Assembly (NCBI RefSeq): GCF_023369555.1
Contig: NZ_JACJVC010000017.1
Location: forward strand, 1-64,000
From: Actinomyces sp. AC-20-1
GTDB lineage: Bacteria; Actinomycetota; Actinomycetes; Actinomycetales; Actinomycetaceae
Reading direction: 5' to 3'
Length of the DNA: 64,000 bases
Below the pieces are notes generated by a model, which had not been told where the DNA came from, ran no database searches, and worked only from the letters and a program-made list of their open reading frames with translations. Position 1 is the stretch's first letter. Each line of letters starts with the position of its first letter. Below are positions 1-64,000 of this stretch, piece after piece. The position numbers were made by a program, and so were the translations under genes.

Positions 1-140
1 CTGCTGCACCCCGCGCCGGGGGCGCCGAGGAGCACGATCCCGCCCTCCGCTGCGGCCGGTGCCGCGGGGACCGGGGCGCCGGCCGCAGCGCTGTCAGGAC
101 CGGCCGGGCCGCCGGGCTCCGCTGGGCTGAGCGTGCTCAC
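1..140 (-). CDS. P-loop-like protein, N-terminal fragment
   Basis: Only the first 46 codons are inside the window; the gene runs off the left edge. It starts with GTG at 140-138, and this codon overlaps the TGA of the upstream aroK-aroB gene by four bases (GTGA), so the two are probably translationally coupled. The first 30 or so residues are a Pro/Ala/Gly-rich leader, followed by IVLLGAPGAGCS, which has the spacing of a Walker A loop preceded by a beta strand but with Cys where the lysine should be. Gene position after aroB suggests another shikimate-pathway protein. The type II dehydroquinase often found here starts differently (LNGPNLNLLG), so a degenerate shikimate-kinase-like paralogue is possible. 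Function is not established from this fragment. Confidence 0.6.
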   Translation of the reverse strand, partial: MSTLSPAEPGGPAGPDSAAAGAPVPAAPAAAEGGIVLLGAPGAGCS

Positions 141-1882
141 GGCTCCTGCCGCCCCTCGCCGGTGACGGCCGCGTGCGCGGCCCGCAGGAGCGCCTCGTCC
201 GGCTCGACGCCCCGCACGGGCCGGGCGAGGCCGTCGAGCAGGACCATGCGGATGCGCCCGGAGCGGACCTTCTTGTCCGAGAGCATGACCTGCGCCAGCT
301 CCTCGTAGCGGCCGGCGCCCTCGGGGAAGGAGACCGGCAGGCCCGCCGCGGCCAGGGCCCGGCGGTGGGTCTCGAGCAGGTCGGCGCCGATGCGTCCGCC
401 GCGGTGCGCGACCTCGGCGGCGAAGACGCAGCCGACGGCCACCGCCTCACCGTGGCGCCAGGCGTAGCCGGTGACGGTCTCGACGGCGTGGGCGTAGGTG
501 TGCCCGTAGTTGAGGACCTCCCGCAGCCCCGCCTCGGTGAGGTCCTCGCCGACGACCCTCGCCTTGACGGACACAGAGCGCGCGACGAGCTCGGCCAGCA
601 CGGCGGAGCCCGGGCTCAGGAGGTCGGCGCCCGGCGAGCCGAGCACGAGATCGAGGATCGCGGGGTCGGCGATGAGACCGCACTTGACGACCTCGCCGAG
701 CCCCGCGCGCAGGTCCTCGGTGCCCAGGGTGGCCAGGGCCTCCAGGTCGCACACGACGGCGGCGGGCGGGTGGAAGGCGCCCACGAGGTTCTTCCCAGCG
801 GCCGTGTCGATGCCCGTCTTGCCGCCGACGGCGGCGTCCACCATGGCCAGCAGCGTCGTGGGGACCTGGACGACGCTCACGCCCCGCAGCCAGGTGGCGG
901 CCGCGAAGCCGGCGAGGTCCGTGGTGGCGCCGCCTCCCAGGGCGACGACGCAGCCGTCGCGCCCCATGCGGAAGGCCCCCAGGGCCTGCCACACCCGGTC
1001 GAGGACGGCGGTGCGCTTGGCGGCCTCCCCCCCGGGCACCGTGACGCGGGTGACCCGTGTCCCGTCGGCCGCCAGGGCCGCCTCGAGGGCGCGGGCCCGC
1101 TCGTCCAGCACGTCGGCGTGGACGATCGCGACCCCTCCGGCGCCGTGCCCGGGTGAGGCGTCCACGGCCCGGGTGACGCAGCGGGCCAGGTCCCGGCCGA
1201 TGACGACGTCGTAGGGGCGCGCGCCGCCCACGCTCACGGTGACGAGGCCGTCGGGACCGGCCGCGGGGGCGGTCGGGGCGTCTGCGGGGGCGGTCGGGTG
1301 CCCCAGCCGGCGCAGGACCTCCTCGGCCACAGCCTCGGGCGTGAGGTCGTCGGCGACGACGGTGAGGGTGGCGACCTGCTCGTACAGGGCCGAGCGCTCG
1401 GCGGCCAGCCGCTCCATCCGGCTGAGCACGGCCCCGGCGCGGTCACCGCCGTCCTGCGGCCCGGGTGCCTGCGGACCCGCCATGAGGGGACGGCCGCTGC
1501 CGTCACCGACCCGGGCGGCCGCGGTGGCGGGCGTGACGGACAGGTGCACGACCGTGCGGCCGGAGAGCATGTCCCGGTTGGCCCGGCGCAGCACGGCCCC
1601 TCCGCCCAGGGCGATGACGCTGGCCGTCGTGGCCGCCCCGCCCAGCAGTGAGCGCAGGGCCGCCGTCTCCCGGTCGCGGAAGCCCTCCTCCCCCTCGGCC
1701 TCGAAGATCTCGGGCACGCTCATGCGCGAGCGGCGGCGGACCTCGGCGTCGAGGTCCACCGAGGCGGCCCGCAGGGCGCGGGCGAGCAGGCGGGAGACGG
1801 TGGTCTTGCCCGCGCCGGGCAGGCCGATGAGGACGAGCGGCAGGTGCTCTCGCAGCGCGGTCGCGGGTGCGGTGGTGCTCAT
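137..1882 (-). CDS. aroKB: Shikimate kinase / 3-dehydroquinate synthase fusion (AroK-AroB)
   Basis: A 581-residue bifunctional protein. Residues 1 to about 185 are shikimate kinase: Walker A GLPGAGKTT, the DLD acid patch, the FRDRE shikimate-binding segment, ALGGGAV and a lid with RPLM. After a Pro/Ala linker, residues from about 205 on are 3-dehydroquinate synthase: GGGATTDLAGF, the VDAAVGGKTG NAD-site loop, GKNLVGAFHPP, EVVKCG and the metal ligands in NYGHTYAHAVE and HGEAVAVG. The protein therefore carries out pathway step 2 (DAHP to dehydroquinate) and step 5 (shikimate phosphorylation). The ATG at 1882 is chosen because kinase homology starts at once and the gene then sits 13 bases after the aroC stop. 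Longer in-frame starts overlap aroC and read as non-protein-like sequence. Fusion of these two neighbours is known in some actinobacteria. Confidence 0.93.
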   Translation of the reverse strand: MSTTAPATALREHLPLVLIGLPGAGKTTVSRLLARALRAASVDLDAEVRRRSRMSVPEIFEAEGEEGFRDRETAALRSLLGGAATTASVIALGGGAVLRRANRDMLSGRTVVHLSVTPATAAARVGDGSGRPLMAGPQAPGPQDGGDRAGAVLSRMERLAAERSALYEQVATLTVVADDLTPEAVAEEVLRRLGHPTAPADAPTAPAAGPDGLVTVSVGGARPYDVVIGRDLARCVTRAVDASPGHGAGGVAIVHADVLDERARALEAALAADGTRVTRVTVPGGEAAKRTAVLDRVWQALGAFRMGRDGCVVALGGGATTDLAGFAAATWLRGVSVVQVPTTLLAMVDAAVGGKTGIDTAAGKNLVGAFHPPAAVVCDLEALATLGTEDLRAGLGEVVKCGLIADPAILDLVLGSPGADLLSPGSAVLAELVARSVSVKARVVGEDLTEAGLREVLNYGHTYAHAVETVTGYAWRHGEAVAVGCVFAAEVAHRGGRIGADLLETHRRALAAAGLPVSFPEGAGRYEELAQVMLSDKKVRSGRIRMVLLDGLARPVRGVEPDEALLRAAHAAVTGEGRQEP

Positions 1883-1895
1883 GCTCGTGCCCCTC

Positions 1896-3116
1896 TCACC
1901 AGCGGGTCCGCTCGGCCACGCGGGCGAGGTAGGCGTCGAGGTTGCGGCGGCACTCGGCGACGCTGTCGCCCCCGGTCTTCTCCAGCAGGGCGTCGGCGAG
2001 CACGAGTGCCACCATCGCCTGGGCGATGACGGCCGCGGGCACGACGGCCGTCGTGTCGGAGCGCTGGTGCAGGCCGGTGGCCTCCTGGCCCGTGGCGAGG
2101 TCCACGGTGCGCAGGGCGCGCGGGACAGTCGAGATGGGCTTGAGGGCAGCGCGCACGACGACGGCCGAGCCGTTGGAGATGCCGCCCTCGATGCCGCCGG
2201 CGCGGTTGGTGGCGCGCTCGACCCGCCCGCTGCTGACGGACAGGATCTCGTCGTGCGCCTGGGAGCCCCGGCGGGCCGCCTCGGCGAAGCCGTCCCCGAT
2301 CTCGACTCCCTTGACGGACTGGATGCCCATGACGGCGGCGGCCAGACGGGCGTCGAGGCGGCGCGAGGAGTCCACGTGGGTCCCCAGGCCGATGGGCACC
2401 CCGGTGGCGATGACCTCGACGACGCCGCCGAGGGTGTCACCGGCCTTGCGGGCGGCGTCGATCTCGGCGACCATGGCGGCGCTCACGGCGGGGTCGGCGC
2501 AGCGCACGGGGTCGGCGCTCAGGCGCTGCTCGTCCTGGGGGCCCGGCCGGGGGGCGTCGTCGGGCAGGGCGACGGAGCCGACGCGCAGGACGTGGCTGAC
2601 CAGGCGGGTGCCGGCGACCTGCTCGAGCAGGGCCTCGGCCACCGCGCCGAGGGCGACCCTGGCGGCGGTCTCGCGGGCGGAGGCGCGCTCGAGGACGGGA
2701 CGCGCGTCGGCCAGGTCGTACTTGAGCAGGCCCGGCAGGTCCGCGTGGCCCGGCCGGGGGCGGGTGAGCGGCCGGTTGCGGGCGACCTCCCGCTCGTCAC
2801 CGGTGCCGGCGTCGATGAGCAGGGCGGCCGGGTCGACGGGGTCCGCGCTCATGACGGTGGACCACTTGGGCCACTCGGAGTTGCCGATCCTCATGGCGAT
2901 GGGGCTACCGATGGTGCGCCCGTGGCGCACACCGCCCAGGAGGGTGAGCTCGTCGCGCTCGAAGACCTGGCGCGCTCCGCGCCCGTGGCCCAGGCGACGT
3001 CGGGCGAGGGCGGCGCTGACGTCCTCGCTGGTGATCTCCACGCCCGCGGGCACCCCCTCGATGAGGGCGGTCAGGGCCTCGCCGTGCGACTCGCCGGCGG
3101 TCATCCATCGAAGCAT
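1896..3116 (-). CDS. aroC: Chorismate synthase
   Basis: A 406-residue protein that converts 5-enolpyruvylshikimate-3-phosphate to chorismate using reduced FMN. Family signatures are present: MTAGESHG at the N-terminus, the RPRPGHADL and RASARETA segments that bind FMN and substrate, [19 protein letters not shown] and GGISNG. The start ATG at 3116 gives the classic [12 protein letters not shown] opening; upstream in-frame codons add 40 residues with no homology. A -10-like hexamer lies six bases before this ATG, so the mRNA may be leaderless. It is the first gene of a short unit with the aroK-aroB fusion and the partial gene after it. Confidence 0.96.
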
Positions 3117-3122
3117 GGCGCC

Positions 3123-3128
3123 GATCAT
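3123..3128 (-). promoter_or_regulatory. Candidate -10 element of aroC
   Basis: GATGAT on the minus strand ends six bases before the aroC ATG. The spacing matches eight other genes in this window and predicts a leaderless transcript. No -35 is obvious, so this rests on spacing and similarity to TANNNT. Confidence 0.4.
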
Positions 3129-3186
3129 CCCACACGGCCGTGGGCCTGGCCCGTGGCGCTCCGGCCCGTGAGAGGGTGCCTGGGGC

Positions 3187-4098
3187 TCAGCGGCGGGCCA
3201 GGGCCCGGAGCAGGGCGGTGCGCATGGCGTCGACATCGGGCGTCATGCCTGTCATGAGGCGCACCTGCGGCACGGCCTGGTGCAGGAGCATGAGCCAGCC
3301 GGGGACGATGAGGCCACCGGCCTCCTGCCAGGCGGCGGCCAGGGCCGTCGGCCAGGGCTCGTAGGTGACGTCGAGCAGGGGCGCGCCGGGACGCACCCGG
3401 CGGACCAGGGGTGCGAGGAGGTCGGGGCCGTGCGCGGGCAGTGTCGAGACCGCGAGGTCGGCCCCGCTCATGGCTCCGGCCACGGCGGCGTCGGAGGCGG
3501 GGTCCCCGGGGCGCCAGGTGACGGCCTCGACCTCCAGCCCCATGCGGTGGGCGGCGGCCAGTGCCCGTCCCGGCCCGGCGTGGCTGCGCGCGGCGACGAC
3601 GATGCGTCCGGCGCCGAGCTCGGTGAGCGCGGCCAGCGCCGAGCAGGCGGTCGCGCCCGAGCCCAGGACGAGCGCCGTGGCGTCGGCGAGGTCGGCGGGG
3701 TCCGGGAGCCGGTACCTGCCGGCCTCGCGCAGGGCGCCGACGATCCCGGCGACGTCGGTGTTGAAGCCGGTGAGCAGGGCGGGGCCGCGGCCGGAGCGCT
3801 GGGCGACGACGGTGTTGGCGGCGCCGACGGTCTGCGCGAGCGGATCGAGTGCGTCGAGGCGGGTGAGCAGCGCCTGCTTGTGCGGCATGGTGACGCTCAG
3901 TCCCGCCCAGACGGGACCGGGCCCGGCGGGTGCGGCGAGCTCGGCCAGCAGGGGGCCCAGCTGCTCGGGGCGCGTCTCACGGCGCTCGTACTGCCAGCCG
4001 TCCAGGCCGAGCGCGCTGTAGGCAGCACGGTGCAGGACCGGGGAGAGCGAGTGGGCGACGGGAAGGCCGATGACGGCGGCCCTCTGGCGGGCGCTCAT
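3187..4098 (-). CDS. aroE: Shikimate dehydrogenase
   Basis: A 303-residue NADP-dependent enzyme reducing 3-dehydroshikimate to shikimate. Visible motifs are [13 protein letters not shown] (substrate site), VTMPHKQA with the catalytic lysine, [14 protein letters not shown] and the dinucleotide loop [10 protein letters not shown]. The ATG at 4098 overlaps the mltG stop as ATGA, which fixes the start and implies coupled translation at the end of the alaS-ruvX-mltG-aroE run. A 70-base gap separates it from aroC, which has its own promoter candidate. Confidence 0.95.
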
Positions 4099-5249
4099 GA
4101 CCCGGACCCCGTGGAGCACATGGCCTCGTGCTCCTCGCAGTAGGCCATGAGCCGCTCGGTGTTGGCCTGCTGCTCCTCGGGGGTGGAGGCGAAGAGCGTC
4201 TCGCCCGTCTCGGGGTTGACGGTGACGAAGTAGAGCCACTGTCCCTGGGGCGGGTCGACGACGGCGGCGAGAGCCGCCTCGCCGGGGCTGGAGATGGGGG
4301 TCGGGGGCAGGCCCGCGTGCTCGTAGGTGTTGTACGGGTTGCTCTTGTCCAGCATCTCGTCGCTCGTGAGGATGCCTCCGGTGCGGCCCAGGCCGTACAG
4401 GGCGGTGGAGTCCATCTGGAGCCGGCCCGCGGTCTCGCCGTCGGTGTCCGCCAGGCGGTTCTCGATGACGCGGGCGACCTGCCCGTAGTAGGTGCTGGAG
4501 GCGACCTCGTGCTCGACGACCGAGGCCTTGGTGAGGACCTGCTGGTAGTCGGCCGGCTCCACGCCCAGGCGGGTCAGACGGCTCAGGGTGAGCGAGACCA
4601 TGGTGGCGACGACGTCGGTGGCGGTGGCGTCCTCGGCGATGTCGTAGGTGGAGGGGGCGAGCCAGCCCTCGACCTGGCCGCCGGCGGTCTCGGGCAGGCC
4701 GATGGCCTGGGCGTCGGCGAAGGCGGTCTCGACCTCGGCCTCGCTGAAGCCGCCCACGCTCATGAGGCGCTCCTTGACCTGGTCGCGTGTGCTGCCCTCG
4801 GGGATGGTGAGGGTGTGGTCGGCGCGGGAGGCCGGGTCGAGCAGGGCGGCGACGGCGTTGGCGGCGGACATGCCCAGGCGCAGCGTGTAGGTGCCGGCCT
4901 GGATGCTGGAGGCGTTGACGTTGGCCGCGTAGGCCTGTGTGAAGGCGTCCGCGGTGGCGACGACGCCGGCCTGCGTGAGGATCCGGGCGATCTCGTCGCC
5001 GGAGGCGTCCTCCGGGATGGTGACGACGACGCTGCCGTGGCCGGTGCCGCTGTAGTCGGAGACGGCCGTCTGCCCGGGGCGGGCGTCCTGCGCGCTGCGC
5101 AGGGCCTTGACGCTGAGCAGGCCGGCGGCGGCGAGCACGATGATGAGCAGGGCGGCGAGCACGGCCCGGCGCAGGCGGCGGCGTCGGGTGCCGGAGGGCG
5201 GCGGCGCCGACGGGCCGATGATCTCGGTGTAGAAGTCGTCGCGGCTCAT
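4095..5249 (-). CDS. mltG: Endolytic murein transglycosylase MltG (YceG family)
   Basis: A 384-residue single-pass membrane enzyme that cleaves nascent glycan strands and helps set glycan length. After a short basic cytoplasmic tail there is one transmembrane segment (LAALLIIVLAAAGLL, about residues 30-45), then a LysM-like part and the YceG domain. The catalytic glutamate is in ASVVEHEV, and the typical LQMDSTALYGL, YNTYEHAGLPPTPI and YFVTVNPETG blocks follow. The start overlaps the ruvX stop (ATGA) and the stop overlaps the aroE start in the same way. The order ruvX-mltG-aroE is standard in actinobacteria. Confidence 0.93.
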   Translation of the reverse strand: MSRDDFYTEIIGPSAPPPSGTRRRRLRRAVLAALLIIVLAAAGLLSVKALRSAQDARPGQTAVSDYSGTGHGSVVVTIPEDASGDEIARILTQAGVVATADAFTQAYAANVNASSIQAGTYTLRLGMSAANAVAALLDPASRADHTLTIPEGSTRDQVKERLMSVGGFSEAEVETAFADAQAIGLPETAGGQVEGWLAPSTYDIAEDATATDVVATMVSLTLSRLTRLGVEPADYQQVLTKASVVEHEVASSTYYGQVARVIENRLADTDGETAGRLQMDSTALYGLGRTGGILTSDEMLDKSNPYNTYEHAGLPPTPISSPGEAALAAVVDPPQGQWLYFVTVNPETGETLFASTPEEQQANTERLMAYCEEHEAMCSTGSGS

Positions 5250-5740
5250 GGGCGTCCTGCCCGGGTCGGCACGACGAGCTCGCCCGCGGGTGAGCCGGTG
5301 CGGCGCTCGGTCTCGAGCGCGTGCTCGAGGATGACGACGGCGGCGGCCTGGTCGACGACGGCGCGGAAGTCCTTCGCGTGGCGTCCTGAGGCGTGCAGCG
5401 CCTGCTGCGCGGTGACGGTGGTCATCCGCTCGTCCACGAGCCGCACGGGCACGGGGGTGATGAGCGAGGCGAGCCGGCGGGCCCAGCGGCGCGCGTCCCT
5501 GGTGGAGGAGGAGGAGCCTCCGGCCAGCTGCCGGGGCAGGCCGACGACGGCCTCGACGGCCGCGTGCTCCTCGACGAGGTCGGCGGCCTCGTCGAGGTCG
5601 GCGCCGTAGCGGTCCCGGCTCAGGGTGCTGACAGGGACGGCGAGGATCGCGTCGGCGTCGCAGCGGGCGACGCCGACGCGGGCCGTGCCGACGTCGAAGG
5701 CGAGCCTCGCGCCGGAGCGCATGGTGGGCTGTCGGCTCAC
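5246..5740 (-). CDS. ruvX: Putative pre-16S rRNA nuclease / Holliday junction resolvase-like RuvX (YqgF)
   Basis: A 164-residue RNase H-fold nuclease of the YqgF family, implicated in 16S rRNA 5-prime end maturation. Motifs: AFDVGTARVGVA with the first catalytic Asp, VVGLPRQL, the LVDERMTT block with the Asp-Glu pair, and a C-terminal acidic helix VVDQAAAVVIL. The GTG at 5740 is preferred because it overlaps the alaS TGA by four bases. An internal ATG six codons later (5722) is the alternative. Confidence 0.9.
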   Translation of the reverse strand: MSRQPTMRSGARLAFDVGTARVGVARCDADAILAVPVSTLSRDRYGADLDEAADLVEEHAAVEAVVGLPRQLAGGSSSSTRDARRWARRLASLITPVPVRLVDERMTTVTAQQALHASGRHAKDFRAVVDQAAAVVILEHALETERRTGSPAGELVVPTRAGRP

Positions 5741-8451
5741 GCGCCCAGCGCGCGGGTGACGGCGGCCATCGCCTCGGGCAGGCGGGTGGCGTCCTGGCCA
5801 CCGCCCTGGGCGAGGTCGGGCCGGCCTCCTCCGCCGCCGCCAAGGGCCGTGGCGGCGGCCTTGACGAGGTCCCCGGCCCTGGCGCCGGCGTCGCGGGCGG
5901 CCTGGTTGGTGGCGATAACGACGAGCGGGCGCTCGCCGACGACCCCCATGGCGGCGACGACGACGGGCTCGGCCTCGCCCAGGCGCTCGCGCACGTCGAG
6001 GACGAGGCTGCGCAGGGCGTCGCCGGAGCCGACGGTGCCGAGGTTCGCGGCGGCGAGGCGGTACTGCCCGACCTTCGCGACACCGCCGAGGACCTCGGCG
6101 GCCTTGGCGACCATGGCGGCCTGCTCGGCCTGGGCGAGCCTCTTCTCGGCGTCCTTCAGGCGGCTCATGAGGGACTCGATGCGCTCGGGCAGGTCCTCGG
6201 CGCGGCTGCCGACGAGGGTGGACAGGCGCGAGACGAGGGCGTGCTCCTTGGCCTGGTAGCCGTAGGCGCCGTCGCCGACGAGGGCGTCGATGCGCCGCAC
6301 GCCGGAGCCGATGGAGGACTCGCCCAGCAGGGCGACACGGCCAATGCGTCCGGTGGTGGCCACGTGGGTGCCACCGCACAGCTCGCGGTCGAAGCCGTCT
6401 CCGATGGTGACCACGCGCACCAGCTGGCCGTACTTCTCGCCGAAGAGGGCGATGGCGCCCTGGGCGCGGGCCTCGTCGAGGCTCATGACGTCGGTGCGGA
6501 CCTCGAGGTCCTGGGCGAGCGTGGTGTTGACCAGCTCCTCGATGTCGTTGAGCTGGGCGCTGGACAGGGCCGCCCCGTGGCGGAAGTCGAAGCGCAGGCG
6601 CGAGGGCGAGTTCTCGCTGCCGGCCTGGTCGGCGTGCTCGTTGACGACGCGGCGCAGTCCCGCGTAGACCATGTGGGTGGCGGTGTGGGCGCGGGCGATG
6701 GCGAGGCGGCGGGCGGTGTCGATCTCGGCGTAGGCCTTCTCCCCGACGGCGAGGGTGCCCTCGGTGAGGGTGCCGCGGTGCACCGTCAGGCCCTTGATGG
6801 GGGCCTGGACGTCGGTGACCTCGACGACGCCGCCGTCGGCCAGGCGGATGGCGCCGTGGTCGGCGAGCTGGCCACCCATCTCGGCGTAGAAGGGGGTGCG
6901 GTCGAGAATGACCTCGACCTCGGCGGGGGCGGTGGCGGCGGGCTGGGGCACGCCGTCGACAAGCAGGCCGGTGACGACGGCGTCGGCCGCGGACTCGGTG
7001 TAGCCCAGGAAGGTGGAGCCGCCCCCCATGGCCTTCTCGATGTCCTGGAAGGCGCGGATGTCGGCGTGCCCGGTCTTCTTGGCGCGGGCGTCGGCGCGGG
7101 CGCGCTCCTTCTGCTCGGTCATGAGGGCGCGGAAGGCGTCCTCGTCGACGGCGACGCCCTGCTCGGCGGCCATCTCGAGGGTGAGGTCGATGGGGAAGCC
7201 GGAGGTGTCGTGCAGCTCGAAGGCGACCGATCCGGGCACGACGGCCCTGCCCCCCGTGGTGGAGGCGGCGGCCTTGGCCCGGGCGACCGCGGTGTCGAGG
7301 ATGGTGGTGCCGGCGGCCAGGGTGCGGCGGAAGGCGTCCTCCTCGGCGTAGGCGACCTCGGAGATCTGCGACCAGCGCTCCTCGAGCTCGGGGTAGGACA
7401 GCCGCATGACGTCCTTGGAGGCGGTCAGGAGGGTCGGCATGGCGGCCTCCTCCACACCGAGCAGGCGCATGGAGCGCACAGCCCGGCGGATGAGGCGGCG
7501 CAGGACGTAGCCGCGCCCGTCGTTGCCGGGGCGCACGCCGTCGCCGATGAGCATGAGGGCGCTGCGCACGTGGTCGGCGACGACGCGCATGCGCACGTCG
7601 TTCTCGTAGTCGGCGCCGGCGCTGGGGCCCGCGGCCCCGCGGCCGTAGGTCTTGGCGCTCATGACCTCGGCGGCCGCGATGACGGGGTGGACCTCGTCGA
7701 TCTCGTACATGTTGGGCTTGTCCTGCAGGACGAAGGCCAGGCGCTCAAGACCGGCGCCGGTGTCGATGGCGGTCTGGTCGAGCTTGCCGACGAGCTCGAA
7801 GTCGTGGCCCTGGCCCTCGCCGCGGATGAACTCGTCGAAGACGAGGTTCCAGATCTCGAGGAAGCGGTCGCCCTGGGTGTCGGCCAGGGGCCCGCCGTCG
7901 GGCCCGTACTGGGGGCCGCGGTCGTAGTGGATCTCGCAGCAGGCGCCGGCGGGGCCGGGCTGGCCGGTGGACCAGGAGATCTCCTCGAAGGGGAGCTTCT
8001 GGACGTGGGCGGGGTCCACGCCGAGGGTGCGGGTGAGGTAGTCCCAGGAGACGTCGTCCTTCTCCCAGATGGTCATCCACAGGCGGTCGCCGTCGAGGCC
8101 GTAGCGGCCCTCGCCCACGGGGCCGGTCAGCAGGTCCCAGGCGTGCTGGATGGCCCCCTCCTTGAAGTAGTCCCCGAAGGAGAAGTTGCCGTTCATCTGG
8201 AAGAACGTGCCGTGGCGGGTGGTGCGGCCGACGTTGTCGATGTCGTTGGTGCGGATGCACTTCTGCACGCTGGCGGCTGTGGGCCAGGGGGCCGGCTCGG
8301 TGCCGAGGATGTAGGGGATGAAGGGGACCATCCCGGCGACGGTGAACAGGATGGAGGGCTCCGGGGAGACGAGGGAGACCGAGGGGCGGATCTCGTGACC
8401 GTTCGCCGCGAAGTAGTCGAGCCAGCGGGAGCGGATCTCTGAGGTGCGCAT
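5737..8451 (-). CDS. alaS: Alanyl-tRNA synthetase
   Basis: A 904-residue class II synthetase with full domain order: catalytic core (VQKCIRTNDIDNVG, FFQMNGNFSFGDYFKEG), tRNA-recognition region, editing domain with the zinc-site motifs HTATH and CGGTHV, and a C-terminal DHHA1/C-Ala region with Gly-rich GGGGGGRPDLAQGGG. It charges tRNA-Ala and clears Ser and Gly mischarging. Start at 8451 gives MRTSEIRSRWLDYF, the usual opening; earlier in-frame codons add 47 non-homologous residues. It leads the alaS-ruvX-mltG-aroE operon. Confidence 0.97.
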   Translation of the reverse strand: MRTSEIRSRWLDYFAANGHEIRPSVSLVSPEPSILFTVAGMVPFIPYILGTEPAPWPTAASVQKCIRTNDIDNVGRTTRHGTFFQMNGNFSFGDYFKEGAIQHAWDLLTGPVGEGRYGLDGDRLWMTIWEKDDVSWDYLTRTLGVDPAHVQKLPFEEISWSTGQPGPAGACCEIHYDRGPQYGPDGGPLADTQGDRFLEIWNLVFDEFIRGEGQGHDFELVGKLDQTAIDTGAGLERLAFVLQDKPNMYEIDEVHPVIAAAEVMSAKTYGRGAAGPSAGADYENDVRMRVVADHVRSALMLIGDGVRPGNDGRGYVLRRLIRRAVRSMRLLGVEEAAMPTLLTASKDVMRLSYPELEERWSQISEVAYAEEDAFRRTLAAGTTILDTAVARAKAAASTTGGRAVVPGSVAFELHDTSGFPIDLTLEMAAEQGVAVDEDAFRALMTEQKERARADARAKKTGHADIRAFQDIEKAMGGGSTFLGYTESAADAVVTGLLVDGVPQPAATAPAEVEVILDRTPFYAEMGGQLADHGAIRLADGGVVEVTDVQAPIKGLTVHRGTLTEGTLAVGEKAYAEIDTARRLAIARAHTATHMVYAGLRRVVNEHADQAGSENSPSRLRFDFRHGAALSSAQLNDIEELVNTTLAQDLEVRTDVMSLDEARAQGAIALFGEKYGQLVRVVTIGDGFDRELCGGTHVATTGRIGRVALLGESSIGSGVRRIDALVGDGAYGYQAKEHALVSRLSTLVGSRAEDLPERIESLMSRLKDAEKRLAQAEQAAMVAKAAEVLGGVAKVGQYRLAAANLGTVGSGDALRSLVLDVRERLGEAEPVVVAAMGVVGERPLVVIATNQAARDAGARAGDLVKAAATALGGGGGGRPDLAQGGGQDATRLPEAMAAVTRALGA

Positions 8452-8578
8452 GTGCTGTTCTTGCTCCTGAGTCGGGTGCGTGGGTGAGTGCGCGGGCAGG
8501 GCGGTGCCCGCACGGGCCGCGTCGCTGGCGCCCACGCGGCAGGACCGGGGCGAGACTACCCCGCTCGGCCTGGTAAGC

Positions 8579-8615
8579 GGGACGCCCCCCACCGGCGTGC
8601 GGTGCGGGGCGTCCC
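8579..8615 (-). terminator. Hairpin terminator after rpsD
   Basis: A 15-base-pair stem with one mismatch (arms 8579-8593 and 8601-8615, 7-base loop) lies 21 bases beyond the rpsD stop. No T run follows, as is common in GC-rich actinobacteria. Confidence 0.65.
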
Positions 8616-8636
8616 GGCGGCTGTCTCCTGGGAGGG

Positions 8637-9260
8637 TCAGCGCGAGTAGTACTCGACGACCATCTGGACGTCGCAGGTCACGGGGACCTCGTCGCGCTTG
8701 GGACGGCGCACCAGGGTGGCGGTGAGCTTCTCGATCTCGACGGTGAGGTAGTCCGGCACGGGCGGCAGGACGTCGCGGTGGGCGCCGGTGGCGGCGATCT
8801 GGAAGGGGACCATCACCTGGGAGCGCGGGCGGACCTGGATGGTCTGGCCGGGCCTCACACGGTAGGAGGGGCGGTCGACGACCTTGCCGTCCACGAGGAT
8901 GTGGCGGTGGACGACGTCCTGACGGGCCTGGGCGATGGTGCGGGCGAAGCCGGAGCGCAGGACGAGGGCGTCCAGGCGCATCTCGAGCAGCTCGACCAGG
9001 GACTCACCGGTCAGGCCCTTCTCGCGGCGGGCCTCCTCGAAGACGCGCTGGAGCTGGGCCTCGCGGATGCCGTACTGGGCGCGCAGGCGCTGCTTCTCCT
9101 TGAGGCGCACGGCGTAGTCGGACTCGGTGCGGCGGCGGGCGCGGCCGTGCTCGCCGGGGCCGTAGGGGCGCTTCTCGAAGTAGCGCACGGCCTTGGGGGT
9201 CAGCGGGATGCCGAGGGCGCGCGAGAGGCGCACCTGGCGGCGGGAGCGGGAGGAGCTCAT
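8637..9260 (-). CDS. rpsD: 30S ribosomal protein S4
   Basis: A 207-residue primary 16S rRNA-binding protein. The N-terminal part (KRPYGPGEHGRARRR) and the S4 RNA-binding domain (about residues 95-160, RLDALVLRSGFA, ARQDVVHRHILVDGK) are clear. It lacks the N-terminal zinc-binding cysteines, so it is the zinc-independent form. ATG at 9260 gives MSSSRSRRQVRLSRALG. It is encoded alone between alaS and the TauE/SafE gene instead of in a ribosomal cluster, an arrangement seen in related actinobacteria. Confidence 0.96.
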   Translation of the reverse strand: MSSSRSRRQVRLSRALGIPLTPKAVRYFEKRPYGPGEHGRARRRTESDYAVRLKEKQRLRAQYGIREAQLQRVFEEARREKGLTGESLVELLEMRLDALVLRSGFARTIAQARQDVVHRHILVDGKVVDRPSYRVRPGQTIQVRPRSQVMVPFQIAATGAHRDVLPPVPDYLTVEIEKLTATLVRRPKRDEVPVTCDVQMVVEYYSR

Positions 9261-9452
9261 GCTCGTCTCTTCTTCCTGTCGGAGTGATCGCACGCCCCGT
9301 GCGGGTGCCCGGGGCGCGGGGTCAGCCACGTGGACGGGCCAGGACCCCAGGGGTGCCGTGCACGGGTGGGTGCCCGCACGGCGGCAACTCGGGAACACTA
9401 GCGGCTGACCGCCCCGTCCGGCGAGCCGCGACCGGCCCGTGTGACCGGTTCC

Positions 9453-10268
9453 TCAGGCCCCGGTGGGGCCGTCGTCGAGGGCGTCGCGCACCTGCTGGCG
9501 CTGGCGGGCGCGCTCCGTGGCGAGCACGTTGAGCACGACGCACACGAGGAAGACGTTGAACAGCGCGTTGCCGGCGGCGGGGCTCAGGGCGGCGGCCGCC
9601 CGGGTGCCCAGCGGTGCGGCCACGACGGCGGCCGCGCCGACGAGCAGGCCGGCGCGCAGGTCCACGGCGCCGTGGCGCAGGTTGGACCAGGTACCGGCCG
9701 CCGCGGTGGGGATCATGACGAGCAGGGAGGTCCCGCGGGCCATGAGGTCGCCGACGCCGGTGACGACCTGCAGGCCGGGCACGACGACCAGCCCGGCCAG
9801 GACCCCCGCCACCACCCCGACGGCGACGAGGCCGGTGCCGCGCAGCGGGTCGAGGACGAGCCCGGTCTCGCGCACCGGCGCCTGCAGCTGCTGGGAGGCG
9901 ATGACGACGAGGGTGAAGCCGACGAAGACCCACGGCAGGACCCGGTGAGGCAGGCTGCGCAGCAGCCAGGTCCCCAGTGGCGCCCCGGCGAGGGAGCCCG
10001 CGCAGACGATGGCGAAGGCCGCCGGGGACACCTGCCCGCGCTGGGCGTAGGAGACGGTGCCGACGGCGGCGGTGACGACGATGGCGGCCAATGAGGTGGC
10101 GGCGGCCCGCCGCTGGTCCATGCCGAGCACGCTCATGAGCGCGGGGACGATGACGAGGCCTCCGCCGACGCCGAACAGGCCGGCGAGGAGGCCGGCCGCC
10201 AGGCCCGTGGCGAGCACGAGCAGGGTGGTGCGCCCCGCTGGGCGCCCGGCGGGTGCTCGGGTGCTCAT
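9453..10268 (-). CDS. TauE/SafE family membrane transporter
   Basis: A 271-residue integral membrane protein with about seven or eight hydrophobic helices. The first has the family loop [19 protein letters not shown], and a repeat-like glycine-rich loop ([17 protein letters not shown]) sits in the second half, as expected for the two inverted halves of this fold. Members export sulfite, sulfoacetate or related anions; the substrate here cannot be told. The start ATG overlaps the rarA stop by four bases (ATGA), so it is co-transcribed with rarA although no functional link is known. Confidence 0.85.
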
Positions 10269-11680
10269 CGGGCGGGCCCGCCCTCCAGGATCCGGCGCAC
10301 GGCCTCAAGGCGGGTGGCGACCTGCTTCTCGAAGCCGTTGGAGGTGGGCTCGTAGTAGCGCCGCCCGGCGAGCTCGTCGGGCAGGTACTGCTGGGCGACG
10401 ACGCTGTGCGGGTGGTCGTGGGGGTAGCGGTAGCCGACGCCGTGCCCCAGGCGCTGGGCGCCGGCGTAGTGGGAGTCGCGCAGGTGCGCGGGCACCTGTC
10501 CCGCCCTGCCGGCGGCGACGTCGGCGGCGGCGCGTGAGATGCCGAGGGTCACCGCGTTGGACTTCGGTGCGGTGGCGACGGCGAGGGCCGCCTGGGCCAG
10601 GACGAGCTGGGCCTCGGGCATGCCGATGAGGGCGACGGCCTGCTGGGCGGCGACCGCGGTGGACAGGACGGTGGGGTCGGCCAGGCCCACGTCCTCGGCG
10701 GCGTGGATGGTGATGCGGCGGGCGATGTAGCGGGGGTCCTCCCCGGCGGCGAGCATCCGGGCGAGGTAGTGCAGGGTGGCGTCGGGGTCGGAGCCGCGCA
10801 TGGACTTGATGAAGGCGCTGATGACGTCGTAGTGCTGGTCGCCCTGGCGGTCGTAGCGCACGGCGGCGACGTCGGCGGCCTGCTCGACGTCGACCAGGGT
10901 GATGGCCGGGGCCGGCGGCACGGCCGCGTCGGCCGGGCGGTCGGCGGCCTCCGCCCGGTGCGGGGCGGAGGCGAGGACGGCGCCGGCCGCGGCCTCCAGG
11001 ACGGTGAGGGACTTGCGGGCGTCGGAGCCGGCCATGCGCACGATCTGCTCGCGGGCGTCGTCCTCGAGGCTCACGCGCCCTCCCAGCCCCCGCGGGTCGG
11101 CGACGGCCCGGTCGACCAGCGCGCGCACGTCGTCGGCCCCCAGCGGGTGGAGCGTGAGCAGCAGGGAGCGCGACAGCAGCGGGGAGACGACCGAGAAGCT
11201 GGGGTTCTCGGTCGTGGCGGCCATGAGCGTGACCCAGCGGTTCTCGACGCTGGGCAGCAGGGCGTCCTGCTGGGAGCGGGAGAAGCGGTGGACCTCGTCG
11301 ACGAAGAGGACGGTCTCCTCCCCGGAGCCGGTCAGCCGCCGTCGTGCCTCCTCGACGACGGCGCGCACGTCCTTGACCCCGGCGGTGACCGCCGAGAGCT
11401 CGACGAAGCGCCGGCCGCTGCCGCGGGCGACGAGGTAGGCGAGGGTCGTCTTGCCGGTGCCGGGCGGCCCCCACAGGATGACGGAGGAGACCCCGGCGCC
11501 CTGCCCGGAGCCGGGGTCGCCGGGTGAGACGAGACGCTGGAGGGGGGAGCCCGGCGTGAGCAGGTGGTCCTGGCCCAGCACCTCGGAGAGGCTGCGTGGG
11601 CGCATGCGCACCGCCAGGGGCGCGTGCGCGTCCACGGGCAGGCCGACGTCATCCGTGCCGACGCTGTCGAAGAGGTCCAC
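10265..11680 (-). CDS. rarA: Replication-associated recombination protein A (MgsA/RarA AAA+ ATPase)
   Basis: A 471-residue AAA+ ATPase related to clamp loaders that acts at stalled replication forks. Motifs: [15 protein letters not shown] at the N-terminus, Walker [11 protein letters not shown], Walker [17 protein letters not shown], sensor 1 ATTENPSF, then SLLLTLHPL and the C-terminal tetramerisation part with [22 protein letters not shown] start at 11680 with a TAGGAT hexamer six bases upstream suggests a leaderless mRNA. Its position close to alaS is conserved in actinobacteria. Confidence 0.95.
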
Positions 11681-11686
11681 GCGCGG

Positions 11687-11692
11687 ATCCTA
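11687..11692 (-). promoter_or_regulatory. -10 element of rarA (leaderless)
   Basis: TAGGAT on the minus strand, six bases before the rarA GTG. It fits the TANNNT consensus, so transcription would begin at or next to the start codon. Confidence 0.55.
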
Positions 11693-11777
11693 GCGCGGCC
11701 GGGCACCCGGCCCACCGGCCCGGCGACGGCGCCCTGCCGCCCGCGCGCCGGGGCCGGGCGCCCACGGCGGGGTCTGC

Positions 11778-11783
11778 AACAAT
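11778..11783 (+). promoter_or_regulatory. Candidate -10 element of the MMPL gene
   Basis: AACAAT lies six bases before the GTG start at 11790. No ribosome binding site precedes that codon, which supports a leaderless message. Confidence 0.4.
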
Positions 11784-11789
11784 GGCCGG

Positions 11790-14168
11790 GTGCTCCACTG
11801 GCTCTCCCGACGCGTCGTCAAGGACGCCTCCGTCGTCGTCGCCTCGTGGGTGCTCGTCGCGCTCGTGGCGCTGGCGGTCGCCGCCTCGGGCCTGGGGGCC
11901 GGCTCGCTCACGAGCCGCCTGGTCGGCGGCACCGGCGCGCCGGGGTGGAGCGAGTCGAAGGAGGGTGAGGAGATCATCGCGGCCCTGTCGGGCGACGGCC
12001 GGACCGTGACCCTGCTCGTCACCGGGGTCGACATCTCCACGCCCGCGCGTCAGGAGGCGGTGGCCGCCGCCCTCGAGGACGCGCACAAGGACCTCGTGGC
12101 CGTCGCCGGCGAGACGAACGTGCTCGACCCCTTCGTCGTGCCCGGCATGCTCGAGGAGCCGGCCGCCCAGGTGCTGGCCTCCAAGGACCGCGACGGGTTC
12201 CTCATGGTGGTGACCGTGGACCCCAACGGCACCGAGGTGGCCGACGAGGACGACAAGGAGTACGCGCGGGACCTCGCCGAGGCGGTCGCGCGCGTCCAGG
12301 CCAGGCTCGAGCAGGTCCCCGGCGAGCTGGCCGCGGTGAGCCCGGGCGCCTCGGGCATCGTCTCCCACGAGGGGCTGCGCGAGCGGGCCGTCATCGACCA
12401 GGCCTGGCGGGACGTGCTCGTCGGCCTGCTCATCGCGCTGCCCCTCGTCCTGCTCCTCATGGTCCTCGTCTTCGGGGCCGTCCTGCCGGCGCTGGTGCCC
12501 GTGGCCACGGCGGTGACGACCCTCATGGTGAGCCTGGGCGCCCTGTGGGTGCTGAGCCTGCTCGTCGAGCTGCCGGCCTTCGTCCTGTCGGTGACGGCGA
12601 TCATCGCCCTGGCGCTGGCCACGGACTACGGCTTCGTCCTCACCACGCGTTTCCGCGAGGAGCTGGCCCGCCTGCGCGAGGGCGAGGGGGCGGACTCGCC
12701 CGTGGCGCGGGGCCGGGCGGGGCGAGCGGAGCGTCGTCGGCGCCGCCGCTCCTCCCCCGTGACGCAGGCGGTGGCGCTGACGCTCATGAGCACGGGCCGC
12801 ACGATCCTGTTCGCGTCGCTGACGATGGTCGTGGCCCTGCTGGGGCTGCTACTCATCGGCACCGACGTCCTGGGCGCCATCGCGCGGGCGGGGATCGCCG
12901 CCGTCGTCATCGCCACCGCCGTGTGCCTGTCCCTGGCGCCGGCGCTGGTGGCGCTGGTCGGCCGGCGCCTGCACCGCCCCTCCCCCCTGCGGCGCGTGGA
13001 GGCCCTGCGGCGCCTGCGCTCGTGGGCCGGGGACGCCGCGCGGGAGCGGGGCGTGTTCTCCCGCGCGGTCGGGCTCGTCCAGCGGGTGCCCTGGGTGGCG
13101 CTGGCGGTCTCCCTCGTCATCCTGGTGGTGCTGGCCTCCCCGGCCCGTCACCTGCACGTGCTCGTCTCCGACGAGGAGCTCCTGCCGGCCTCCTCCGACC
13201 AGGCCGTCTACCTCGACACGCTGGCAAGCTCCTACCCGGCGGCGCAGGACGCGGACGCGACCGTGGTGCTGGCGCAGGCCGGGGAGCGCGTCACCGCCTT
13301 CATCAACAGCCAGGTGGCCCACGCCGAGGGCGTGACCTCGATCCTGCGCACCGCGACGGCGGGCGAGTACACGGTGGTCTACCTCGAGCTGGAGGGCGAG
13401 GGCGCCACCACCGGGGCGGAGGCGGCCGTGCGGGCGGTGCGGGCCCTGGCGGCCCCGGCGGACATGTGGGTCACGGGCCAGGCGGCGGCCCAGGTGGACC
13501 TGCAGGACGCGATCACGGGCGCGCTGCCCTGGGTGGTCGTCGTCTTCTCCCTCGTGCTCATCGTCCTCATGCTGTTGACGACGGCCTCGCTCGTGGTGCC
13601 GGTCAAGACGCTGCTGGTCAACACGATGTCGGTGCTGGCGAGCTACGGGGTGGTGACGTGGGTGTTCCAGGAGGGGCACCTGGCGGGGCTCCTGGGGGTC
13701 GAGCCGCTGGGCGGTGTGGAGGCCTACGCCGTCGCGGTGGTCATCGGCATCGGGCTGGGGCTGGTGACGGACGACGACCTCTTCCTGCTGGACCGGGTGG
13801 CGGCCCACCGTGGGCGCTCGGGCGACGACGTCGGGGCCGTTGAGGCCGGGATGCAGCACACGGGCCGTCTGACGAGCACGACGGCGGCCGTCCTCATCGT
13901 CGTGTTCCTCAGCTTCATCAGTGCCGACCTGCTCATCGTCGCCCAGGTGGCGCTGGCTCTGGCGGTGCTCATGGCGGTGGACGCGACGGTGGTGCGCCTG
14001 CTGCTCATGCCGGCGGCCATGTCCCTCCTGGGCGAGTGGAACTGGTGGCTGCCGAGGTGGCTTGTGCCCTTCGTCGAGCGCTACGGGCTGGCCGAGCCGC
14101 TGGTGTCGGTGCCGCGTGCCGGCGCCAGCGCCGAGGAGGAGCCCGGGGAGGTGTCCTCCCGGGCCTGA
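11790..14168 (+). CDS. MMPL/RND family transporter
   Basis: A 792-residue membrane protein with two similar halves, each made of one N-terminal helix, an extracellular porter-like domain (about residues 50-190 and 430-560) and a bundle of about five helices. The proton-relay region of the first half shows ALATDYGFVLTTRFREE; the second half has GLGLVTDDDLFLLDR at the equivalent place. Such proteins export lipids or drugs and use the proton gradient. A Lys/Arg-rich cytoplasmic loop (GRAGRAERRRRRRS) links helices in the first half. The GTG start is the only one matching the hydrophobic N-terminus; the nearby ATG at 11782 is out of frame. Substrate unknown; a cell-envelope lipid is a reasonable guess for an actinobacterium. 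Confidence 0.88.
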   Translation: MLHWLSRRVVKDASVVVASWVLVALVALAVAASGLGAGSLTSRLVGGTGAPGWSESKEGEEIIAALSGDGRTVTLLVTGVDISTPARQEAVAAALEDAHKDLVAVAGETNVLDPFVVPGMLEEPAAQVLASKDRDGFLMVVTVDPNGTEVADEDDKEYARDLAEAVARVQARLEQVPGELAAVSPGASGIVSHEGLRERAVIDQAWRDVLVGLLIALPLVLLLMVLVFGAVLPALVPVATAVTTLMVSLGALWVLSLLVELPAFVLSVTAIIALALATDYGFVLTTRFREELARLREGEGADSPVARGRAGRAERRRRRRSSPVTQAVALTLMSTGRTILFASLTMVVALLGLLLIGTDVLGAIARAGIAAVVIATAVCLSLAPALVALVGRRLHRPSPLRRVEALRRLRSWAGDAARERGVFSRAVGLVQRVPWVALAVSLVILVVLASPARHLHVLVSDEELLPASSDQAVYLDTLASSYPAAQDADATVVLAQAGERVTAFINSQVAHAEGVTSILRTATAGEYTVVYLELEGEGATTGAEAAVRAVRALAAPADMWVTGQAAAQVDLQDAITGALPWVVVVFSLVLIVLMLLTTASLVVPVKTLLVNTMSVLASYGVVTWVFQEGHLAGLLGVEPLGGVEAYAVAVVIGIGLGLVTDDDLFLLDRVAAHRGRSGDDVGAVEAGMQHTGRLTSTTAAVLIVVFLSFISADLLIVAQVALALAVLMAVDATVVRLLLMPAAMSLLGEWNWWLPRWLVPFVERYGLAEPLVSVPRAGASAEEEPGEVSSRA

Positions 14169-14169
14169 G

Positions 14170-14187
14170 GCCTCCCTCACAGGAGGC
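14170..14187. terminator. Weak hairpin between convergent genes
   Basis: GCCTCC (14170-14175) and GGAGGC (14182-14187) can pair around a 6-base loop at the 8-base junction between the MMPL gene and the convergent Sua5-like gene, overlapping the end of the latter. A six-pair stem is marginal for termination. Confidence 0.3.
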
Positions 14188-14794
14188 TGGTGTCCCCCGC
14201 GCCCTCGCGGGCGACCTCGGGCACGTCCTGGGTGAGGTCGAGGACGGTGGTGGGCTCGGTGGAGCCGACGGGGCCCTCGATGACGACGTCGATGAGGTGC
14301 CCGAGGGCGTCCTCGATCTCCCAGCCGCTGGTCTCGGGGACCTCGTTGCCGGGGCGGATGAAGGTGGAGGACAGCAGGGGCGTGCCGTAGGCGGCGACGA
14401 GCGCCTGGGTGATGGCGTGGTCCGGGATGCGCACGCCGAGGGTGTGCTTCCTCGGGTTGAGGGTCATGCGCGGGACCTCCTTGGTGCCCTTGAGGATGAA
14501 GGTCCAGGGGCCGGGGGTCAGTCGCTTGATGAGGCGGAAGGCGTTGTTGCCGACGATGGCCAGGGGGCCCGCCTGGGCGAAGTCGGCGCAGACGAAGGTG
14601 AAGTTGTGCTTGTCGGAGAGCTGGCGGATCTGGCGGATGCGGTCCAGGCCCTCCTTGTTGCCGGGGGCGCAGGCCAGCGCGTAGCCCGAGTCGGTGGGGT
14701 AGGCGATGAGGCCGTCGTCCTTGATGACGTCGACGACCTTGTCGACGAGACGGGCCTGGGGGTTGGCGGGGTGGAGCTCGATGTAGCGCGACAT
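14177..14794 (-). CDS. YciO/YrdC/Sua5 family protein (L-threonylcarbamoyladenylate synthase-like)
   Basis: A 205-residue single-domain protein of the YrdC fold. Motifs: LIAYPTDSGYALAC, KHNFTFVCADFAQ, TPGPWTFILKGTKEVPR, LGVRIPDHAI and PLLSSTF. Family members bind ATP and double-stranded RNA; TsaC/Sua5 makes threonylcarbamoyl-AMP for tRNA t6A37. The sequence resembles the YciO subgroup more than TsaC proper (no C-terminal Sua5 domain, DSGYAL instead of ETVYGLG), so its role in t6A is uncertain. ATG at 14794 is preferred over GTG at 14800. A CACAAT hexamer six bases upstream of this ATG suggests leaderless expression. Confidence 0.85.
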   Translation of the reverse strand: MSRYIELHPANPQARLVDKVVDVIKDDGLIAYPTDSGYALACAPGNKEGLDRIRQIRQLSDKHNFTFVCADFAQAGPLAIVGNNAFRLIKRLTPGPWTFILKGTKEVPRMTLNPRKHTLGVRIPDHAITQALVAAYGTPLLSSTFIRPGNEVPETSGWEIEDALGHLIDVVIEGPVGSTEPTTVLDLTQDVPEVAREGAGDTSLL

Positions 14795-14800
14795 GGGCAC

Positions 14801-14806
14801 ATTGTG
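14801..14806 (-). promoter_or_regulatory. Candidate -10 element of the Sua5-like gene
   Basis: CACAAT on the minus strand, six bases before the ATG at 14794. The same hexamer and spacing precede hisS. Confidence 0.4.
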
Positions 14807-14853
14807 CCCCGGGCGCGGGCCGTGCGCACCCGTGTGCGGATGACTCCGGTTCT

Positions 14854-14900
14854 CATTTCCGCACCATTATTGAGCAAGAATGGTTTTCGTTGCGGAAATG
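14854..14900. promoter_or_regulatory. Long interrupted palindrome in an AT-rich patch
   Basis: CATTTCCGCA (14854-14863) and TGCGGAAATG (14891-14900) are perfect inverted repeats. Nested inside are CCATT (14864-14868) and AATGG (14879-14883). The patch from about 14850 to 14960 is far more AT-rich than the rest of the window. It may be an operator for one or two repressor dimers controlling the His/Cys-rich gene, or part of the divergent control region of the Sua5-like gene. Confidence 0.55.
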
Positions 14901-14903
14901 GAG

Positions 14904-14918
14904 ATGGAATCATTTTCA
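14904..14918 (+). promoter_or_regulatory. Zur-like operator candidate
   Basis: ATGGAATCATTTTCA contains a perfect right half (ATTTTCA) and a degenerate left half of the 7-1-7 palindrome bound by actinobacterial Zur (TGAAAAT-N-ATTTTCA). It sits just upstream of the promoter candidate for a zinc-ligand-rich protein. The operator assignment is an inference from site similarity and context. Confidence 0.45.
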
Positions 14919-14921
14919 TCT

Positions 14922-14951
14922 TTGTATTCCTGCGGCATTCCTCTCTATTCT
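14922..14951 (+). promoter_or_regulatory. Promoter candidate for the His/Cys-rich gene
   Basis: TTGTAT (14922-14927) and TATTCT (14946-14951) are separated by 18 bases and would give a leader of about 75 bases. The Zur-like half site abuts the -35 position, which fits repression. Confidence 0.45.
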
Positions 14952-15031
14952 TGTGGCAATTCCGCTGACGGAGGCCGCCCCGCCGGGACGAGCACCACGC
15001 AGCACCCGTTCACACCCACACGGAGGCACCC

Positions 15032-15355
15032 ATGACCGCGACCCTCACGCACCACCCCGCCGAGGCCCACGCCCACACCCACGGCCCCAGCTGCGGGCAC
15101 CTGGCCGTCATCCACGGAGACCACGTCGACTACCTCCACGACGGCCACGCCCACCGCGAGGACGGCGGCCACTACGACGAGTGCACCGTGTGCGAGTGCG
15201 CCGACTGCACCGACGTCTGCGCGGCCTGCGACTGCGCCGACTGCACCTGCCCCACCTGCAACCACGCCACGTGCTCCTGCGAGCACTGCACGGACTCCTG
15301 CTCGTCCTGCGTGTGCGAGGACTGCACCTGCGCGACCTGCACCCACGCGGCCTGA
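15032..15355 (+). CDS. His- and Cys-rich metallothionein-like protein
   Basis: A 107-residue protein with about 15 His and 20 Cys. Residues 1-50 are a His/Asp-rich module containing GPSCGH, IHGDHVDYLHDGHAH and GGHYDEC. This resembles a small actinobacterial protein type often found with zinc-responsive genes (recalled from family knowledge). Residues 50-105 are a metallothionein-like tail of CxC, CxxC and DCTC elements arranged as rough repeats (CADCT, CADCTC, CEDCTC). No signal peptide or membrane helix is visible, so it should be a cytosolic metal store or buffer, probably for Zn(II) and possibly Cu(I) or Cd(II). GGAGG stands about 6 bases before the ATG. The AT-rich control region and strong terminator make it a single-gene unit. 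Confidence 0.8.
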   Translation: MTATLTHHPAEAHAHTHGPSCGHLAVIHGDHVDYLHDGHAHREDGGHYDECTVCECADCTDVCAACDCADCTCPTCNHATCSCEHCTDSCSSCVCEDCTCATCTHAA

Positions 15356-15393
15356 CGCAGGGTCCTGACCGAGCTCTGCCCGCCCTCACGCAC

Positions 15394-15433
15394 GTGGTGC
15401 CCCGGCTGCCGGTGACGGCCGCCGGGGCACCAC
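15394..15433. terminator. Bidirectional hairpin between the His/Cys-rich gene and aspS
   Basis: A perfect 13-base-pair stem (15394-15406 with 15421-15433, 14-base loop) lies between two convergent genes, 38 bases after one stop and 25 bases after the other. It can serve both directions. Confidence 0.75.
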
Positions 15434-15458
15434 CATGTCTGGGGGCTGGGACCGGGCC

Positions 15459-17249
15459 TCAGCCCGCCTGGGAGGCGGCCTCCTCGCCGACGACCGCGTC
15501 CACGCCGGCCTCCTTGCGCTGCTCCGCCGTGATCGGGGCGGGCGCCTCGGTCAGGGGGTCGTAGCCGCCACCGGACTTGGGGAAGGCGATGACGTCGCGG
15601 ATGGAGTCCGCGTGCGTGAGCAGGCTGACGATGCGGTCCCAGCCGAAGGCGATGCCGCCGTGCGGCGGGGCACCGTACTTGAAGGCGTCGAGCAGGAAGC
15701 CGAACTTCTCCTGGGCCCCCTCCTCCCCGATCCCCATGACGTCGAAGACGCGCTTCTGGACGTCGGAGCGGTGGATGCGGATCGAGCCGCCACCGATCTC
15801 GTTGCCGTTGCACACGATGTCGTAGGCGTAGGCCAGGGCGTGCCCCGGGTCCTGGTCGAAGGTGTCGAGCCACTCGGGCTTCGGGGAGGTGAAGGCGTGG
15901 TGCACGGCTGTCCAGGGCGACTTGCCCAGCGCCACGTCGCCCTCCTCCTTCGCCGCCGCTGAGGGCTTGAACAGGGGCGCGTCGACGACCCACACGAAGG
16001 ACCAGGCGTCCTCGTCGATGAGGCCGCAGCGCCTGCCGATCTCCAGGCGCGCCGCGCCCAGAAGGGCCCGCGCGGCGTCGGTGGCGCCGGCGGCGAAGAA
16101 GATGGCGTCACCGGGCTGGGCGCCCGTGGCCCCGGCCAGGCCCGCGCGCTCGGCGTCGGTGATGTTCTTGGCCACGGGGCCGCCGAGCTCGCCGGTCTCG
16201 GAGACGGTGACGTAGGCCAGGCCCTTGGCGCCGCGCTGCTTGGCCCAGTCCTGCCAGGCGTCGAAGGTGCGGCGCGACTGCGAGGCGCCACCGGGCATGA
16301 CGACGGCGCCGACGTACTCGCTGTGGAAGACCCTGAAGGTCGTGTCCTTGAAGTAGTCGGTGAGCTCGACGAGCTCGAGGCCGAAGCGCAGGTCCGGCTT
16401 GTCCGTGCCGTAGCGCTCCATGGCGTCCTTGTACGTCATGTGCGGGATGGGGGTGGCGAGGTCGTGGCCGATGAGGGCCCACACCTCCTTGAGGACGTCC
16501 TCCGCGACCTGCATGACGTCCTCCTGCTCGACGAAGGACATCTCGATGTCGAGCTGGGTGAACTCGGGCTGGCGGTCCGCCCGGAAGTCCTCGTCGCGGT
16601 AGCAGCGCGCGATCTGGTAGTAGCGCTCCATGCCGGCGACCATGAGCAGCTGCTTGAAGAGCTGGGGGCTCTGCGGCAGGGCGTACCAGGAACCGGGGGC
16701 CAGGCGTGCCGGGACGAGGAAGTCACGGGCGCCCTCGGGGGTCGAGCGGGTGAGTGTGGGGGTCTCGACCTCGACGAAGTCGTGCTGGGCCAGGACCCTG
16801 CGCGCGGCCTGCGAGACCTTCGAGCGCAGGCGGATGGCGTGCTGCATGGGCGAGCGGCGCAGGTCGAGGTAGCGGTAGCGCAGGCGCGCCTCCTCACCCA
16901 CCTGGCCCGAGTCCTCGGCGTGGTCGGAGACCTGGAAGGGCAGCGCGGCCGCCGTGTTGAGGATCTCGATGTCGCTGACGACGACCTCCACCTCGCCGGT
17001 GGGCAGCTGGGGGTTCGCGTTGCCCTCGGGGCGCTGGGTGACCTCGCCGGTCACGCGCAGCACGTACTCCGAGCGCAGGTCGTGGGCGACCTCCTCACGG
17101 ATGACGACCTGGGCGATGCCGGAGGCGTCACGCAGGTCGATGAAGGCGACGCCTCCGTGGTCGCGGCGGCGGTCCACCCAGCCGGTGAGGGTGACGGTCG
17201 AGCCGATGTCGGCGACGCGCAGGGATCCTGCGTGGCGGGTGCGCAGCAT
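15459..17249 (-). CDS. aspS: Aspartyl-tRNA synthetase
   Basis: A 596-residue class IIb synthetase. The N-terminal OB-fold anticodon-binding domain ([19 protein letters not shown]) is followed by the catalytic core with motif 2 ([22 protein letters not shown]), the bacterial GAD insert (about residues 290-420) and motif 3 ([14 protein letters not shown]). Whether it is discriminating or also charges tRNA-Asn cannot be settled here. ATG at 17249 gives [10 protein letters not shown], preceded by a GGAAGGA ribosome site. Confidence 0.96.
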
Positions 17250-17331
17250 GGGTGCTGTGGTCCTTCCGTTGGGGGCGCGTGGTCCCGGCGCCCGGCGGGG
17301 CGCACCGCGAGACGGGCGGGCGCCGCCGCCG

Positions 17332-17337
17332 ATAGTA
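17332..17337 (-). promoter_or_regulatory. -10 element of aspS
   Basis: TACTAT on the minus strand, about 83 bases upstream of the aspS start. It matches TANNNT well; no clear -35 is seen. Confidence 0.45.
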
Positions 17338-17432
17338 CGCGCGCCCGGGTGACGAGCCGCCAGGAGAGCGGGATCACGTGTGACCTGCGACGTCACGCCG
17401 GGTCGGCCGCCTCGAGGCACAGGCACGGCCGA

Positions 17433-17438
17433 TATAGT
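17433..17438 (+). promoter_or_regulatory. -10 element of the DEAD-box helicase gene
   Basis: TATAGT is the best promoter hexamer in the 418-base divergent region 17250-17667. It would start a transcript near 17445 and give an untranslated leader of about 220 bases. Confidence 0.5.
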
Positions 17439-17444
17439 GGGACC

Positions 17445-17667
17445 AGGAGCGATCCGTGCTGTGAACCCCGTTCGGGGCTGCGCCGCCACCGGCGGCCCGG
17501 CAGTCCCCGTGAGTCTGTGCGTGAAGCCCGTCAGCCGCCGTCGACCACCGTGTCGAGCCAGGTGCAGGGCGAGTGTGGTGGGTGCGGTACGGCAAGAGGT
17601 GGGCCGACCGAGCCTCCCCCACACTCCGCGACAGGTCCTCACCGGACCGGATACGGGAACAACACCA
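17445..17667 (+). promoter_or_regulatory. Long structured 5-prime leader of the helicase gene
   Basis: This gene-free stretch holds local hairpins: CCCCG/CGGGG at 17466-17477 with a 2-base loop, and GCCGCC/GGCGGC at 17482-17496 with a 3-base loop. Further GC-rich inverted segments continue toward the start codon. Long leaders that allow cold-shock or autoregulation are known for bacterial DEAD-box helicase genes. No known riboswitch class was recognised. Confidence 0.45.
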
Positions 17668-20127
17668 ATGAGCACTGAGACCACTGGCAGCACTGCGTCC
17701 TCTGACGGGCCCCTGAGCCTCGACGCCCTCTTCGAGGCCGAGGTCGGCCACGGCGAGGAGGTCGCCTCTCCCGCCGACGCGGCCCCGGCCGCCTCCGCCG
17801 GGTCCTTCGAGTCCGCCTCCTCCTTCGAGACCCCGGCCTCCTCCGACTCCCCCGAGGACCCGGAGGACGTCGACCACGAGGACGAGGAGGACGACGTCGA
17901 CACCGCCGCCGCCCTCGCCCTGGAGGAGAACGACCCCGAGGACGAGGAGGACGTCGAGGAGGACGACGGCTCCGAGGACCTGGACGAGGAGGAGGTCGAT
18001 GGCCACGCCCCCTTCGTCGACGACGGCGAGGACGAGGACGACGAGGCCGCGCCCCACAAGGCCCCGGAGGAGGCCACCTTCAGCGACCTCGGCCTGCCCG
18101 CCGACCTGCTCAAGGCCGTCACGGACATGGGCTTCACCACCCCCACCCCCATCCAGCGCGAGGCCATCCCCGTGCTGCTCGGTGGGCGCGACGTCGTCGG
18201 TGTCGCCCAGACCGGCACCGGCAAGACCGCCGCCTTCGGCCTGCCCCTGCTCGACGCCATCGACTCGCGCGACGGCAGGGTCCAGGCGCTCGTCCTGGCG
18301 CCCACCCGTGAGCTCGCCATCCAGAGCGCCGACGCCATCACCGACATGGCCCAGCGCTCACGCGGCCTCGACGTCGTCGCCGTCTACGGCGGCGCCCCCT
18401 ACGGCCCGCAGATCGGTGCCCTCAAGGGCGGCGCGCAAGTCGTCGTCGGCACCCCGGGCCGCGTCATCGACCTCATCGAGAAGGGCGCCCTGCGCCTGGA
18501 GGACGTGCGCTTCTTCGTCCTGGACGAGGCCGACGAGATGCTGCGCATGGGCTTCGCCGAGGACGTGGAGACCATCGCCTCCTCCCTGCCGGCCGAGCGG
18601 CGCACCGCCCTGTTCTCCGCGACGATGCCGCCGGCCATCCAGGCCGTCGCCCGCCAGCACCTCACCGACCCCCAGCGCATCGAGGTCTCGCGCCAGTCCT
18701 CCACCGTGGACACCGTCCACCAGACCTACGCGGTCGTGCCCTTCCGTCACAAGATCGGGGCCGTCTCGCGCGTCCTGGCCGTCACCGACGCGGCCGCCGC
18801 CATCGTCTTCGTGCGCACCAAGTCCACGGCCGAGGACGTCGCCATCGAGCTCGCCGGCCGGGGCATCCAGGCCGCGGCCATCAGCGGTGACGTGCCCCAG
18901 CGCGAGCGCGAGCGCCTGGTCGAGCGCCTGCGCCAGGGCACCCTCGACGTCCTCGTCGCCACCGACGTCGCCGCCCGCGGCCTCGACGTCGAGCGCATCG
19001 GGCTCGTCGTCAACTTCGACGTGCCCCGTGAGGCCGAGGCCTACGTGCACCGCATCGGTCGCACCGGCCGCGCCGGCCGCCACGGTGAGGCCGTCACCTT
19101 CCTCACCCCCAAGGAGAAGGGCAAGCTCCGCCAGATCGAGCGTCTGACCGGCACCCGCCTGGAGGAGATCACCCTGCCATCCCCGGCCGACGTCTCGCGC
19201 CACCGCGCGGGCCGGCTGCTGGACAAGGCCGCGGCGAGGCTCGAGCGCGGCCGCCTCGAGATGTACACCGAGCTCGTCACCGGCCGGGCCGCCGAGCTCG
19301 AGATCGAGGTCGAGGACCTGGCCGCGACCCTGCTGGCCCTCGCCGTGGGCGATGAGGGGCCCAGGACCTGGAAGGAGCGCAAGGACGAGCCGCGTCAGCG
19401 CGTGCGCCGTGAGGAGACCGTGGACTCCGAGGGCACCTTCGTCTCGGCCTCCTTCGAGGGCGGGCGGGACCGCGATGACCGCCGCGGGCGCGGTGAGCGT
19501 CCTGACGGCAAGCCCGGCGCCGCCCGTGGTGGCCGCCGTCGGCACGAGGACGGCACCGGCACCGTCTACCGGGTCGAGGTCGGTCACCGTGACCGTGTCC
19601 TGCCCGGTGCCATCGTCGGCGCTCTGGCCAACGAGGGCGGGATCTCCGGCTCCGACATCGGCAAGATCGACATCCTCCAGTCCTTCTCCCTCGTGGAGAT
19701 CCACACGCCCCTGTCCGCGGAGCAGCTCGAGGCCATGGGCCACGCGACCTTCGGCGGGCGCGAGATGCGCATCCACCTCGACGAGGGCCCGGGCCACGGC
19801 TGGGACGGCTCCGACAACCCGTCCTCCGAGCGCCAGCAGCGCCGTACCGAGCGTCCTCGCTTCGATCGTGACGGTGAGCGTGGCGGTTTCCGCGGCGGGC
19901 GCGACGGCGGGCGCGGTGGCTTCCGCCGCGACAACGACCGTGGCGGTTTCCGCGGCGGGCGCGACGGCGGGCGCGGTGGCTTCCGCCGCGACAACGACCG
20001 TGGCGGCTTCCGCGGCGGGCGCGACGGCGGGCGCGGTGGCTTCCGCCGCGACAACGACCGTGGCGGTTTCCGCGGCGGGCGCGACGGCGGGCGCGGTGGC
20101 TTCCGCCGCGACAACGACCGCTGGTGA
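17668..20127 (+). CDS. deaD: DEAD-box RNA helicase (DeaD/CsdA type) with acidic N-tail and RGG repeats
   Basis: An 819-residue helicase. Residues 1 to about 135 are a Ser/Ala/Glu/Asp-rich disordered tail with long acidic runs. The RecA-like core follows: Q-motif FSDLGLP with [39 protein letters not shown], the DEAD box [34 protein letters not shown] and [12 protein letters not shown] DbpA-type RNA-binding domain ([25 protein letters not shown]) lies at about 630-700. The C-terminus has four RGG-box repeats. It probably unwinds structured rRNA or mRNA in ribosome assembly and cold adaptation. The ATG at 17668 begins MSTETTG; upstream in-frame sequence is leader-like. Confidence 0.93.
19881..20120 (+). 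repeat. Four 60-bp tandem repeats encoding RGG-box units
   Basis: Four head-to-tail copies of exactly 60 bp (19881-19940, 19941-20000, 20001-20060, 20061-20120). The only difference noted is a C at position 7 of copy 3. Each encodes a 20-residue unit rich in Gly, Arg and Phe ([10 protein letters not shown] then [10 protein letters not shown]). The near identity at DNA level implies recent duplication and likely copy-number change between strains. Confidence 0.95.
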
Positions 20128-20152
20128 GACGAGCGCGCAGAGCGTGACCTGA

Positions 20153-20190
20153 GGGTGTGGGCCGGTACCTGGAGGCGCCGGCCCACACCC
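20153..20190 (+). terminator. Terminator of the helicase gene
   Basis: A perfect 13-base-pair stem (20153-20165 with 20178-20190, 12-base loop) begins 25 bases after the helicase stop. Confidence 0.75.
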
Positions 20191-20343
20191 GTACTGGCCC
20201 CGTGCCCACCGCCCGGGAGCAGGACGCCGCAGGGCAGCGGCAGGAGCACCTGGGAGCACGGGGGAATAACAGCGACGCCCTTCGTGTTGCACCGGCCGGA
20301 CACCATGCACGACTGACGCCGGCCCGGCACGAGAGGCACACCC

Positions 20344-21984
20344 GTGACCCCAGCCCTCTACCTCCTCGCCGTCGTCGTCCTGGGCTTCGCCGCCACCCTC
20401 CTGCACCTGCCTCCCCTCGTCGGCTTCCTCATCGCAGGATTCGTCATCGGCTCCTCGAACCTGCCGGCCCTGCCCGTCGTGGAGGTCATGGGCGACGTCG
20501 GCGTCGCCATCCTCCTGTTCATGATCGGCCTCAAGCTGGACCTGCGCATCCTCATGCGACGCGAGGTCTTCGGCACCGCCGTCACCACGATGGTCCTGCT
20601 CACCGGCCTCGGCTCCGTCGTCATCGGCGGGCTGCTCCTGCTGGGTCTCCAGGTGGACACGGTCACTCCCACGGGGGTCCTGCTGCTGGGCTTCGCCCTG
20701 TCCTTCTCCTCAACCGTCGTCGTCATCAAGCTCCTGGAGGAGCGCGACGACACCGGTTCTCTGTACGGGCGCATCGCCATCGGCGCCCTCGTCGTCCAGG
20801 ACATCGCCGCCGTCGTCTACATGACCTTCGCCTCGGAGCGCACCCCGAGCCCCTGGGGGCTGGCGCTCGTCCTGCTGTGGCCCGGGGCCAAGCTCCTGGG
20901 CCTGGTCCTCAACCGCATCGACCACCGCGAGATGCGCACCCTGTTCGGCATCGCCGTCGCGCTCCTGCCCGGCTACCTCCTCTTCGACGCCCTCGGCATC
21001 GACGGCGGCCTCGGAGCCCTGGTCATGGGCGCCCTCATGGCCTCCCACCCTGCCGCCAAGGAGCTCTCCAGCTCCCTGTTCACCATCAAGGAGCTGCTCC
21101 TCGTCGGCTTCTTCCTGTCCATCGGCATGGACGGCGTCCCCGGCGCCGGCGCCTTCGTCCTCGCCGGCGTCCTGCTCGTCCTCGTCCCCCTGCGGGCCGT
21201 CGTCTACACGGCAACCGTGCGCGCGCTGCGCATGCGACGGCGCACGAGCGCCCTCACAGGCCTGGCCATGACCGCCTACTCCGAGTTCGCGCTCATTGTC
21301 GTCGCCGTCGCCGTGGACCACGAGGTCCTCGGTCACGAGTGGACCGCCGTGGTCTCGCTCGCCCTGGCCCTGTCCTTCGTGCTCTCAGCCGTCGTCAACC
21401 GCCGTCCCGCCGCCCTCATCACCTGGATCACCCACCTCATCCCCCGACGCCCCACCAGCACCCTCCACCCCGAGGAGCGCACCCTCGACCTCACCGGCGT
21501 CCAGACCGTCATCTTCGGCATGGGCCGCATCGGCCGCGCCACCTACGCGCGCCTGTACGCCAACGGCGCCCACGGGGTCCTCGGCATCGACAACGACGCC
21601 AGCAAGGTGGACCAGCTCGCCGCCAAGGGTTACAACGTCCTCGAGGCCGACGCCACCGACCAGGAGTTCTGGGAGCGCCTGGACGCCGTGCACGCCACCA
21701 AGGCCGTCCTCGCCATGCCGGACCCGGGCGCCAACCTCCACGTCGTCGAGTGGCTGGGCCGCACGAGCTTCGCCGGCCGCGTCCTCGCCATCGCCCGCTA
21801 CGACGACGAGGCCGAGCAGCTGCGCGCCCGGGGCGTCGACGTCGTCATCAACGTCTACGACGGGCTGGGCACCTCCCTCGCCGAGGCCGTCGAGGCCCTC
21901 GACCCCGACACCCACGACCAGCCCGTCCCGCCTGCCGGCCCCCCTCACGTGCACCAGCCCGCCCCTGAGCCAGCCACCGGCTGA
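20344..21984 (+). CDS. Kef-type K+/H+ (monovalent cation) antiporter with RCK domain, copy 1
   Basis: A 546-residue protein. Residues 1 to about 370 form a Na/H-exchanger (CPA2) domain of some ten to twelve helices, with FALSFSSTVVVIKLLEERDD and an LHLPPLVGFLIAGFVIG first helix. Residues about 383-500 are a TrkA-N/RCK Rossmann domain with the nucleotide loop GMGRIGRATYARL and DNDASKVDQL. CPA2 members move K+ or Na+ against H+ for pH and osmotic control, gated by nucleotide or other ligands at the RCK domain. GTG start; a weak GAGAGG precedes it. It is the first of two tandem homologues with a 44-base gap. Confidence 0.88.
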   Translation: MTPALYLLAVVVLGFAATLLHLPPLVGFLIAGFVIGSSNLPALPVVEVMGDVGVAILLFMIGLKLDLRILMRREVFGTAVTTMVLLTGLGSVVIGGLLLLGLQVDTVTPTGVLLLGFALSFSSTVVVIKLLEERDDTGSLYGRIAIGALVVQDIAAVVYMTFASERTPSPWGLALVLLWPGAKLLGLVLNRIDHREMRTLFGIAVALLPGYLLFDALGIDGGLGALVMGALMASHPAAKELSSSLFTIKELLLVGFFLSIGMDGVPGAGAFVLAGVLLVLVPLRAVVYTATVRALRMRRRTSALTGLAMTAYSEFALIVVAVAVDHEVLGHEWTAVVSLALALSFVLSAVVNRRPAALITWITHLIPRRPTSTLHPEERTLDLTGVQTVIFGMGRIGRATYARLYANGAHGVLGIDNDASKVDQLAAKGYNVLEADATDQEFWERLDAVHATKAVLAMPDPGANLHVVEWLGRTSFAGRVLAIARYDDEAEQLRARGVDVVINVYDGLGTSLAEAVEALDPDTHDQPVPPAGPPHVHQPAPEPATG

Positions 21985-22028
21985 GCCACCCAGACCGCGC
22001 CACGGCAACCAGCCCCTCGGAAGGACCC

Positions 22029-23651
22029 ATGACCGCAGCCGCCTACCTCCTCACCGTCATCCTGCTCGGCTTCGCCGCCGCGCTTCTGCGCCTGCCCCCG
22101 CTCGTGGGCTACATCGCCGCGGGCTTCGTCCTGGGCGCGGCCGGCGTGCCCGAGCTCACCTGGATCAGCACCGTCGGGGACCTCGGCGCGGCGCTCCTGC
22201 TGTTCTCCATCGGCCTGGATCTCGACCCCCGTGCCCTGTCACGACGGGTCGTCTCCGGCACCGCAGCCGTCACCATGGTCGCCCTCACCGCCCTCACCAC
22301 CCTCGCCGTCGGGATCCTCGCCCTCGTCGTCGGCGTCAACGTCGGCCACACCGCCGGCTGGGGCGCCGCCCTCGTCATCGGCTTCGCCCTCGCCTCCTCC
22401 TCCACCATCGTCATCATGAAGATCCTCGAGGAGCGCGACGACGGGTCCGCCCACTACGGGCGCATCGCGGTGGGCACCTCGATCCTGCAGGATACGGCCT
22501 CCATCGTCCTGCTCATCTTCATCTCCGGCCAGGCCCCCAGCCCCTGGGCGCTGCTGCTCGTGCTCCTGTGGCCGGGCCGCTACCTCGCCGGCTGGGTGCT
22601 CTCACGTATCTCCCACCGCGAGATGTACACCCTGTTCGGCATCACGGTCGCCCTCCTGCCCGGCTACGAGCTCTTCGAGATCGTCGGCCTGCCTGGTACC
22701 CTCGGCTCCCTCGTCGTCGGCGCTCTGCTCGCCTCCCACCCCAGCTCGCGGAACCTGGCCGAGTCCTTCCGCCCGGTCCAAGAGCTCTTCCTCGTCGCCT
22801 TCTTCGTCTCCATCGGCACCGCCGGCCTGCCCGGCACGGGGGCCCTGCTCATGGGGCTCGCCCTCATCGCCATGGTCCCCCTGCGCTCAGCGGTCTACAC
22901 GGGCGTGCTGTGGGCCATGCGCCTGCGCCACCGCAGCGCCGTCCTCACCGGTCTGGCCGTCGGCTCCTACTCCGAGCTCGCGCTCGTCGTCGCCGGCGTG
23001 GGCGTCACCCAGGGCCTGCTGGGCAGCGAGTGGCTCCAGGCCCTGTCCCTGGCCGTCGCCGGCTCCTTCATCCTCGCCAGCGTCGTCAACAACCGCCCCG
23101 GGCGCCTCGTGCGGCTGTTCTCCCACGCCCTGCCGGACCACGCCCCCGACGACCTGCACCCCGCCGAGGCGCCCGTGGACCTCACCGGCGTGGAGGTCGT
23201 CGTCTTCGGCATGGGGCGCGTGGGGCGCAGCACCTACCACCGGCTCGTCTCCCAGATCCCCCGCCACGGCGAGGACGCCCCGCTGCCCGTCCTGGCCGTC
23301 GACTCCGACACGGACAAGGTCCAGGACCTCGCGGCCCTCGGCCTCAACATCATCGAGGGCGACGCCACCGACACCGACTTCTGGCTGCGGCTGGGGGCCG
23401 GGGAGGTGCGCACCGCGGTCCTGGCCATGCCGGAGCCGGGGGCGAACCTGCAGGTCCTCGACTGGATCGAGCGCCACGGCTTCGCCGGTGAGGTGGTCGC
23501 CGTCGCACGCTTCGACGACGAGGCGCTGGAGATGCACGAGCGCGGTGTCGACACCGTCATCAACGTCTACCAGGGCGTCGGCAGCGCCCTCGCGGACGCC
23601 GTCACGGTCCCGCGCGGGCCCGTCAGCGCAGGCGCGCCAGCAGGGCTCTGA
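22029..23651 (+). CDS. Kef-type K+/H+ antiporter with RCK domain, copy 2
   Basis: A 540-residue paralogue of the preceding gene with the same order: CPA2 membrane domain (LRLPPLVGYIAAGFVLG, FALASSSTIVIMKILEERDD) and a TrkA-N domain (FGMGRVGRSTYHRL, DSDTDKVQDL). A GGAAGGA ribosome site precedes the ATG. Its last 29 bases overlap the end of the convergent GTPase gene. The pair may form a heteromeric antiporter, or two with different ion or ligand preference; this is inference from tandem placement. Confidence 0.88.
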   Translation: MTAAAYLLTVILLGFAAALLRLPPLVGYIAAGFVLGAAGVPELTWISTVGDLGAALLLFSIGLDLDPRALSRRVVSGTAAVTMVALTALTTLAVGILALVVGVNVGHTAGWGAALVIGFALASSSTIVIMKILEERDDGSAHYGRIAVGTSILQDTASIVLLIFISGQAPSPWALLLVLLWPGRYLAGWVLSRISHREMYTLFGITVALLPGYELFEIVGLPGTLGSLVVGALLASHPSSRNLAESFRPVQELFLVAFFVSIGTAGLPGTGALLMGLALIAMVPLRSAVYTGVLWAMRLRHRSAVLTGLAVGSYSELALVVAGVGVTQGLLGSEWLQALSLAVAGSFILASVVNNRPGRLVRLFSHALPDHAPDDLHPAEAPVDLTGVEVVVFGMGRVGRSTYHRLVSQIPRHGEDAPLPVLAVDSDTDKVQDLAALGLNIIEGDATDTDFWLRLGAGEVRTAVLAMPEPGANLQVLDWIERHGFAGEVVAVARFDDEALEMHERGVDTVINVYQGVGSALADAVTVPRGPVSAGAPAGL

Positions 23652-26346
23652 CCTCCTCGAGACGCGCCAGGTCCTCCTCCAGCGGCCCGACCAGCGTGAG
23701 CCCCACCACCTGCGCCACCGTCTCGCGCAGACGCCGGTGCACGCGCGCACGGCGCCTGGCGGCGCCCACGCGCGCCAGGAGCGCGCCCGCCCAGCCCACC
23801 ACGAGCCCAGCGGCCAGGCCGGCCAGCAGCAACAGGGGTGGCCAGGGCACGAGGCCCCAGCGCGGCGGGTCCACCTCCAGCAGCAGGTAGCGGCTCATGA
23901 CGTGCAGGGCCACGAGCCACGCCCCGCCGACGAGCGCCGCCAGCGCCAGGAGCACCTGGAGGCCGTGGGCGAGCGCCCACCAGCGCGGGTGCCGCCCCTG
24001 CTCCAGGTCCGTGCGCGCGACCGCGGCGTCGAGCCGGTCCGCCATCTCCTCCACCCGGGTGCCGCAGCGCTCGACGGCCCGGTCCCGGGCCTCCTGGGGC
24101 AGGGCGCGTGAGCGGCGCGCCACGTAGCCGTGGGCGGCCGCTCGCAGGGCGGGGTCCCCGGCCGCCGTCGGCAGGCCGGTCCGGGCCACCGGGGTCTGCT
24201 CTCCCGCGGGCAGGGGTCGCTGCGTCACCGAGCCGTCGAGGTGCAGCCGGCGCAGCGGGTCAGCGCGCAGGCGCGCCGCCCAGCGCACCGGCAGCCAGCC
24301 GACACGGCGGGTGGCCTCCAGGCGCATCGACTCCTCCACGGCCCGGGCGACGCGCTGGGTGCCCACGGCACGGCAGGCCGCCTCCTCCAGCACGGCGAGA
24401 GCATCGCCGTCGGCGGGTCCCTGCGCTCCGGGACCTGCCCTTCGAGGTAGTCGCGCGCCCTGGCCGCCAGGGTGCGGGTGTCGGCGGTCAGGCGCCGGGC
24501 ACTGACGTCCTCGGACCCGGCGACCTGCCGGATGCGTGAGCGCAGCTCCTGCACACCCTCACCGGTGCGGGCGCTGACCTCGACCACGTCGACGCCGTCC
24601 AGCCCCTCCGCAGCGAGCAGGCGGGTGAGGTCGCGCACGGCCTGGCGCCGCTCGTGGGCGTCCAGGCGGTCCACCTGGTTGAGGGCGACGACGGCGACCG
24701 TCGCGTGCTCGGCCATGGGGGCGATGAAGTCGTGGTGGATGACGGCGTCGGCGTACTTCTCGGGGTCCAGGACCCACACGAGGACGTCGACGAGAGCGGC
24801 CAGGCGCTGCGCCACCAGGGCGGTGCCGCCCGCGACCCCCACCTCCAGGCCGGTGAGGCCGCCGGTGTGGGCGAAGACGATGACCATGAGGGCGACACCG
24901 ACGCCGTTGACGCCCAGGGACAGCAGGCGCGCGCCCAGGCGCTTGTCCGCCCCCTCGGCCCGGACCATGTCGAGGACGTCGCCCTGCCAGCAGCGCACCA
25001 GGTCCTCGGCCCGCCGGGCGCGCTCGGCCTCGGGCGGCAGCGCGGACAGGGCGGCCGACAGCGGCCGGGCAGCGCTGCCGGCCCGTCTCCAGGCCCGCTC
25101 GGTCTCCAGGGCCGCCCGCTGGGCCTCGCTGAGCAGCAGGCCCGCCAGGCAGGACTCGATGGCCTCCTCGACGCGCTCGGCCGGGGCCGGTCGCCCCAGG
25201 ACGGCGGAGACCAAGCGGTCGCGCAAGCGACCGACCTGCGACTCGAGCCCGCGCAGGAGCTCCCCCCGTCCCGATGAGCTCCTGCCAGCGGGCCAGCACC
25301 TCGCCGCGCAGCAGGGAGCCGTCCGCCGTGGCCGCGGTGGCCCGCTCAAGCGCCTCGGCGTGGGCCGCGGTGGCGGCCGCGGCCAGGCGGTCGCGCTCGG
25401 CGTCCTGGGCGCGCACCGCCTCCAGGAGACCGTCCACCCCGTCCAGGACCGAGCCGAGGGCCCCGGTGAGGGTCCGGCGAGCGACCTCGCCCCGGGCGGA
25501 GGCGTCGGCCGCCAGGGCTCCCAGCCAGTGGCGCAGCGGCGCCACGTGCTCGTCCGGCAGGAGACCGCTGGGCTTGAGCGCGGTCTCGGGGACGACGAAG
25601 ACGGGCGAGGAGGCCAGGCCCGCGGCGTCGAGCCGGCGACGCAGGTCCGCCACGACCGCCTCGGCGGCGCCCGCGGGCACGCGGTCGAGGACGATGGCGG
25701 TGGCGACCTCGCGTGCGGCGGCCGCGCGCAGGTGCTCCCAGGGGACGGCGTCGGCGTAGCGGGAGGCGGTGGTGACGAAGACCCACAGGTCGGCGGCCGC
25801 CAGGAGCGTGGCAGCGAGCTCGCGGTTGTCGTCGACGACGGAGTCGACGTCGGGCGCGTCCAGCAGGGCCAGGCCCTGCGGCACGGTGGAGCAGGCGCGC
25901 AGCTCGAGCCCGCGGGACGTACGGGCGCCCGCGGAGGTGGGTGGGGCCGTCTCGGCGACGCACGTGCGGGCGAGCGAGCCGAGCACGCGCCCGTCCTCGA
26001 ACCAGGGCCCGTCGCCGGTGGCGTGCAGCAGCAGGGGGCGGCACGTCGTCGGACGGATGGCGGAGGACACGGCCACGTGGCGGCGCACGAGCGAGGACAC
26101 GAGGGTGGACTTGCCCGCACCCGTGGAGCCGCCGACGACGGCGAGCAGGGGCGCGTCCATCGCCCGCAGGCGCGGCAGCACGTAGTCGCCGAGCTGGTCG
26201 CCCAGGAGGCGGGCCGTGCGGGCGGCGGCCTCCGCCCCCGTGAGCGCGTAGGGCAGGCTGAGGCCGGACAGGTCCTCCTGGAGCCGTCGCAGGGCGGCCT
26301 CGGCGCCGGTGGCACCGGCGCGGCCGGGGCGTGCGCGGCGCCCGCC
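23623..26346 (-). pseudogene. Chimeric, frameshifted dynamin-like / YfjP-like GTPase
   Basis: Homology runs through two reading frames. Frame A (from 26346) encodes a dynamin-family GTPase head with P-loop GGSTGAGKSTLVSSL, LLDAPDVDSV as G3 and a helical middle. At the C6 run 25262-25267 the coding sense moves to frame B, which carries helices, a TM pair (NGVGVALMVIVFAHTGG) and then abruptly VDVLVWVLDPEKYADA, VALNQVDRLD and VEVSARTGEG, the G3-G5 part of a YfjP-type GTPase. Near 24400-24425 coding returns to frame A for the C-terminal part with two TM helices. In related genomes these are normally two adjacent genes; the second P-loop is missing here, so a deletion seems to have joined them around 24800. 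No good start codon is visible in frame A. Confidence 0.7.
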
Positions 26347-26360
26347 TCAGCGCCCACCTC

Positions 26361-27776
26361 TCAGCCCTGTCCGCCCGTCCGGTGCTCCGTCTGCTCGACG
26401 GGCCGCAGCCGGGGCGCGAGGTCGGTCTCGTCGGCCGGCCGCCAGGTAGCGGCCTCGGCCGGGCACTGCTCGCCCGAGCGGATGTCCTTGACGGAGTCGC
26501 CCTCGCCATCGGAGCCCGGGAACCAGACGAAGGGGATGCCGCGCTTGTCCGCGAACTTGATCTGCTTGCCGAACTTGGCGGCCGTGGGGGCCACGTCCGC
26601 CGCGATGCCACGCAGACGCAGCGTGTCGGCGACGGCGTCGGAGGCCGCCCGGTGCTCCTCGTCGGTGACGGCCACGAGCACCGCGGTGGGCACCGCCCGG
26701 CTGACCTCGACGAGGCCGTCGGCGAGCACGCGCGACAGCAGCCGGGACAGGCCGATGGAGATGCCCACGCCCGGGAAGGTGCGCTTGCCGTTGGTGGCGA
26801 GGTTGTCGAAGCGGCCGCCGGAGCACACGGACCCCAGGTCCTCGGCGCCGGCCATGAAGGACTCGTAGACCGTGCCCGTGTAGTAGTCCAGGCCGCGGGC
26901 GATCTTGAGGTCCGCGACGATGGCGCCCGGGCGCCGGCGCCGAGCGGCCTCGAGCAGGCCGGTGAGCTCGTCCAGGCCCGTGAGCAGCAGCTCGTGCGGC
27001 TGCGCGCCCTCGAGGGCGGACAGGACGGCCTCGCGCACGGCCCCGGGCTCCTGCCCCGTGATCGTCGCCAGCCTCAGGGCCGCGGCGGCCTGCTCCGCGG
27101 TGGTGCCGACGGTGCTGACGAGCTCGGCGGCGACGGCCTCGGCACCGATCTTGTCGAGCTTGTCGACCACGCGCAGCACCTCGACGAGCTGGTCCTGGCC
27201 GATGCCGACGGACTGGTAGAAGCCCTGGGCGACCTTGCGGTTGGACACGTGGATCGTCACCGGCGGGACGGGCAGGGCGGCCAGGGCCTCGCTCATGATG
27301 AGGGGCACCTCGACGTCGTAGTGCAGGGGCAGGGTCCCGTCCCCGACGACGTCGATGTCCACCTGGTAGAACTCGCGGAAGCGGCCCTCCTGGGGGCGCT
27401 CACCGCGCCAGACCTTCTGGATCTGGTAGCGCTTGAAGGGGAAGGTGAGCAGCCCCGCGTTGTCCACCACGTAGCGGGTGAAGGGCACGGTGAGGTCGAA
27501 GTGCAGGCCCAGCTGCTTGGACGGGTCGGCGGCGTCCCTGTCCTGCGGGTCCGCCTGCAGGCGCGAGAGCAGGTAGACCTCCTTGGAGGTCTCGCCCTTC
27601 TTCGTCAGCTGGGCCAGCGGCTCGACCGCGCGCGTCTCGATCCCGCAGAAGCCGTGCAGCTCGAAGGTGCGGCGCAGCTGGTCGATGAAGGCCTGCTCGA
27701 CGACGCGGCCCGCGGGGAGCCACTCGGGGAAGCCGGAGAGGGAGGACTGCGCTGGGCGCGCCTGTGCTGATGACAT
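26361..27776 (-). CDS. hisS: Histidyl-tRNA synthetase
   Basis: A 471-residue class II synthetase with motif 1 near the N-terminus (SGFPEWLPAGRVVEQ), motif 2 (WRGERPQEGRFREFYQVDID), the histidine-site block ARGLDYYTGTVYE, motif 3 (GVGISIGLSRLL) and a C-terminal anticodon-binding domain. The length is greater than the roughly 420 residues usual for the short bacterial form because of N-terminal and C-terminal extensions. ATG at 27776 has CACAAT six bases upstream, so the message may be leaderless. The neighbouring MBL-fold gene is a conserved actinobacterial association. Confidence 0.95.
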   Translation of the reverse strand: MSSAQARPAQSSLSGFPEWLPAGRVVEQAFIDQLRRTFELHGFCGIETRAVEPLAQLTKKGETSKEVYLLSRLQADPQDRDAADPSKQLGLHFDLTVPFTRYVVDNAGLLTFPFKRYQIQKVWRGERPQEGRFREFYQVDIDVVGDGTLPLHYDVEVPLIMSEALAALPVPPVTIHVSNRKVAQGFYQSVGIGQDQLVEVLRVVDKLDKIGAEAVAAELVSTVGTTAEQAAAALRLATITGQEPGAVREAVLSALEGAQPHELLLTGLDELTGLLEAARRRRPGAIVADLKIARGLDYYTGTVYESFMAGAEDLGSVCSGGRFDNLATNGKRTFPGVGISIGLSRLLSRVLADGLVEVSRAVPTAVLVAVTDEEHRAASDAVADTLRLRGIAADVAPTAAKFGKQIKFADKRGIPFVWFPGSDGEGDSVKDIRSGEQCPAEAATWRPADETDLAPRLRPVEQTEHRTGGQG

Positions 27777-27782
27777 GCGCGC

Positions 27783-27788
27783 ATTGTG
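27783..27788 (-). promoter_or_regulatory. Candidate -10 element of hisS
   Basis: CACAAT on the minus strand, six bases before the hisS ATG, identical in hexamer and spacing to the site before the Sua5-like gene. Confidence 0.4.
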
Positions 27789-27791
27789 TCA

Positions 27792-27827
27792 CGCGGCCGA
27801 GAGGTCGCTCCTGCCACCTCGGCCGCG
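27792..27827 (-). terminator. Hairpin after the MBL hydrolase gene
   Basis: CGCGGCCGA pairs with TCGGCCGCG, extended by three more pairs beyond a 2-base bulge, around a 10-base loop. It lies between the MBL stop at 27872 and the hisS promoter. Confidence 0.55.
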
Positions 27828-27871
27828 CCCCGGCGTGACGGTCACCGCAGCCCGGCCCGGCCTGGCTCCGC

Positions 27872-28681
27872 TCAGGCCCGCCGGTCCCCTCCGCGGACCT
27901 TGGCCTCGGCCAGGTACGGGTTGCCGTGGTGCTCGTGCTCCATCGTCGTCACCGCGCCGTGACCGGGCAGCAGCACCGTGTCCGGGCTGACCGCCGAGGC
28001 CAGAAAGCGCAGCGTCGCCCACATCTGCACCTGGTCACCGCCGGGCAGGTCCGTACGTCCCACACTGCCCTTGAAGATGACGTCCCCGGACAGGGCCACG
28101 AGGTAGTCCCGCTCCTCCACCGTCGAGGGGTCGTCCAGGACCTCGGCCTCGAAGAGGAGCTGGTTGTCGCCCAGGCGGGCGTTGAGGAAGAACATCGAGG
28201 AGCCCTCCGAGTGGCCGGGCGCCGCCACCGCCTGCAGCCCCACACCGGGGACGACCTCGAAGGCCCGGGTGAAGCCCTCGGCGGGGAAGACCCGCAGGTC
28301 CGTCGGCGCCAGCCAGGACGAGCCCGCCATCTCGGCGAAGCCCATCCCGCCCGCCCGGATGCCCGTCGTCGCGTCCGGGTCGTCAAGACGGTAGCGGTCC
28401 GGCTCGGGCACGTACACAGGCGCCGTGACGGCGTCGTGAGAGGACAGCAGGCCCTCGGTGTGGGCGGTGTCGATGAGCCGCTGGGCGTCCCACACGTGGT
28501 CGGCGTGGCCGTGGGTGAGCAGCACCGCGCCGAGCGTGAGGCGGTTGGAGCGCAGCAGCGCCAGGGCCCCGCGGGACGCCCCCGCCCCGGGGTCGACGAC
28601 GACGGCCGGCCGGCCGGGCCCCTCCGCCAGGACGTAGCAGTTGGCTCCGAAGACGGCGGCGAGGGTGCGCTCGAGGATCAT
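27872..28681 (-). CDS. MBL-fold metallo-hydrolase (glyoxalase II-like)
   Basis: A 269-residue metallo-beta-lactamase-fold protein. The dinuclear metal site is visible as THGHADH, APGHSEGS, LSGDVIFKGSVGRTD and LPGHG near the end. Relatives hydrolyse thioesters such as glyoxalase II substrates, but the exact substrate is unknown. ATG at 28681 with TAGGCT six bases upstream points to leaderless expression. This gene is commonly next to hisS in actinobacteria. Confidence 0.87.
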   Translation of the reverse strand: MILERTLAAVFGANCYVLAEGPGRPAVVVDPGAGASRGALALLRSNRLTLGAVLLTHGHADHVWDAQRLIDTAHTEGLLSSHDAVTAPVYVPEPDRYRLDDPDATTGIRAGGMGFAEMAGSSWLAPTDLRVFPAEGFTRAFEVVPGVGLQAVAAPGHSEGSSMFFLNARLGDNQLLFEAEVLDDPSTVEERDYLVALSGDVIFKGSVGRTDLPGGDQVQMWATLRFLASAVSPDTVLLPGHGAVTTMEHEHHGNPYLAEAKVRGGDRRA

Positions 28682-28687
28682 GCGCCC

Positions 28688-28693
28688 AGCCTA
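28688..28693 (-). promoter_or_regulatory. -10 element of the MBL hydrolase gene (leaderless)
   Basis: TAGGCT on the minus strand, six bases before the ATG at 28681. Confidence 0.5.
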
Positions 28694-28755
28694 TCGGGGC
28701 CGTCGCGCCCCACCACCCTGGCCGCACGTGCGCCGCGACGTCCACGCGGTGCAGC

Positions 28756-29377
28756 ATGGTGCCCATGAGCACGAGTGCGTCCTCCCCCTTCCGGCGCCCG
28801 GGAGCCAACCTCCTGGGCCGCCTCACCCTGCTGTCCATGAACCTCACTCACGCACCCCTGCACCGGTGGGGTCTTGCCGCGGCCCGGGTCGGTGAGCGCG
28901 AGCGCGCACTGGACATCGGCTGCGGGGGCGGGGGCGTCGCCCGCCGCCTGCTGCGGGCCACCAGGTGCGAGGTCGGCGCCATCGACCACTCCCCCACCGC
29001 CGTCGCCCACACGCGGCGGCTGTGCGCCGAGTCCGTGGCCTCCGGCCGGCTGCGCGCCGTCGAGGCCAGCGTGCAGGACATGCCCTTCCGCGACGGCGTC
29101 TTCGACGTCGCCACCGCCTTCGAGACCGTCTACTTCTGGCCGGACCTCGAGGCCGGGCTCGCTGAGGCGCGTCGTGTCCTGCGCCCCGGTGGCCGTCTCG
29201 TCATCGTCAACGAGGTCAGGAACCGGCAGGCCGCGGGCGTGTGGGCCGAGCTCATCAACATGGACGTGCCCGACCGGCCAGACCCTGCGCGCCGCGTGCG
29301 AGCGGACCGGTTTCGACCGGGTCGAGGTCGACCACCACCCCCTGTGGCCCTGGCTGCGGGTGACCGCCTACGCCTGA
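28756..29377 (+). pseudogene. Class I SAM-dependent methyltransferase, frameshifted near its end
   Basis: The first 170 or so residues are a type 11 methyltransferase: LDIGCGGGGVARRLL (SAM loop), a DHS acidic motif, ASVQDMPFRDGVFDVATAFE and LRPGGRLVIVNE. At about 29270-29285 homology moves by one base into the next frame, where TGQTLRAACERTGFDRVEVDHHPLWPWL completes the usual C-terminal strands and stops at 29377. Removing one C from the CCC at about 29270 would restore one frame of about 206 codons. Start is ATG 28756 or 28765. Substrate unknown. The 3-prime end overlaps the convergent TDT gene by 10 bases. Sequencing error and true inactivation cannot be separated here. Confidence 0.7.
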
Positions 29378-30471
29378 CGAGGCTCACGCACCAGCCTCAG
29401 CACCGCACCGGCCAGGGCCAGCGACACGGTCCCGACGAGGACGAGGACGGCTGCCTGCCCCATCCAGGTGACGGGCTCGGCCGCCGTCGAGCGGCCCAGC
29501 AGGATCCCGCCGAGGGCCAGCGTGCCGATGGGGAAGGTGGCGCCGAACCACCCCGGGGTGAAGGGCATGCGGCGCCAGAGCCCACGGGCGTAGACCAGCC
29601 CTCCCCAGGCGGCCATCGGCACGCCGAGGACCAGCATGAGCCAGCCCCAGGCGTGGGCGGCGGCCAGCGCGAGCCGGGCGACGCCGTCGGGAAGCAGGTC
29701 CTGGGCCTGGGTGCTGATGGCCACGGCGCCCGCCACGGACTGCCCGACGACGCCCAGCGGGATGACCGCCGAGGCGCTGCCCGCCAGGGGCAGGGGCACG
29801 CGCCGCAGGGTGCGGGAGTAGGCGGGCAGGAAGATGAGCCACCCGAGCACGAGGGACACGAGCCAGCACAGTGCCGAGGTCACCAGGACCGCGGCCCGCC
29901 ACGGGCCGGGCAGGTGCTCGCTGACGACGGCGCCCACGGTGGAGGACACCATGGGGGCGAGCACCGCCAGGCAGGAGACGAAGGACGGTGCCTGCTCGGT
30001 GCCGTGGGCCCGGCGCCACAGGTAGCCGGCCTCGGCCGTCAGCCCCAGGGCCGTGCCGGCCACCCACAGGGCCAGGTCCACGCCCCAGGCGGTGCCGGCG
30101 GCCCGGGGCCAGTGCGCCGCCGTGACGACGCCGGTGGCTGAGCCCACCGACATCCAGCCCATGGCCACGGTGCCCCAGAACGGGGAGGACAGCTCACGGC
30201 CCAGGAGGCCGGGGTCGCGGGCCAGCCGCAGCAGGTAGCCGACGACGAGCCCCACCAGCAGGCACCAGGCCAGGGCGAGAACCGCGACCGCCGCGGTGGC
30301 GGCGCCCGACAGGCGCCCCTGGCTCAGCTGCAGGACGTTGGCGAGGATGCCGGTGCCCATGACGGCCGGGAACCAGGTGGGGCCCGCGGGCGTGAGCGAC
30401 GCACGGCCCGCGCGGTCGAGGGGGTCGGGGCTCACGAGGAGGCCGAGGCGTCGCGTGGTGGGGCTGGGCAC
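29368..30471 (-). CDS. TDT family transporter (TehA/SLAC1 fold)
   Basis: A membrane protein of about 367 residues with some ten helices. It opens with TPAGPTWFPAVMGTGILAN, typical of the tellurite-resistance/dicarboxylate transporter family, and ends with a basic tail. Family members are anion channels or carriers, including TehA, SLAC1 and sulfite efflux pumps. The GTG at 30471 is taken as start; a longer form from GTG 30528 would begin 10 bases after the ABC-F stop. No strong ribosome site supports either. The stop is TAG, rare in this window. Substrate unknown. Confidence 0.78.
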   Translation of the reverse strand: MPSPTTRRLGLLVSPDPLDRAGRASLTPAGPTWFPAVMGTGILANVLQLSQGRLSGAATAAVAVLALAWCLLVGLVVGYLLRLARDPGLLGRELSSPFWGTVAMGWMSVGSATGVVTAAHWPRAAGTAWGVDLALWVAGTALGLTAEAGYLWRRAHGTEQAPSFVSCLAVLAPMVSSTVGAVVSEHLPGPWRAAVLVTSALCWLVSLVLGWLIFLPAYSRTLRRVPLPLAGSASAVIPLGVVGQSVAGAVAISTQAQDLLPDGVARLALAAAHAWGWLMLVLGVPMAAWGGLVYARGLWRRMPFTPGWFGATFPIGTLALGGILLGRSTAAEPVTWMGQAAVLVLVGTVSLALAGAVLRLVREPRQA

Positions 30472-30538
30472 GGTGCCCCATGCTGCCACGCGCGGGCCTG
30501 GCTGTCGTGACACCGCCCTGGGGACCACGGGGCCCGGG

Positions 30539-32212
30539 CTAGCCCACAGCCCCGACGGCGGGCCGGGCGGGCAGCATCTCGAGGCGCTGCCCAGCCCAGT
30601 GCCGGGTCAGCCAGCGGTCGTGGCTGGCGACGAGCAGCGTGCCCGTCCACCGTGCCAGCGCCTGCTCCAGCGCCTCGAGCGTGTCCAGGTCGAGGTAGTT
30701 GGTCGGCTCGTCGATGACAAGGACCTCAGGGGCCGCCGCGACTGCCAGGGCGAGCTGGACGCGCCGCTGGTTGCCCGCGGACAGCTCGCCCACGCACCGG
30801 TGCCAGTAGGCGGGGTGGAGGACCCCCGCGCCGAGCTCACCGATGCCCGAGGCCCAGGTCCGCTCGTCCAGGCCCGGGTCGCCGGGCCGTGGCAGCCGCT
30901 GCGGCACGACGGCGAGGGCCCCGTCGAGGGTGAGCGTCCCCGTGGTCCGCGCCACCGGGGCCCGGCCGGTGGCGGCCCAGCGCAGCAGGGTGCTCTTGCC
31001 GCAGCCGTTGGGGCCGGTGAGCAGCAGGTGCTCGCCGACCCGCAGGTCGAGGGTGACGGGGGCAAGCCGTCCGGGCACGGCGGCCCGGCGGGCGGTGAGG
31101 GCCAGGCCCCCGCGCGCGGCGACCGGCGGCAGGTCGAGGTGGAGGCGGTACTCCCGGGGCCTGCGCACCTCACGGGCGGTCAGGGCCTCCATCTGACGGT
31201 CGTCGTTGTGGGCGCGACGCATGAAGGTCTTCGAGGCCCGGTCGGCGAAGAACTTCCTCTCCTTCCTGGCCGCCTCCTTCAACCGCACCCCGCCGCGGGC
31301 GATGTCCTCGCTGGCGCGCCGGTGGTCGCGGATGCCCTTCTTCTCCCCCTGCTGGGCGGCGTGCAGGGCCGCGTGGCCGGCGCGGGCCGCCGCCTTGAGC
31401 ACGAGGTAGTCCGTGTAGGTGCCGGCGCAGCGCTGCACGCCCGGAAGGGCGCCGGCCCCCTCGGCGGTCGCCAGCGCCTGCCAGGGGGCGGTGTCGAGGT
31501 CGAGCAGGACCGTGGCGACGTCGTCGAGGAAGGCGCGGTCGTGGCTGGCGAGCAGCACCGGGCCGCTGAACCCGGTGAGGAAGGCGGCCAGGTAGGCGAT
31601 GGCCTCGTCGTCGAGGTGGTTGGTGGGCTCGTCCAGGACGAGGGCCGACGGCGAGGCCAGCAGTGTCGCGGCCAGCTCCAGGCGCCCGCGCTGGCCCGGG
31701 GAGAGGGTGGCGAGGTCGCGGCCCCGGCCGTCCGGCCCGGTGAGCGCCCCCAGGCCGAGGCCGGTGAGGGTCTGCTCGACGCGCGCGTCCAGCCCCCACA
31801 CGTCGGCGGCACTCATGGCGGCCAGCAGGTGGTCGTACTCGCGGGCCAGGCGCGTCTGGTCGGCTGCCGACGGCGAGCGGGCCAGGGCGGTGGCGACCTC
31901 GTCGAAGCGAGCGGGCAGAGCGCGCAGGGCCGCGGTGGCGGCGTCGAGGTAGCTGCCGATACTGCCCGTCATGGTGAGCACGTCCAGGGCGGGGCGCAGC
32001 CCGCAGCGGCCGTCGTCCAGGCCGGTGACGACGGCGCTGCCGGAGTCGGGGACCAGGGTGCCGGTGACGAGCCGCAGCAGGGTGGTCTTGCCGCAGCCGT
32101 TGGGGCCCACGAGGCAGGCGCGCTCGCCGTCGACGACGGTGAGGGACACGTCCTCGAGCAGCGGCTCGGCGGAGTAGGAGAAGGTGAGGTCGGTGAGGGT
32201 GATCGCGGGCAC
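30539..32212 (-). CDS. ABC-F type ATPase
   Basis: A 557-residue soluble protein with two ABC domains and no membrane segments. Domain 1: GPNGCGKTT, LSPGQRGRLELA, LVLDEPTNHLDD. Domain 2: GPNGCGKST, LSAGNQRRVQLA, VLVIDEPTNYLDLD. The linker (about residues 270-350) is rich in Lys, Arg and Glu (EKKGIRDHRRASED, KEAARKERKFFADR), as in ribosome-binding ABC-F factors. Such proteins either act as general translation factors or protect ribosomes from antibiotics. The solitary location with its own leader resembles the resistance subgroup, but no specific drug can be named. Starts with ATG or GTG-type context after AGGAG; stop is TAG. Confidence 0.85.
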   Translation of the reverse strand: MPAITLTDLTFSYSAEPLLEDVSLTVVDGERACLVGPNGCGKTTLLRLVTGTLVPDSGSAVVTGLDDGRCGLRPALDVLTMTGSIGSYLDAATAALRALPARFDEVATALARSPSAADQTRLAREYDHLLAAMSAADVWGLDARVEQTLTGLGLGALTGPDGRGRDLATLSPGQRGRLELAATLLASPSALVLDEPTNHLDDEAIAYLAAFLTGFSGPVLLASHDRAFLDDVATVLLDLDTAPWQALATAEGAGALPGVQRCAGTYTDYLVLKAAARAGHAALHAAQQGEKKGIRDHRRASEDIARGGVRLKEAARKERKFFADRASKTFMRRAHNDDRQMEALTAREVRRPREYRLHLDLPPVAARGGLALTARRAAVPGRLAPVTLDLRVGEHLLLTGPNGCGKSTLLRWAATGRAPVARTTGTLTLDGALAVVPQRLPRPGDPGLDERTWASGIGELGAGVLHPAYWHRCVGELSAGNQRRVQLALAVAAAPEVLVIDEPTNYLDLDTLEALEQALARWTGTLLVASHDRWLTRHWAGQRLEMLPARPAVGAVG

Positions 32213-32305
32213 GGGGGCTCCTGGGCGCGGCGTTGCGGGCGGGGGGCGTGGCCCGTCTCCGGCGCAAGGGGCCGGAGGGGCGGGGGCTCAAACGATCACG
32301 GGCTG

Positions 32306-32311
32306 AGACTA
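32306..32311 (-). promoter_or_regulatory. -10 element of the ABC-F gene
   Basis: TAGTCT on the minus strand gives a leader of about 85 bases that contains a CTCCGGC/GCCGGAG hairpin. Leader structures control many antibiotic-responsive ABC-F genes; whether this one does is not known. Confidence 0.4.
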
Positions 32312-32360
32312 CCAGGCCTGTTCGCGGCCCCGGGCTGGCGCCGGGGCACCGGTGAGCACG

Positions 32361-32366
32361 TAGACT
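32361..32366 (+). promoter_or_regulatory. -10 element of the DUF349 gene
   Basis: TAGACT lies 107 bases before the GTG start and is divergent from the ABC-F promoter. The -35 is not clear. Confidence 0.4.
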
Positions 32367-32473
32367 TCAGGGTGCTGCCTCCTGCCGAGGCGGCACCCAC
32401 CACCCGGCCGCGTGCCGGGCGCGAACGGAACGGACCCCGTGTCCCACCCCGTCAACCCACGAAGGAGCACACC

Positions 32474-34153
32474 GTGACCGAGCAGACCCAGCCGGACGCC
32501 GAGGGCGTTGTGGACCTGGAGCCCACCGCCACGAACGGGCAGACGGCCCTCGAGGCCGCCACCGCCCCCGCCGAGCAGGACGCCACCGCGTCCACCGAGC
32601 CGGCCTCTGAGCCCGCCACCGTGGCCGGAACCCCCGCCGAGCAGACCCACGACGAGCACGAGGTCGCCGAGGCGGCCAGGGAGGCCGCTGAGGCGCCTGC
32701 CGAGGCCGCCACGCCCCCGGCCGTCGACGCCGACACACCTGAGGCTGCTGAGGCCGCCGCCGAGGATGCCGAGGCGACCGGGGCTGGGAGCACCGAGGAC
32801 ACTGGGAGTGCCAAGAGCACTGAGGGCACCGAGGCTGTCGAGGCCCCGGCCGCCGTCCCCACCCCGAGCGCGCCCGCCGCCCCCGCCGAGCCGGAGGTCG
32901 ACCCCCAGGAGGCCATGGACGCCGCCAAGTGGGGCCGCGTCGACGGCGAGGGCCGGGTCTACGTCCAGGACGCCGACTCCGAGCGCGAGGTCGGCCAGTT
33001 CCCCAACGCCCCCATCGCCGAGGCCATGGCCTTCTACGTGCGCCGGTTCCTCGACCTCAAGGCCACCGTGGACCTCTTCGCCACGCGCCTGCCCCAGCTG
33101 TCGGTGCGCGAGATCGACTCCACGGTCTCCTCCCTGGAGGAGTCGCTCAAGGAGCCGGCCGCCGTCGGCGACCTCGAGGGTCTGCGCGCGCGCTTCACCG
33201 CCCTCAAGGACGTCGCCGCCGAGCGGCGCGCCGCGGTCAACGCCGAGCGCGCCGCCGCCCGCGAGCAGGCGCTCAAGGAGCGCACGGCGCTGGTCGAGCG
33301 CGCCGAGGCCATCGCCGCCCAGGACCCGGGCCGCACGCAGTGGAAGAGCTCGGGCGCCGAGCTGCGCGAGCTGCTCGAGCAGTGGAAGGGCGCCCAGCGC
33401 CGTGGCCCGCGCCTGGACCGTCCCACCGAGGACGGCCTGTGGAAGCGCTTCAGCCACGCCCGCACCACCTTCGACCGCCACCGCCGCCAGTACTTCTCCG
33501 AGCTCGACGCCAAGCAGTCCGCGGTCAAGGCCGCCAAGGAGGCGCTCATCAAGCGCGCCGAGGAGCTCTCCGGCTCCACGGACTGGGCGGGCACCTCCGC
33601 CAAGTACCGGGGCCTCATGGAGGAGTGGAAGAAGGCCGGGCGCGCCTCCCGCAAGGAGGACGACGCCCTGTGGGCCCGCTTCCGCGCCGCCCAGCAGGTC
33701 TTCTTCGACGCCCGCCGCGCCAAGGACGAGGCCACCGACACCGAGTACGCCGAGAACCTCAAGGTCAAGGAGGCGCTCGTCGCCAAGGCCGAGGCCCTGC
33801 TGCCGATCAAGGACGTCAAGGCCGCCAAGAGGGCCCTGCGCCCGATCCAGGACGCCTGGGAGGAGGCCGGCCGCGTGCCCAGGGCGGCGGTGCGCCGCAT
33901 CGAGGGCCGCATGCGCGCCGTCGAGGACGCCATCCGCGACGCGGAGAACGCCGAGTGGCGCCGCAGCGACCCGGAGACCAAGGCCCGCGCCGAGGGCCTG
34001 GCCGGCCAGCTCGAGGACTCCATCGCCGAGCTCGAGCGCGACCTCGAGGCCGCCCGCAGCGCCGGGGACACGAAGAAGGTCGCCGAGGCCGAGGCCGCTC
34101 TCACGGCCCGGCGCGCCTGGCTGGAGCAGGTGCGCCTGTCCAGCCGCGCCTGA
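32474..34153 (+). CDS. DUF349 domain protein
   Basis: A 559-residue protein. Residues 1 to about 145 are low-complexity Ala/Glu/Thr/Pro-rich and likely disordered. The rest is several DUF349 repeats of charged alpha-helices with the recurring W..AG..R pattern: GRTQWKSSGAELRELLEQWK, DWAGTSAKYRGLMEEWKKAGR and ALRPIQDAWEEAGRVPR. It ends in a coiled coil (about 500-550). DUF349 proteins are widespread in actinobacteria and have no settled function. GTG at 32474 follows a good GAAGGAG site. Expression appears monocistronic, ended by a very strong hairpin. Confidence 0.85.
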   Translation: MTEQTQPDAEGVVDLEPTATNGQTALEAATAPAEQDATASTEPASEPATVAGTPAEQTHDEHEVAEAAREAAEAPAEAATPPAVDADTPEAAEAAAEDAEATGAGSTEDTGSAKSTEGTEAVEAPAAVPTPSAPAAPAEPEVDPQEAMDAAKWGRVDGEGRVYVQDADSEREVGQFPNAPIAEAMAFYVRRFLDLKATVDLFATRLPQLSVREIDSTVSSLEESLKEPAAVGDLEGLRARFTALKDVAAERRAAVNAERAAAREQALKERTALVERAEAIAAQDPGRTQWKSSGAELRELLEQWKGAQRRGPRLDRPTEDGLWKRFSHARTTFDRHRRQYFSELDAKQSAVKAAKEALIKRAEELSGSTDWAGTSAKYRGLMEEWKKAGRASRKEDDALWARFRAAQQVFFDARRAKDEATDTEYAENLKVKEALVAKAEALLPIKDVKAAKRALRPIQDAWEEAGRVPRAAVRRIEGRMRAVEDAIRDAENAEWRRSDPETKARAEGLAGQLEDSIAELERDLEAARSAGDTKKVAEAEAALTARRAWLEQVRLSSRA

Positions 34154-34186
34154 GGCGCCGGGCCGGCAGCGGTGCTCCCGGCTGAC

Positions 34187-34228
34187 AGGTCGGGCCCTGA
34201 CACCCCACTGGGTGTCAGGGCCCGACCT
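34187..34228 (+). terminator. Very strong terminator after the DUF349 gene
   Basis: A perfect 19-base-pair stem (34187-34205 with 34210-34228) with a 4-base loop, 33 bases after the stop codon. Confidence 0.85.
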
Positions 34229-34369
34229 ATCGGTCCGCCACGCCGCCGCGCTGGAACCCTGTCCACAGGACCGGCGGCCCGCCCCACCGGTCCACAGGAC
34301 CGGTGAGCCGCCTCCCCGCACCTGTCCACAGCCCCGGCGCCCACCTCGTGCCGGCCGCGCCCGCCGGTG

Positions 34370-34375
34370 CACGAT
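34370..34375 (+). promoter_or_regulatory. Candidate -10 element of the AbiEi-like gene
   Basis: CACGAT is exactly six bases before the ATG at 34382, the same geometry as at eight other starts in the window. Confidence 0.35.
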
Positions 34376-34381
34376 GCGCTC

Positions 34382-35014
34382 ATGACACACCGCCTCGGCT
34401 CCCCCACCGGCCCCGCCACCGGAACGGGCCGCCGGGCCTCGGCCCTGGCCGCCCTGCGCGCCCCGGTCCTACGCCCCACACGACCCGCCCTCGGGCCGTT
34501 GGCGCCCCACGAGCGCGTCATCCTGCGCGACGCCCGGCTCGACGCCAGGGTCCTCACCGACGTCCTCGGCACGGCCGTGCCCGCGGACCTGCTGCGCACC
34601 CCCGTCCAGCGGGCGCGCGCCCTGGCCCCGCTCGTACCGCCCGGCGCCGTCGTCGGCGGAGAGGCCGCCCTGTGGGTGCACGCCGGCGGGCGCCCGCCCT
34701 CGCGCCTGGCCCTCATCATCCCCTCGCGCCGAGGCCGAGGACCGGGCACGGTCGTCTACCGCGGCACGGTACCGGCCTGCGACATCGTCACGCTCGACGG
34801 CCTGCGGTGCCTGGGGCCCGCCCGGGCGGTGGCGGACCTCGCGCGCACGGCCGCCCCGGCCCGCGCCGCCCTGGCGGTCCTGACTGCCAGGGCCCTCGGG
34901 CTGGGCAGCACCGAGCTGCACCTGGCGCTCGCCCGCTGCCGGGGCGCCGCCTGCCGGGGCCGGCCGCGCGCCCGCAGGCTCATCGACGCTCTCGTGGCCT
35001 CTGCTCAGCCCTGA
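34382..35014 (+). CDS. AbiEi antitoxin-like protein
   Basis: A 210-residue protein resembling actinobacterial proteins annotated as AbiEi-type (type IV antitoxin) or DUF559-linked. Supporting features are GAVVGGEAALWVHAG, RLALIIPSRR, a VVYRGTVPACDIVTLDGLRCLGPARAVADLARTA-like block spread over residues 125-160, and an Arg-rich end. The C-terminal nuclease-like domain found in many relatives is missing, so it is shorter than usual. No AbiEii toxin partner is adjacent. A 34367 GTG is an alternative start. The end overlaps the end of rel by 10 bases. Function unknown. Confidence 0.6.
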   Translation: MTHRLGSPTGPATGTGRRASALAALRAPVLRPTRPALGPLAPHERVILRDARLDARVLTDVLGTAVPADLLRTPVQRARALAPLVPPGAVVGGEAALWVHAGGRPPSRLALIIPSRRGRGPGTVVYRGTVPACDIVTLDGLRCLGPARAVADLARTAAPARAALAVLTARALGLGSTELHLALARCRGAACRGRPRARRLIDALVASAQP

Positions 35015-37329
35015 CGGCGCGAGGCGGAGGTGGAGCGGCGGGCCTCGAAGACGCCGTCGATGCGGCGCAGGGAGGACAGCGTGTGGTCCAGGTGGCTGGC
35101 GGCGGCCAGCTCCACGACGAATCGTCCCGTCACCACCCGGTCACGGCTGGTCGAGATGTTCGCGCTCATGAGGTTGACGTGGTTGTCCGCCAGCACCCGC
35201 GTGATGTCGGCCAGGAGCCCGCCGCGGTCCAGGGCCTCGACGTCGATCTGCACGAGGTAGGCGGACTGGGCGTGGTCCGCCCAGCGCACCGCCACGATCC
35301 GCTCGGGCTCGCGCTGGAGCTGGTCGACGTTCTGGCAGTCCGCCCGGTGGACGGAGATCCCGGACCCCCGCGTGATGAAGCCGACGATGGGGTCCCCGGG
35401 CATGGGGGTGCAGCAGCGCGCGAGCTTGACGTACACGTCGCCCTCGTCCATGCCCTCGACGACGACACCGGAGTCGGAGCGGGGGCGCTGGTGGGCGCGG
35501 GCGGCCTTCGTCGGCAGGACGCCCTCGGCCAGGGTCTCCTCCGTGCCCGCCTCACCGCCCAGCGCCGCCACGAGCGTGTCGACGACGTGCTGGGCGGAGA
35601 CGTGCCCCTCCCCGACCGCCGCGTACAGGCCGTCGATGTCACCCTTGTCGAGCGTCTTGGCGACGTCCGTGAGGGACTCGTGGTTCATGAGCCGCTGGAT
35701 CGGCAGGTCCTTCTTGCGCAGGGCTCGCGCGATGAGGGACTTGCCCTCCTCGATGGCCTCCTCGCGCCGCTCCTTGGAGAACCAGGAGCGGATCTTGTTG
35801 CGGGCCCGCGTGGAGCCGACGAAGCTGAGCCAGTCGCGGCTGGGACCGGCCCCCTGGGCCTTGGAGGTGAAGACCTCGACGTTGTCGCCGTTCTCCAGGC
35901 GCGTGTCCAGTGGGACGAGGCGGCCGTTGACCCTCGCGCCGACCGTGCGGTGGCCGACCTCCGTGTGCACGGCGTAGGCGAAGTCCACGGGCGTCGAGCC
36001 GCCGGGCAGGGCGAGCACGTCGCCCTTCGGGGTGAAGACGTAGACCTGGGTGCCGGCCATCTCGTAGCGCAGGGAGTCCAGGAACTCGGCGGGGTCCTGC
36101 GTCTCCTTCTGCCAGTCGACGAGCTGGCGCAGCCACGCCATCTCGCCGGCGTCCTCCTCGCCCTTGCCCCGCACCGGCGCCGGGCCGGAGGCGTTGGGGT
36201 CCTCCTTGTACTTCCAGTGGGCCGCGACACCGTACTCCGCCATGCGGTGCATCTCGTGGGTGCGGATCTGGATCTCCACGGGCTTGCCGTCGGGGCCGAC
36301 CACCGTCGTGTGCAGGGACTGGTAGAGGTTGAACTTGGGGACCGCGATGTAGTCCTTGAAGCGGCCGGACATCGGGGTCCAGCGCGAGTGCAGGGCGCCG
36401 AGGACCGCGTAGCAGTCCTGGATGGTGTCGACGATGACGCGCACGGCCACGAGGTCGTAGATGTCGTCGAAGTCCTTGCCCCGCACGATCATCTTCTGGT
36501 AGATCGAGTAGTAGTGCTTCGGCCGCCCCGTGACGGTGCCCTTGATCTTGTTGAGCCGCAGGTCCTCCTCGATCTGCAGGCGCACCTGGCGCAGGTACTC
36601 CTCGCGGGCGGGCGCGCGCTCGGCGACCATGCGCTCGATCTCGTCGTACACGCCCGGGTAGAGGGCCTTGAAGGAGCGGTCCTCGAGCTCCCACTTGATC
36701 GTGTTCATGCCCAGGCGGTGCGCCAGCGGGGCGTAGATCTCCAGGGTCTCCTTGGCCTTGCGGGCCGCGTTCTCCTTGGACACGTGCTTCCAGGTGCGGG
36801 CGTTGTGCAGCCGGTCCCCGAGCTTGATGAGCAGCACGCGGATGTCCTTGGACATCGCGATGATCATCTTGCGCACCGTCTCGGCCTGGGCGGCCTCACC
36901 GTACTGGAGCTTGTCGAGCTTGGTGACGCCGTCGACGAGCAGGGCGATCTCGTCACCGAAGTCGGCGCGCAGGTGCTCGAGCGTGTAGTCGGTGTCCTCG
37001 ACGGTGTCGTGCAGCAGGGCGGCGGCGAGGGTCTGCGGCGTCATGCCGAGCTCGCCGAGGATGGTGGCCACCGCCACCGGGTGGGTGATGTACGGCTCGC
37101 CGGACTTGCGCTTCTGGCCCTCGTGGGCCTTCTCGGCGACCTGGTAGGCGCGCACGATGAGGCTCGTGTCCGCCTTGGGGTGGTTGGCGCGCAGGGCGCG
37201 CAGCAGCGGCTCGATGGCGGCGGGCGTGGAGTGCCCGCGGGAGCCGAACCAGGCCAGACGGCTGCGCACCCGGGAGCCGGGGACGATGGTGTCGTCGCCT
37301 GCGTCTGTGCTGCTGCGCGTGTCCGTCAT
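35005..37329 (-). CDS. rel: Bifunctional (p)ppGpp synthetase/hydrolase Rel
   Basis: A 774-residue stringent-response enzyme. Domains in order: HD hydrolase (HPVAVATILGELG, LLHDTVEDTDY, LGDRLHNART), synthetase (GRPKHYYSIYQKM, YDLVAVRVIV, DYIAVPKFNLYQSLHTTV), TGS (VYVFTPKGDVLALPGG), a zinc-finger/helical region with KLARCCTPMPGD and a C-terminal ACT domain. Both HD and synthetase residues are intact, so it should make and break ppGpp. ATG at 37329 has TATGAT six bases upstream, a strong leaderless signature. Confidence 0.96.
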   Translation of the reverse strand: MTDTRSSTDAGDDTIVPGSRVRSRLAWFGSRGHSTPAAIEPLLRALRANHPKADTSLIVRAYQVAEKAHEGQKRKSGEPYITHPVAVATILGELGMTPQTLAAALLHDTVEDTDYTLEHLRADFGDEIALLVDGVTKLDKLQYGEAAQAETVRKMIIAMSKDIRVLLIKLGDRLHNARTWKHVSKENAARKAKETLEIYAPLAHRLGMNTIKWELEDRSFKALYPGVYDEIERMVAERAPAREEYLRQVRLQIEEDLRLNKIKGTVTGRPKHYYSIYQKMIVRGKDFDDIYDLVAVRVIVDTIQDCYAVLGALHSRWTPMSGRFKDYIAVPKFNLYQSLHTTVVGPDGKPVEIQIRTHEMHRMAEYGVAAHWKYKEDPNASGPAPVRGKGEEDAGEMAWLRQLVDWQKETQDPAEFLDSLRYEMAGTQVYVFTPKGDVLALPGGSTPVDFAYAVHTEVGHRTVGARVNGRLVPLDTRLENGDNVEVFTSKAQGAGPSRDWLSFVGSTRARNKIRSWFSKERREEAIEEGKSLIARALRKKDLPIQRLMNHESLTDVAKTLDKGDIDGLYAAVGEGHVSAQHVVDTLVAALGGEAGTEETLAEGVLPTKAARAHQRPRSDSGVVVEGMDEGDVYVKLARCCTPMPGDPIVGFITRGSGISVHRADCQNVDQLQREPERIVAVRWADHAQSAYLVQIDVEALDRGGLLADITRVLADNHVNLMSANISTSRDRVVTGRFVVELAAASHLDHTLSSLRRIDGVFEARRSTSASRRQG

Positions 37330-37335
37330 AGCCGG

Positions 37336-37341
37336 ATCATA
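37336..37341 (-). promoter_or_regulatory. -10 element of rel (leaderless)
   Basis: TATGAT on the minus strand, six bases before the rel ATG. It differs from TATAAT at one position and is the best of the leaderless set. Confidence 0.6.
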
Positions 37342-37365
37342 GAGCCACGCGCTGCACCGGTGGCG

Positions 37366-37920
37366 TCAGGAGGAGGGGAAGACGACGACGGAGTCGACCT
37401 TCCTGCCGGGCAGCTGCTCGCGGCCGCCGAGCCCGGCGAGCTCGAGCAGCATGCAGACGGCGACGACCTCGGCGCCGGACCGCTCCAGGAGGTCGATCGA
37501 GGCCGCCGCGGTGCCACCGGTGGCGAGCACGTCGTCGATGACGAGCACGCGCTGGCCCGGCTGGACGGTCTCGGGGCGCAGCTCCATGCGGGCCGAGCCG
37601 TACTCGAGGTCGTAGTCGACGCCGAGGACGGGTCCGGGGAGCTTGCCACCCTTGCGGACGGTGAGCATGCCGATGCCCAGGGTGTAGGCCAGCGGGGCGG
37701 CGAGGATGAAGCCGCGCGACTCGAGGCCGGCGACGGCGTCGATGTGACCCCGGTAGTGCTCGGCGAGGTCGCTGATGAAGGTGGAGAAGGCCTCGCCGTT
37801 GGCCAGCAGGGGGGTGATGTCGCGGAACAGGACGCCGGGCTCGGGGAAGTCCGGCACCTCGCGGACGTTGTCCAGGACGAGGTGGGTGAGCTCGGTGGGC
37901 AGGGAGTCGGGGAATGTCAT
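37366..37920 (-). CDS. apt: Adenine phosphoribosyltransferase
   Basis: A 184-residue purine salvage enzyme making AMP from adenine and PRPP. Motifs: VPDFPEPGVLFRDITPLL, GLESRGFILAAPLAY, VRKGGKLPG and the PRPP loop VLVIDDVLATGGTAAA. The ATG overlaps the secF stop by four bases. secD-secF-apt-rel is a conserved order in actinobacteria. Confidence 0.95.
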   Translation of the reverse strand: MTFPDSLPTELTHLVLDNVREVPDFPEPGVLFRDITPLLANGEAFSTFISDLAEHYRGHIDAVAGLESRGFILAAPLAYTLGIGMLTVRKGGKLPGPVLGVDYDLEYGSARMELRPETVQPGQRVLVIDDVLATGGTAAASIDLLERSGAEVVAVCMLLELAGLGGREQLPGRKVDSVVVFPSS

Positions 37921-39020
37921 GACCGCTTCTTCTTCCTCTTGGGCTGGGCGGCGGCTCCCAGGTGGTGGCCGGGGATGAGGGGGGATGCTGTGGGGGCGCT
38001 GGTGAGGGCGGCGAGGGCCTCCGGGTCGTCGCCGGCCTCGGCCAGGCGGCGGGCGCGGGCCTCGGTGACCTTCTGCGTGTGCTCGACGACGGCCTTCTCG
38101 CGGCGGCGCAGGTCCACCAGCAGCGGGGTCGCGAGGAACACCGAGGACAGGGTCCCGGCGATCATGCCGATGAACAGGGTGAGGGCGATGTCCCGCAGGG
38201 TGCCGGCCCCGAGGATGAAGGCGCCGACGACGAGCAGGGAGGCCACGGGAAGCACGCCGACGACGGAGGTGTTGACCGAGCGCACGAAGGTCTGGTTGAC
38301 GGCGAGGTTGGCCAGCTCGGCGTAGGTCGAGCGGGTCTGGGCCTGCCAGGAGTCGGTGTTCTCGCGGATCTTGTCGAAGACGACCACCGTGTCGTAGAGG
38401 GAGTAGCCGAGGATCGTGAGCACGCCGATGATGGTGGCGGGCGTGACCTCGAAGCCGGTGGCGGCGTAGACACCGACGGTCACGAGGATGTCGTGGCACA
38501 GGGCGAGCAGCGCGGCCACCGCCATCTTCCAGGTGCGGAAGTAGGCCCAGATGAGGGCGCCGACGAGCAGGAAGAACAGGATGAGCCCGCGCAGCGCCTT
38601 GGAGGTGACGTCCGAGGACCAGGTGGGGCCGATGGTCGTGGCGGAGACGTTGGCGGCCTCGACATCGTAGGCCTCGGCCAGGGCCGTGCTGAGCGCGTCG
38701 CTCTGGGCCGAGCTCAGCTCGGTGGTCTGGACCCTCACGGAGGAGGTGCCCATGGTGGTCACTGAGGTGGAGGCGGGCAGGCCCTGCTGGGCGACGACGG
38801 CGCTGGCCGGTGCCTCGCTGGGGGACTCGATGCCCGTGACGGTGACCTCGGTGCCGCCCTTGAAGTCGATGCCCGGGTTGAGCCCGACGGTGGCGAGCAG
38901 GACGAGGGCGACGGCGATGACGCCGAGGGCGGTGGAGTACCAGACCTTGCGCCTGGCGATGAAGGGGATGGAGGTCTTGCCGGAGTAGAGCTCGTTGCCG
39001 AGCTGGGCCAGGTTCTTCAC
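37917..39020 (-). CDS. secF: Protein translocase subunit SecF
   Basis: A 367-residue membrane protein with six helices and a periplasmic-side domain after the first. Motifs: FKGGTEV and GYSLYDTVVVFDKIRENT. With SecD and YajC it uses the proton gradient to finish SecYEG export. GTG start overlaps the secD stop (GTGA). The C-terminal tail ends KRKKKRS. Confidence 0.95.
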   Translation of the reverse strand: MKNLAQLGNELYSGKTSIPFIARRKVWYSTALGVIAVALVLLATVGLNPGIDFKGGTEVTVTGIESPSEAPASAVVAQQGLPASTSVTTMGTSSVRVQTTELSSAQSDALSTALAEAYDVEAANVSATTIGPTWSSDVTSKALRGLILFFLLVGALIWAYFRTWKMAVAALLALCHDILVTVGVYAATGFEVTPATIIGVLTILGYSLYDTVVVFDKIRENTDSWQAQTRSTYAELANLAVNQTFVRSVNTSVVGVLPVASLLVVGAFILGAGTLRDIALTLFIGMIAGTLSSVFLATPLLVDLRRREKAVVEHTQKVTEARARRLAEAGDDPEALAALTSAPTASPLIPGHHLGAAAQPKRKKKRS

Positions 39021-41011
39021 TTGTCCTCGCCCTCCTTTCGGCTAGCGGCGGGTGCGGCGACGGCGTCGGTGCTCCCGCTCTGCCCGGCGGCGGCCTTGCG
39101 CCTGGCCAGGGAGGTGACGGCGGCGTCGGCCAGGGCCTGGCGGCCGCGGCCGTAGACGGACTGGGAGCGGGCGCCCAGGTGCTCGGGGTCGAGCCCGGAC
39201 AGGCGGTGCCCCTGGCCGAAGAACGGCAGGCGCAGGATCCACACCATCATGGGGTGGGTGAACAGGATGATGACGCCGAGGTCGACGACGGTGGTGACGC
39301 CGAGGGTGAAGGCGAAGCCCTGGACGCCTCCGACGGCGAGGAAGTAGAGCACGACGGCGGCCACGAGGTTGACGGCGTCGGAGACGATGATGGTGCGCCG
39401 GGCGTGCACCCATCCCTCGTTGACGGCGGCGGTGAGCGTGCGCCCGGTGCGGACCTCGTCGCGCACGCGCTCGAAGTAGATGATGAAGGAGTCCATCGTG
39501 ATGCCGATGGAGATGATGAGGCCGGCGACGCCCGCCAGGGACAGGCGGTAGCCGATCGTCCACGACAGCAGCGTGATCGCCAGGTAGGTGACGGCGGCGG
39601 CCACGATGAGCGAGGCGACGGCGATGACCGACAGCCCGCGGTACTGCCAGGCGAGGTAGACGATGATGAGCAGGAAGCCGATGAGGCCGGCGACCAGGCC
39701 GTTGCGCAGCTGCTCGGTGCCCAGGGTGGCGGAGACGGCCTGCTCGGACTGGACGGTGAAGGTCAGCGGCAGGGAGCCGAAGGAGAGCTGGTTGGCCAGC
39801 GTGCTCGAGCTCTCCTGGGTGAAGCCTCCCGAGATCTGCACCTTGCCGTCGGTGATGGCGGTGGTGACCGACTGGTTGAAGCCGGAGGCCATGAGGGTCA
39901 GGCCGTCGAGGACGATGGCGAACTGGGCCTTGGCCGTGGCCGAGCTGGTGCTGCTGGCGCCGTTGGTCGTGGCCGTGCCCGAGGAGGTGCTCGAGGCGGC
40001 GTCGCGGTAGGCGATGAGGCGCGAGGAGACCTCGGCGAAGGCCTGGGTGCCCTCACTGTTGAACTCGAGGTTGACGACCCAGTTGTTGGTCGTCACGCCC
40101 TGGCTGGTGACCTCCAGGGCGGAGTCCGCGCTGGCGATGTCGGTGCCGGCGATGTCGGCGGGCCCCAGGATGTAGGTGGCGCCCTGGCCGTCGCGGGCGC
40201 AGGAGATGACGGCGGTGGCCGGGTCCTGGACGGTCCCGGTGAGGTTGGCCGGGTCCTTGCAGTCGGTCATGTAGGCGTCGTAGATCAGCTGCTCGCTGAT
40301 CCAGGAGTCGGAGGAGTTGTCCTCGGAGGTGGAGGGCAGGGGGTCGGAGGAGATGGTGCCGTCCCCGTCGACGTCGGCGTTGCGCCGGGCGACCTCCTCC
40401 GGCGTGGTGGTGGCCAGGGCGCTAGGGGCCGGGGTGGGCACGCCGCCGGAGACGAGCCACTCGCGCCCGGTCCTGAGGGCCGCGGGGTCCTGCGTGGGCT
40501 CGGCCTGGGGCTCGGCGGGCTCGGCAGTGGCCTGGGCGAGCGCGGAGGCGGAGGCCGCGGCGGAGGCCTGGGCCTGGGCGACGTACTGGTTCTGCGCCTC
40601 GGCCAGGGCGGTGGCGGAGCTCTGGATGACGCGGATGACGGGGCGGAAGTAGAGCACCGCGGAGGTGCGTACGAGCTCGAGGGTCTCCTCCGAGGGCGTG
40701 CCGGGCAGGGACACGACGATGTTCTGGCCGCCCTGGCGCGAGATCTGGGCCTCGGAGACGCCTGAGGCGTCCACGCGCTGACGGATGATCCCGATGGCCT
40801 GCTCGATGTCCTCGTCGGAGATGTCCGAGCCGTCGGTGGTGGTCGGCGTGAGGATGATCTGGGTGCCGCCCTCAAGGTCGAGGGCGAGGCCCGGCGTCAT
40901 CGTCGTGCGTCCGGTGGCGGTGCCGACGGCGAGCGCGCCAAAGCCGAGCGCGATGAGGAGGAGCAGCACCAGGAGCTGTCGCCCCGGGTGCCTGAGCTGT
41001 TTGGTGGACAC
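39017..41011 (-). CDS. secD: Protein translocase subunit SecD
   Basis: A 664-residue partner of SecF. It has an N-terminal helix, LALDLEGGTQIILTP, a large extracytoplasmic P1 region with Ala/Gln/Pro- and Ser/Thr-rich insertions (about 155-240 and 340-360), and the membrane core (GLVAGLIGFLLIIVYL, ISIGITMDSFIIYFERVRDE, NLVAAVVLYFL). GTG at 41011. The gap to yajC holds the 43-base poly-G tract. Confidence 0.94.
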   Translation of the reverse strand: MSTKQLRHPGRQLLVLLLLIALGFGALAVGTATGRTTMTPGLALDLEGGTQIILTPTTTDGSDISDEDIEQAIGIIRQRVDASGVSEAQISRQGGQNIVVSLPGTPSEETLELVRTSAVLYFRPVIRVIQSSATALAEAQNQYVAQAQASAAASASALAQATAEPAEPQAEPTQDPAALRTGREWLVSGGVPTPAPSALATTTPEEVARRNADVDGDGTISSDPLPSTSEDNSSDSWISEQLIYDAYMTDCKDPANLTGTVQDPATAVISCARDGQGATYILGPADIAGTDIASADSALEVTSQGVTTNNWVVNLEFNSEGTQAFAEVSSRLIAYRDAASSTSSGTATTNGASSTSSATAKAQFAIVLDGLTLMASGFNQSVTTAITDGKVQISGGFTQESSSTLANQLSFGSLPLTFTVQSEQAVSATLGTEQLRNGLVAGLIGFLLIIVYLAWQYRGLSVIAVASLIVAAAVTYLAITLLSWTIGYRLSLAGVAGLIISIGITMDSFIIYFERVRDEVRTGRTLTAAVNEGWVHARRTIIVSDAVNLVAAVVLYFLAVGGVQGFAFTLGVTTVVDLGVIILFTHPMMVWILRLPFFGQGHRLSGLDPEHLGARSQSVYGRGRQALADAAVTSLARRKAAAGQSGSTDAVAAPAASRKEGEDK

Positions 41012-41068
41012 GCGGTTGTTCCTCGTGGGGGTTGTCGTGGTGCGGGCTCGGCGTCGTGCGGTCGGCCT

Positions 41069-41112
<44 letters not shown>

Positions 41113-41149
41113 CGGTGGCGCGCGCCGGCTCAGGGCTGGTAGGTGGGGC

Positions 41150-41542
41150 TCAGGCCCGTCCGGCCTGCTCGTCGGAGCCGGTGGCCTCCTCGACGGCGGG
41201 CTGCGGCTCCCCGGTCAGGGCCTCGGGGGCGGTGTCCTCGGTGACGTCCTCGTCGTCCTCCTCCTCGTGGAGGGAGGCGAAGGGGGGCTCCTCGGCGCCG
41301 ACGATGGCGCTCTTGGCCCACAGGGACTCGTCGCCGAGCGGGGTGGCGAGGGTGACGACGTCGCCGTCGACCTCGACGACCGTGCCGTAGAAGCCGGCGC
41401 GGGTACGCACCCACGTGCCGGGAACGGCGAGGGCGTCGTCGGTACGCGCCTGCTGCTGGGCCTGGAGCTTCTTCTGCTGCTTGTTGGCGAAGTGCGACAT
41501 GGCCCAGAAGGCCAGCAGCATGGCGAGGATCATCCAGAGCAT
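41150..41542 (-). CDS. yajC: Preprotein translocase subunit YajC
   Basis: A 130-residue single-span protein: N-terminal helix MILAMLLAFWAMSHF, basic KQQKKLQAQQQ, the conserved GTWVRTRAGFYGTVVEVDGDVVTLAT core and an acidic C-terminal tail. ATG at 41542 follows a CGGAGAA ribosome site. It is the first gene of yajC-secD-secF-apt. Confidence 0.92.
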   Translation of the reverse strand: MLWMILAMLLAFWAMSHFANKQQKKLQAQQQARTDDALAVPGTWVRTRAGFYGTVVEVDGDVVTLATPLGDESLWAKSAIVGAEEPPFASLHEEEDDEDVTEDTAPEALTGEPQPAVEEATGSDEQAGRA

Positions 41543-41598
41543 GGAGGGTTCTCCGTTCGGTCGTGTCAGCCGCGCCAGGACGTGGTGCGGCCTCCGCG

Positions 41599-41604
41599 AG
41601 TCTA
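41599..41604 (-). promoter_or_regulatory. -10 element of the yajC-secDF operon
   Basis: TAGACT on the minus strand about 57 bases before yajC. No clear -35. Confidence 0.4.
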
Positions 41605-41633
41605 GGTCACGGCCCGGGCCCTGCAGCGCGAGC

Positions 41634-41657
41634 CGCGTCACTCTGCCGTGTGACGCG
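41634..41657 (-). terminator. Hairpin after ruvB
   Basis: CGCGTCAC (41634-41641) pairs perfectly with GTGACGCG (41650-41657) around an 8-base loop, 33 bases after the ruvB stop and before the yajC promoter. Confidence 0.55.
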
Positions 41658-41690
41658 CGCCCCGGTCCCGGTGCGCCCGCGGCCGCCCGC

Positions 41691-42716
41691 TCAGCCGAAG
41701 AGGGTGCCGTCGGCGGGGACCTCGAGGCCCAGGTGCTCGTAGGCGGCCCGGGTGGCGGCCCGGCCCTGGCGGGTGCGCACCATGAGCCCCTCGCGCACGA
41801 GGTAGGGCTCCGCGACGGTCTCGACGGTCTCGGGCTCCTCGCCGACGCTCACGGCCAGCGTGGCCAGGCCCACGGGGCCTCCGCCGAAGCGGGTGCACAG
41901 GGCCCGCAGGACCGAGCGGTCGAGCCGGTCCAGGCCGAGGGCGTCGACCTCGAAGACCTTGAGCGCGGCGCGGGCGGCCGCCAGGTCGAGGCGTCCGGGC
42001 GTGCCGTGGACCTCGGCCCAGTCCTGCACGCGCCGCAGGAGCCGGTTGGCGATGCGGGGGGTGCCGCGTGAGCGGCGGGCGAGCTCGGTGCCGGCCTCGG
42101 GCTCCAGGCTCACGCCGAGCAGGCCGGCGGAGCGGGTGACGATGCGGCTGAGCTCGGCGGGCCCGTAGTAGTCCAGGTGCCCGGTGAAGCCGAAGCGGTC
42201 GCGCAGCGGGGCGGGCAGCAGGCCCGCGCGGGTGGTGGCGCCGACGACGGTGAAGGGCGGCAGGGTCAGCGGGATGGAGGTGGCCCCGGGCCCCTTGCCG
42301 ACGACGACGTCGACCCGGTAGTCCTCCATCGCCAGGTAGAGCATCTCCTCGGCGGTGCGCGCCAGGCGGTGGATCTCGTCGATGAAGAGCACGTCGCCCT
42401 CCTCCAGGGAGGACAGGATGGCGGCGAGGTCACCGGCGTGCTGGACGGCGGGTCCGCTCGTCAGGCGCAGGGAGCCCTCGACCTCCGCGGCGATGATCAT
42501 CGCGAGGGTGGTCTTGCCCAGGCCGGGGGGGCCGGAGAGCAGGACGTGGTCCGGGGTGGTGCCGCGGGCCAGGGCGGCGCGCAGGACGACGGAGAGCTGT
42601 CCGCGCACGACCTCCTGTCCGACGAAGTCCTCCAGCCGCTTGGGGCGCAGCGCGGCCTCGGCGGCGCGCTCGGTCTCGTCGGCACCGCCGGTGACGAAGC
42701 GGTCGTGCTCAGCCAC
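41691..42716 (-). CDS. ruvB: Holliday junction branch migration DNA helicase RuvB
   Basis: A 341-residue AAA+ motor. Motifs: [12 protein letters not shown], Walker [10 protein letters not shown], Walker [21 protein letters not shown] sensor, DRFGF and the C-terminal winged helix [17 protein letters not shown] start overlaps the ruvA end by eight bases. Confidence 0.96.
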
Positions 42717-43353
42717 GGTGTCCTCCGCCCAGCCACCTGAGGGAGGCGCGCAGGAGCTCGGGCACGGGCATGGGGTCGGCCTCCTGCCCGTGGGCGGCCA
42801 TGTGGGCGGCCTCGACGGCGGTCACGGCCTCCCCGGCCGTCGCCTCGTTCCAGCCGAGCTGGACGAGGGCGGCGACGACGTCGGGGCTGGGGGCGGGGCC
42901 CTCCTCCTGGGCGGCTCCCACCTGGGTGCCGGGACCGGGGTCCTCGCCCTGGACGGGGCCGAGCCTGTCGCCGACGTCGATGATGACCCGCTGGGCGCCC
43001 TTGGGGCCCAGGCCCGGCACCCGGGTGAGGGCGGCGACGTCCCCACCGGCGACGGCGCGGCGCAGGGAGTCGGGGGTGTGCACGCTCAGGACAGCCAGAG
43101 CGAGCCGCGCTCCCACGCCCTTGGCGCCCATGAGGACGCGGAAGCAGTGGCGCTCGTCGGCGTCGGCGAAGCCGAAGAGGGTGAGGGAGTCCTCGCGGAC
43201 GACGAGCTCGGTGTGGACCAGGGCCTCCCGGCCCGGGCGCAGGCCGGCGAGGGTCGCGGGGGTGGCCTGGAAGGTCATGCCGACGCCGCCGACCTCGATG
43301 GTCGCGCTGTTGAGCGAGGTCTCGAGCACGGCGCCGCGCAAGGAGGCGATCAT
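42709..43353 (-). CDS. ruvA: Holliday junction branch migration protein RuvA
   Basis: A 214-residue protein: OB-fold N-terminus ([27 protein letters not shown]), two helix-hairpin-helix motifs ([32 protein letters not shown]) and a C-terminal RuvB-binding three-helix domain after a Pro/Gly linker. A LexA-like box lies 38-53 bases upstream. Confidence 0.95.
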
Positions 43354-43390
43354 CGGGGCTTCTCCTAGGGTGAGGGTGACGGCAGCGCCG

Positions 43391-43406
43391 TCGAACGTCT
43401 GTACAG
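43391..43406. promoter_or_regulatory. LexA (SOS) box candidate upstream of ruvA
   Basis: TCGAAC-GTCT-GTACAG has one perfect half of the actinobacterial/Gram-positive SOS palindrome TCGAAC-N4-GTTCGA and three matches in the other half. Its place in the ruvC-ruvA gap fits DNA-damage induction of ruvAB. Confidence 0.5.
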
Positions 43407-43428
43407 ACCGTACCAGGTGCTGCGGGCC

Positions 43429-44088
43429 TCAGCGCCTCAGGCGGCGCGGGTCCACCGCACCGGTGCGGCGGGCGGCCGCCTGGGCCTGGGCCCACTGGCG
43501 CTGGGCGGGCGTGCGGGCGCTGGCCCGCACCGCTCCCCCGGCCGAGACCATCTCGGTGGCGCCGTCCGCGCCGGTGCCGCCGCCGCGCCACCCGTGGCAG
43601 ATCGCCTGGGCGAGGGCGTCGGCGGCGTCCGCAGGGCTGGGAGGCTCGGCCAGCCCGAGGATGCGCGCGACCATGGCCTGGACCTGAGGCTTGTCCGCGG
43701 TGCCGGAGCCGGTGACGGCGGCCTTGGCCTCGCTGGGCGTGTGCTGGGCGACCTCGAGGCCGTGGCGGGCGCCGGCGAGCATCGCCACGCCCATGACCTG
43801 GGCCACCCCGATGACGGAGCGCAGGTTGTCCTGGGCGAAGACGCGCTCGACGGACACGCTCGTGGGCCCCAGGCGGGCGATCCAGTCGTCCAGGGCCTCG
43901 GCGATGGCCAGCAGGCGCAGCTCGGGGCTCTGCGAGGGGGGCGTGCGCACGACCCCCACCTCCACGAGACGCACGCGGCGGCGGGGGTCGATGTCCACGC
44001 AGCCCAGGCCGCAGCGGGTCAGCCCGGGGTCGACCCCGAGGACCCGCTGCTGCGCGACGACGGCGCTGCGCGAGCGGGCGGTGCCCAT
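43429..44088 (-). CDS. ruvC: Crossover junction endodeoxyribonuclease RuvC
   Basis: A 219-residue resolvase of the RNase H fold. Acidic active-site residues are in [22 protein letters not shown] and [14 protein letters not shown]. The length exceeds the usual 160-180 residues because of a C-terminal Arg/Ala/Gln-rich extension of about 40 residues. ATG at 44088 is 11 bases after the yebC stop. Confidence 0.93.
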
Positions 44089-44099
44089 GGCCCGGGTGC

Positions 44100-44867
44100 T
44101 CAGTCCTCGTCCTCGAGCTGGGCGGCGACCTCGGCGAGGACCTCGACGGAGGTGAAGACGTTCTGGACGTCGTCGAGGTCCTCGAGCGCGTCGATGAGGC
44201 GCATGACCTTGCGGGCGCCCTCGAGGTCCACCTCGACCTTGGTGGCGGCGACGAACTGGGACTCGGCGGACTCGTACTCCATGCCGGCGCCGGTGACGGC
44301 GTCGCGCACGGCGATGAGGTCCTGCGGCTCGGAGATGATCTCGAAGGACTCGGCGCCCTCGACGACCTCCTCGACGTCCGCGCCGGCGTCGAGCACGGCC
44401 ATGAGGATGGAGTCCTCGTCCACGCCCTCGGCCTTGGCGACCTCGACGACGCCCTTGCGCGAGAAGTTGTAGGCCACGGAGCCGGGGTCCGCGAGGTTGC
44501 CGCCGGTGCGGCTGAAGGCGACGCGCACGTCGGAGGCGGCGCGGTTGCGGTTGTCGGTGAGGCACTCGACGAGGAAGGCGACGCCGGCCGGGCCGTAGCC
44601 CTCGTACATGATCGTCTGCCAGTCGGCGCCGCCGGCCTCCTCGCCGGAGCCGCGCTTGACGGCGCGGGTGATGTTGTCGGCGGGCACCGAGTTGCGCTTG
44701 GCCTTCTGGATGGCGTCGAAGAGGGTCGGGTTGCCGGCAGGGTCACCGCCGCCGGTGCGGGCCGCGACCTCGATGTTCTTGATGAGGCGGGCGAAGAGCT
44801 TGCCGCGCTTGGCGTCGATGGCCGCCTTCTTGTGCTTGGTGGTTGCCCACTTGGAGTGTCCCGACAT
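44100..44867 (-). CDS. yebC: YebC/PmpR family transcriptional or translation-associated regulator
   Basis: A 255-residue protein beginning [35 protein letters not shown], the family hallmark in pieces SGHSKW and KRGKLF. The TACO1_YebC domains follow. Family members bind DNA as regulators or assist translation of proline-rich stretches. It leads the yebC-ruvC-ruvA-ruvB run; a GGAGGA site precedes the ATG. Confidence 0.93.
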
Positions 44868-44983
44868 GTGTCCTCCTGGGAGTCGAGGGTGGCGCGCTGC
44901 CCGGGCCGGACGGCTGGCAGCGGTGGCGAGAAGAGCCCGTGCGCCGCCGGGCACGGCCCACGGCGCACGGAAAGACCTGGGCA

Positions 44984-44989
44984 AGCCTA
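44984..44989 (-). promoter_or_regulatory. -10 element of yebC
   Basis: TAGGCT on the minus strand, giving a leader of about 110 bases. The rest of the 253-base gap 44868-45120 shows only a short GCCCCG/CGGGGC hairpin at 45079-45097 that may end the Nudix transcript. Confidence 0.4.
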
Positions 44990-45120
44990 ACGCCGCGCGG
45001 GCGGCCCCGTCGGGAGGGATCCTGCTGCGCGCTCGGCCCAGTCGTGAGGCGATCGTCACGGCCGCGGGCGCGTCGAGGGCCCCGTGCCCACCGGGGCGTG
45101 GCGCCCGTGGGGACCGGTGC

Positions 45121-45732
45121 TCAGTCGTCCTCGATGATGCGACGGGTCACGCCGTCCCAGCCGGCCAGCAGCTCGCGCGCCAGCCGGGGCAGCGTGTGCG
45201 GGTAGACGGTCATCCCGGCCTCCACCGCGGCGTCGAGCTCGTCCAGGCCCCACCAGCGCAGGGAGTCCAGGACCTGCTTCTCCAGGTCGGTCCACCCGGC
45301 GCGGTCGATCGGTCCCGTCGTGCCGGGGCGGGCGAGGAAGATCTCCTCCTCCTGCCGGCAGGTGACGAGGTTGAAGCGGAACCGGGAGCTGCGCCGGGCC
45401 ACCGGGCCGGTGAGGTCGGCGTCGTCCAGGACGATCCCGGTCTCCTCGGCGAGCTCTCGCCGGGCGCCGGAGCGGGCGTCCTCGCCGTCGAGGATCCCGC
45501 CGCCGGGGGTGAAGGCCCACCAGTGCCCGGCGTCGGCGAAGTCGTGGCCGACGACGAGCAGGATCTCGGGGTGGGGGCTCTCGCGCAGGGCGACGACGCG
45601 GGCGGCGCGCCGGGCGGGAAGCCCCTCCTCGTTGAGGCGCCACTCGGCCGGGTCGAGCAGCTCGGTCCAGTTCTCCGGCACCTGGACCGGGTCGCGCCCG
45701 TCCGGCGCGAGCCGGGGCCCGCCGGCGCTCAT
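45121..45732 (-). CDS. Nudix hydrolase
   Basis: A 203-residue pyrophosphohydrolase. The Nudix box is visible as [20 protein letters not shown] followed by ETGIV, fitting GX5EX7REUXEEXGU. The substrate (a nucleoside diphosphate linked to X) is unknown. ATG overlaps the stop of the PrsW gene by four bases (ATGA). Confidence 0.85.
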
Positions 45733-46952
45733 GACTGCCCCAGGAAGACCTGCTTGCAGCGGCGCACGACGCCCAGCAGCTCGGTCTGCCTGGCCGTGTA
45801 GTCGGCGCCGGCGTGACCGCTCAGCGCCTGCTGGCGCAGGGAGGCCAGCTGCAGCGAGGCGGTCAGGAAGTCCCTCATGGCCAGCTCGGCCGCCGGCCCG
45901 CGGGCCTTGGCCCAGCGGCGGGCGGTCGCGCGCCCGGCGGAGGTGGTGAGCATCGTGATCTCGGCGGGGGCGTACCAGCCGGAGCGGGCGTAGTCCGCCA
46001 GGCGGTGGCGCAGGGTGCGCCGCTCGCTCGCCCTGAGGGCGATGACGATGCCGATGCAGGCGAGGAAGAAGGGGACCTCCGTGAACAGGTACATCTCGGG
46101 GCGCACGGAGACCACGCCGTTCCAGAAGGCGTGCAGGGCGATCGCCCCGGCCAGCCCGATGGGCGTCATCCACACCCAGGCCCAGCGCGAGCGGCGGCGG
46201 GCGCTGAGCCCCACGGCCAGGCCGGTGCAGGCCGTGAAGGTCACGTGGGCGAAGGGGGAGGCGAGCCCGCGCATGACGAAGACGCCGAGGATCTGGTCCC
46301 AGAAGCGCGCGAAGTAGAGGATGTTCTCGGCGAAGGCGAAGCCGGCGGCGATGACGGAGGCGTAGACGATGCCGTCCACGGGCCCGTTGAAGGAGCGGCG
46401 CCAGATGAGGAAGACGAGCAGGACCCCGAGGCCCTTGGTGGCCTCCTCGATGAGGGGGGCGGTGACGACGGCGGAGACCAGCTCGGCACCGTCCACGTCG
46501 CCCGTCGTCGCCATCACCAGCAGTGAGGCGGAGGTGTTGACGACCATCGACACGACGGTGGCCACGCCCGCGCCCCACAGGAAGGCGGTGACGAGCACGC
46601 CCAGGGGCTCCGGCTCCCAGCGGTCGATCCAGCGCACGCAGACCAGGACGATGCCGAGCGGGACGAGGGCGAGCAGGAAGGGCAGGATGAGGGCGCGGGC
46701 CTGGCCGGCCTCGGTGTAGACGGCGTAGAGGACGACGGCGAGGCCGGCCCCGCCGAGCAGCGCGAGCACGTAGGCGGCGATGTCACTGGCGCGGCGCCGC
46801 CGGAGCGCGGGGGGCTGGGCCCAGCCTCCCGCTGCGACGGGTGCTCCTGCGGTGGGGGCCGAGGCGGGAGGGCGTCCACCGGCCGGCGCGGTGTAGGGGG
46901 TGCGGTGGTAGCCGGTGCGAGGGCTCCAGCCGCTGTGCGGGTGCTGGGTCAC
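45729..46952 (-). CDS. PrsW family intramembrane metalloprotease
   Basis: A 407-residue membrane protein with a Pro/Gly-rich cytoplasmic N-tail (1-50) and about eight helices. The family motifs EE(x)2K (APLIEEATKGLG), FAENILYF and HAFWNG are all present. PrsW-type enzymes cleave anti-sigma factors or other membrane substrates; the target here is unknown. GTG start overlaps the preceding stop (GTGA). Confidence 0.85.
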   Translation of the reverse strand: MTQHPHSGWSPRTGYHRTPYTAPAGGRPPASAPTAGAPVAAGGWAQPPALRRRRASDIAAYVLALLGGAGLAVVLYAVYTEAGQARALILPFLLALVPLGIVLVCVRWIDRWEPEPLGVLVTAFLWGAGVATVVSMVVNTSASLLVMATTGDVDGAELVSAVVTAPLIEEATKGLGVLLVFLIWRRSFNGPVDGIVYASVIAAGFAFAENILYFARFWDQILGVFVMRGLASPFAHVTFTACTGLAVGLSARRRSRWAWVWMTPIGLAGAIALHAFWNGVVSVRPEMYLFTEVPFFLACIGIVIALRASERRTLRHRLADYARSGWYAPAEITMLTTSAGRATARRWAKARGPAAELAMRDFLTASLQLASLRQQALSGHAGADYTARQTELLGVVRRCKQVFLGQS

Positions 46953-47581
46953 TGGTGGTCCTCGTCGTGCGGAGCGGCCGGCCTCTCGGGGCCGAGGTCG
47001 TCGTCCATGTCGAAGGTGCCCGGCAGCGGCGCCCGGCCGGCGAGCCGGAGCAGGCGCACGGCCCAGCCGCGGCGCAGGCGCCGGGCCTCGGAGACATGGG
47101 TGTCGTGGAAGCGTCGGGCGAGGACGAGCCGGTAGCCGGCCCGGTCGAGCCGGGACAGGCACCCGGCCGCCAGCTCGTCCTCCATGAGCTCGCTGCGGGT
47201 CTGCGGGTCCAGGACGGCGCGGGTCACGCGCGACAGGTCCGACTCGACGGCGGCGCGGGTGCGCTGGCGCCCGTCCGGGGCGGGCGCGTCGGAGGCGGGG
47301 TCGAGCCCGTCCTCGACGAGCGGGGCCTCGCACTCGAGGGCGTCGTGCGCGGCGCGTGAGAGCAGCAGGGCGGAGGCGGCGTCGAGGCAGCCGGAGGCGG
47401 CGAGCTCGGCCGCGGCCTGGGCCCGGTGGACGAGCTGGGTCTCCAGGGTGGCGCGCGAGCCGAGCACCTGGCGGTGCAGGCGGTCCACCCGCAGCGCCCG
47501 GGCGTACAGGGCCCAGCCGGCGGCGACGGCCACGAGCAGCAGCAGGAGGCCGGCCAGCGCCCCGGTCCAGCCGCCGCTCAC
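46949..47581 (-). CDS. Conserved membrane protein of the pimA locus
   Basis: A 210-residue protein with one N-terminal helix (LAGLLLLLVAVAAGWALY) followed by a soluble, mainly helical part (RATLETQLVHRAQAAAELA, RFHDTHVSEARRLR). It takes the place of the conserved membrane gene that follows pimA in mycobacteria. Function unknown. GTG start overlaps the pimA stop by four bases. Confidence 0.7.
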   Translation of the reverse strand: MSGGWTGALAGLLLLLVAVAAGWALYARALRVDRLHRQVLGSRATLETQLVHRAQAAAELAASGCLDAASALLLSRAAHDALECEAPLVEDGLDPASDAPAPDGRQRTRAAVESDLSRVTRAVLDPQTRSELMEDELAAGCLSRLDRAGYRLVLARRFHDTHVSEARRLRRGWAVRLLRLAGRAPLPGTFDMDDDLGPERPAAPHDEDHQ

Positions 47582-48768
47582 TTCTCGCCCCCGTCGAGGA
47601 CGCCGCGCAGGCGCGCGACCATGGTGCGGGCCCCGGGAGCGGGGTCGACGCGCACGTGGGCGGTGGACAGGGCCATGTCGTAGACGTCGAGGACGGCGTC
47701 CGTCACCGTCGTCCAGTCGTAGCGGCCGACCACCTCCTGGGCGGCCCGGCGCCGCTGCTCGGCGGCCTCGGGGCGGGTGAGCGTGTCGATGACGACCCGG
47801 GCGAGGTCCTCGCTGTCCTCGTTGCGGAAGAGGGCGCCGTAGCGCCCGGCGCCCAGGACGTCGGAGAAGGCGGTCAGGTCCGAGGCGATGACGCGGGTGC
47901 CGGCGGCCATGGCCTCGACGAGCACGATGCCGAAGGACTCCCCCCCGGTCTGCGGGGCCACGTAGCAGGTGGCGGAGGCGAGCATCGCGGCCTTGTCCTC
48001 GTCGCTGACGCCGCCGAGGAACTGCACGTGCTCGCCGTGGCGCGCCAGGGCCCGGCGCTGCTCCTCGGCCTCACCGCGCCCGGCGATGAGGAAGCGGGCG
48101 CCGGGGGCGGCCGCGAGCACGGGGCCGATGGCACCGGCGAGCACCTGCAGCCCCTTGCGGGGCTCGTCGAGGCGTCCCAGGAAGGCGATCGTGGGGGCCT
48201 CGGGCGTGCCGGCGAAGCGGGGGTCGTCCGTGGGGGCGGCGGCGAAGGGGGCGACGTTGACGCCGTTGGGGATGACGACGGCGTCGCCCCCGTGGAAGTG
48301 GACGAGGGTGCGCCGTGCCTCCTCGGAGACGGCGATGCGAGCGGCGATGCGCTCGATGAGCGGGACGGTGGCCGGCGACAGGAGCTCGCGGGCCAGGGAG
48401 CGGTCCATGGCGGCGTGGAAGGTCGCCACGACCGGCGCCTGCGCGGCCTGCAGGACGAGCATGCCGACGCTCGGGGTGATCGGCTCGTGGATGTGCAGGA
48501 GGTCGTAGCGGCCCTCGTCGAGCCAGCGGCGTGCGCGCCGGGCGACCACCGGCCCGAAGTTGAGCCGGGCGACGGAGCCGTTGTAGGGGATGGCGACGCA
48601 GTCCCCGGCGCTGGTGACGCCCTCGGGCAGCACGGTGCCCTCGGAGGCGGGGGCGAGGACGCCCACCTCGTGGCCCCGTCGCCTCAGCTCGGCGGCGAGC
48701 TCGAGCACGTGGACCTGCACGCCGCCGTGGGCGTCGAGTGAGTAGGGGCAGACGAGGCCGACTCTCAT
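47578..48768 (-). CDS. pimA: Phosphatidylinositol alpha-mannosyltransferase PimA
   Basis: A 396-residue GT4 glycosyltransferase that moves mannose from GDP-mannose to phosphatidylinositol on the inner face of the membrane. Motifs: CPYSLDAHGGVQVHV, VIPNGVNV, FLGRLDEPRKGLQVL and ESFGIVLVEAMAAG with the EX7E pair. Placement after the acyltransferase and PI-phosphate synthase matches the mycobacterial PIM locus, which supports the assignment. Confidence 0.88.
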   Translation of the reverse strand: MRVGLVCPYSLDAHGGVQVHVLELAAELRRRGHEVGVLAPASEGTVLPEGVTSAGDCVAIPYNGSVARLNFGPVVARRARRWLDEGRYDLLHIHEPITPSVGMLVLQAAQAPVVATFHAAMDRSLARELLSPATVPLIERIAARIAVSEEARRTLVHFHGGDAVVIPNGVNVAPFAAAPTDDPRFAGTPEAPTIAFLGRLDEPRKGLQVLAGAIGPVLAAAPGARFLIAGRGEAEEQRRALARHGEHVQFLGGVSDEDKAAMLASATCYVAPQTGGESFGIVLVEAMAAGTRVIASDLTAFSDVLGAGRYGALFRNEDSEDLARVVIDTLTRPEAAEQRRRAAQEVVGRYDWTTVTDAVLDVYDMALSTAHVRVDPAPGARTMVARLRGVLDGGEK

Positions 48769-49781
48769 GATGGCTCCTCCCCCGCCGTCGCGGCGTCGTG
48801 CGGGCTCTGGTCGTTCTCACGGGCGTGGGCGCGGGCGAGGCGCTCGGGGTCCAGGTCGGCGTCGAAGACGGGCTGGAGCATGTGCCAGTCGGTGGCGTGG
48901 GCCGCGAGATCGGGGGCCAGGGCGCTGACCCAGGCCCGGGTCCAGGCCTTGACGCGCCGGCGTGCGGTCGCCCCGACGTCGGGCTCGGGCTCCTCGACCT
49001 TGCGCAGGCGCAGGACGACGCCCCAGGGGCCACCGGCGGCGCGGCGGCGCCGGCCCGTGAGCCTCTCGTAGGAGATGGTGCCGTAGTACAGGGGCAGGTC
49101 CAGGCGCACGGCGAGGGCGGCCGGTCCTGCCGCCGCCCTCATGGCGTGCCCGCCGAGCTCTGCCTGGACCCCGGCGGAGGACAGGTCGCGGTCGGCGAGC
49201 AGGGCGATGACGTGGTGGCCCTCCTGCGCGGCGGCGAGGAGGCTGTCGAAGACCCTCTCGCCGCGGCGCTGGCCGATGACGCGCATGCCCAGGTCCTCGC
49301 GGAAGGCCACGAACTGCTGGAAGAGGTCGTCGGGCTCCAGGTGCTCGGCGACGGTGAGGACCTGCGCGAGCTGGGAGGAGGCCCAGGCTCCCACGAGGTC
49401 CCAGTTGCCCATGTGGGGCAGGGCGACGACGATCGAGCCTGCGGCCAGGTCCTCGTGGGCCCGGGGGTCGATGTCGGGGCGCACGCGCGCCAGGCGCTGG
49501 TCGGGGCTGGTGCCGGGCAGGGCGAAGGCCTCGTAGAAGTAGCGCATGTAGGAGCGCATGCCCTGCCTGGTGGCGCGGCGCAGCCCGGCCGCGGTGGCGT
49601 CGGGCAGCAGGCGGGCGAGGTTGCGCTGGAGCTGGCCGGCGCCCGTGCGCCGGCCCTGGAGGGAGTGGAGGAGCCAGGCGGCGTCGGCGCCCAGGTGGCA
49701 CAGGGCGTAGCCCAGGCGCGGGGGCAGGCGGTGGGCGTGCCGCCAGGCGAGGCGGTAGAGGTCCTCGACGGCGGGGCTCAC
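48765..49781 (-). CDS. Phosphatidylinositol mannoside acyltransferase
   Basis: A 338-residue LpxL-like acyltransferase. The catalytic HX4D motif is HMGNWDLVG, and the family block FREDLGMRVIGQRRGER follows. It should acylate the mannose of PIM1/PIM2 with acyl-CoA at the inner membrane face. GTG at 49781 overlaps the pgsA stop; ATG-type coupling to pimA follows at the other end. Confidence 0.85.
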   Translation of the reverse strand: MSPAVEDLYRLAWRHAHRLPPRLGYALCHLGADAAWLLHSLQGRRTGAGQLQRNLARLLPDATAAGLRRATRQGMRSYMRYFYEAFALPGTSPDQRLARVRPDIDPRAHEDLAAGSIVVALPHMGNWDLVGAWASSQLAQVLTVAEHLEPDDLFQQFVAFREDLGMRVIGQRRGERVFDSLLAAAQEGHHVIALLADRDLSSAGVQAELGGHAMRAAAGPAALAVRLDLPLYYGTISYERLTGRRRRAAGGPWGVVLRLRKVEEPEPDVGATARRRVKAWTRAWVSALAPDLAAHATDWHMLQPVFDADLDPERLARAHARENDQSPHDAATAGEEPS

Positions 49782-50428
49782 GGGGTCCTGACCTCGTCCG
49801 GGGCCTGCTCGCGCTGGCGCAGCTGGCCGCGCACGGTCAGGACCCGCTGGACGACCGTGACGAGGGAGCCGACGGCGACGATCCCCAGGGCGGCGGTGAG
49901 CACCCACTGCGGGGCGCCGAGGCCGACGGCGAGGGCGCCGGCCCCGGCGACGACGAGCCGGTCGGTGCGCTCGGCGACGCCCACGCTGGCACTGGTGCCG
50001 ATCGACTCGGCCTTGGCCCGCGCGTAGGAGACGACCTCGGCGAGGACGACGACGGCCAGGCCGCAGGCGATGGTCGTCGTGCGCAGGGCGCCCGCCTCGA
50101 GGCGCAGCGCGGCCCAGGCGACCAGGGAGCCGAAGACGGCGCCGTCGGCGACGCGGTCCATGGTGGAGTCGAGGAAGGCGCCGAAGACGGAGGTGGTGCC
50201 GGTGGCGCGTGCGAGGATGCCGTCGAAGGAGTCGCCGACGACCACGAGGGCCAGCAGCGCCACGCCGAGCAGGAAGCGCCCCTGGGGCAGGGTGGTGACC
50301 GCGACGAGGACGGTCAGCAGCGTGCCGGTGACGGTGAGCATGTTGGGCGTGACGCCGAGGCGGGCGAGTGCGAGCGCCGGCCGGGTGAACAGGGCCTTGG
50401 TCAGGCCGCGTCCGTGCTGTCCGAGCAT
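49778..50428 (-). CDS. pgsA: CDP-alcohol phosphatidyltransferase (PI-phosphate synthase)
   Basis: A 216-residue membrane enzyme with about six helices. The signature DGX2ARX8GX3DX3D is present as DGILAR, GAFLDSTMD within residues 70-95. By gene order it should join CDP-diacylglycerol with inositol-1-phosphate to give phosphatidylinositol phosphate. ATG at 50428. Confidence 0.88.
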   Translation of the reverse strand: MLGQHGRGLTKALFTRPALALARLGVTPNMLTVTGTLLTVLVAVTTLPQGRFLLGVALLALVVVGDSFDGILARATGTTSVFGAFLDSTMDRVADGAVFGSLVAWAALRLEAGALRTTTIACGLAVVVLAEVVSYARAKAESIGTSASVGVAERTDRLVVAGAGALAVGLGAPQWVLTAALGIVAVGSLVTVVQRVLTVRGQLRQREQAPDEVRTP

Positions 50429-50463
50429 GGTGTCCTCGTGTGTCGTGGGCGGGTGGGGGCGGG

Positions 50464-51120
50464 CTAGCGCCGGGAGCCCGCGGTGGTCGGGGCGGCGAGC
50501 CAGGCGGCGGCGAGCATGTCGCGCTGCTCTCCCAGGAGCTGGGGCACGGGCTTGGTCCTGCCGATGATGGGCATGAAGTTGGCGTCGCCCGTCCAGCGCG
50601 GCACGACGTGCTGGTGCAGGTGGGCGGCGATCCCCGCGCCGGCGACCTCGCCCTGGTTCATGCCCAGGTTGAAGCCGTGCGGGTGGGAGACGTGGCGCAG
50701 GACCTGCATGGCGCGGGCCGTCAGCCGCCCGATCTCGACGCGCTCGGCGTCGTCCGCCTCGGTCCAGTCGGAGACATGGCGGTAGGGGCACACGAGCAGG
50801 TGGCCGGTGTTGTAGGGGTAGAGGTTCATGAGCACGTAGGCGTGCTCGCCCCGGTGCACGATGAGGGCGTCCTCGTCCTGGCGGTCGGGGGCCGTGCAGA
50901 AGGGGCACTGGGCCTCGGTGGCGTCCGCGGGCTTGTCCTGGCCGCCGATGTAGACCATCCGGTGCGGGGTCCACAGGCGTCCGAAGGGCTCGGGCGCATC
51001 CGGGTGCTGGAAGGGCTGCTCGACGGTGACGGGCCCGAGCGGCCCGGCGACGACGGTCCCCTCGATCTCGTCGAGGGAGCCTGGACCGCCGCCGGGCGCC
51101 TGCTCGGGCTGGGCCGTCAT
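50464..51120 (-). CDS. HIT family hydrolase/phosphorylase
   Basis: A 218-residue protein with the histidine triad HLHQHVVPR and the preceding [17 protein letters not shown] and GFNLGMNQG blocks. A CPFC pair at about residue 72 may bind zinc. It resembles AP4A phosphorylase-type HIT proteins encoded between thrS and pgsA in actinobacteria. The ATG overlaps the thrS stop; the stop codon is TAG. Confidence 0.88.
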
Positions 51121-53159
51121 CGCTCGATCTTCTCCCCCGCCGGGTCGTTGACGCGCTCGGCGATGACCCGGGTGATGTGGTCGACGGCCTCGGCGACGGG
51201 CACGCCGTTGGTCTGGGAGCCGTCGCGGAATCGGAAGGACACGGCGCCCGCCTCGGCGTCGTCGCCGCCGGCGATGAGGATGAAGGGCACCTTCTCCTTG
51301 GAGGCGTTGCGGATCTTCTTGCCGAAGCGGTCGTCGGACAGGTCGGTCTCGACGCGCACGCCTCGCGCGCGCAGGCGGTCGGCGACGTCGCTGACGTAGT
51401 CGTCGAAGGCCTCGGCGACGGGCACCAGGCGCACCTGGACGGGTGCGAGCCAGGCGGGGAAGGCGCCGGCGTAGTGCTCGGTGAGCACGCCCATGAAGCG
51501 CTCGACGCTGCCGAGCTTGGCCGAGTGCAGCATGATCGGGCGCTGGTGGGTGCCGTCCGGGGCGGTGTACTGCAGGTCGAAGCGCTCGGGCTGGTTGAAG
51601 TCGTACTGGATGGTGGACATCTGCCAGGTGCGGCCGATGGCGTCCTTGGCCTGGACGGAGACCTTGGGCCCGTAGAAGGCGGCACCGCCCGGGTCCGGCA
51701 CGAGGTCGAGGCCGGTGGAGGCGCAGACCTCCTCAAGGGTGCGGGTGGCGCTGCGCCAGTCCTCGTCGGAGCCGATGAACTTGTCCTTCTTGGCGCCGTC
51801 CTCGTCGCGGGTGGACAGCTCGAGGTAGAAGTCGGTCAGGCCGAAGTCCTTGAGGATGGAGGTGAAGAACTCGAGCAGGTTCTTGATCTCCGTGGGCGCC
51901 TGCTCGCGGGTGCAGTAGGTGTGCGAGTCGTCCTGGGTGAAGCCGCGCGTGCGGGTCAGGCCGTGGACGACGCCGGACTTCTCGTAGCGGTAGACGTTGC
52001 CCATCTCGAACAGCCGCAGCGGCAGGTCGCGGTAGGAGCGTCCGCGTGAGCGGAAGATGAGGTTGTGCATGGGGCAGTTCATGGCCTTGAGGTAGTACTC
52101 CTGGCCGGCCTTGGTGACCGTGCCCTCGGCGTCGGTCTCCTCGTCCGCGAGCATGGGCGGGAACATCGTGTCCGCGTAGTAGGGCAGGTGCCCGGAGGTG
52201 TGGAACAGCCCTCCCTTGGAGAGCACCGGCGTGTGGACGAAGTCGAAGCCGGCCTCCTCGTGGCGCCTGATGACGTGCTGCTCGATCTGGTGGCGCAGCA
52301 TGCCGCCCTTGGGGTGGAAGACGACGAGGCCGGGGCCGATCTCCTCGGGGAAGGAGTAGAGGTCGAGCTCGGCGCCGAGCTTGCGGTGGTCGCGGCGGGC
52401 GGCCTCGGCCATGCGCTCCTGGTAGGCCCTCAGGTCCTCCTTGGAGGCCCAGGCGGTGCCGTAGATGCGCTGGAGGGAGTCGCCGTTCTGGTCGCCCTTC
52501 CAGTAGGCGGCCGAGGAGCGGGTGAGGGCGAAGCCCTGGCCGATGAGCCGGGTGGAGGGCAGGTGGGGGCCGCGGCACAGGTCGGTCCAGGCGACCTCGC
52601 CGTCGCGGCGGACGTTGTCGTACATGGTCAGGCCGCCGGAGCCGACCTCGACGCTGGCGGTGGACTCGGCGCCCTGGCCCTTGGTGGTGATGAGCTCGAG
52701 CTTGTAGGGCTGGTCGGCGAGCTCGGCGCGGCCCTGCTCCTCGGTGATGTCGCGGCGCCGGAAGGTCTGGCCCTCCTTGACGATGCGCTTCATCCTCTTC
52801 TCGATCTCCTTGAGGAGCTCGGGGGTGACGGCGTCGATGTTGCCGAAGTCGTAGTAGAAGCCGTCGGTGATGAAGGGGCCGATGCCGAGGTTGACGTCGG
52901 GGAAGAGCTCCTGGACGGCCTGGGCCATGACGTGGGTGGCGGAGTGGCGCAGGATGTTGAGGCCGTCCTCGCTGTCGAGGGTGATGGCCTCGACGGCGGC
53001 CCCGGCGGGCACGACGCGCTCGAGGTCCCAGGGCTCGCCGTCGACCCTCATGGCGATGACGCCGTCGGCACCGGCCAGGAGCGTCGTGCCGGTGGTGCCC
53101 TCCTCGATGCTGCGCGGGACGCCGTCAAGGGTGATGTCGATGCTGGGCTGCGTGGTCAC
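51117..53159 (-). CDS. thrS: Threonyl-tRNA synthetase
   Basis: A 680-residue class II synthetase. Order: TGS, editing domain ([16 protein letters not shown]), catalytic core with zinc ligands ([10 protein letters not shown] and later His), motif 2 ([27 protein letters not shown] in segments), motif 3 and an anticodon-binding domain ([14 protein letters not shown]). GTG start at 53159. It heads the thrS-HIT-pgsA-acyltransferase-pimA operon. Confidence 0.96.
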
Positions 53160-53218
53160 GGGGGTGCTCCTGGAGTTGGGGACGGCGGCCGCTGTACGGG
53201 TGCGCCCGCTCGTGCCGG

Positions 53219-53224
53219 ATCATA
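53219..53224 (-). promoter_or_regulatory. -10 element of thrS
   Basis: TATGAT on the minus strand about 60 bases upstream of thrS. The leader is short and shows no T-box-like length. Confidence 0.5.
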
Positions 53225-53241
53225 CCGACCGCGCGGTGGGC

Positions 53242-54300
53242 TCAGGCTCCCAGGCGGTGACGCAGGGCGTGACGCGCGCGACGCGCCTGGACGAGGGCGC
53301 GGTAGACCACGGGGCGCACGAGCACGTCCCAGGCGCCGTCGACCTCGGTGGGGTGCTGGGCGAAGCGCCTCTTGTAGCGTCCGACGGAGTACAGCTCGGG
53401 CACCCGGGTGGACTCGGCGCCCATGAGGTCCAGACCGGTGCGGCCCTCGGCGGCCATGGCGCAGGCGACGGCCCAGTCGAGGGCCTCGGCGCCGCGGAAG
53501 CCGCGCGAGGCGTTGGAGGAGGCGCCGTAGTAGGCGGTGGCCGTCTTGCCGGAGACGGTCACGAGGTCCCAGCAGTGGGGGGCGCCGTCCTTGCGCAGGA
53601 CGAAGACGCGGGCGTGCTCGGGGCCCAGGGTGGTGAGCATGTCCCAGTAGACCTGGCTGGGGTGGGGGCGGAAGCCGTCGCGCTGGGCGGTCTCCTCCAG
53701 GACGGCGTAGAGCTCCTCGAAGGCGGCGCGGTCCAGGCCGGTCTCCTCCGCGATGGTGCAGCCGGCCTCGCGGGCGGTGCGCTCGGCGCGGCGCACACCG
53801 CGGCGCCCGTCCTTGGGCATCGCCTCGCTGATCGCCTCGGGGGTGCCCGGGCGCAGGTCGATGACGTAGGTGCGGTCGTAGGTGATGGTGGAGATGAGCT
53901 CGTGGGTGTCGGGGGCGTGGAAGCGGGCGTGCATGCGGATGAAGACGACGCGCGGGTCGCGGGCGCGCACGGCGGCGATGAGCCTGCGGCGCAGGTCGGC
54001 CTCGCGCTCGGGGGTCTGCTCCTTGAGCCAGACGGGGCCGTGCTTGGCCCACAGGAAGGGCCGTCCGCCGATGGTGTAGCGGTAGAGGCTGATGACGGCG
54101 GTGGGCTTGCCCTCGCACTCGTAGAGGTAGCGTCCGAAGAGCTCGTGGCCCTGGCTGGCCTCGAAGGCTTGCCAGACCTCGAGCTGCTCGAGGGGGCAGG
54201 GGGTGCAGCCCACCGCGATGCGTGCGTCCCGGGCGTTGACGGGGCGCAGGACTGCGGTGGGCTCACCGCTTCTCGAGGCCTCGGTGGAGGCGGGACGCAT
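53242..54300 (-). CDS. FemAB-type peptidoglycan bridge aminoacyltransferase, copy 1
   Basis: A 352-residue protein of the Fem family (two GNAT-like subdomains). Recognisable blocks: PLEQLEVWQAFEAS, YTIGGRPFLWAKHGPVWLKE, MPKDGRRGVRRAERTAREAG, TAQRDGFRPHPSQVYWDML, TATAYYGASSNASRGFRGAEALDWA and LDLMGAESTRVPELYSVGRYKRRF in overlapping parts. Family members add amino acids from aminoacyl-tRNA to the side chain of lipid-linked peptidoglycan. The second copy and the ATP-grasp gene in the same strand suggest a shared cross-bridge pathway. AAGGAG precedes the ATG. Confidence 0.85.
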   Translation of the reverse strand: MRPASTEASRSGEPTAVLRPVNARDARIAVGCTPCPLEQLEVWQAFEASQGHELFGRYLYECEGKPTAVISLYRYTIGGRPFLWAKHGPVWLKEQTPEREADLRRRLIAAVRARDPRVVFIRMHARFHAPDTHELISTITYDRTYVIDLRPGTPEAISEAMPKDGRRGVRRAERTAREAGCTIAEETGLDRAAFEELYAVLEETAQRDGFRPHPSQVYWDMLTTLGPEHARVFVLRKDGAPHCWDLVTVSGKTATAYYGASSNASRGFRGAEALDWAVACAMAAEGRTGLDLMGAESTRVPELYSVGRYKRRFAQHPTEVDGAWDVLVRPVVYRALVQARRARHALRHRLGA

Positions 54301-54374
54301 GGCGGCTCCTTGGGTGGGGTAGGCGGCTCGTGGACGAGTGACTCCGGGAGCCTAGCGGCCTGGGAGCCCGCTGT

Positions 54375-54396
54375 GGGTCATCCTCGGGGATGACCC
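54375..54396 (-). terminator. Terminator after the ATP-grasp gene
   Basis: GGGTCATCC (54375-54383) pairs perfectly with GGATGACCC (54388-54396) around TCGG, 48 bases beyond the stop. Confidence 0.65.
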
Positions 54397-54443
54397 GGAC
54401 CGCGCCCGGGGTCGCTCGGTGCTCTTCCGCCGGCGGCGGTGCC

Positions 54444-55691
54444 TCAGCGGCGGCGCAGCAGCCGGCGCGGGTGGTGGCGGTGGAACTTGAGGTCGTGGTT
54501 GAGCTTCTGGGCGCTGACGAGGACCCGACGGCGCAGGGAGCGCTCGCGAGGGTCGATGAGGGGGTCGACGGCGGTGGGGGCCAGGCGCAGCACGCGGCGG
54601 CGCAGCCCGGTGTCATCGAGCTGGTGCAGGACGAGGTGGAGGGGCACGAGGCTGTAGAGGACCTCCTTGCGGGCCTCGCGGCGCCGGCCGGGGCGCCCGT
54701 CAACGAGGTCGGAGATCATGACGACCATCGGGTTGACGCCCGCGGCGCTCATGTAGAAGGAGTTGCGCCCGATGCGGGGGTTGAGCTCGAAGAAGACGGC
54801 CTCGCCGGTGCGCGGGTCCACCTTGACGTCGAAGTTGGCGAAGCCCCGGTACCCCGCGCTGGTCAGCAGCCGCTCGGCGGCGTCCCACAGCTCGGGGCAG
54901 GGCTCGGTGATCATGGCGACGGGGTTGCCGATGAGCGAGGGGGCGTGGTCCTCCAGCAGGACGCGGGCGGAGCCGATCATCGTCATCTCGCCGTTGGAGG
55001 CGATGTAGGCGGTGATGGAGCGCATGGCGTCGTCCTCGCCGGGCACGCGCTCCTGGATGAGGAAGGTGGAGGTGTAGCCGGCGCGCCGCAGGTCCTGCCA
55101 GAGGGAGGCGAGGTGGTCGGGGGTGTCGATGACGTAGATCTTGCGCTTGCCCTCGAAGGAGACGTTGTCCCAGTCGGAGCCGACGGCGGCCTTGCCGATG
55201 AGTGGGAAGGGGATGTCGATGCCGGGGTCGCCCTCGGAGAGCCGGGAGCAGTCGACGACGACCTGGCGGGGGGTGCGCACGCCCTGCGAGGCGCAGGCCT
55301 CGGCGAAGGAGATCTTGTCGCTCAGGCGCTCCATGGGCTCGGCGTCGGGGAAGGGCACGACGTAGCGGGGCTCGAGCTCGTCACGGTGGTGGACGAGGAA
55401 GGCCGCGGTGGAGTCGCGGTTGCCGATGACGACGGCGGAGCGCTCGGCGCGGCCGTCGACGAGCTCGAGCAGGCGGGACAGGAGGGCGTCCTCGTCCTCG
55501 GCGCCCTGGTGGACGACGTCGATGTAGGAGGAGAGGTTGATGGCCTCGATGGGGCTGGCCGACAGGAGGGTGACGCGCTGGCCGGTGGCGTCGTGCAGCT
55601 GGCGGGCGAGGGCGTAGGCGCCGATGTCGCCGCCGATGACGACGGGCAGGAGGTCGGGCCGGGAGGGCTCGTGCGGGGTGCTCTGGGGCAT
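54444..55691 (-). CDS. ATP-grasp carboxylate-amine ligase (D-amino-acid ligase-like)
   Basis: A 415-residue ATP-grasp enzyme. Seen: an N-terminal Rossmann-like part (VVIGGDIGAYALARQLHDATG), FPLIGKAAVGSDWDN, the adenine/ribose segment FLIQERVPGEDDAM, and the metal-binding end ANFDVKVD and VFFELNPRIGRNSFYM. It resembles the D-aspartate ligase group that adds D-Asp to the stem-peptide amine. Between two Fem genes it may add D-Asp or D-Glu to an interpeptide bridge (Actinomyces walls often contain Lys/Orn-D-Glu or D-Asp bridges). The acceptor and amino acid are inferred, not shown. GGGAGAGG precedes the ATG. Confidence 0.8.
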   Translation of the reverse strand: MPQSTPHEPSRPDLLPVVIGGDIGAYALARQLHDATGQRVTLLSASPIEAINLSSYIDVVHQGAEDEDALLSRLLELVDGRAERSAVVIGNRDSTAAFLVHHRDELEPRYVVPFPDAEPMERLSDKISFAEACASQGVRTPRQVVVDCSRLSEGDPGIDIPFPLIGKAAVGSDWDNVSFEGKRKIYVIDTPDHLASLWQDLRRAGYTSTFLIQERVPGEDDAMRSITAYIASNGEMTMIGSARVLLEDHAPSLIGNPVAMITEPCPELWDAAERLLTSAGYRGFANFDVKVDPRTGEAVFFELNPRIGRNSFYMSAAGVNPMVVMISDLVDGRPGRRREARKEVLYSLVPLHLVLHQLDDTGLRRRVLRLAPTAVDPLIDPRERSLRRRVLVSAQKLNHDLKFHRHHPRRLLRRR

Positions 55692-55776
55692 GGTCGTCGT
55701 TTCCTCTCCCGACCCGGGGCGACTGCGGGCCGACGGCGGTCACGGTACCGCACGCCGGTGGGGGCGCCGGGGACGG

Positions 55777-55811
55777 CCAAGGGCCCGGAGACGGTGTCTC
55801 CGGGCCCTTGG
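55777..55811 (-). terminator. Terminator of the tRNA transcript
   Basis: A perfect 16-base-pair stem (55777-55792 with 55796-55811, 3-base loop) starts two bases beyond the CCA end of tRNA-Val. Confidence 0.8.
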
Positions 55812-55813
55812 GG

Positions 55814-55888
55814 TGGTGGGCGATACTGGGATCGAACCAGTGACCTCTTCCGTGTCAGGGAAGCGCGCTCCCGCTGCGCCAATCGCCC
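55814..55888 (-). tRNA. tRNA-Val (GAC)
   Basis: A full cloverleaf: 7-pair acceptor stem GGGCGAT/ATCGCCC, anticodon stem CTTCC/GGAAG with loop CTGACAC (anticodon GAC), T-loop TTCGATC, discriminator A and an encoded CCA. It is read from the minus strand. Confidence 0.95.
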
Positions 55889-55889
55889 G

Positions 55890-55962
55890 AGCGGATGACG
55901 GGACTCGAACCCGCGACCCTCACCTTGGCAAGGTGATGCTCTACCAACTGAGCCACATCCGC
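55890..55962 (-). tRNA. tRNA-Gly (GCC)
   Basis: A full cloverleaf: acceptor GCGGATG/CATCCGC, anticodon stem TCACC/GGTGA with loop TTGCCAA (anticodon GCC), T-loop TTCGAGT, discriminator T; CCA not encoded. It is one base upstream of tRNA-Val and shares its promoter. The Cys tRNA that commonly lies between these two in actinobacteria is absent. Confidence 0.95.
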
Positions 55963-55990
55963 ATGGCCGCCCGTGAGCGGCGCGAGAAGA

Positions 55991-56020
55991 AAGTTAGCAG
56001 AGCACTCACCCGGGCGCCAA
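55991..56020 (-). promoter_or_regulatory. Promoter of the tRNA-Gly/tRNA-Val unit
   Basis: On the minus strand TTGGCG (56020-56015) and TAACTT (55996-55991) are 18 bases apart and about 29 bases before tRNA-Gly. Confidence 0.6.
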
Positions 56021-56034
56021 CTCGGCGTCGCGTG

Positions 56035-57120
56035 TCACTCGCCACGTTCGCCGCCGCGGCGCCCGACCGTGTCCCGGAGCCTGTCCACCAGGGCGCGCTT
56101 GAGGCGGGCGGCGCGCACGAGGGCGGCGTGCAGGCGCGGTCGCACGGGCACGTCCCAGGCTCCGGGCACGTCCACCGGACCGTCCTGGACGAACTTGCTC
56201 TTGAACTCCCGCACGCCGGCGAGCTCGGGCACGCGCGGCGAGTCCACTCCCATGAGGTCGTAGCGGCGCACGCCCTCGGAGCGCAGCCAGCAGGCCTCGC
56301 GGTAGACCAGGGCGTCGGCGGCGCGCAGGCGCCGCCCCTCCTGGGTGGATCCCGCGTAGTAGCGCATGGCCTCGCCGTCGTGGACGGTGACGAGGGACCA
56401 GGCCAGGGCGCGGCCGCCGTGGTGCCGTGCGACGTACAGCCGGGCGTGGCGGGGCCCCAGGGCGTGGAGCATGGCGAGGTAGCTGCTCTTGGGGGCGGGA
56501 CGGAAGCCGTCCCTGTCCCCGGTCTCGGTGAGGACCTCGTAGAGCTCGTCGAAGACCTCGTCCGCGCGCCCGGTCTCGTCGTGGTGGGTGATCTCCTGGT
56601 TGCGCAGCGCCTTGCGCACGTCGCGGCGCCCGCGCGCCTTGAAGGAGGCGAGCAGGGCCTCGTCGTCGGGCACGTCGAGGTCGAGGACCACCGTGCGGTC
56701 GTAGGTCATGGTCTGGAGCAGCTCGTGCAGGTCCTCGGCCGGGTGGGTGGCGTGCACGCGGACGAAGACGACGTGGGGTGCGTGCAGCCGCAGGCCCGCC
56801 ACCAGCAGGCGGCGCAGCTCGCGCTCCTGCTCGGGGGCCGGCTCCCCCGTCAGCCACACCGGTCCGTGCCTGGCCCACAGGTAGGTGAGGCCCCGTACCC
56901 GCATCTCGGTGAGGGACAGCAGGGCGAGCGGCCGGCCCTGGGCCGAGAGGTAGAGGAGCCTGCCCCAGGGGGCCCTGCCCTCGACGGCCTCGTCGAAGGC
57001 CTGCCAGACGGGGCTCTGCTCGATGGGCAGCACGCGGCCGGCCGAGCGGGCGGCCGCCTGGAAGGTGTCCCAGTCGACCCGCTGCACGGATCCCTGGTCC
57101 CTGGTCGCGTTGTCGGTCAT
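56035..57120 (-). CDS. FemAB-type peptidoglycan bridge aminoacyltransferase, copy 2
   Basis: A 361-residue paralogue of the gene at 53242-54300: PIEQSPVWQAFDEAV, LTYLWARHGPVWLTGE, FKARGRRDVRKALRNQEI, GDRDGFRPAPKSSYLAMLHALG, AMRYYAGSTQEGRRLRAADALVYREA and YDLMGVDSPRVPELAGVREFKSKF in overlapping parts. Like other Fem proteins it should use aminoacyl-tRNA and lipid II or lipid I at the membrane. Two copies suggest either successive additions or distinct acceptor specificity. ATG at 57120 after GGGGAGAG. Confidence 0.85.
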   Translation of the reverse strand: MTDNATRDQGSVQRVDWDTFQAAARSAGRVLPIEQSPVWQAFDEAVEGRAPWGRLLYLSAQGRPLALLSLTEMRVRGLTYLWARHGPVWLTGEPAPEQERELRRLLVAGLRLHAPHVVFVRVHATHPAEDLHELLQTMTYDRTVVLDLDVPDDEALLASFKARGRRDVRKALRNQEITHHDETGRADEVFDELYEVLTETGDRDGFRPAPKSSYLAMLHALGPRHARLYVARHHGGRALAWSLVTVHDGEAMRYYAGSTQEGRRLRAADALVYREACWLRSEGVRRYDLMGVDSPRVPELAGVREFKSKFVQDGPVDVPGAWDVPVRPRLHAALVRAARLKRALVDRLRDTVGRRGGERGE

Positions 57121-57347
57121 GTCTCTCCCCTGGGTCGCTCGTCGCCGCGGGGCCCGTCCGGACGCCGTGGACGCGGCGGGCACGGTGGGCACGGTGGGCA
57201 CGCCCCTGGAACGGTAGGCGAGGGACCTGTGCTGAGCCTGTGTGACCGGGGCGATGGCGGTACCGGGCGCCGGCCCCACCTCCTCCTCCCCGGCCCGCCG
57301 GGGCACGGTGCCCCGGCGTGGGAGACCGCCGTCGCCGGGCGTGTCGG

Positions 57348-57353
57348 TAGCCT
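57348..57353 (+). promoter_or_regulatory. -10 element of the DUF3000 gene (leaderless)
   Basis: TAGCCT, six bases before the GTG at 57360. Confidence 0.5.
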
Positions 57354-57359
57354 GACCCG

Positions 57360-57959
57360 GTGACCGACAGCCGTGCGCACACACCAGACCAGGCGGGGAC
57401 GGACCTGCCCGAGCGCTTCGAGGAGGCGCTGCTCAGCCTGAGGGCGGCTGCCAGGCCCCGCGGGCTCGTCCTGGACGAGGTGCCGGCTCCCCGCAGGCTC
57501 GCCCCCTTCGCGGCGGCGCTGACCGCGGAGACCACCGAGACCCAGGCGGGCACGCCGCTGGCCTCCGGGCGCTTCGTCGTCCTGCACGACCCCGGTGGCC
57601 AGGCCGCCTGGGACGGCGACTTCCGGCTCGTCGTCATGGCCCGGGCCCGGGTCGACGCCGAGGTCGGCACGGACCCCGTCCTGGGGGCCGCCGCCTGGTC
57701 CTGGCTGGCCGAGGCCCTTGACCACCAGGGGGCGGGGCACCGCGCGCTCGTGGGCACGGTGACGCGGGTGCTGTCCGAGACCTTCGGCGGCCTGGAGCTG
57801 ACCGACGCCTGCGCTCACGCCGAGGTCCGTGCCTCCTGGTCCCCCGCCTCGCCCGACCTGGGCCCCCACCTGGCCGCCTGGTACGAGCTCCTCCACGTCG
57901 CGGCCGGGCACGAGCCCGAGCAGGCGACCGCCCTCTCGCTGACGGGACTGGCCCGATGA
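57360..57959 (+). CDS. DUF3000 family protein
   Basis: A 199-residue actinobacterial protein of unknown function: RFEEALLSLRAA, EEVPAPRRLAPFAAAL-like start region, SGRFVVLHDPGGQAAWDG, RVLSETFGGL and SWSPASPDLGPHLAAW. It is routinely found just before the RNase D gene, and here its TGA overlaps the rnd ATG (ATGA). A link to RNA metabolism is only suggested by that. Confidence 0.85.
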   Translation: MTDSRAHTPDQAGTDLPERFEEALLSLRAAARPRGLVLDEVPAPRRLAPFAAALTAETTETQAGTPLASGRFVVLHDPGGQAAWDGDFRLVVMARARVDAEVGTDPVLGAAAWSWLAEALDHQGAGHRALVGTVTRVLSETFGGLELTDACAHAEVRASWSPASPDLGPHLAAWYELLHVAAGHEPEQATALSLTGLAR

Positions 57960-59239
57960 CCCCTGCTCCCCGGCCCGCGCCCGTGCTCGGCACCACCGCC
58001 CACCCGGTCCGCGAGGAGGAGGTGGTGGCCTACACCAGGCCCCGCGACGGGCTGCCCGAGGTGACCGACACGCCTGCGGCCCTGGCGGCGGCCACGGCCG
58101 CGCTGGCGGCCGGCACGGGGCCGGTCGCCGTCGACGCGGAGCGGGCCTCTGGGTTCCGCTACGGCCAGGACGCCTACCTCGTCCAGCTGCGGCGCGAGGG
58201 CGCGGGCACCGTCCTGGTCGACCCGGTCTCGTGCGGCCCCACCGACGGCCTCGGCGCGGTGCTCGCCGGGCCGGAGTGGATCCTGCACGCCGCGGACCAG
58301 GACCTGCCGTGCCTGGCGGAGCTCGGGCTGCGGCCCGCCCGCCTGTTCGACACCGAGCTGGCCGCCCGGCTCCTGGGGCGCGAGCACGTGGGGCTCGGCG
58401 CGGTGGTCGAGGAGACCCTGGGCCTGCGCCTGGCCAAGGACCACGCGGCCGCCGACTGGTCGACCCGGCCCCTGCCCCGCACCTGGCTCGTCTACGCGGC
58501 GCTCGACGTCGAGCTCCTCATCGACCTGCGCGACGCCCTGGCCGCCGAGCTCGAGGCGGTGGGCAAGGCGGAGTGGGCCGCCCAGGAGTTCGAGCACGAG
58601 CGGACCCGGCCACCGCGGCCGGCGAAGGTGGACCCGTGGCGCAAGACGCCGCGGGCGGGGCGCGCCGTGCGCTCGCCACGGTCCCTGGCAGTGCTGCGCG
58701 AGCTGTGGACCGCCCGGGAGGACAAGGCGCGCGAGCTCGACCGCACGCCGTCGAAGGTCCTGTCGCACCAGGCGCTCGTGGCCGCCGCGGTGGCGCGTCC
58801 CACCTCGCGCAGGAAGATGCAGGCGCTCAGGGAGTTCTCCTCCCGCCAGGCCCGCCAGCACCAGGAGCTGTGGTGGCAGGCCATCGACCGCGCCCTGCGG
58901 CTGGATGAGTCCGAGCTGCCCCCGGCGCACGCCCCGCTGGGCGAGGGCGAGCTGCCCCAGCCACGGTCCTGGGCGCGTCGCCACGCCGAGGCGGCGACGG
59001 CGCTGGAGGAGGTGCGGGCCGCGGTGCGCGAGCGGGCCGACCTCCTGCGCCTGCCCCAGGAGCTGCTGCTCAGTCCCGAGGTCCAGCGGCGCCTGGCCTG
59101 GCGGATCGGTGAGCAGGAGGCCGCGGGCGAGGTGCCGGACGTCAGCGTCCGCGCCCTCAGTGAGGTCCTCGCTCAGCTGGGGGCGCGGCCCTGGCAGGTC
59201 GAGCAGTCGGCTCGGGCGCTGTCGGACGCCCTGGCCTGA
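57956..59239 (+). CDS. rnd: Ribonuclease D family 3-prime exonuclease with HRDC domain
   Basis: A 427-residue protein. The DEDD exonuclease domain (about residues 35-215) shows VAVDAERASGFRYGQDAYLVQL, LHAADQDLPCL and WLVYAALDVELLIDL. An HRDC domain follows (REDKARELDRTPSKVLSHQAL region). It likely trims tRNA or other stable RNA 3-prime ends. Confidence 0.93.
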   Translation: MTPAPRPAPVLGTTAHPVREEEVVAYTRPRDGLPEVTDTPAALAAATAALAAGTGPVAVDAERASGFRYGQDAYLVQLRREGAGTVLVDPVSCGPTDGLGAVLAGPEWILHAADQDLPCLAELGLRPARLFDTELAARLLGREHVGLGAVVEETLGLRLAKDHAAADWSTRPLPRTWLVYAALDVELLIDLRDALAAELEAVGKAEWAAQEFEHERTRPPRPAKVDPWRKTPRAGRAVRSPRSLAVLRELWTAREDKARELDRTPSKVLSHQALVAAAVARPTSRRKMQALREFSSRQARQHQELWWQAIDRALRLDESELPPAHAPLGEGELPQPRSWARRHAEAATALEEVRAAVRERADLLRLPQELLLSPEVQRRLAWRIGEQEAAGEVPDVSVRALSEVLAQLGARPWQVEQSARALSDALA

Positions 59240-59382
59240 GACCGCGCCGCGTCGCCGGCCGCGCGGCCGTCCCAGCCGTCGTCCCGCCTGCCTACTGGGT
59301 GCCACGAGCACCTCGGTCACCACGACCCAGCCGGCCCCCACCGTGCGGCGTGAAGCTCACGTCATGGTCGTGTCCGCTCGTG

Positions 59383-59619
59383 TCACAGCCCGAGCCGCTC
59401 GCGGGCCACGATGTCGACGATGCGCAGGTTCGTCTCGATGAACTTGAGCACCTGGACGGGCAGGAACCTGCGCCGGCGCAGGGTCTGCCTCGTGGGCAGG
59501 GGCGCCCGGCGGATGCGCTCTGCCTGGACCGGGTCCAGCTCCTCGATGGGGAGGCCGCCGGCCGGCTCCTCGCCCGCGCTGGGGACGGCGTCGGTGCTGT
59601 GGGGGGCTGTCGCAGTCAT
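59383..59619 (-). CDS. Small basic protein following the SQR gene
   Basis: A 78-residue protein: an acidic/Pro N-half (SAGEEPAGGLPIEELDP) and a basic C-half (RQTLRRRRFLPVQVLKFIETNLRIV). It starts 5 bases after the SQR stop, so it belongs to the same transcript. No family recognised. If SQR is broken, this gene may still be made from downstream initiation. Confidence 0.6.
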   Translation of the reverse strand: MTATAPHSTDAVPSAGEEPAGGLPIEELDPVQAERIRRAPLPTRQTLRRRRFLPVQVLKFIETNLRIVDIVARERLGL

Positions 59620-59624
59620 GTCGA

Positions 59625-61064
59625 TCACTCCGGGATGAGGGACCAGCCGGGCAGGGCCTTGGCCTTGTAGATGAACAGGTAGTGGAGCATGAACTTGATC
59701 CAGTGGCCGAAGAGGCCGATCTCGCCACGGGTGTGGTAGGGGTGGCGCCCGGTCTCCGGGTACTTCTTGTCGTCGGGGACGACGGGGTACATGATCATGG
59801 CCGCCGCGGAGCCGGTGCGCAGGTTCGCACCCGTCGAGGCGACGCAGGAGGCCCCCATCCTCGCCATCGAGGCCTCGTGCAGCGGCTTGTCCCGCCCGAG
59901 CACCATGTCCGCGATCGACTCGGCGCAGGCACGGCCGATCGACCCGGAGGGCTGGCCGGTGCGCGGCGGGGCGGGCGCGATGAGCGTGCCGTTGGGCGTC
60001 TTGCGCGGCTTGGAGATGGCGTGGGGCGGGGCGAAGGCGATGCCGGCGGCGAACAGCTCCGGGTAGGTCGGGTTCTGGTAGGTGCGCGGCCAGTCCTCGG
60101 CGCTCCACTGCTCGTACGGGCGCGGGGTGTAGTCGGCGTCGACCTTCATGAAGCCGCTGGGCGCGAAGAGCGTCGAGGTGATGTCCTCGCCGGAGCGGTT
60201 GTAGGCCTTGAGGGGCTGGCCGGAGAAGGGCGGCAGGAGCATCGCGAAGTCGAAGTCCAGGCGGTGCGTGCGCCCGTCGAGCGACTCGTAGGTCAGGGTG
60301 CCCTCGTCGACGCGCGTGACCGCCGCCCCGCTGATCGCCTTGACCTCGCGCTCGCGGAAGAGCGACTCCGTCCACAGCTAGGAGGTGGTCTGGTACCCCT
60401 CCTGGCGGAAGCGCATGCCTCCCACGCCGAAGTCGCCCAGCTCGGCCTCGTTGGTGAGGTAGACGACCTCGCAGCGGTCGCGGACCCCGGCCTCGCGCAG
60501 CTCGAAGTCGACGTTGAAGGCGTACTCGAAGGCGGCGCCCTGGCAGGTGCAGGTGCCGTTGCCCGTGCCGATGACGAGGCGCTGGTGCTTGCCGGCGCGC
60601 GCCGCCTCGATGACCTTGCGCGGCTCGGCGGCCGTGCACACCGACAGGCTGTGCCCGCCCTCGTCGGGCCCTAGCCCCGGGGTGGCGTCGAAGTTGAGCC
60701 TCGGGCCGGTGGCGTTGATGAGGTAGTCGTAGGCCAGGCGGCGGGTCTCGCCCTCCCGGCCCTTCTCAGTGAAGACGATCTCGACCTGGGGCCGCTCGTC
60801 CGCCTGGGTTCCCTCCGGGTGGATCGCCACGGCCTTGGCCTGGTGGAAGATGATGCCCTTGCGCTTGTAGACGGGGGCGAGTGGGAAGACGACCTGCTCC
60901 TGGGTCATGCGACCCGTCCCGACCCAGATGTTCGACGGGATCCAGTTCCAGCGGGAGCTGGGGCTGATGACAACCACCTGGTGCTCGCGCGGGAGCAGGC
61001 GGCGCAGGTGCTACGCGGCCGTGTGGCCGGAGACTCCCGCGCCCAGAACGACCACTCTGGCCAT
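59625..61064 (-). pseudogene. sqr: Sulfide:quinone oxidoreductase-like flavoprotein, interrupted by two TAG codons
   Basis: In one continuous frame of 479 codons the sequence reads as a pyridine-nucleotide-disulfide-type oxidoreductase of the SQR/FCC group: VVVLGAGVSGHTAA FAD loop, WNWIPSNIWVGTGRM, LINATGPRLNFD, the cysteine segment TCTCQGAAFEYAF, SIGRACAESIADM and ASCVAST. TAG occurs at codon 18 (61011-61013) and codon 229 (60378-60380), both within conserved sequence. A C-to-T change from CAG would explain each. TAG is a normal stop elsewhere here (ABC-F, HIT, TDT), so recoding is unlikely. SQR would oxidise sulfide and pass electrons to quinone at the membrane. A CsoR/CstR-like palindrome stands 35 bases upstream. 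Confidence 0.75.
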
Positions 61065-61098
61065 GTTGAGCTCACCTCATTGCCCACACGGCGAGTGT

Positions 61099-61114
61099 AT
61101 ACCCCCCAGGGTAT
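61099..61114. promoter_or_regulatory. CsoR/CstR-like operator upstream of sqr
   Basis: ATACCC-CCCA-GGGTAT is a perfect 6-base dyad with a 4-base centre. This is the form of operator used by CsoR-family repressors, including the persulfide sensor CstR that controls sulfide-oxidation genes. It overlaps a TATACA hexamer that could be the sqr -10. No CsoR-family gene is in the window. Confidence 0.6.
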
Positions 61115-61164
61115 CTATGGGTGACATCACGTGCACCCCTTCCGGCCCGGCCCCGGAACGCGCT

Positions 61165-61196
61165 GGCGGCGCCCCGCGGGTGCGCGGGGCGCCGCC
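61165..61196 (-). terminator. Terminator of the pfl operon
   Basis: A perfect 14-base-pair stem (61165-61178 with 61183-61196, 4-base loop), 61 bases after the pflA stop and before the sqr operator. Confidence 0.8.
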
Positions 61197-61256
61197 ATGA
61201 CGTCGTGAGGGGCGCGCTGAGGTCCGGCGCTCGCAGCACCCGGGGCGCCGTCGGGG

Positions 61257-62135
61257 TCAGTGGACCACGAAACCGTGGGAGCGGAAGATCTCGCGGGTCG
61301 CCTCGACCATCTCGGGCTCGGGGGGCCGGGTGTCGCGCAGCTGGTAGTCCAGCCCGAGCGCGTCCCACTTGTCCGTGCCCATCTGGTGGAAGGGAAGGAC
61401 CTCGACGCGCTTGACGACCTCGCCCCACCGCTCGATGATCCGGGCGACGTTCTCGACGTTGCGCGGGTCCGAGGTGAGGTCGGGCACGAGCACGAAGCGG
61501 GCCCAGACGTCGATGCCCTTGGCGGCGAGCCTGTCGCCGAACTCGATGGTGGGCGCGAGGGCGCGCCCGGTGACCCTCTTGTAAGTCTCCTCGTCACCGC
61601 TCTTGACGTCCAGGAGCACGAGGTCGACGTCGTCGAGCATCTCGTCGCTCGCGTTGGCCCCGAGGAAGCCGGAGGTGTCGATGCAGGTGTGGATGCCCAT
61701 CTCCTTGGCGCCGCGCAGCAGCGTGTGGGCGAAGGCCGGCTGCATGAGGACCTCACCGCCGGACAGGGTGATGCCACCGCCGGAGGCGCGGAAGACACCG
61801 CGGTAGCGCCTCATCCGGCGCAGCAGCTCCTGCGCCTCGACCGGCTCGCCGTCCTTCATGAGGAAGGTGTCCGGGTTGTGGCAGTAGAGGCAGCGCAGCG
61901 GGCAGCCGTTGAGGAAGACCGTCATCCGGGTGCCCGGGCCGTCGACGGCGGTGACGAGCTCCCAGGAGTGGATGGACCCGAGGGACCCCTCGCGCATGCG
62001 GGCGAGGCGGTCCGACCGCTGGAGGTCGGTCAGCTCCTCGAGCCCGCCGATTCCCGCCCCGCGCAGGCGGGCGGCCGGGGCCAGGAAGTCCTGGTCCCGG
62101 CCGCCCCGTGTCGCGGGGGTGATGGTGTCAGTCAT
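61257..62135 (-). CDS. pflA: Pyruvate formate-lyase activating enzyme
   Basis: A 292-residue radical SAM enzyme that installs the glycyl radical on PFL. The 4Fe-4S motif CX3CX2C is CPLRCLYCHN; the SAM-binding glycines follow in TLSGGEVLMQP, and DTSGFLG and LLDVKSGDEETYKRVTG are typical. A 45-residue N-terminal extension precedes the HSWELVTAVDGPGTR block. It is 24 bases downstream of the glycyl radical subunit gene. Confidence 0.95.
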   Translation of the reverse strand: MTDTITPATRGGRDQDFLAPAARLRGAGIGGLEELTDLQRSDRLARMREGSLGSIHSWELVTAVDGPGTRMTVFLNGCPLRCLYCHNPDTFLMKDGEPVEAQELLRRMRRYRGVFRASGGGITLSGGEVLMQPAFAHTLLRGAKEMGIHTCIDTSGFLGANASDEMLDDVDLVLLDVKSGDEETYKRVTGRALAPTIEFGDRLAAKGIDVWARFVLVPDLTSDPRNVENVARIIERWGEVVKRVEVLPFHQMGTDKWDALGLDYQLRDTRPPEPEMVEATREIFRSHGFVVH

Positions 62136-62159
62136 CTGGCTCCTTCACCCCGTGCCGGC

Positions 62160-62405
62160 TCAGGCGCCGGCGTGGAAGGTGCGGTTGAGGACGTCCAGCT
62201 GCTGCTCACGCGTGAGCTTGACGAAGTTGACGGCGTAGCCGGAGACGCGGACCGTGAGGTTCGGGTAGTTCTCCGGGTGCTCCATGGCGTCCTCGAGGGT
62301 GTTGCGGTCCAGGACGTTGATGTTGGCGTGGTACAGGCCCTTGACGCCGCCATTGTCCTCGCGCTGCGCCTTCATGGAGGCGAGGCGCTCTTCGTACGTG
62401 GCCAT
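62160..62405 (-). CDS. Autonomous glycyl radical subunit (GrcA-like), separate C-terminal domain of PFL
   Basis: An 81-residue protein equivalent to the C-terminal end of pyruvate formate-lyase: [30 protein letters not shown] with the radical glycine, and [14 protein letters not shown]. In enterobacteria GrcA (about 127 residues) is a spare for damaged full-length PFL. Here the PFL core gene upstream ends before this domain, so this small protein is probably an essential subunit. It has its own start, ATG 62405, with a weak AAAGGGG site. Confidence 0.92.
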
Positions 62406-62464
62406 GATCGGCCCCTTTCACATAGGTGTTGAGTGTTCGACAGAGAGTCGGTGGGCCGTCCGTC

Positions 62465-62504
62465 CCCGTCGGCGCCCGGCAGGTGCGCTGCGGGTGCCGA
62501 CGGG
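62465..62504 (-). promoter_or_regulatory. Intercistronic hairpin between pflB and the glycyl radical gene
   Basis: CCCGTCGGC and GCCGACGGG (62465-62473, 62496-62504) form a perfect 9-pair stem, and the inner sequence can pair further (CCCGCAG with CTGC-GGG). It may be a partial terminator or a stabilising/processing site that sets the ratio of the two PFL parts. Confidence 0.55.
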
Positions 62505-62519
62505 CGGGCGGCGGGAGGG

Positions 62520-64000
62520 TCAGTCCTCCTCGGGGACGAAGCCCGCGTCGAGGATGCCGACGAGGTTGGCGACGCGCTCGTCGAGCGTGCGGCCCAGGCC
62601 CTGGGGCGTGATCGTGTTGGTCAGCGAGATGCCGTCCAGGGCGTCGTTGTAGTCGAGCTTGCCCACGGAGAGCATGGAGGCGACCATGCCGTGCGTGTCC
62701 ATGCCGTTCTCCGGGTTGGCGCCGGGGGAGAAGGGCGTGCCCTTCTGGTGGCCGGAGGGGAAGGAGCCGGTGGCGCGGCCGTAGACGACGTTCGAGGTGA
62801 TCGTCAGGACGGACTGCGTCGGGATGGCGTCGCGGTAGAAGGGCTGGGCCTTGATCTTGGCCATGATCGTGTGGACCACGGTGGCGGCGATGTCGTCGGC
62901 GCGGTCGTCGTCGTTGCCGTAGATCGGGAAGTCGCCCTCGGTGACGTAGTCGACGACGAGGCCGGTCTCGTCGCGCACGGGGGTGACCTTGGCGTACTTG
63001 ATGGCGCTCAGGGAGTCGGCGACGATGGACAGGCCGGCGATGCCGCAGCCCATGGTGCGCACGATCTCGGAGTCGTGCAGCGCCATCTCAATGGACTCGT
63101 AGGCGTAGCGGTCGTGGCAGTAGTGGATGATGTTGAGCGCCTCGACGTAGGTGCCCACGACCCAGTCGAGCATCTTCTCGTACTTGTCCCAGACCTCGTC
63201 GAAGTCGAGCGGGCCGTCGCCCTCGATGCCGGGCAGGCCGGTGACGATCTGCTTGCCGCTCATCTCGTCGCGGCCGCCGTTGATGGCGTACAGCAGGGCC
63301 TTGGCGGAGTTGACGCGGGCGCCGAAGAACTGCATCTGCTTGCCCACGCGCATCGGGGACACGCAGCAGGCGATGGCGGCGTCGTCGCCCCAGTGGTCGC
63401 GGATCTGCTCGTCGGCCTCGTACTGGATGGAGGAGGTCGTGATGGAGATGAGGGCGCAGAAGTCCTTGTAGCCCTGCGGGAGCCTCTCGTCCCAGAAGAT
63501 CGTGATGTTCGGCTCCGGGGCGGGGCCGAGGTTGCGCAGCGTCTGGAGCAGGCGGAAGGAGGTCTTGGTGACCAGCGAGCGGCCGTCCTCGCCGAAGCCG
63601 GCGTCGGACCAGGTGGCCCAGTACGGGTCGCCGGAGAAGATCTGGTCGTAGTCGGTGGTGCGCAGGAAGCGGGTGATGCGCAGCTTCATGACGATGTTGT
63701 CGATGAGCTCCTGGGCGCGGGACTCGTCGATGAGGCCGGCCCTGAGGTCGCGCTCGAAGTAGATGTCGAGGAAGGCCGACAGGCGGCCGATCGACATGGC
63801 GGCGCCGTCCTGGGACTTGACCGAGGCGAGGTAGGCGAAGTAGGTCCACTGGACGGCCTCGTGGGCGTCCTTGGCCGGGCCCGAGATGTCGAAGCCGTAG
63901 GACTGGGCCATGTTCTTGAGCTTCTTGAGGGCCTTGACCTGCTCGGAGTGCTCCTCGCGGTAGCGGGCCCAGTGCTCGGAGAAGGGCTGGTCCGCCACGG
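62520..64000 (-). CDS. pflB: Pyruvate formate-lyase core subunit lacking the glycyl radical domain (5-prime end outside window)
   Basis: At least 492 C-terminal residues are visible; the gene begins beyond the right edge, since the family core is about 700 residues and the GTG at 63998 is internal. The catalytic Cys pair is in IACCVSPMRVGKQMQFFGAR, with YGRATGSFPSGHQKGTPFSPGANP and NDALDGISLTNTITP further on. It stops after LVGILDAGFVPEED, just where single-chain enzymes continue into the glycyl radical domain. It converts pyruvate and CoA to acetyl-CoA and formate in fermentation. The stop is clean, with no sign of a frameshift into the next gene. Confidence 0.92.
   Translation of the reverse strand, partial: VADQPFSEHWARYREEHSEQVKALKKLKNMAQSYGFDISGPAKDAHEAVQWTYFAYLASVKSQDGAAMSIGRLSAFLDIYFERDLRAGLIDESRAQELIDNIVMKLRITRFLRTTDYDQIFSGDPYWATWSDAGFGEDGRSLVTKTSFRLLQTLRNLGPAPEPNITIFWDERLPQGYKDFCALISITTSSIQYEADEQIRDHWGDDAAIACCVSPMRVGKQMQFFGARVNSAKALLYAINGGRDEMSGKQIVTGLPGIEGDGPLDFDEVWDKYEKMLDWVVGTYVEALNIIHYCHDRYAYESIEMALHDSEIVRTMGCGIAGLSIVADSLSAIKYAKVTPVRDETGLVVDYVTEGDFPIYGNDDDRADDIAATVVHTIMAKIKAQPFYRDAIPTQSVLTITSNVVYGRATGSFPSGHQKGTPFSPGANPENGMDTHGMVASMLSVGKLDYNDALDGISLTNTITPQGLGRTLDERVANLVGILDAGFVPEED

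Follow-up and report, generated by a model that had tools for sequence, protein, structure and literature searches.

Pyruvate formate-lyase (PFL) is the textbook one-chain radical enzyme, and oxygen cuts it at the radical glycine. The closest described system to the locus studied here is that of Escherichia coli PflB and GrcA/YfiD, in which a small separate protein with a glycyl radical domain completes a PFL that lacks its C-terminus, and is activated only together with the core. In vivo, the E. coli PflB variant G734A was reported to give formate with GrcA and none without GrcA (PMC12338860). Andorfer and others (PMC8683613) count 2142 sequences named 'autonomous glycyl radical cofactor' in InterPro, and describe PflB cut at residue 695, a reported proteolysis site, and paired with YfiD residues 61-127. 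The activated pair, tPFL(1-695):truncYfiD(61-127), had a kcat of 204 +/- 32 per s (105 +/- 7 for PFL), and its radical uptake was low (2.7 μM versus 17.2 μM for PFL). Full YfiD with the 1-695 core took up even less radical (0.5 μM), the YfiD N-terminus helped if the core retained residues 696-733 (15.9 versus 4.1 μM), and YfiD alone gave no detectable radical (PMC8683613). These E. coli data show that the cut permits catalysis and that the difficulty lies in assembly for activation.

Another radical enzyme in two chains is the genes-in-pieces ribonucleotide reductase of phage Aeh1, which differs in being a class I ribonucleotide reductase split by a homing endonuclease. We found no account of an obligate split PFL, of GrcA2, or of GrcA3 in the open-licence literature, a scope outside which most subscription papers lie; the accessible parts of PMC11528403 and PMC13252398 contained nothing on a split PFL.

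In the present study, we analysed a 64,000-nucleotide stretch of DNA from Actinomyces sp. AC-20-1 (hereafter the window). Its last 2.8 kb contains, in order on the minus strand, a PFL core gene, a spacer, an 81-aa open reading frame (ORF), a 24-bp gap, and the activase gene (Table 1). The original prediction had described a separate 81-residue gene with its own start codon, 114 bases downstream of the core and followed by the activase, and the coordinates confirmed this description. The longest reading of the core is 747 aa, from a GTG at contig position 64763; judged from the onset of homology, an ATG near 64631 is the likelier start.

Table 1. Features of the split PFL locus (window coordinates)
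Feature	Position	Strand	Remarks
PFL core subunit (barrel)	62520..64000	-	C-terminal 492 residues in window; stop at 62520; rest past window edge
Catalytic cysteine pair codons	63363..63368	-	Cys466-Cys467 of 747-aa reading; C418/C419 of E. coli PflB by alignment
Spacer	62406..62519	-	114 bp; frame kept; one in-frame stop besides the core's own; Shine-Dalgarno-like AAAGGGG
Glycyl radical subunit	62160..62405	-	81 aa; ATG start; AAAGGGG upstream; NCBI family GrcA2
N-terminal helix motif of small subunit, [18 protein letters not shown]	62352..62405	-	
Radical glycine codon	62238..62240	-	Gly56 in RVSGYAV; G734 of E. coli PflB
PFL activating enzyme (radical SAM)	61257..62135	-	292 aa; TIGR02493 296.5 bits, cut-off 231.75

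In the profile search of the genome, the core matched PF02901 with an E value of 2.2e-198. It also matched TIGR01255 with 996.7 bits, barely above the curated cut-off of 994.2, because model positions 682-744 are missing (the match covers positions 1-681 of 744); certain other split cores score slightly below this cut-off. The adjacent cysteine pair of the PFL barrel is present in the core as ACCVSPM, and the ACCVS motif was found in 124 of the 126 split cores fetched, the two misses (L209 and L214) being cores matched over their end only. The glycyl radical loop is missing from the core chain and is carried by the 81-aa protein, which contains RVSGYAV and adjoins the activase. This small protein scored 167.2 bits against NF008341 (GrcA2, cut-off 145), with its residues 3-80 on profile positions 2-79 of 80.

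The core had been claimed to end exactly before the glycyl radical domain. Instead, the break lies inside the Pfam domain, upstream of the glycine loop: the genome has two matches to Gly_radical (PF01228), of which the core accounts for model positions 1-65 and the small protein for 65-106. The alignment to E. coli PflB proposed with the prediction agreed with a division of one PFL between the two proteins, the core aligning to residues 8-694 with a few unaligned residues after them (chain 1h16_A, E 9.1e-262) and the small protein to residues 696-756. Among one-chain PFLs, the nearest relatives show [22 protein letters not shown], or a similar sequence, at the junction. Split cores run on for a few residues (GFVPEED and similar) and then stop, and the small subunits of the split loci open with about 20 residues that are new. 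The one-chain PFLs of Bifidobacterium, Sanguibacter, and Cellulomonas (TIGR01255) are 65-81% identical to the core, and the junction residues in Sanguibacter and Bifidobacterium are similar to those of the window (NLVGILDAG / [10 protein letters not shown]); these enzymes differ in having a single chain with a three-residue junction.

The break in Actinomyces is therefore that of the tPFL(1-695):truncYfiD(61-127) constructs. Two differences from the E. coli system stand out. GrcA/YfiD is a backup to a one-chain enzyme, whereas the small protein of the window is the only radical source found in its genome, and the N-terminus of GrcA/YfiD is a disordered stretch of 60 residues, whereas that of the Actinomyces protein carries a conserved helix motif.

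This motif, T(F/Y)xERLxxMKxxR, was counted in 95 distinct small subunits from 112 sequences, with identical ones counted once and L109, which is cut by the contig end, omitted. The frequencies along the motif were T (91%), F/Y, E/D, E (91%), R (100%), L (82%), A (80%), S (65%), M (100%), K (89%), A (83%), x, and R (98%); thus, the first R and the M were invariant. The motif was not found at the junction of the one-chain PFLs that we read. It is visible, together with the start of the small subunit, in a natural fusion in Corynebacterium sp. Marseille-P4321 (L216:1684-4092), in which core, spacer, and small subunit form one 827-aa frame; this fusion is either a recent re-fusion or an assembly error. 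Structure prediction placed a helix at residues 4-17 of the lone small subunit and at residues 726-739 of the natural fusion (pLDDT about 77-79). The lone subunit was predicted with middling confidence (68.9), and its residues 18-30 had a pLDDT below 50. The stretch matching these residues forms a strand (748-753) in the predicted natural fusion, and the difference between the two models would fit a strand that is completed on docking into the barrel.

Both pieces were present in 49/49 genomes of the genus, and the named Actinomyces species with the split are A. massiliensis, A. naeslundii, A. oris, and A. gaoshouyii. We also found the split in Arcanobacterium, Trueperella, Schaalia, Actinotignum, Varibaculum, Dermabacter, Brachybacterium, Helcobacillus, Corynebacterium, Propionibacterium, and Pseudactinotalea. 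Across the GTDB family, 196 of the 213 genomes matched TIGR01255: 32 with a full-length match (1159.7-1206.7 bits), 7 with weak matches only, and 157 with matches of the core kind, the last number being obtained by subtraction, with end coordinates printed for only part of them and a few matches (e.g. G167) extended across a stop. A survey of related Actinomycetaceae had been suggested with the prediction, and the same split proved widespread there (157/213 with a core match only, by the same subtraction). No genome with a split and a full-length PFL together was seen among the 213 family genomes. In single genomes of two genera (G086 and G100, loci L088 and L095), we observed a split PFL where the other matched members of the genus have a full-length PFL of a different clade; this reflects either transfer or a binning error.

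The readable loci with a PFL core (L063-L262, n = 194) comprised 126 split and 68 one-chain loci, assigned from the core end, with the natural fusion L216 counted as one-chain and some genomes occurring twice. The 126 split loci consisted of 113 actinobacterial loci and 13 loci of a second lineage, described below. RVSGYAV was kept in 126/126 split small subunits. Among 16 Actinomyces small genes (120 pairs), the mean dN was 0.032 and the mean dS 0.349, and codons 2-21 gave a dN of 0.037 and a dS of 0.559; the small gene is under purifying selection. An activase match lay downstream in 110 of the 114 actinobacterial split-type loci (L216 included). This neighbour is not specific to the split, because it was also found in 65/67 one-chain loci. 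We also considered an N-terminal extension of the activase as a split-specific trait and rejected it, since the length before the DGPG motif was similar in both classes (medians 63 in split and 64 in one-chain loci). A Cys near the C-terminus was observed in 30/113 actinobacterial split cores (within the last 15 residues) and in 13/13 second-lineage cores (within the last 35), and is absent from the core of the window.

The split is present in the sequenced A. naeslundii NCTC 10301 (L184). We take this strain and A. naeslundii DSM 43013 to be the same type strain. In one report, a single statement covering all strains, DSM 43013 included, says that secreted formate confirmed use of the PFL pathway (PMC6493303).

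The phylogenetic analysis was restricted to cores of at least 600 residues, with near-identical ones removed. In the resulting trees, a one-chain clade (Sanguibacter, some Cellulomonas, Rarobacter, Tessaracoccus, an Oscillospiraceae, and others) was nested within the split clade; in the smaller tree, Bifidobacterium fell inside it as well. The number of changes between split and one-chain forms was 3 on the 155-row tree and 4 on the 72-row tree, and a single clade of all 51 actinobacterial split rows was not rejected (p-AU 0.455); the trees are compatible with one or with several actinobacterial origins of the split. As a single split clade was not rejected, re-fusion of the nested one-chain clades is possible. 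The helix motif common to the split small subunits argues for one actinobacterial origin. The PFL of the Oscillospiraceae locus L232, which is 76% identical to the core of the window, groups with actinobacterial one-chain PFLs, an observation that suggests transfer between phyla.

In its chemistry the system is a PFL, and in its logic it resembles GrcA rescue made into a standing arrangement. Very probably, the locus encodes a two-subunit PFL, made of the core and the 81-aa radical subunit, with the activase as neighbour. The core would be PflB minus about its last 60 residues and would bear the barrel and the cysteine pair, and the small subunit would bear the strand, the glycine loop, and the last helix. 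The latter would dock into the core by its strand and perhaps also by the extra N-terminal helix. The activase would install the radical on Gly56, from which it would then pass to the core cysteine. Cleavage by oxygen at Gly56 would destroy the 9-kDa piece only, and a new copy might replace that piece. We consider such replacement plausible, with the chances about evenly balanced; it would be attractive because the cell would lose 9 kDa of protein to the damage and not 85 kDa. Since the engineered E. coli pair is poorly activated, the natural pair must have solved the problem of assembly for activation, and we infer that the conserved helix motif is the obvious candidate for this solution.

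The name given by NCBI, 'autonomous glycyl radical cofactor GrcA2', implies a spare part for repair, and would make the small protein an ordinary GrcA spare serving a one-chain PFL encoded at another site in the genome. This is very unlikely: the genome search found no other PFL barrel, the PFL-like model matching once, and no glycyl radical domain beyond the two partial Gly_radical matches, so that the small protein looks obligatory. That had been predicted, and it agrees with the family survey, in which a one-chain PFL for a GrcA to repair was not seen together with the split. A second intact PFL, named with the prediction as a finding against it, was thus not found in the genome. An extra full-length glycyl radical domain does occur in 8/49 genomes of the genus, in distant enzymes whose aligned stretch shares only 24-37% identity with the core. 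Moreover, the core itself lacks a glycine loop, and the small protein scored only 84.3 bits against the GrcA equivalog TIGR04365, for which the cut-off is 170. Read-through of the stop or a frameshift could alternatively join both genes into one chain, as the shared frame in the window and the true in-frame fusion of the Corynebacterium locus might suggest. We regard this as highly improbable, because a second in-frame stop follows that of the core in the window, and because the gaps between the core and small genes in the 126 split loci (-4 to 227 bp) are not restricted to multiples of three (0, 1, and 2 mod 3 in 36, 55, and 35 loci, with small-gene starts picked as ATG wherever one fitted). 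An in-frame ATG was available for each of the 126 small genes, and a Shine-Dalgarno-like stretch (by a loose pattern) preceded 124 of them. For an assembly error or a recent nonsense mutation, the other event named as fatal to the prediction, we found nothing in favour; conservation of the split in 49/49 genus genomes and in named species from other records makes it extremely improbable.

Neutral gene fission is a far stronger competitor, and we place it not much below an even chance. The two genes would then encode a constitutive two-chain complex without any gain in oxygen repair, and the split would simply persist or set the ratio of the parts. The gap is short, the genes look like one operon, and separate regulation was not seen; a conserved spacer hairpin was rejected as a general trait (median z -0.59 in 90 actinobacterial spacers, with 24/90 under -2). 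The split also occurs in lineages that are not oral or not bound to mucosa. The argument of the original prediction from an oral or mucosal niche is weakened accordingly, as the same split is found in Brachybacterium, Pseudactinotalea, Corynebacterium, and Propionibacterium, and the Bifidobacterium loci that we read are one-chain. Neutral fission is opposed by the separate origin of the split on at least two occasions, at nearby sites, by the new invariant helix motif, and by what look like splits in other glycyl radical enzymes; together, these suggest an advantage.

If the two-subunit reading holds, a natural PFL broken just before the radical part, which is the sole PFL found in Actinomyces and many of its relatives, is a ready system for studying how the activase reaches the glycine, and for asking whether the radical part turns over alone and keeps PFL alive near air. 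The reading also suggests that some 'autonomous glycyl radical cofactor' proteins are essential subunits, not spares.

A second type of split was found in 13 genomes of the same phylum and another class, probably Coriobacteriia. Their PFL belongs to a different clade and is split further upstream; a DNLVxMIDGY-like helix opens the small subunit, and the tail of the core is acidic and contains Cys. As NF008341 (GrcA2) fits the small protein of the window, so NF038360 (GrcA3) fits that of the second-lineage locus L131, each over the NCBI cut-off. The GrcA3 split is separate from the Actinomyces type, and occurs in other Actinomycetota and in Bacillota. Two PDB chains, both named 'Formate acetyltransferase', fall outside the Actinomyces lineage. 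The chain 38lb_A (739 aa) represents a PFL core, does not match the small subunit, and is 83% identical to the second-lineage split core L167, and 38la_A (687 aa) ends near the same break. By its sequence, 38lb_A looks like a second-lineage core, so that the phenomenon has apparently already been met by others.

In the phylum of the Oscillospiraceae locus L232, taken as Bacillota, the GrcA3 cut-off was exceeded in 1/328 genomes. In the family of the one genome above the cut-off, 44/120 genomes (counted by hand from match rows) carried the radical domain on a short frame (140 aa or less, E <= 1.8e-34), and G1374, whose row reads through a stop, is also split. At least G1374 and G1408 have a further row on a long one-chain-like frame (59-66% identity); in these genomes, the radical may thus have a source besides the small protein. 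We read 20 loci in this family, and found a split core upstream in 19 and none in the short flank of L309. In 16 of these 19 loci (L290-L308, except L294, L301, and L308), a third ORF of 66-75 codons lies between the core and the radical gene, and it was also found at L275:4154-4366. Over its first 29 residues, this ORF aligns with the profile of the radical subunit (hhalign E 2.2e-5, probability 76%), but its end carries a Cys motif, GCxDC...LACxVPT, where the radical subunit has the glycine loop. The residues D15, G23, N26, G43, C44, A53, C54, P57, and T58 were invariant in 16 rows. Two of the proteins had no Pfam match up to E 1 and only weak GrcA3 matches in NCBIfam (E 0.0037 and 0.049), and the one protein tried against the PDB had no match up to E 10. 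In L301 and L308, a similar Cys motif forms the tail of the core itself. As a guess, the third protein might occupy the vacant site, as a plug or redox gate, until a new radical subunit comes in. Taking these cases together, we tentatively propose, with more doubt than belief, that glycyl radical enzymes have repeatedly made the radical domain an obligate replaceable cofactor (GrcA2, GrcA3, and some Bacillota enzymes of the PFL2/HypD type), with the third protein of Bacillota perhaps as plug or redox gate.

Short radical-domain ORFs were also observed behind distant (PFL2/HypD-like) barrels at four Bacillota loci, L276, L277, L278, and L280, of which L276 and L280 are from the same family of genomes. 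The small parts of L276 and L277 are nearest to the HypD and PFL2-type models, and the short ORFs of L277 and L278 are either genuine or decayed genes.
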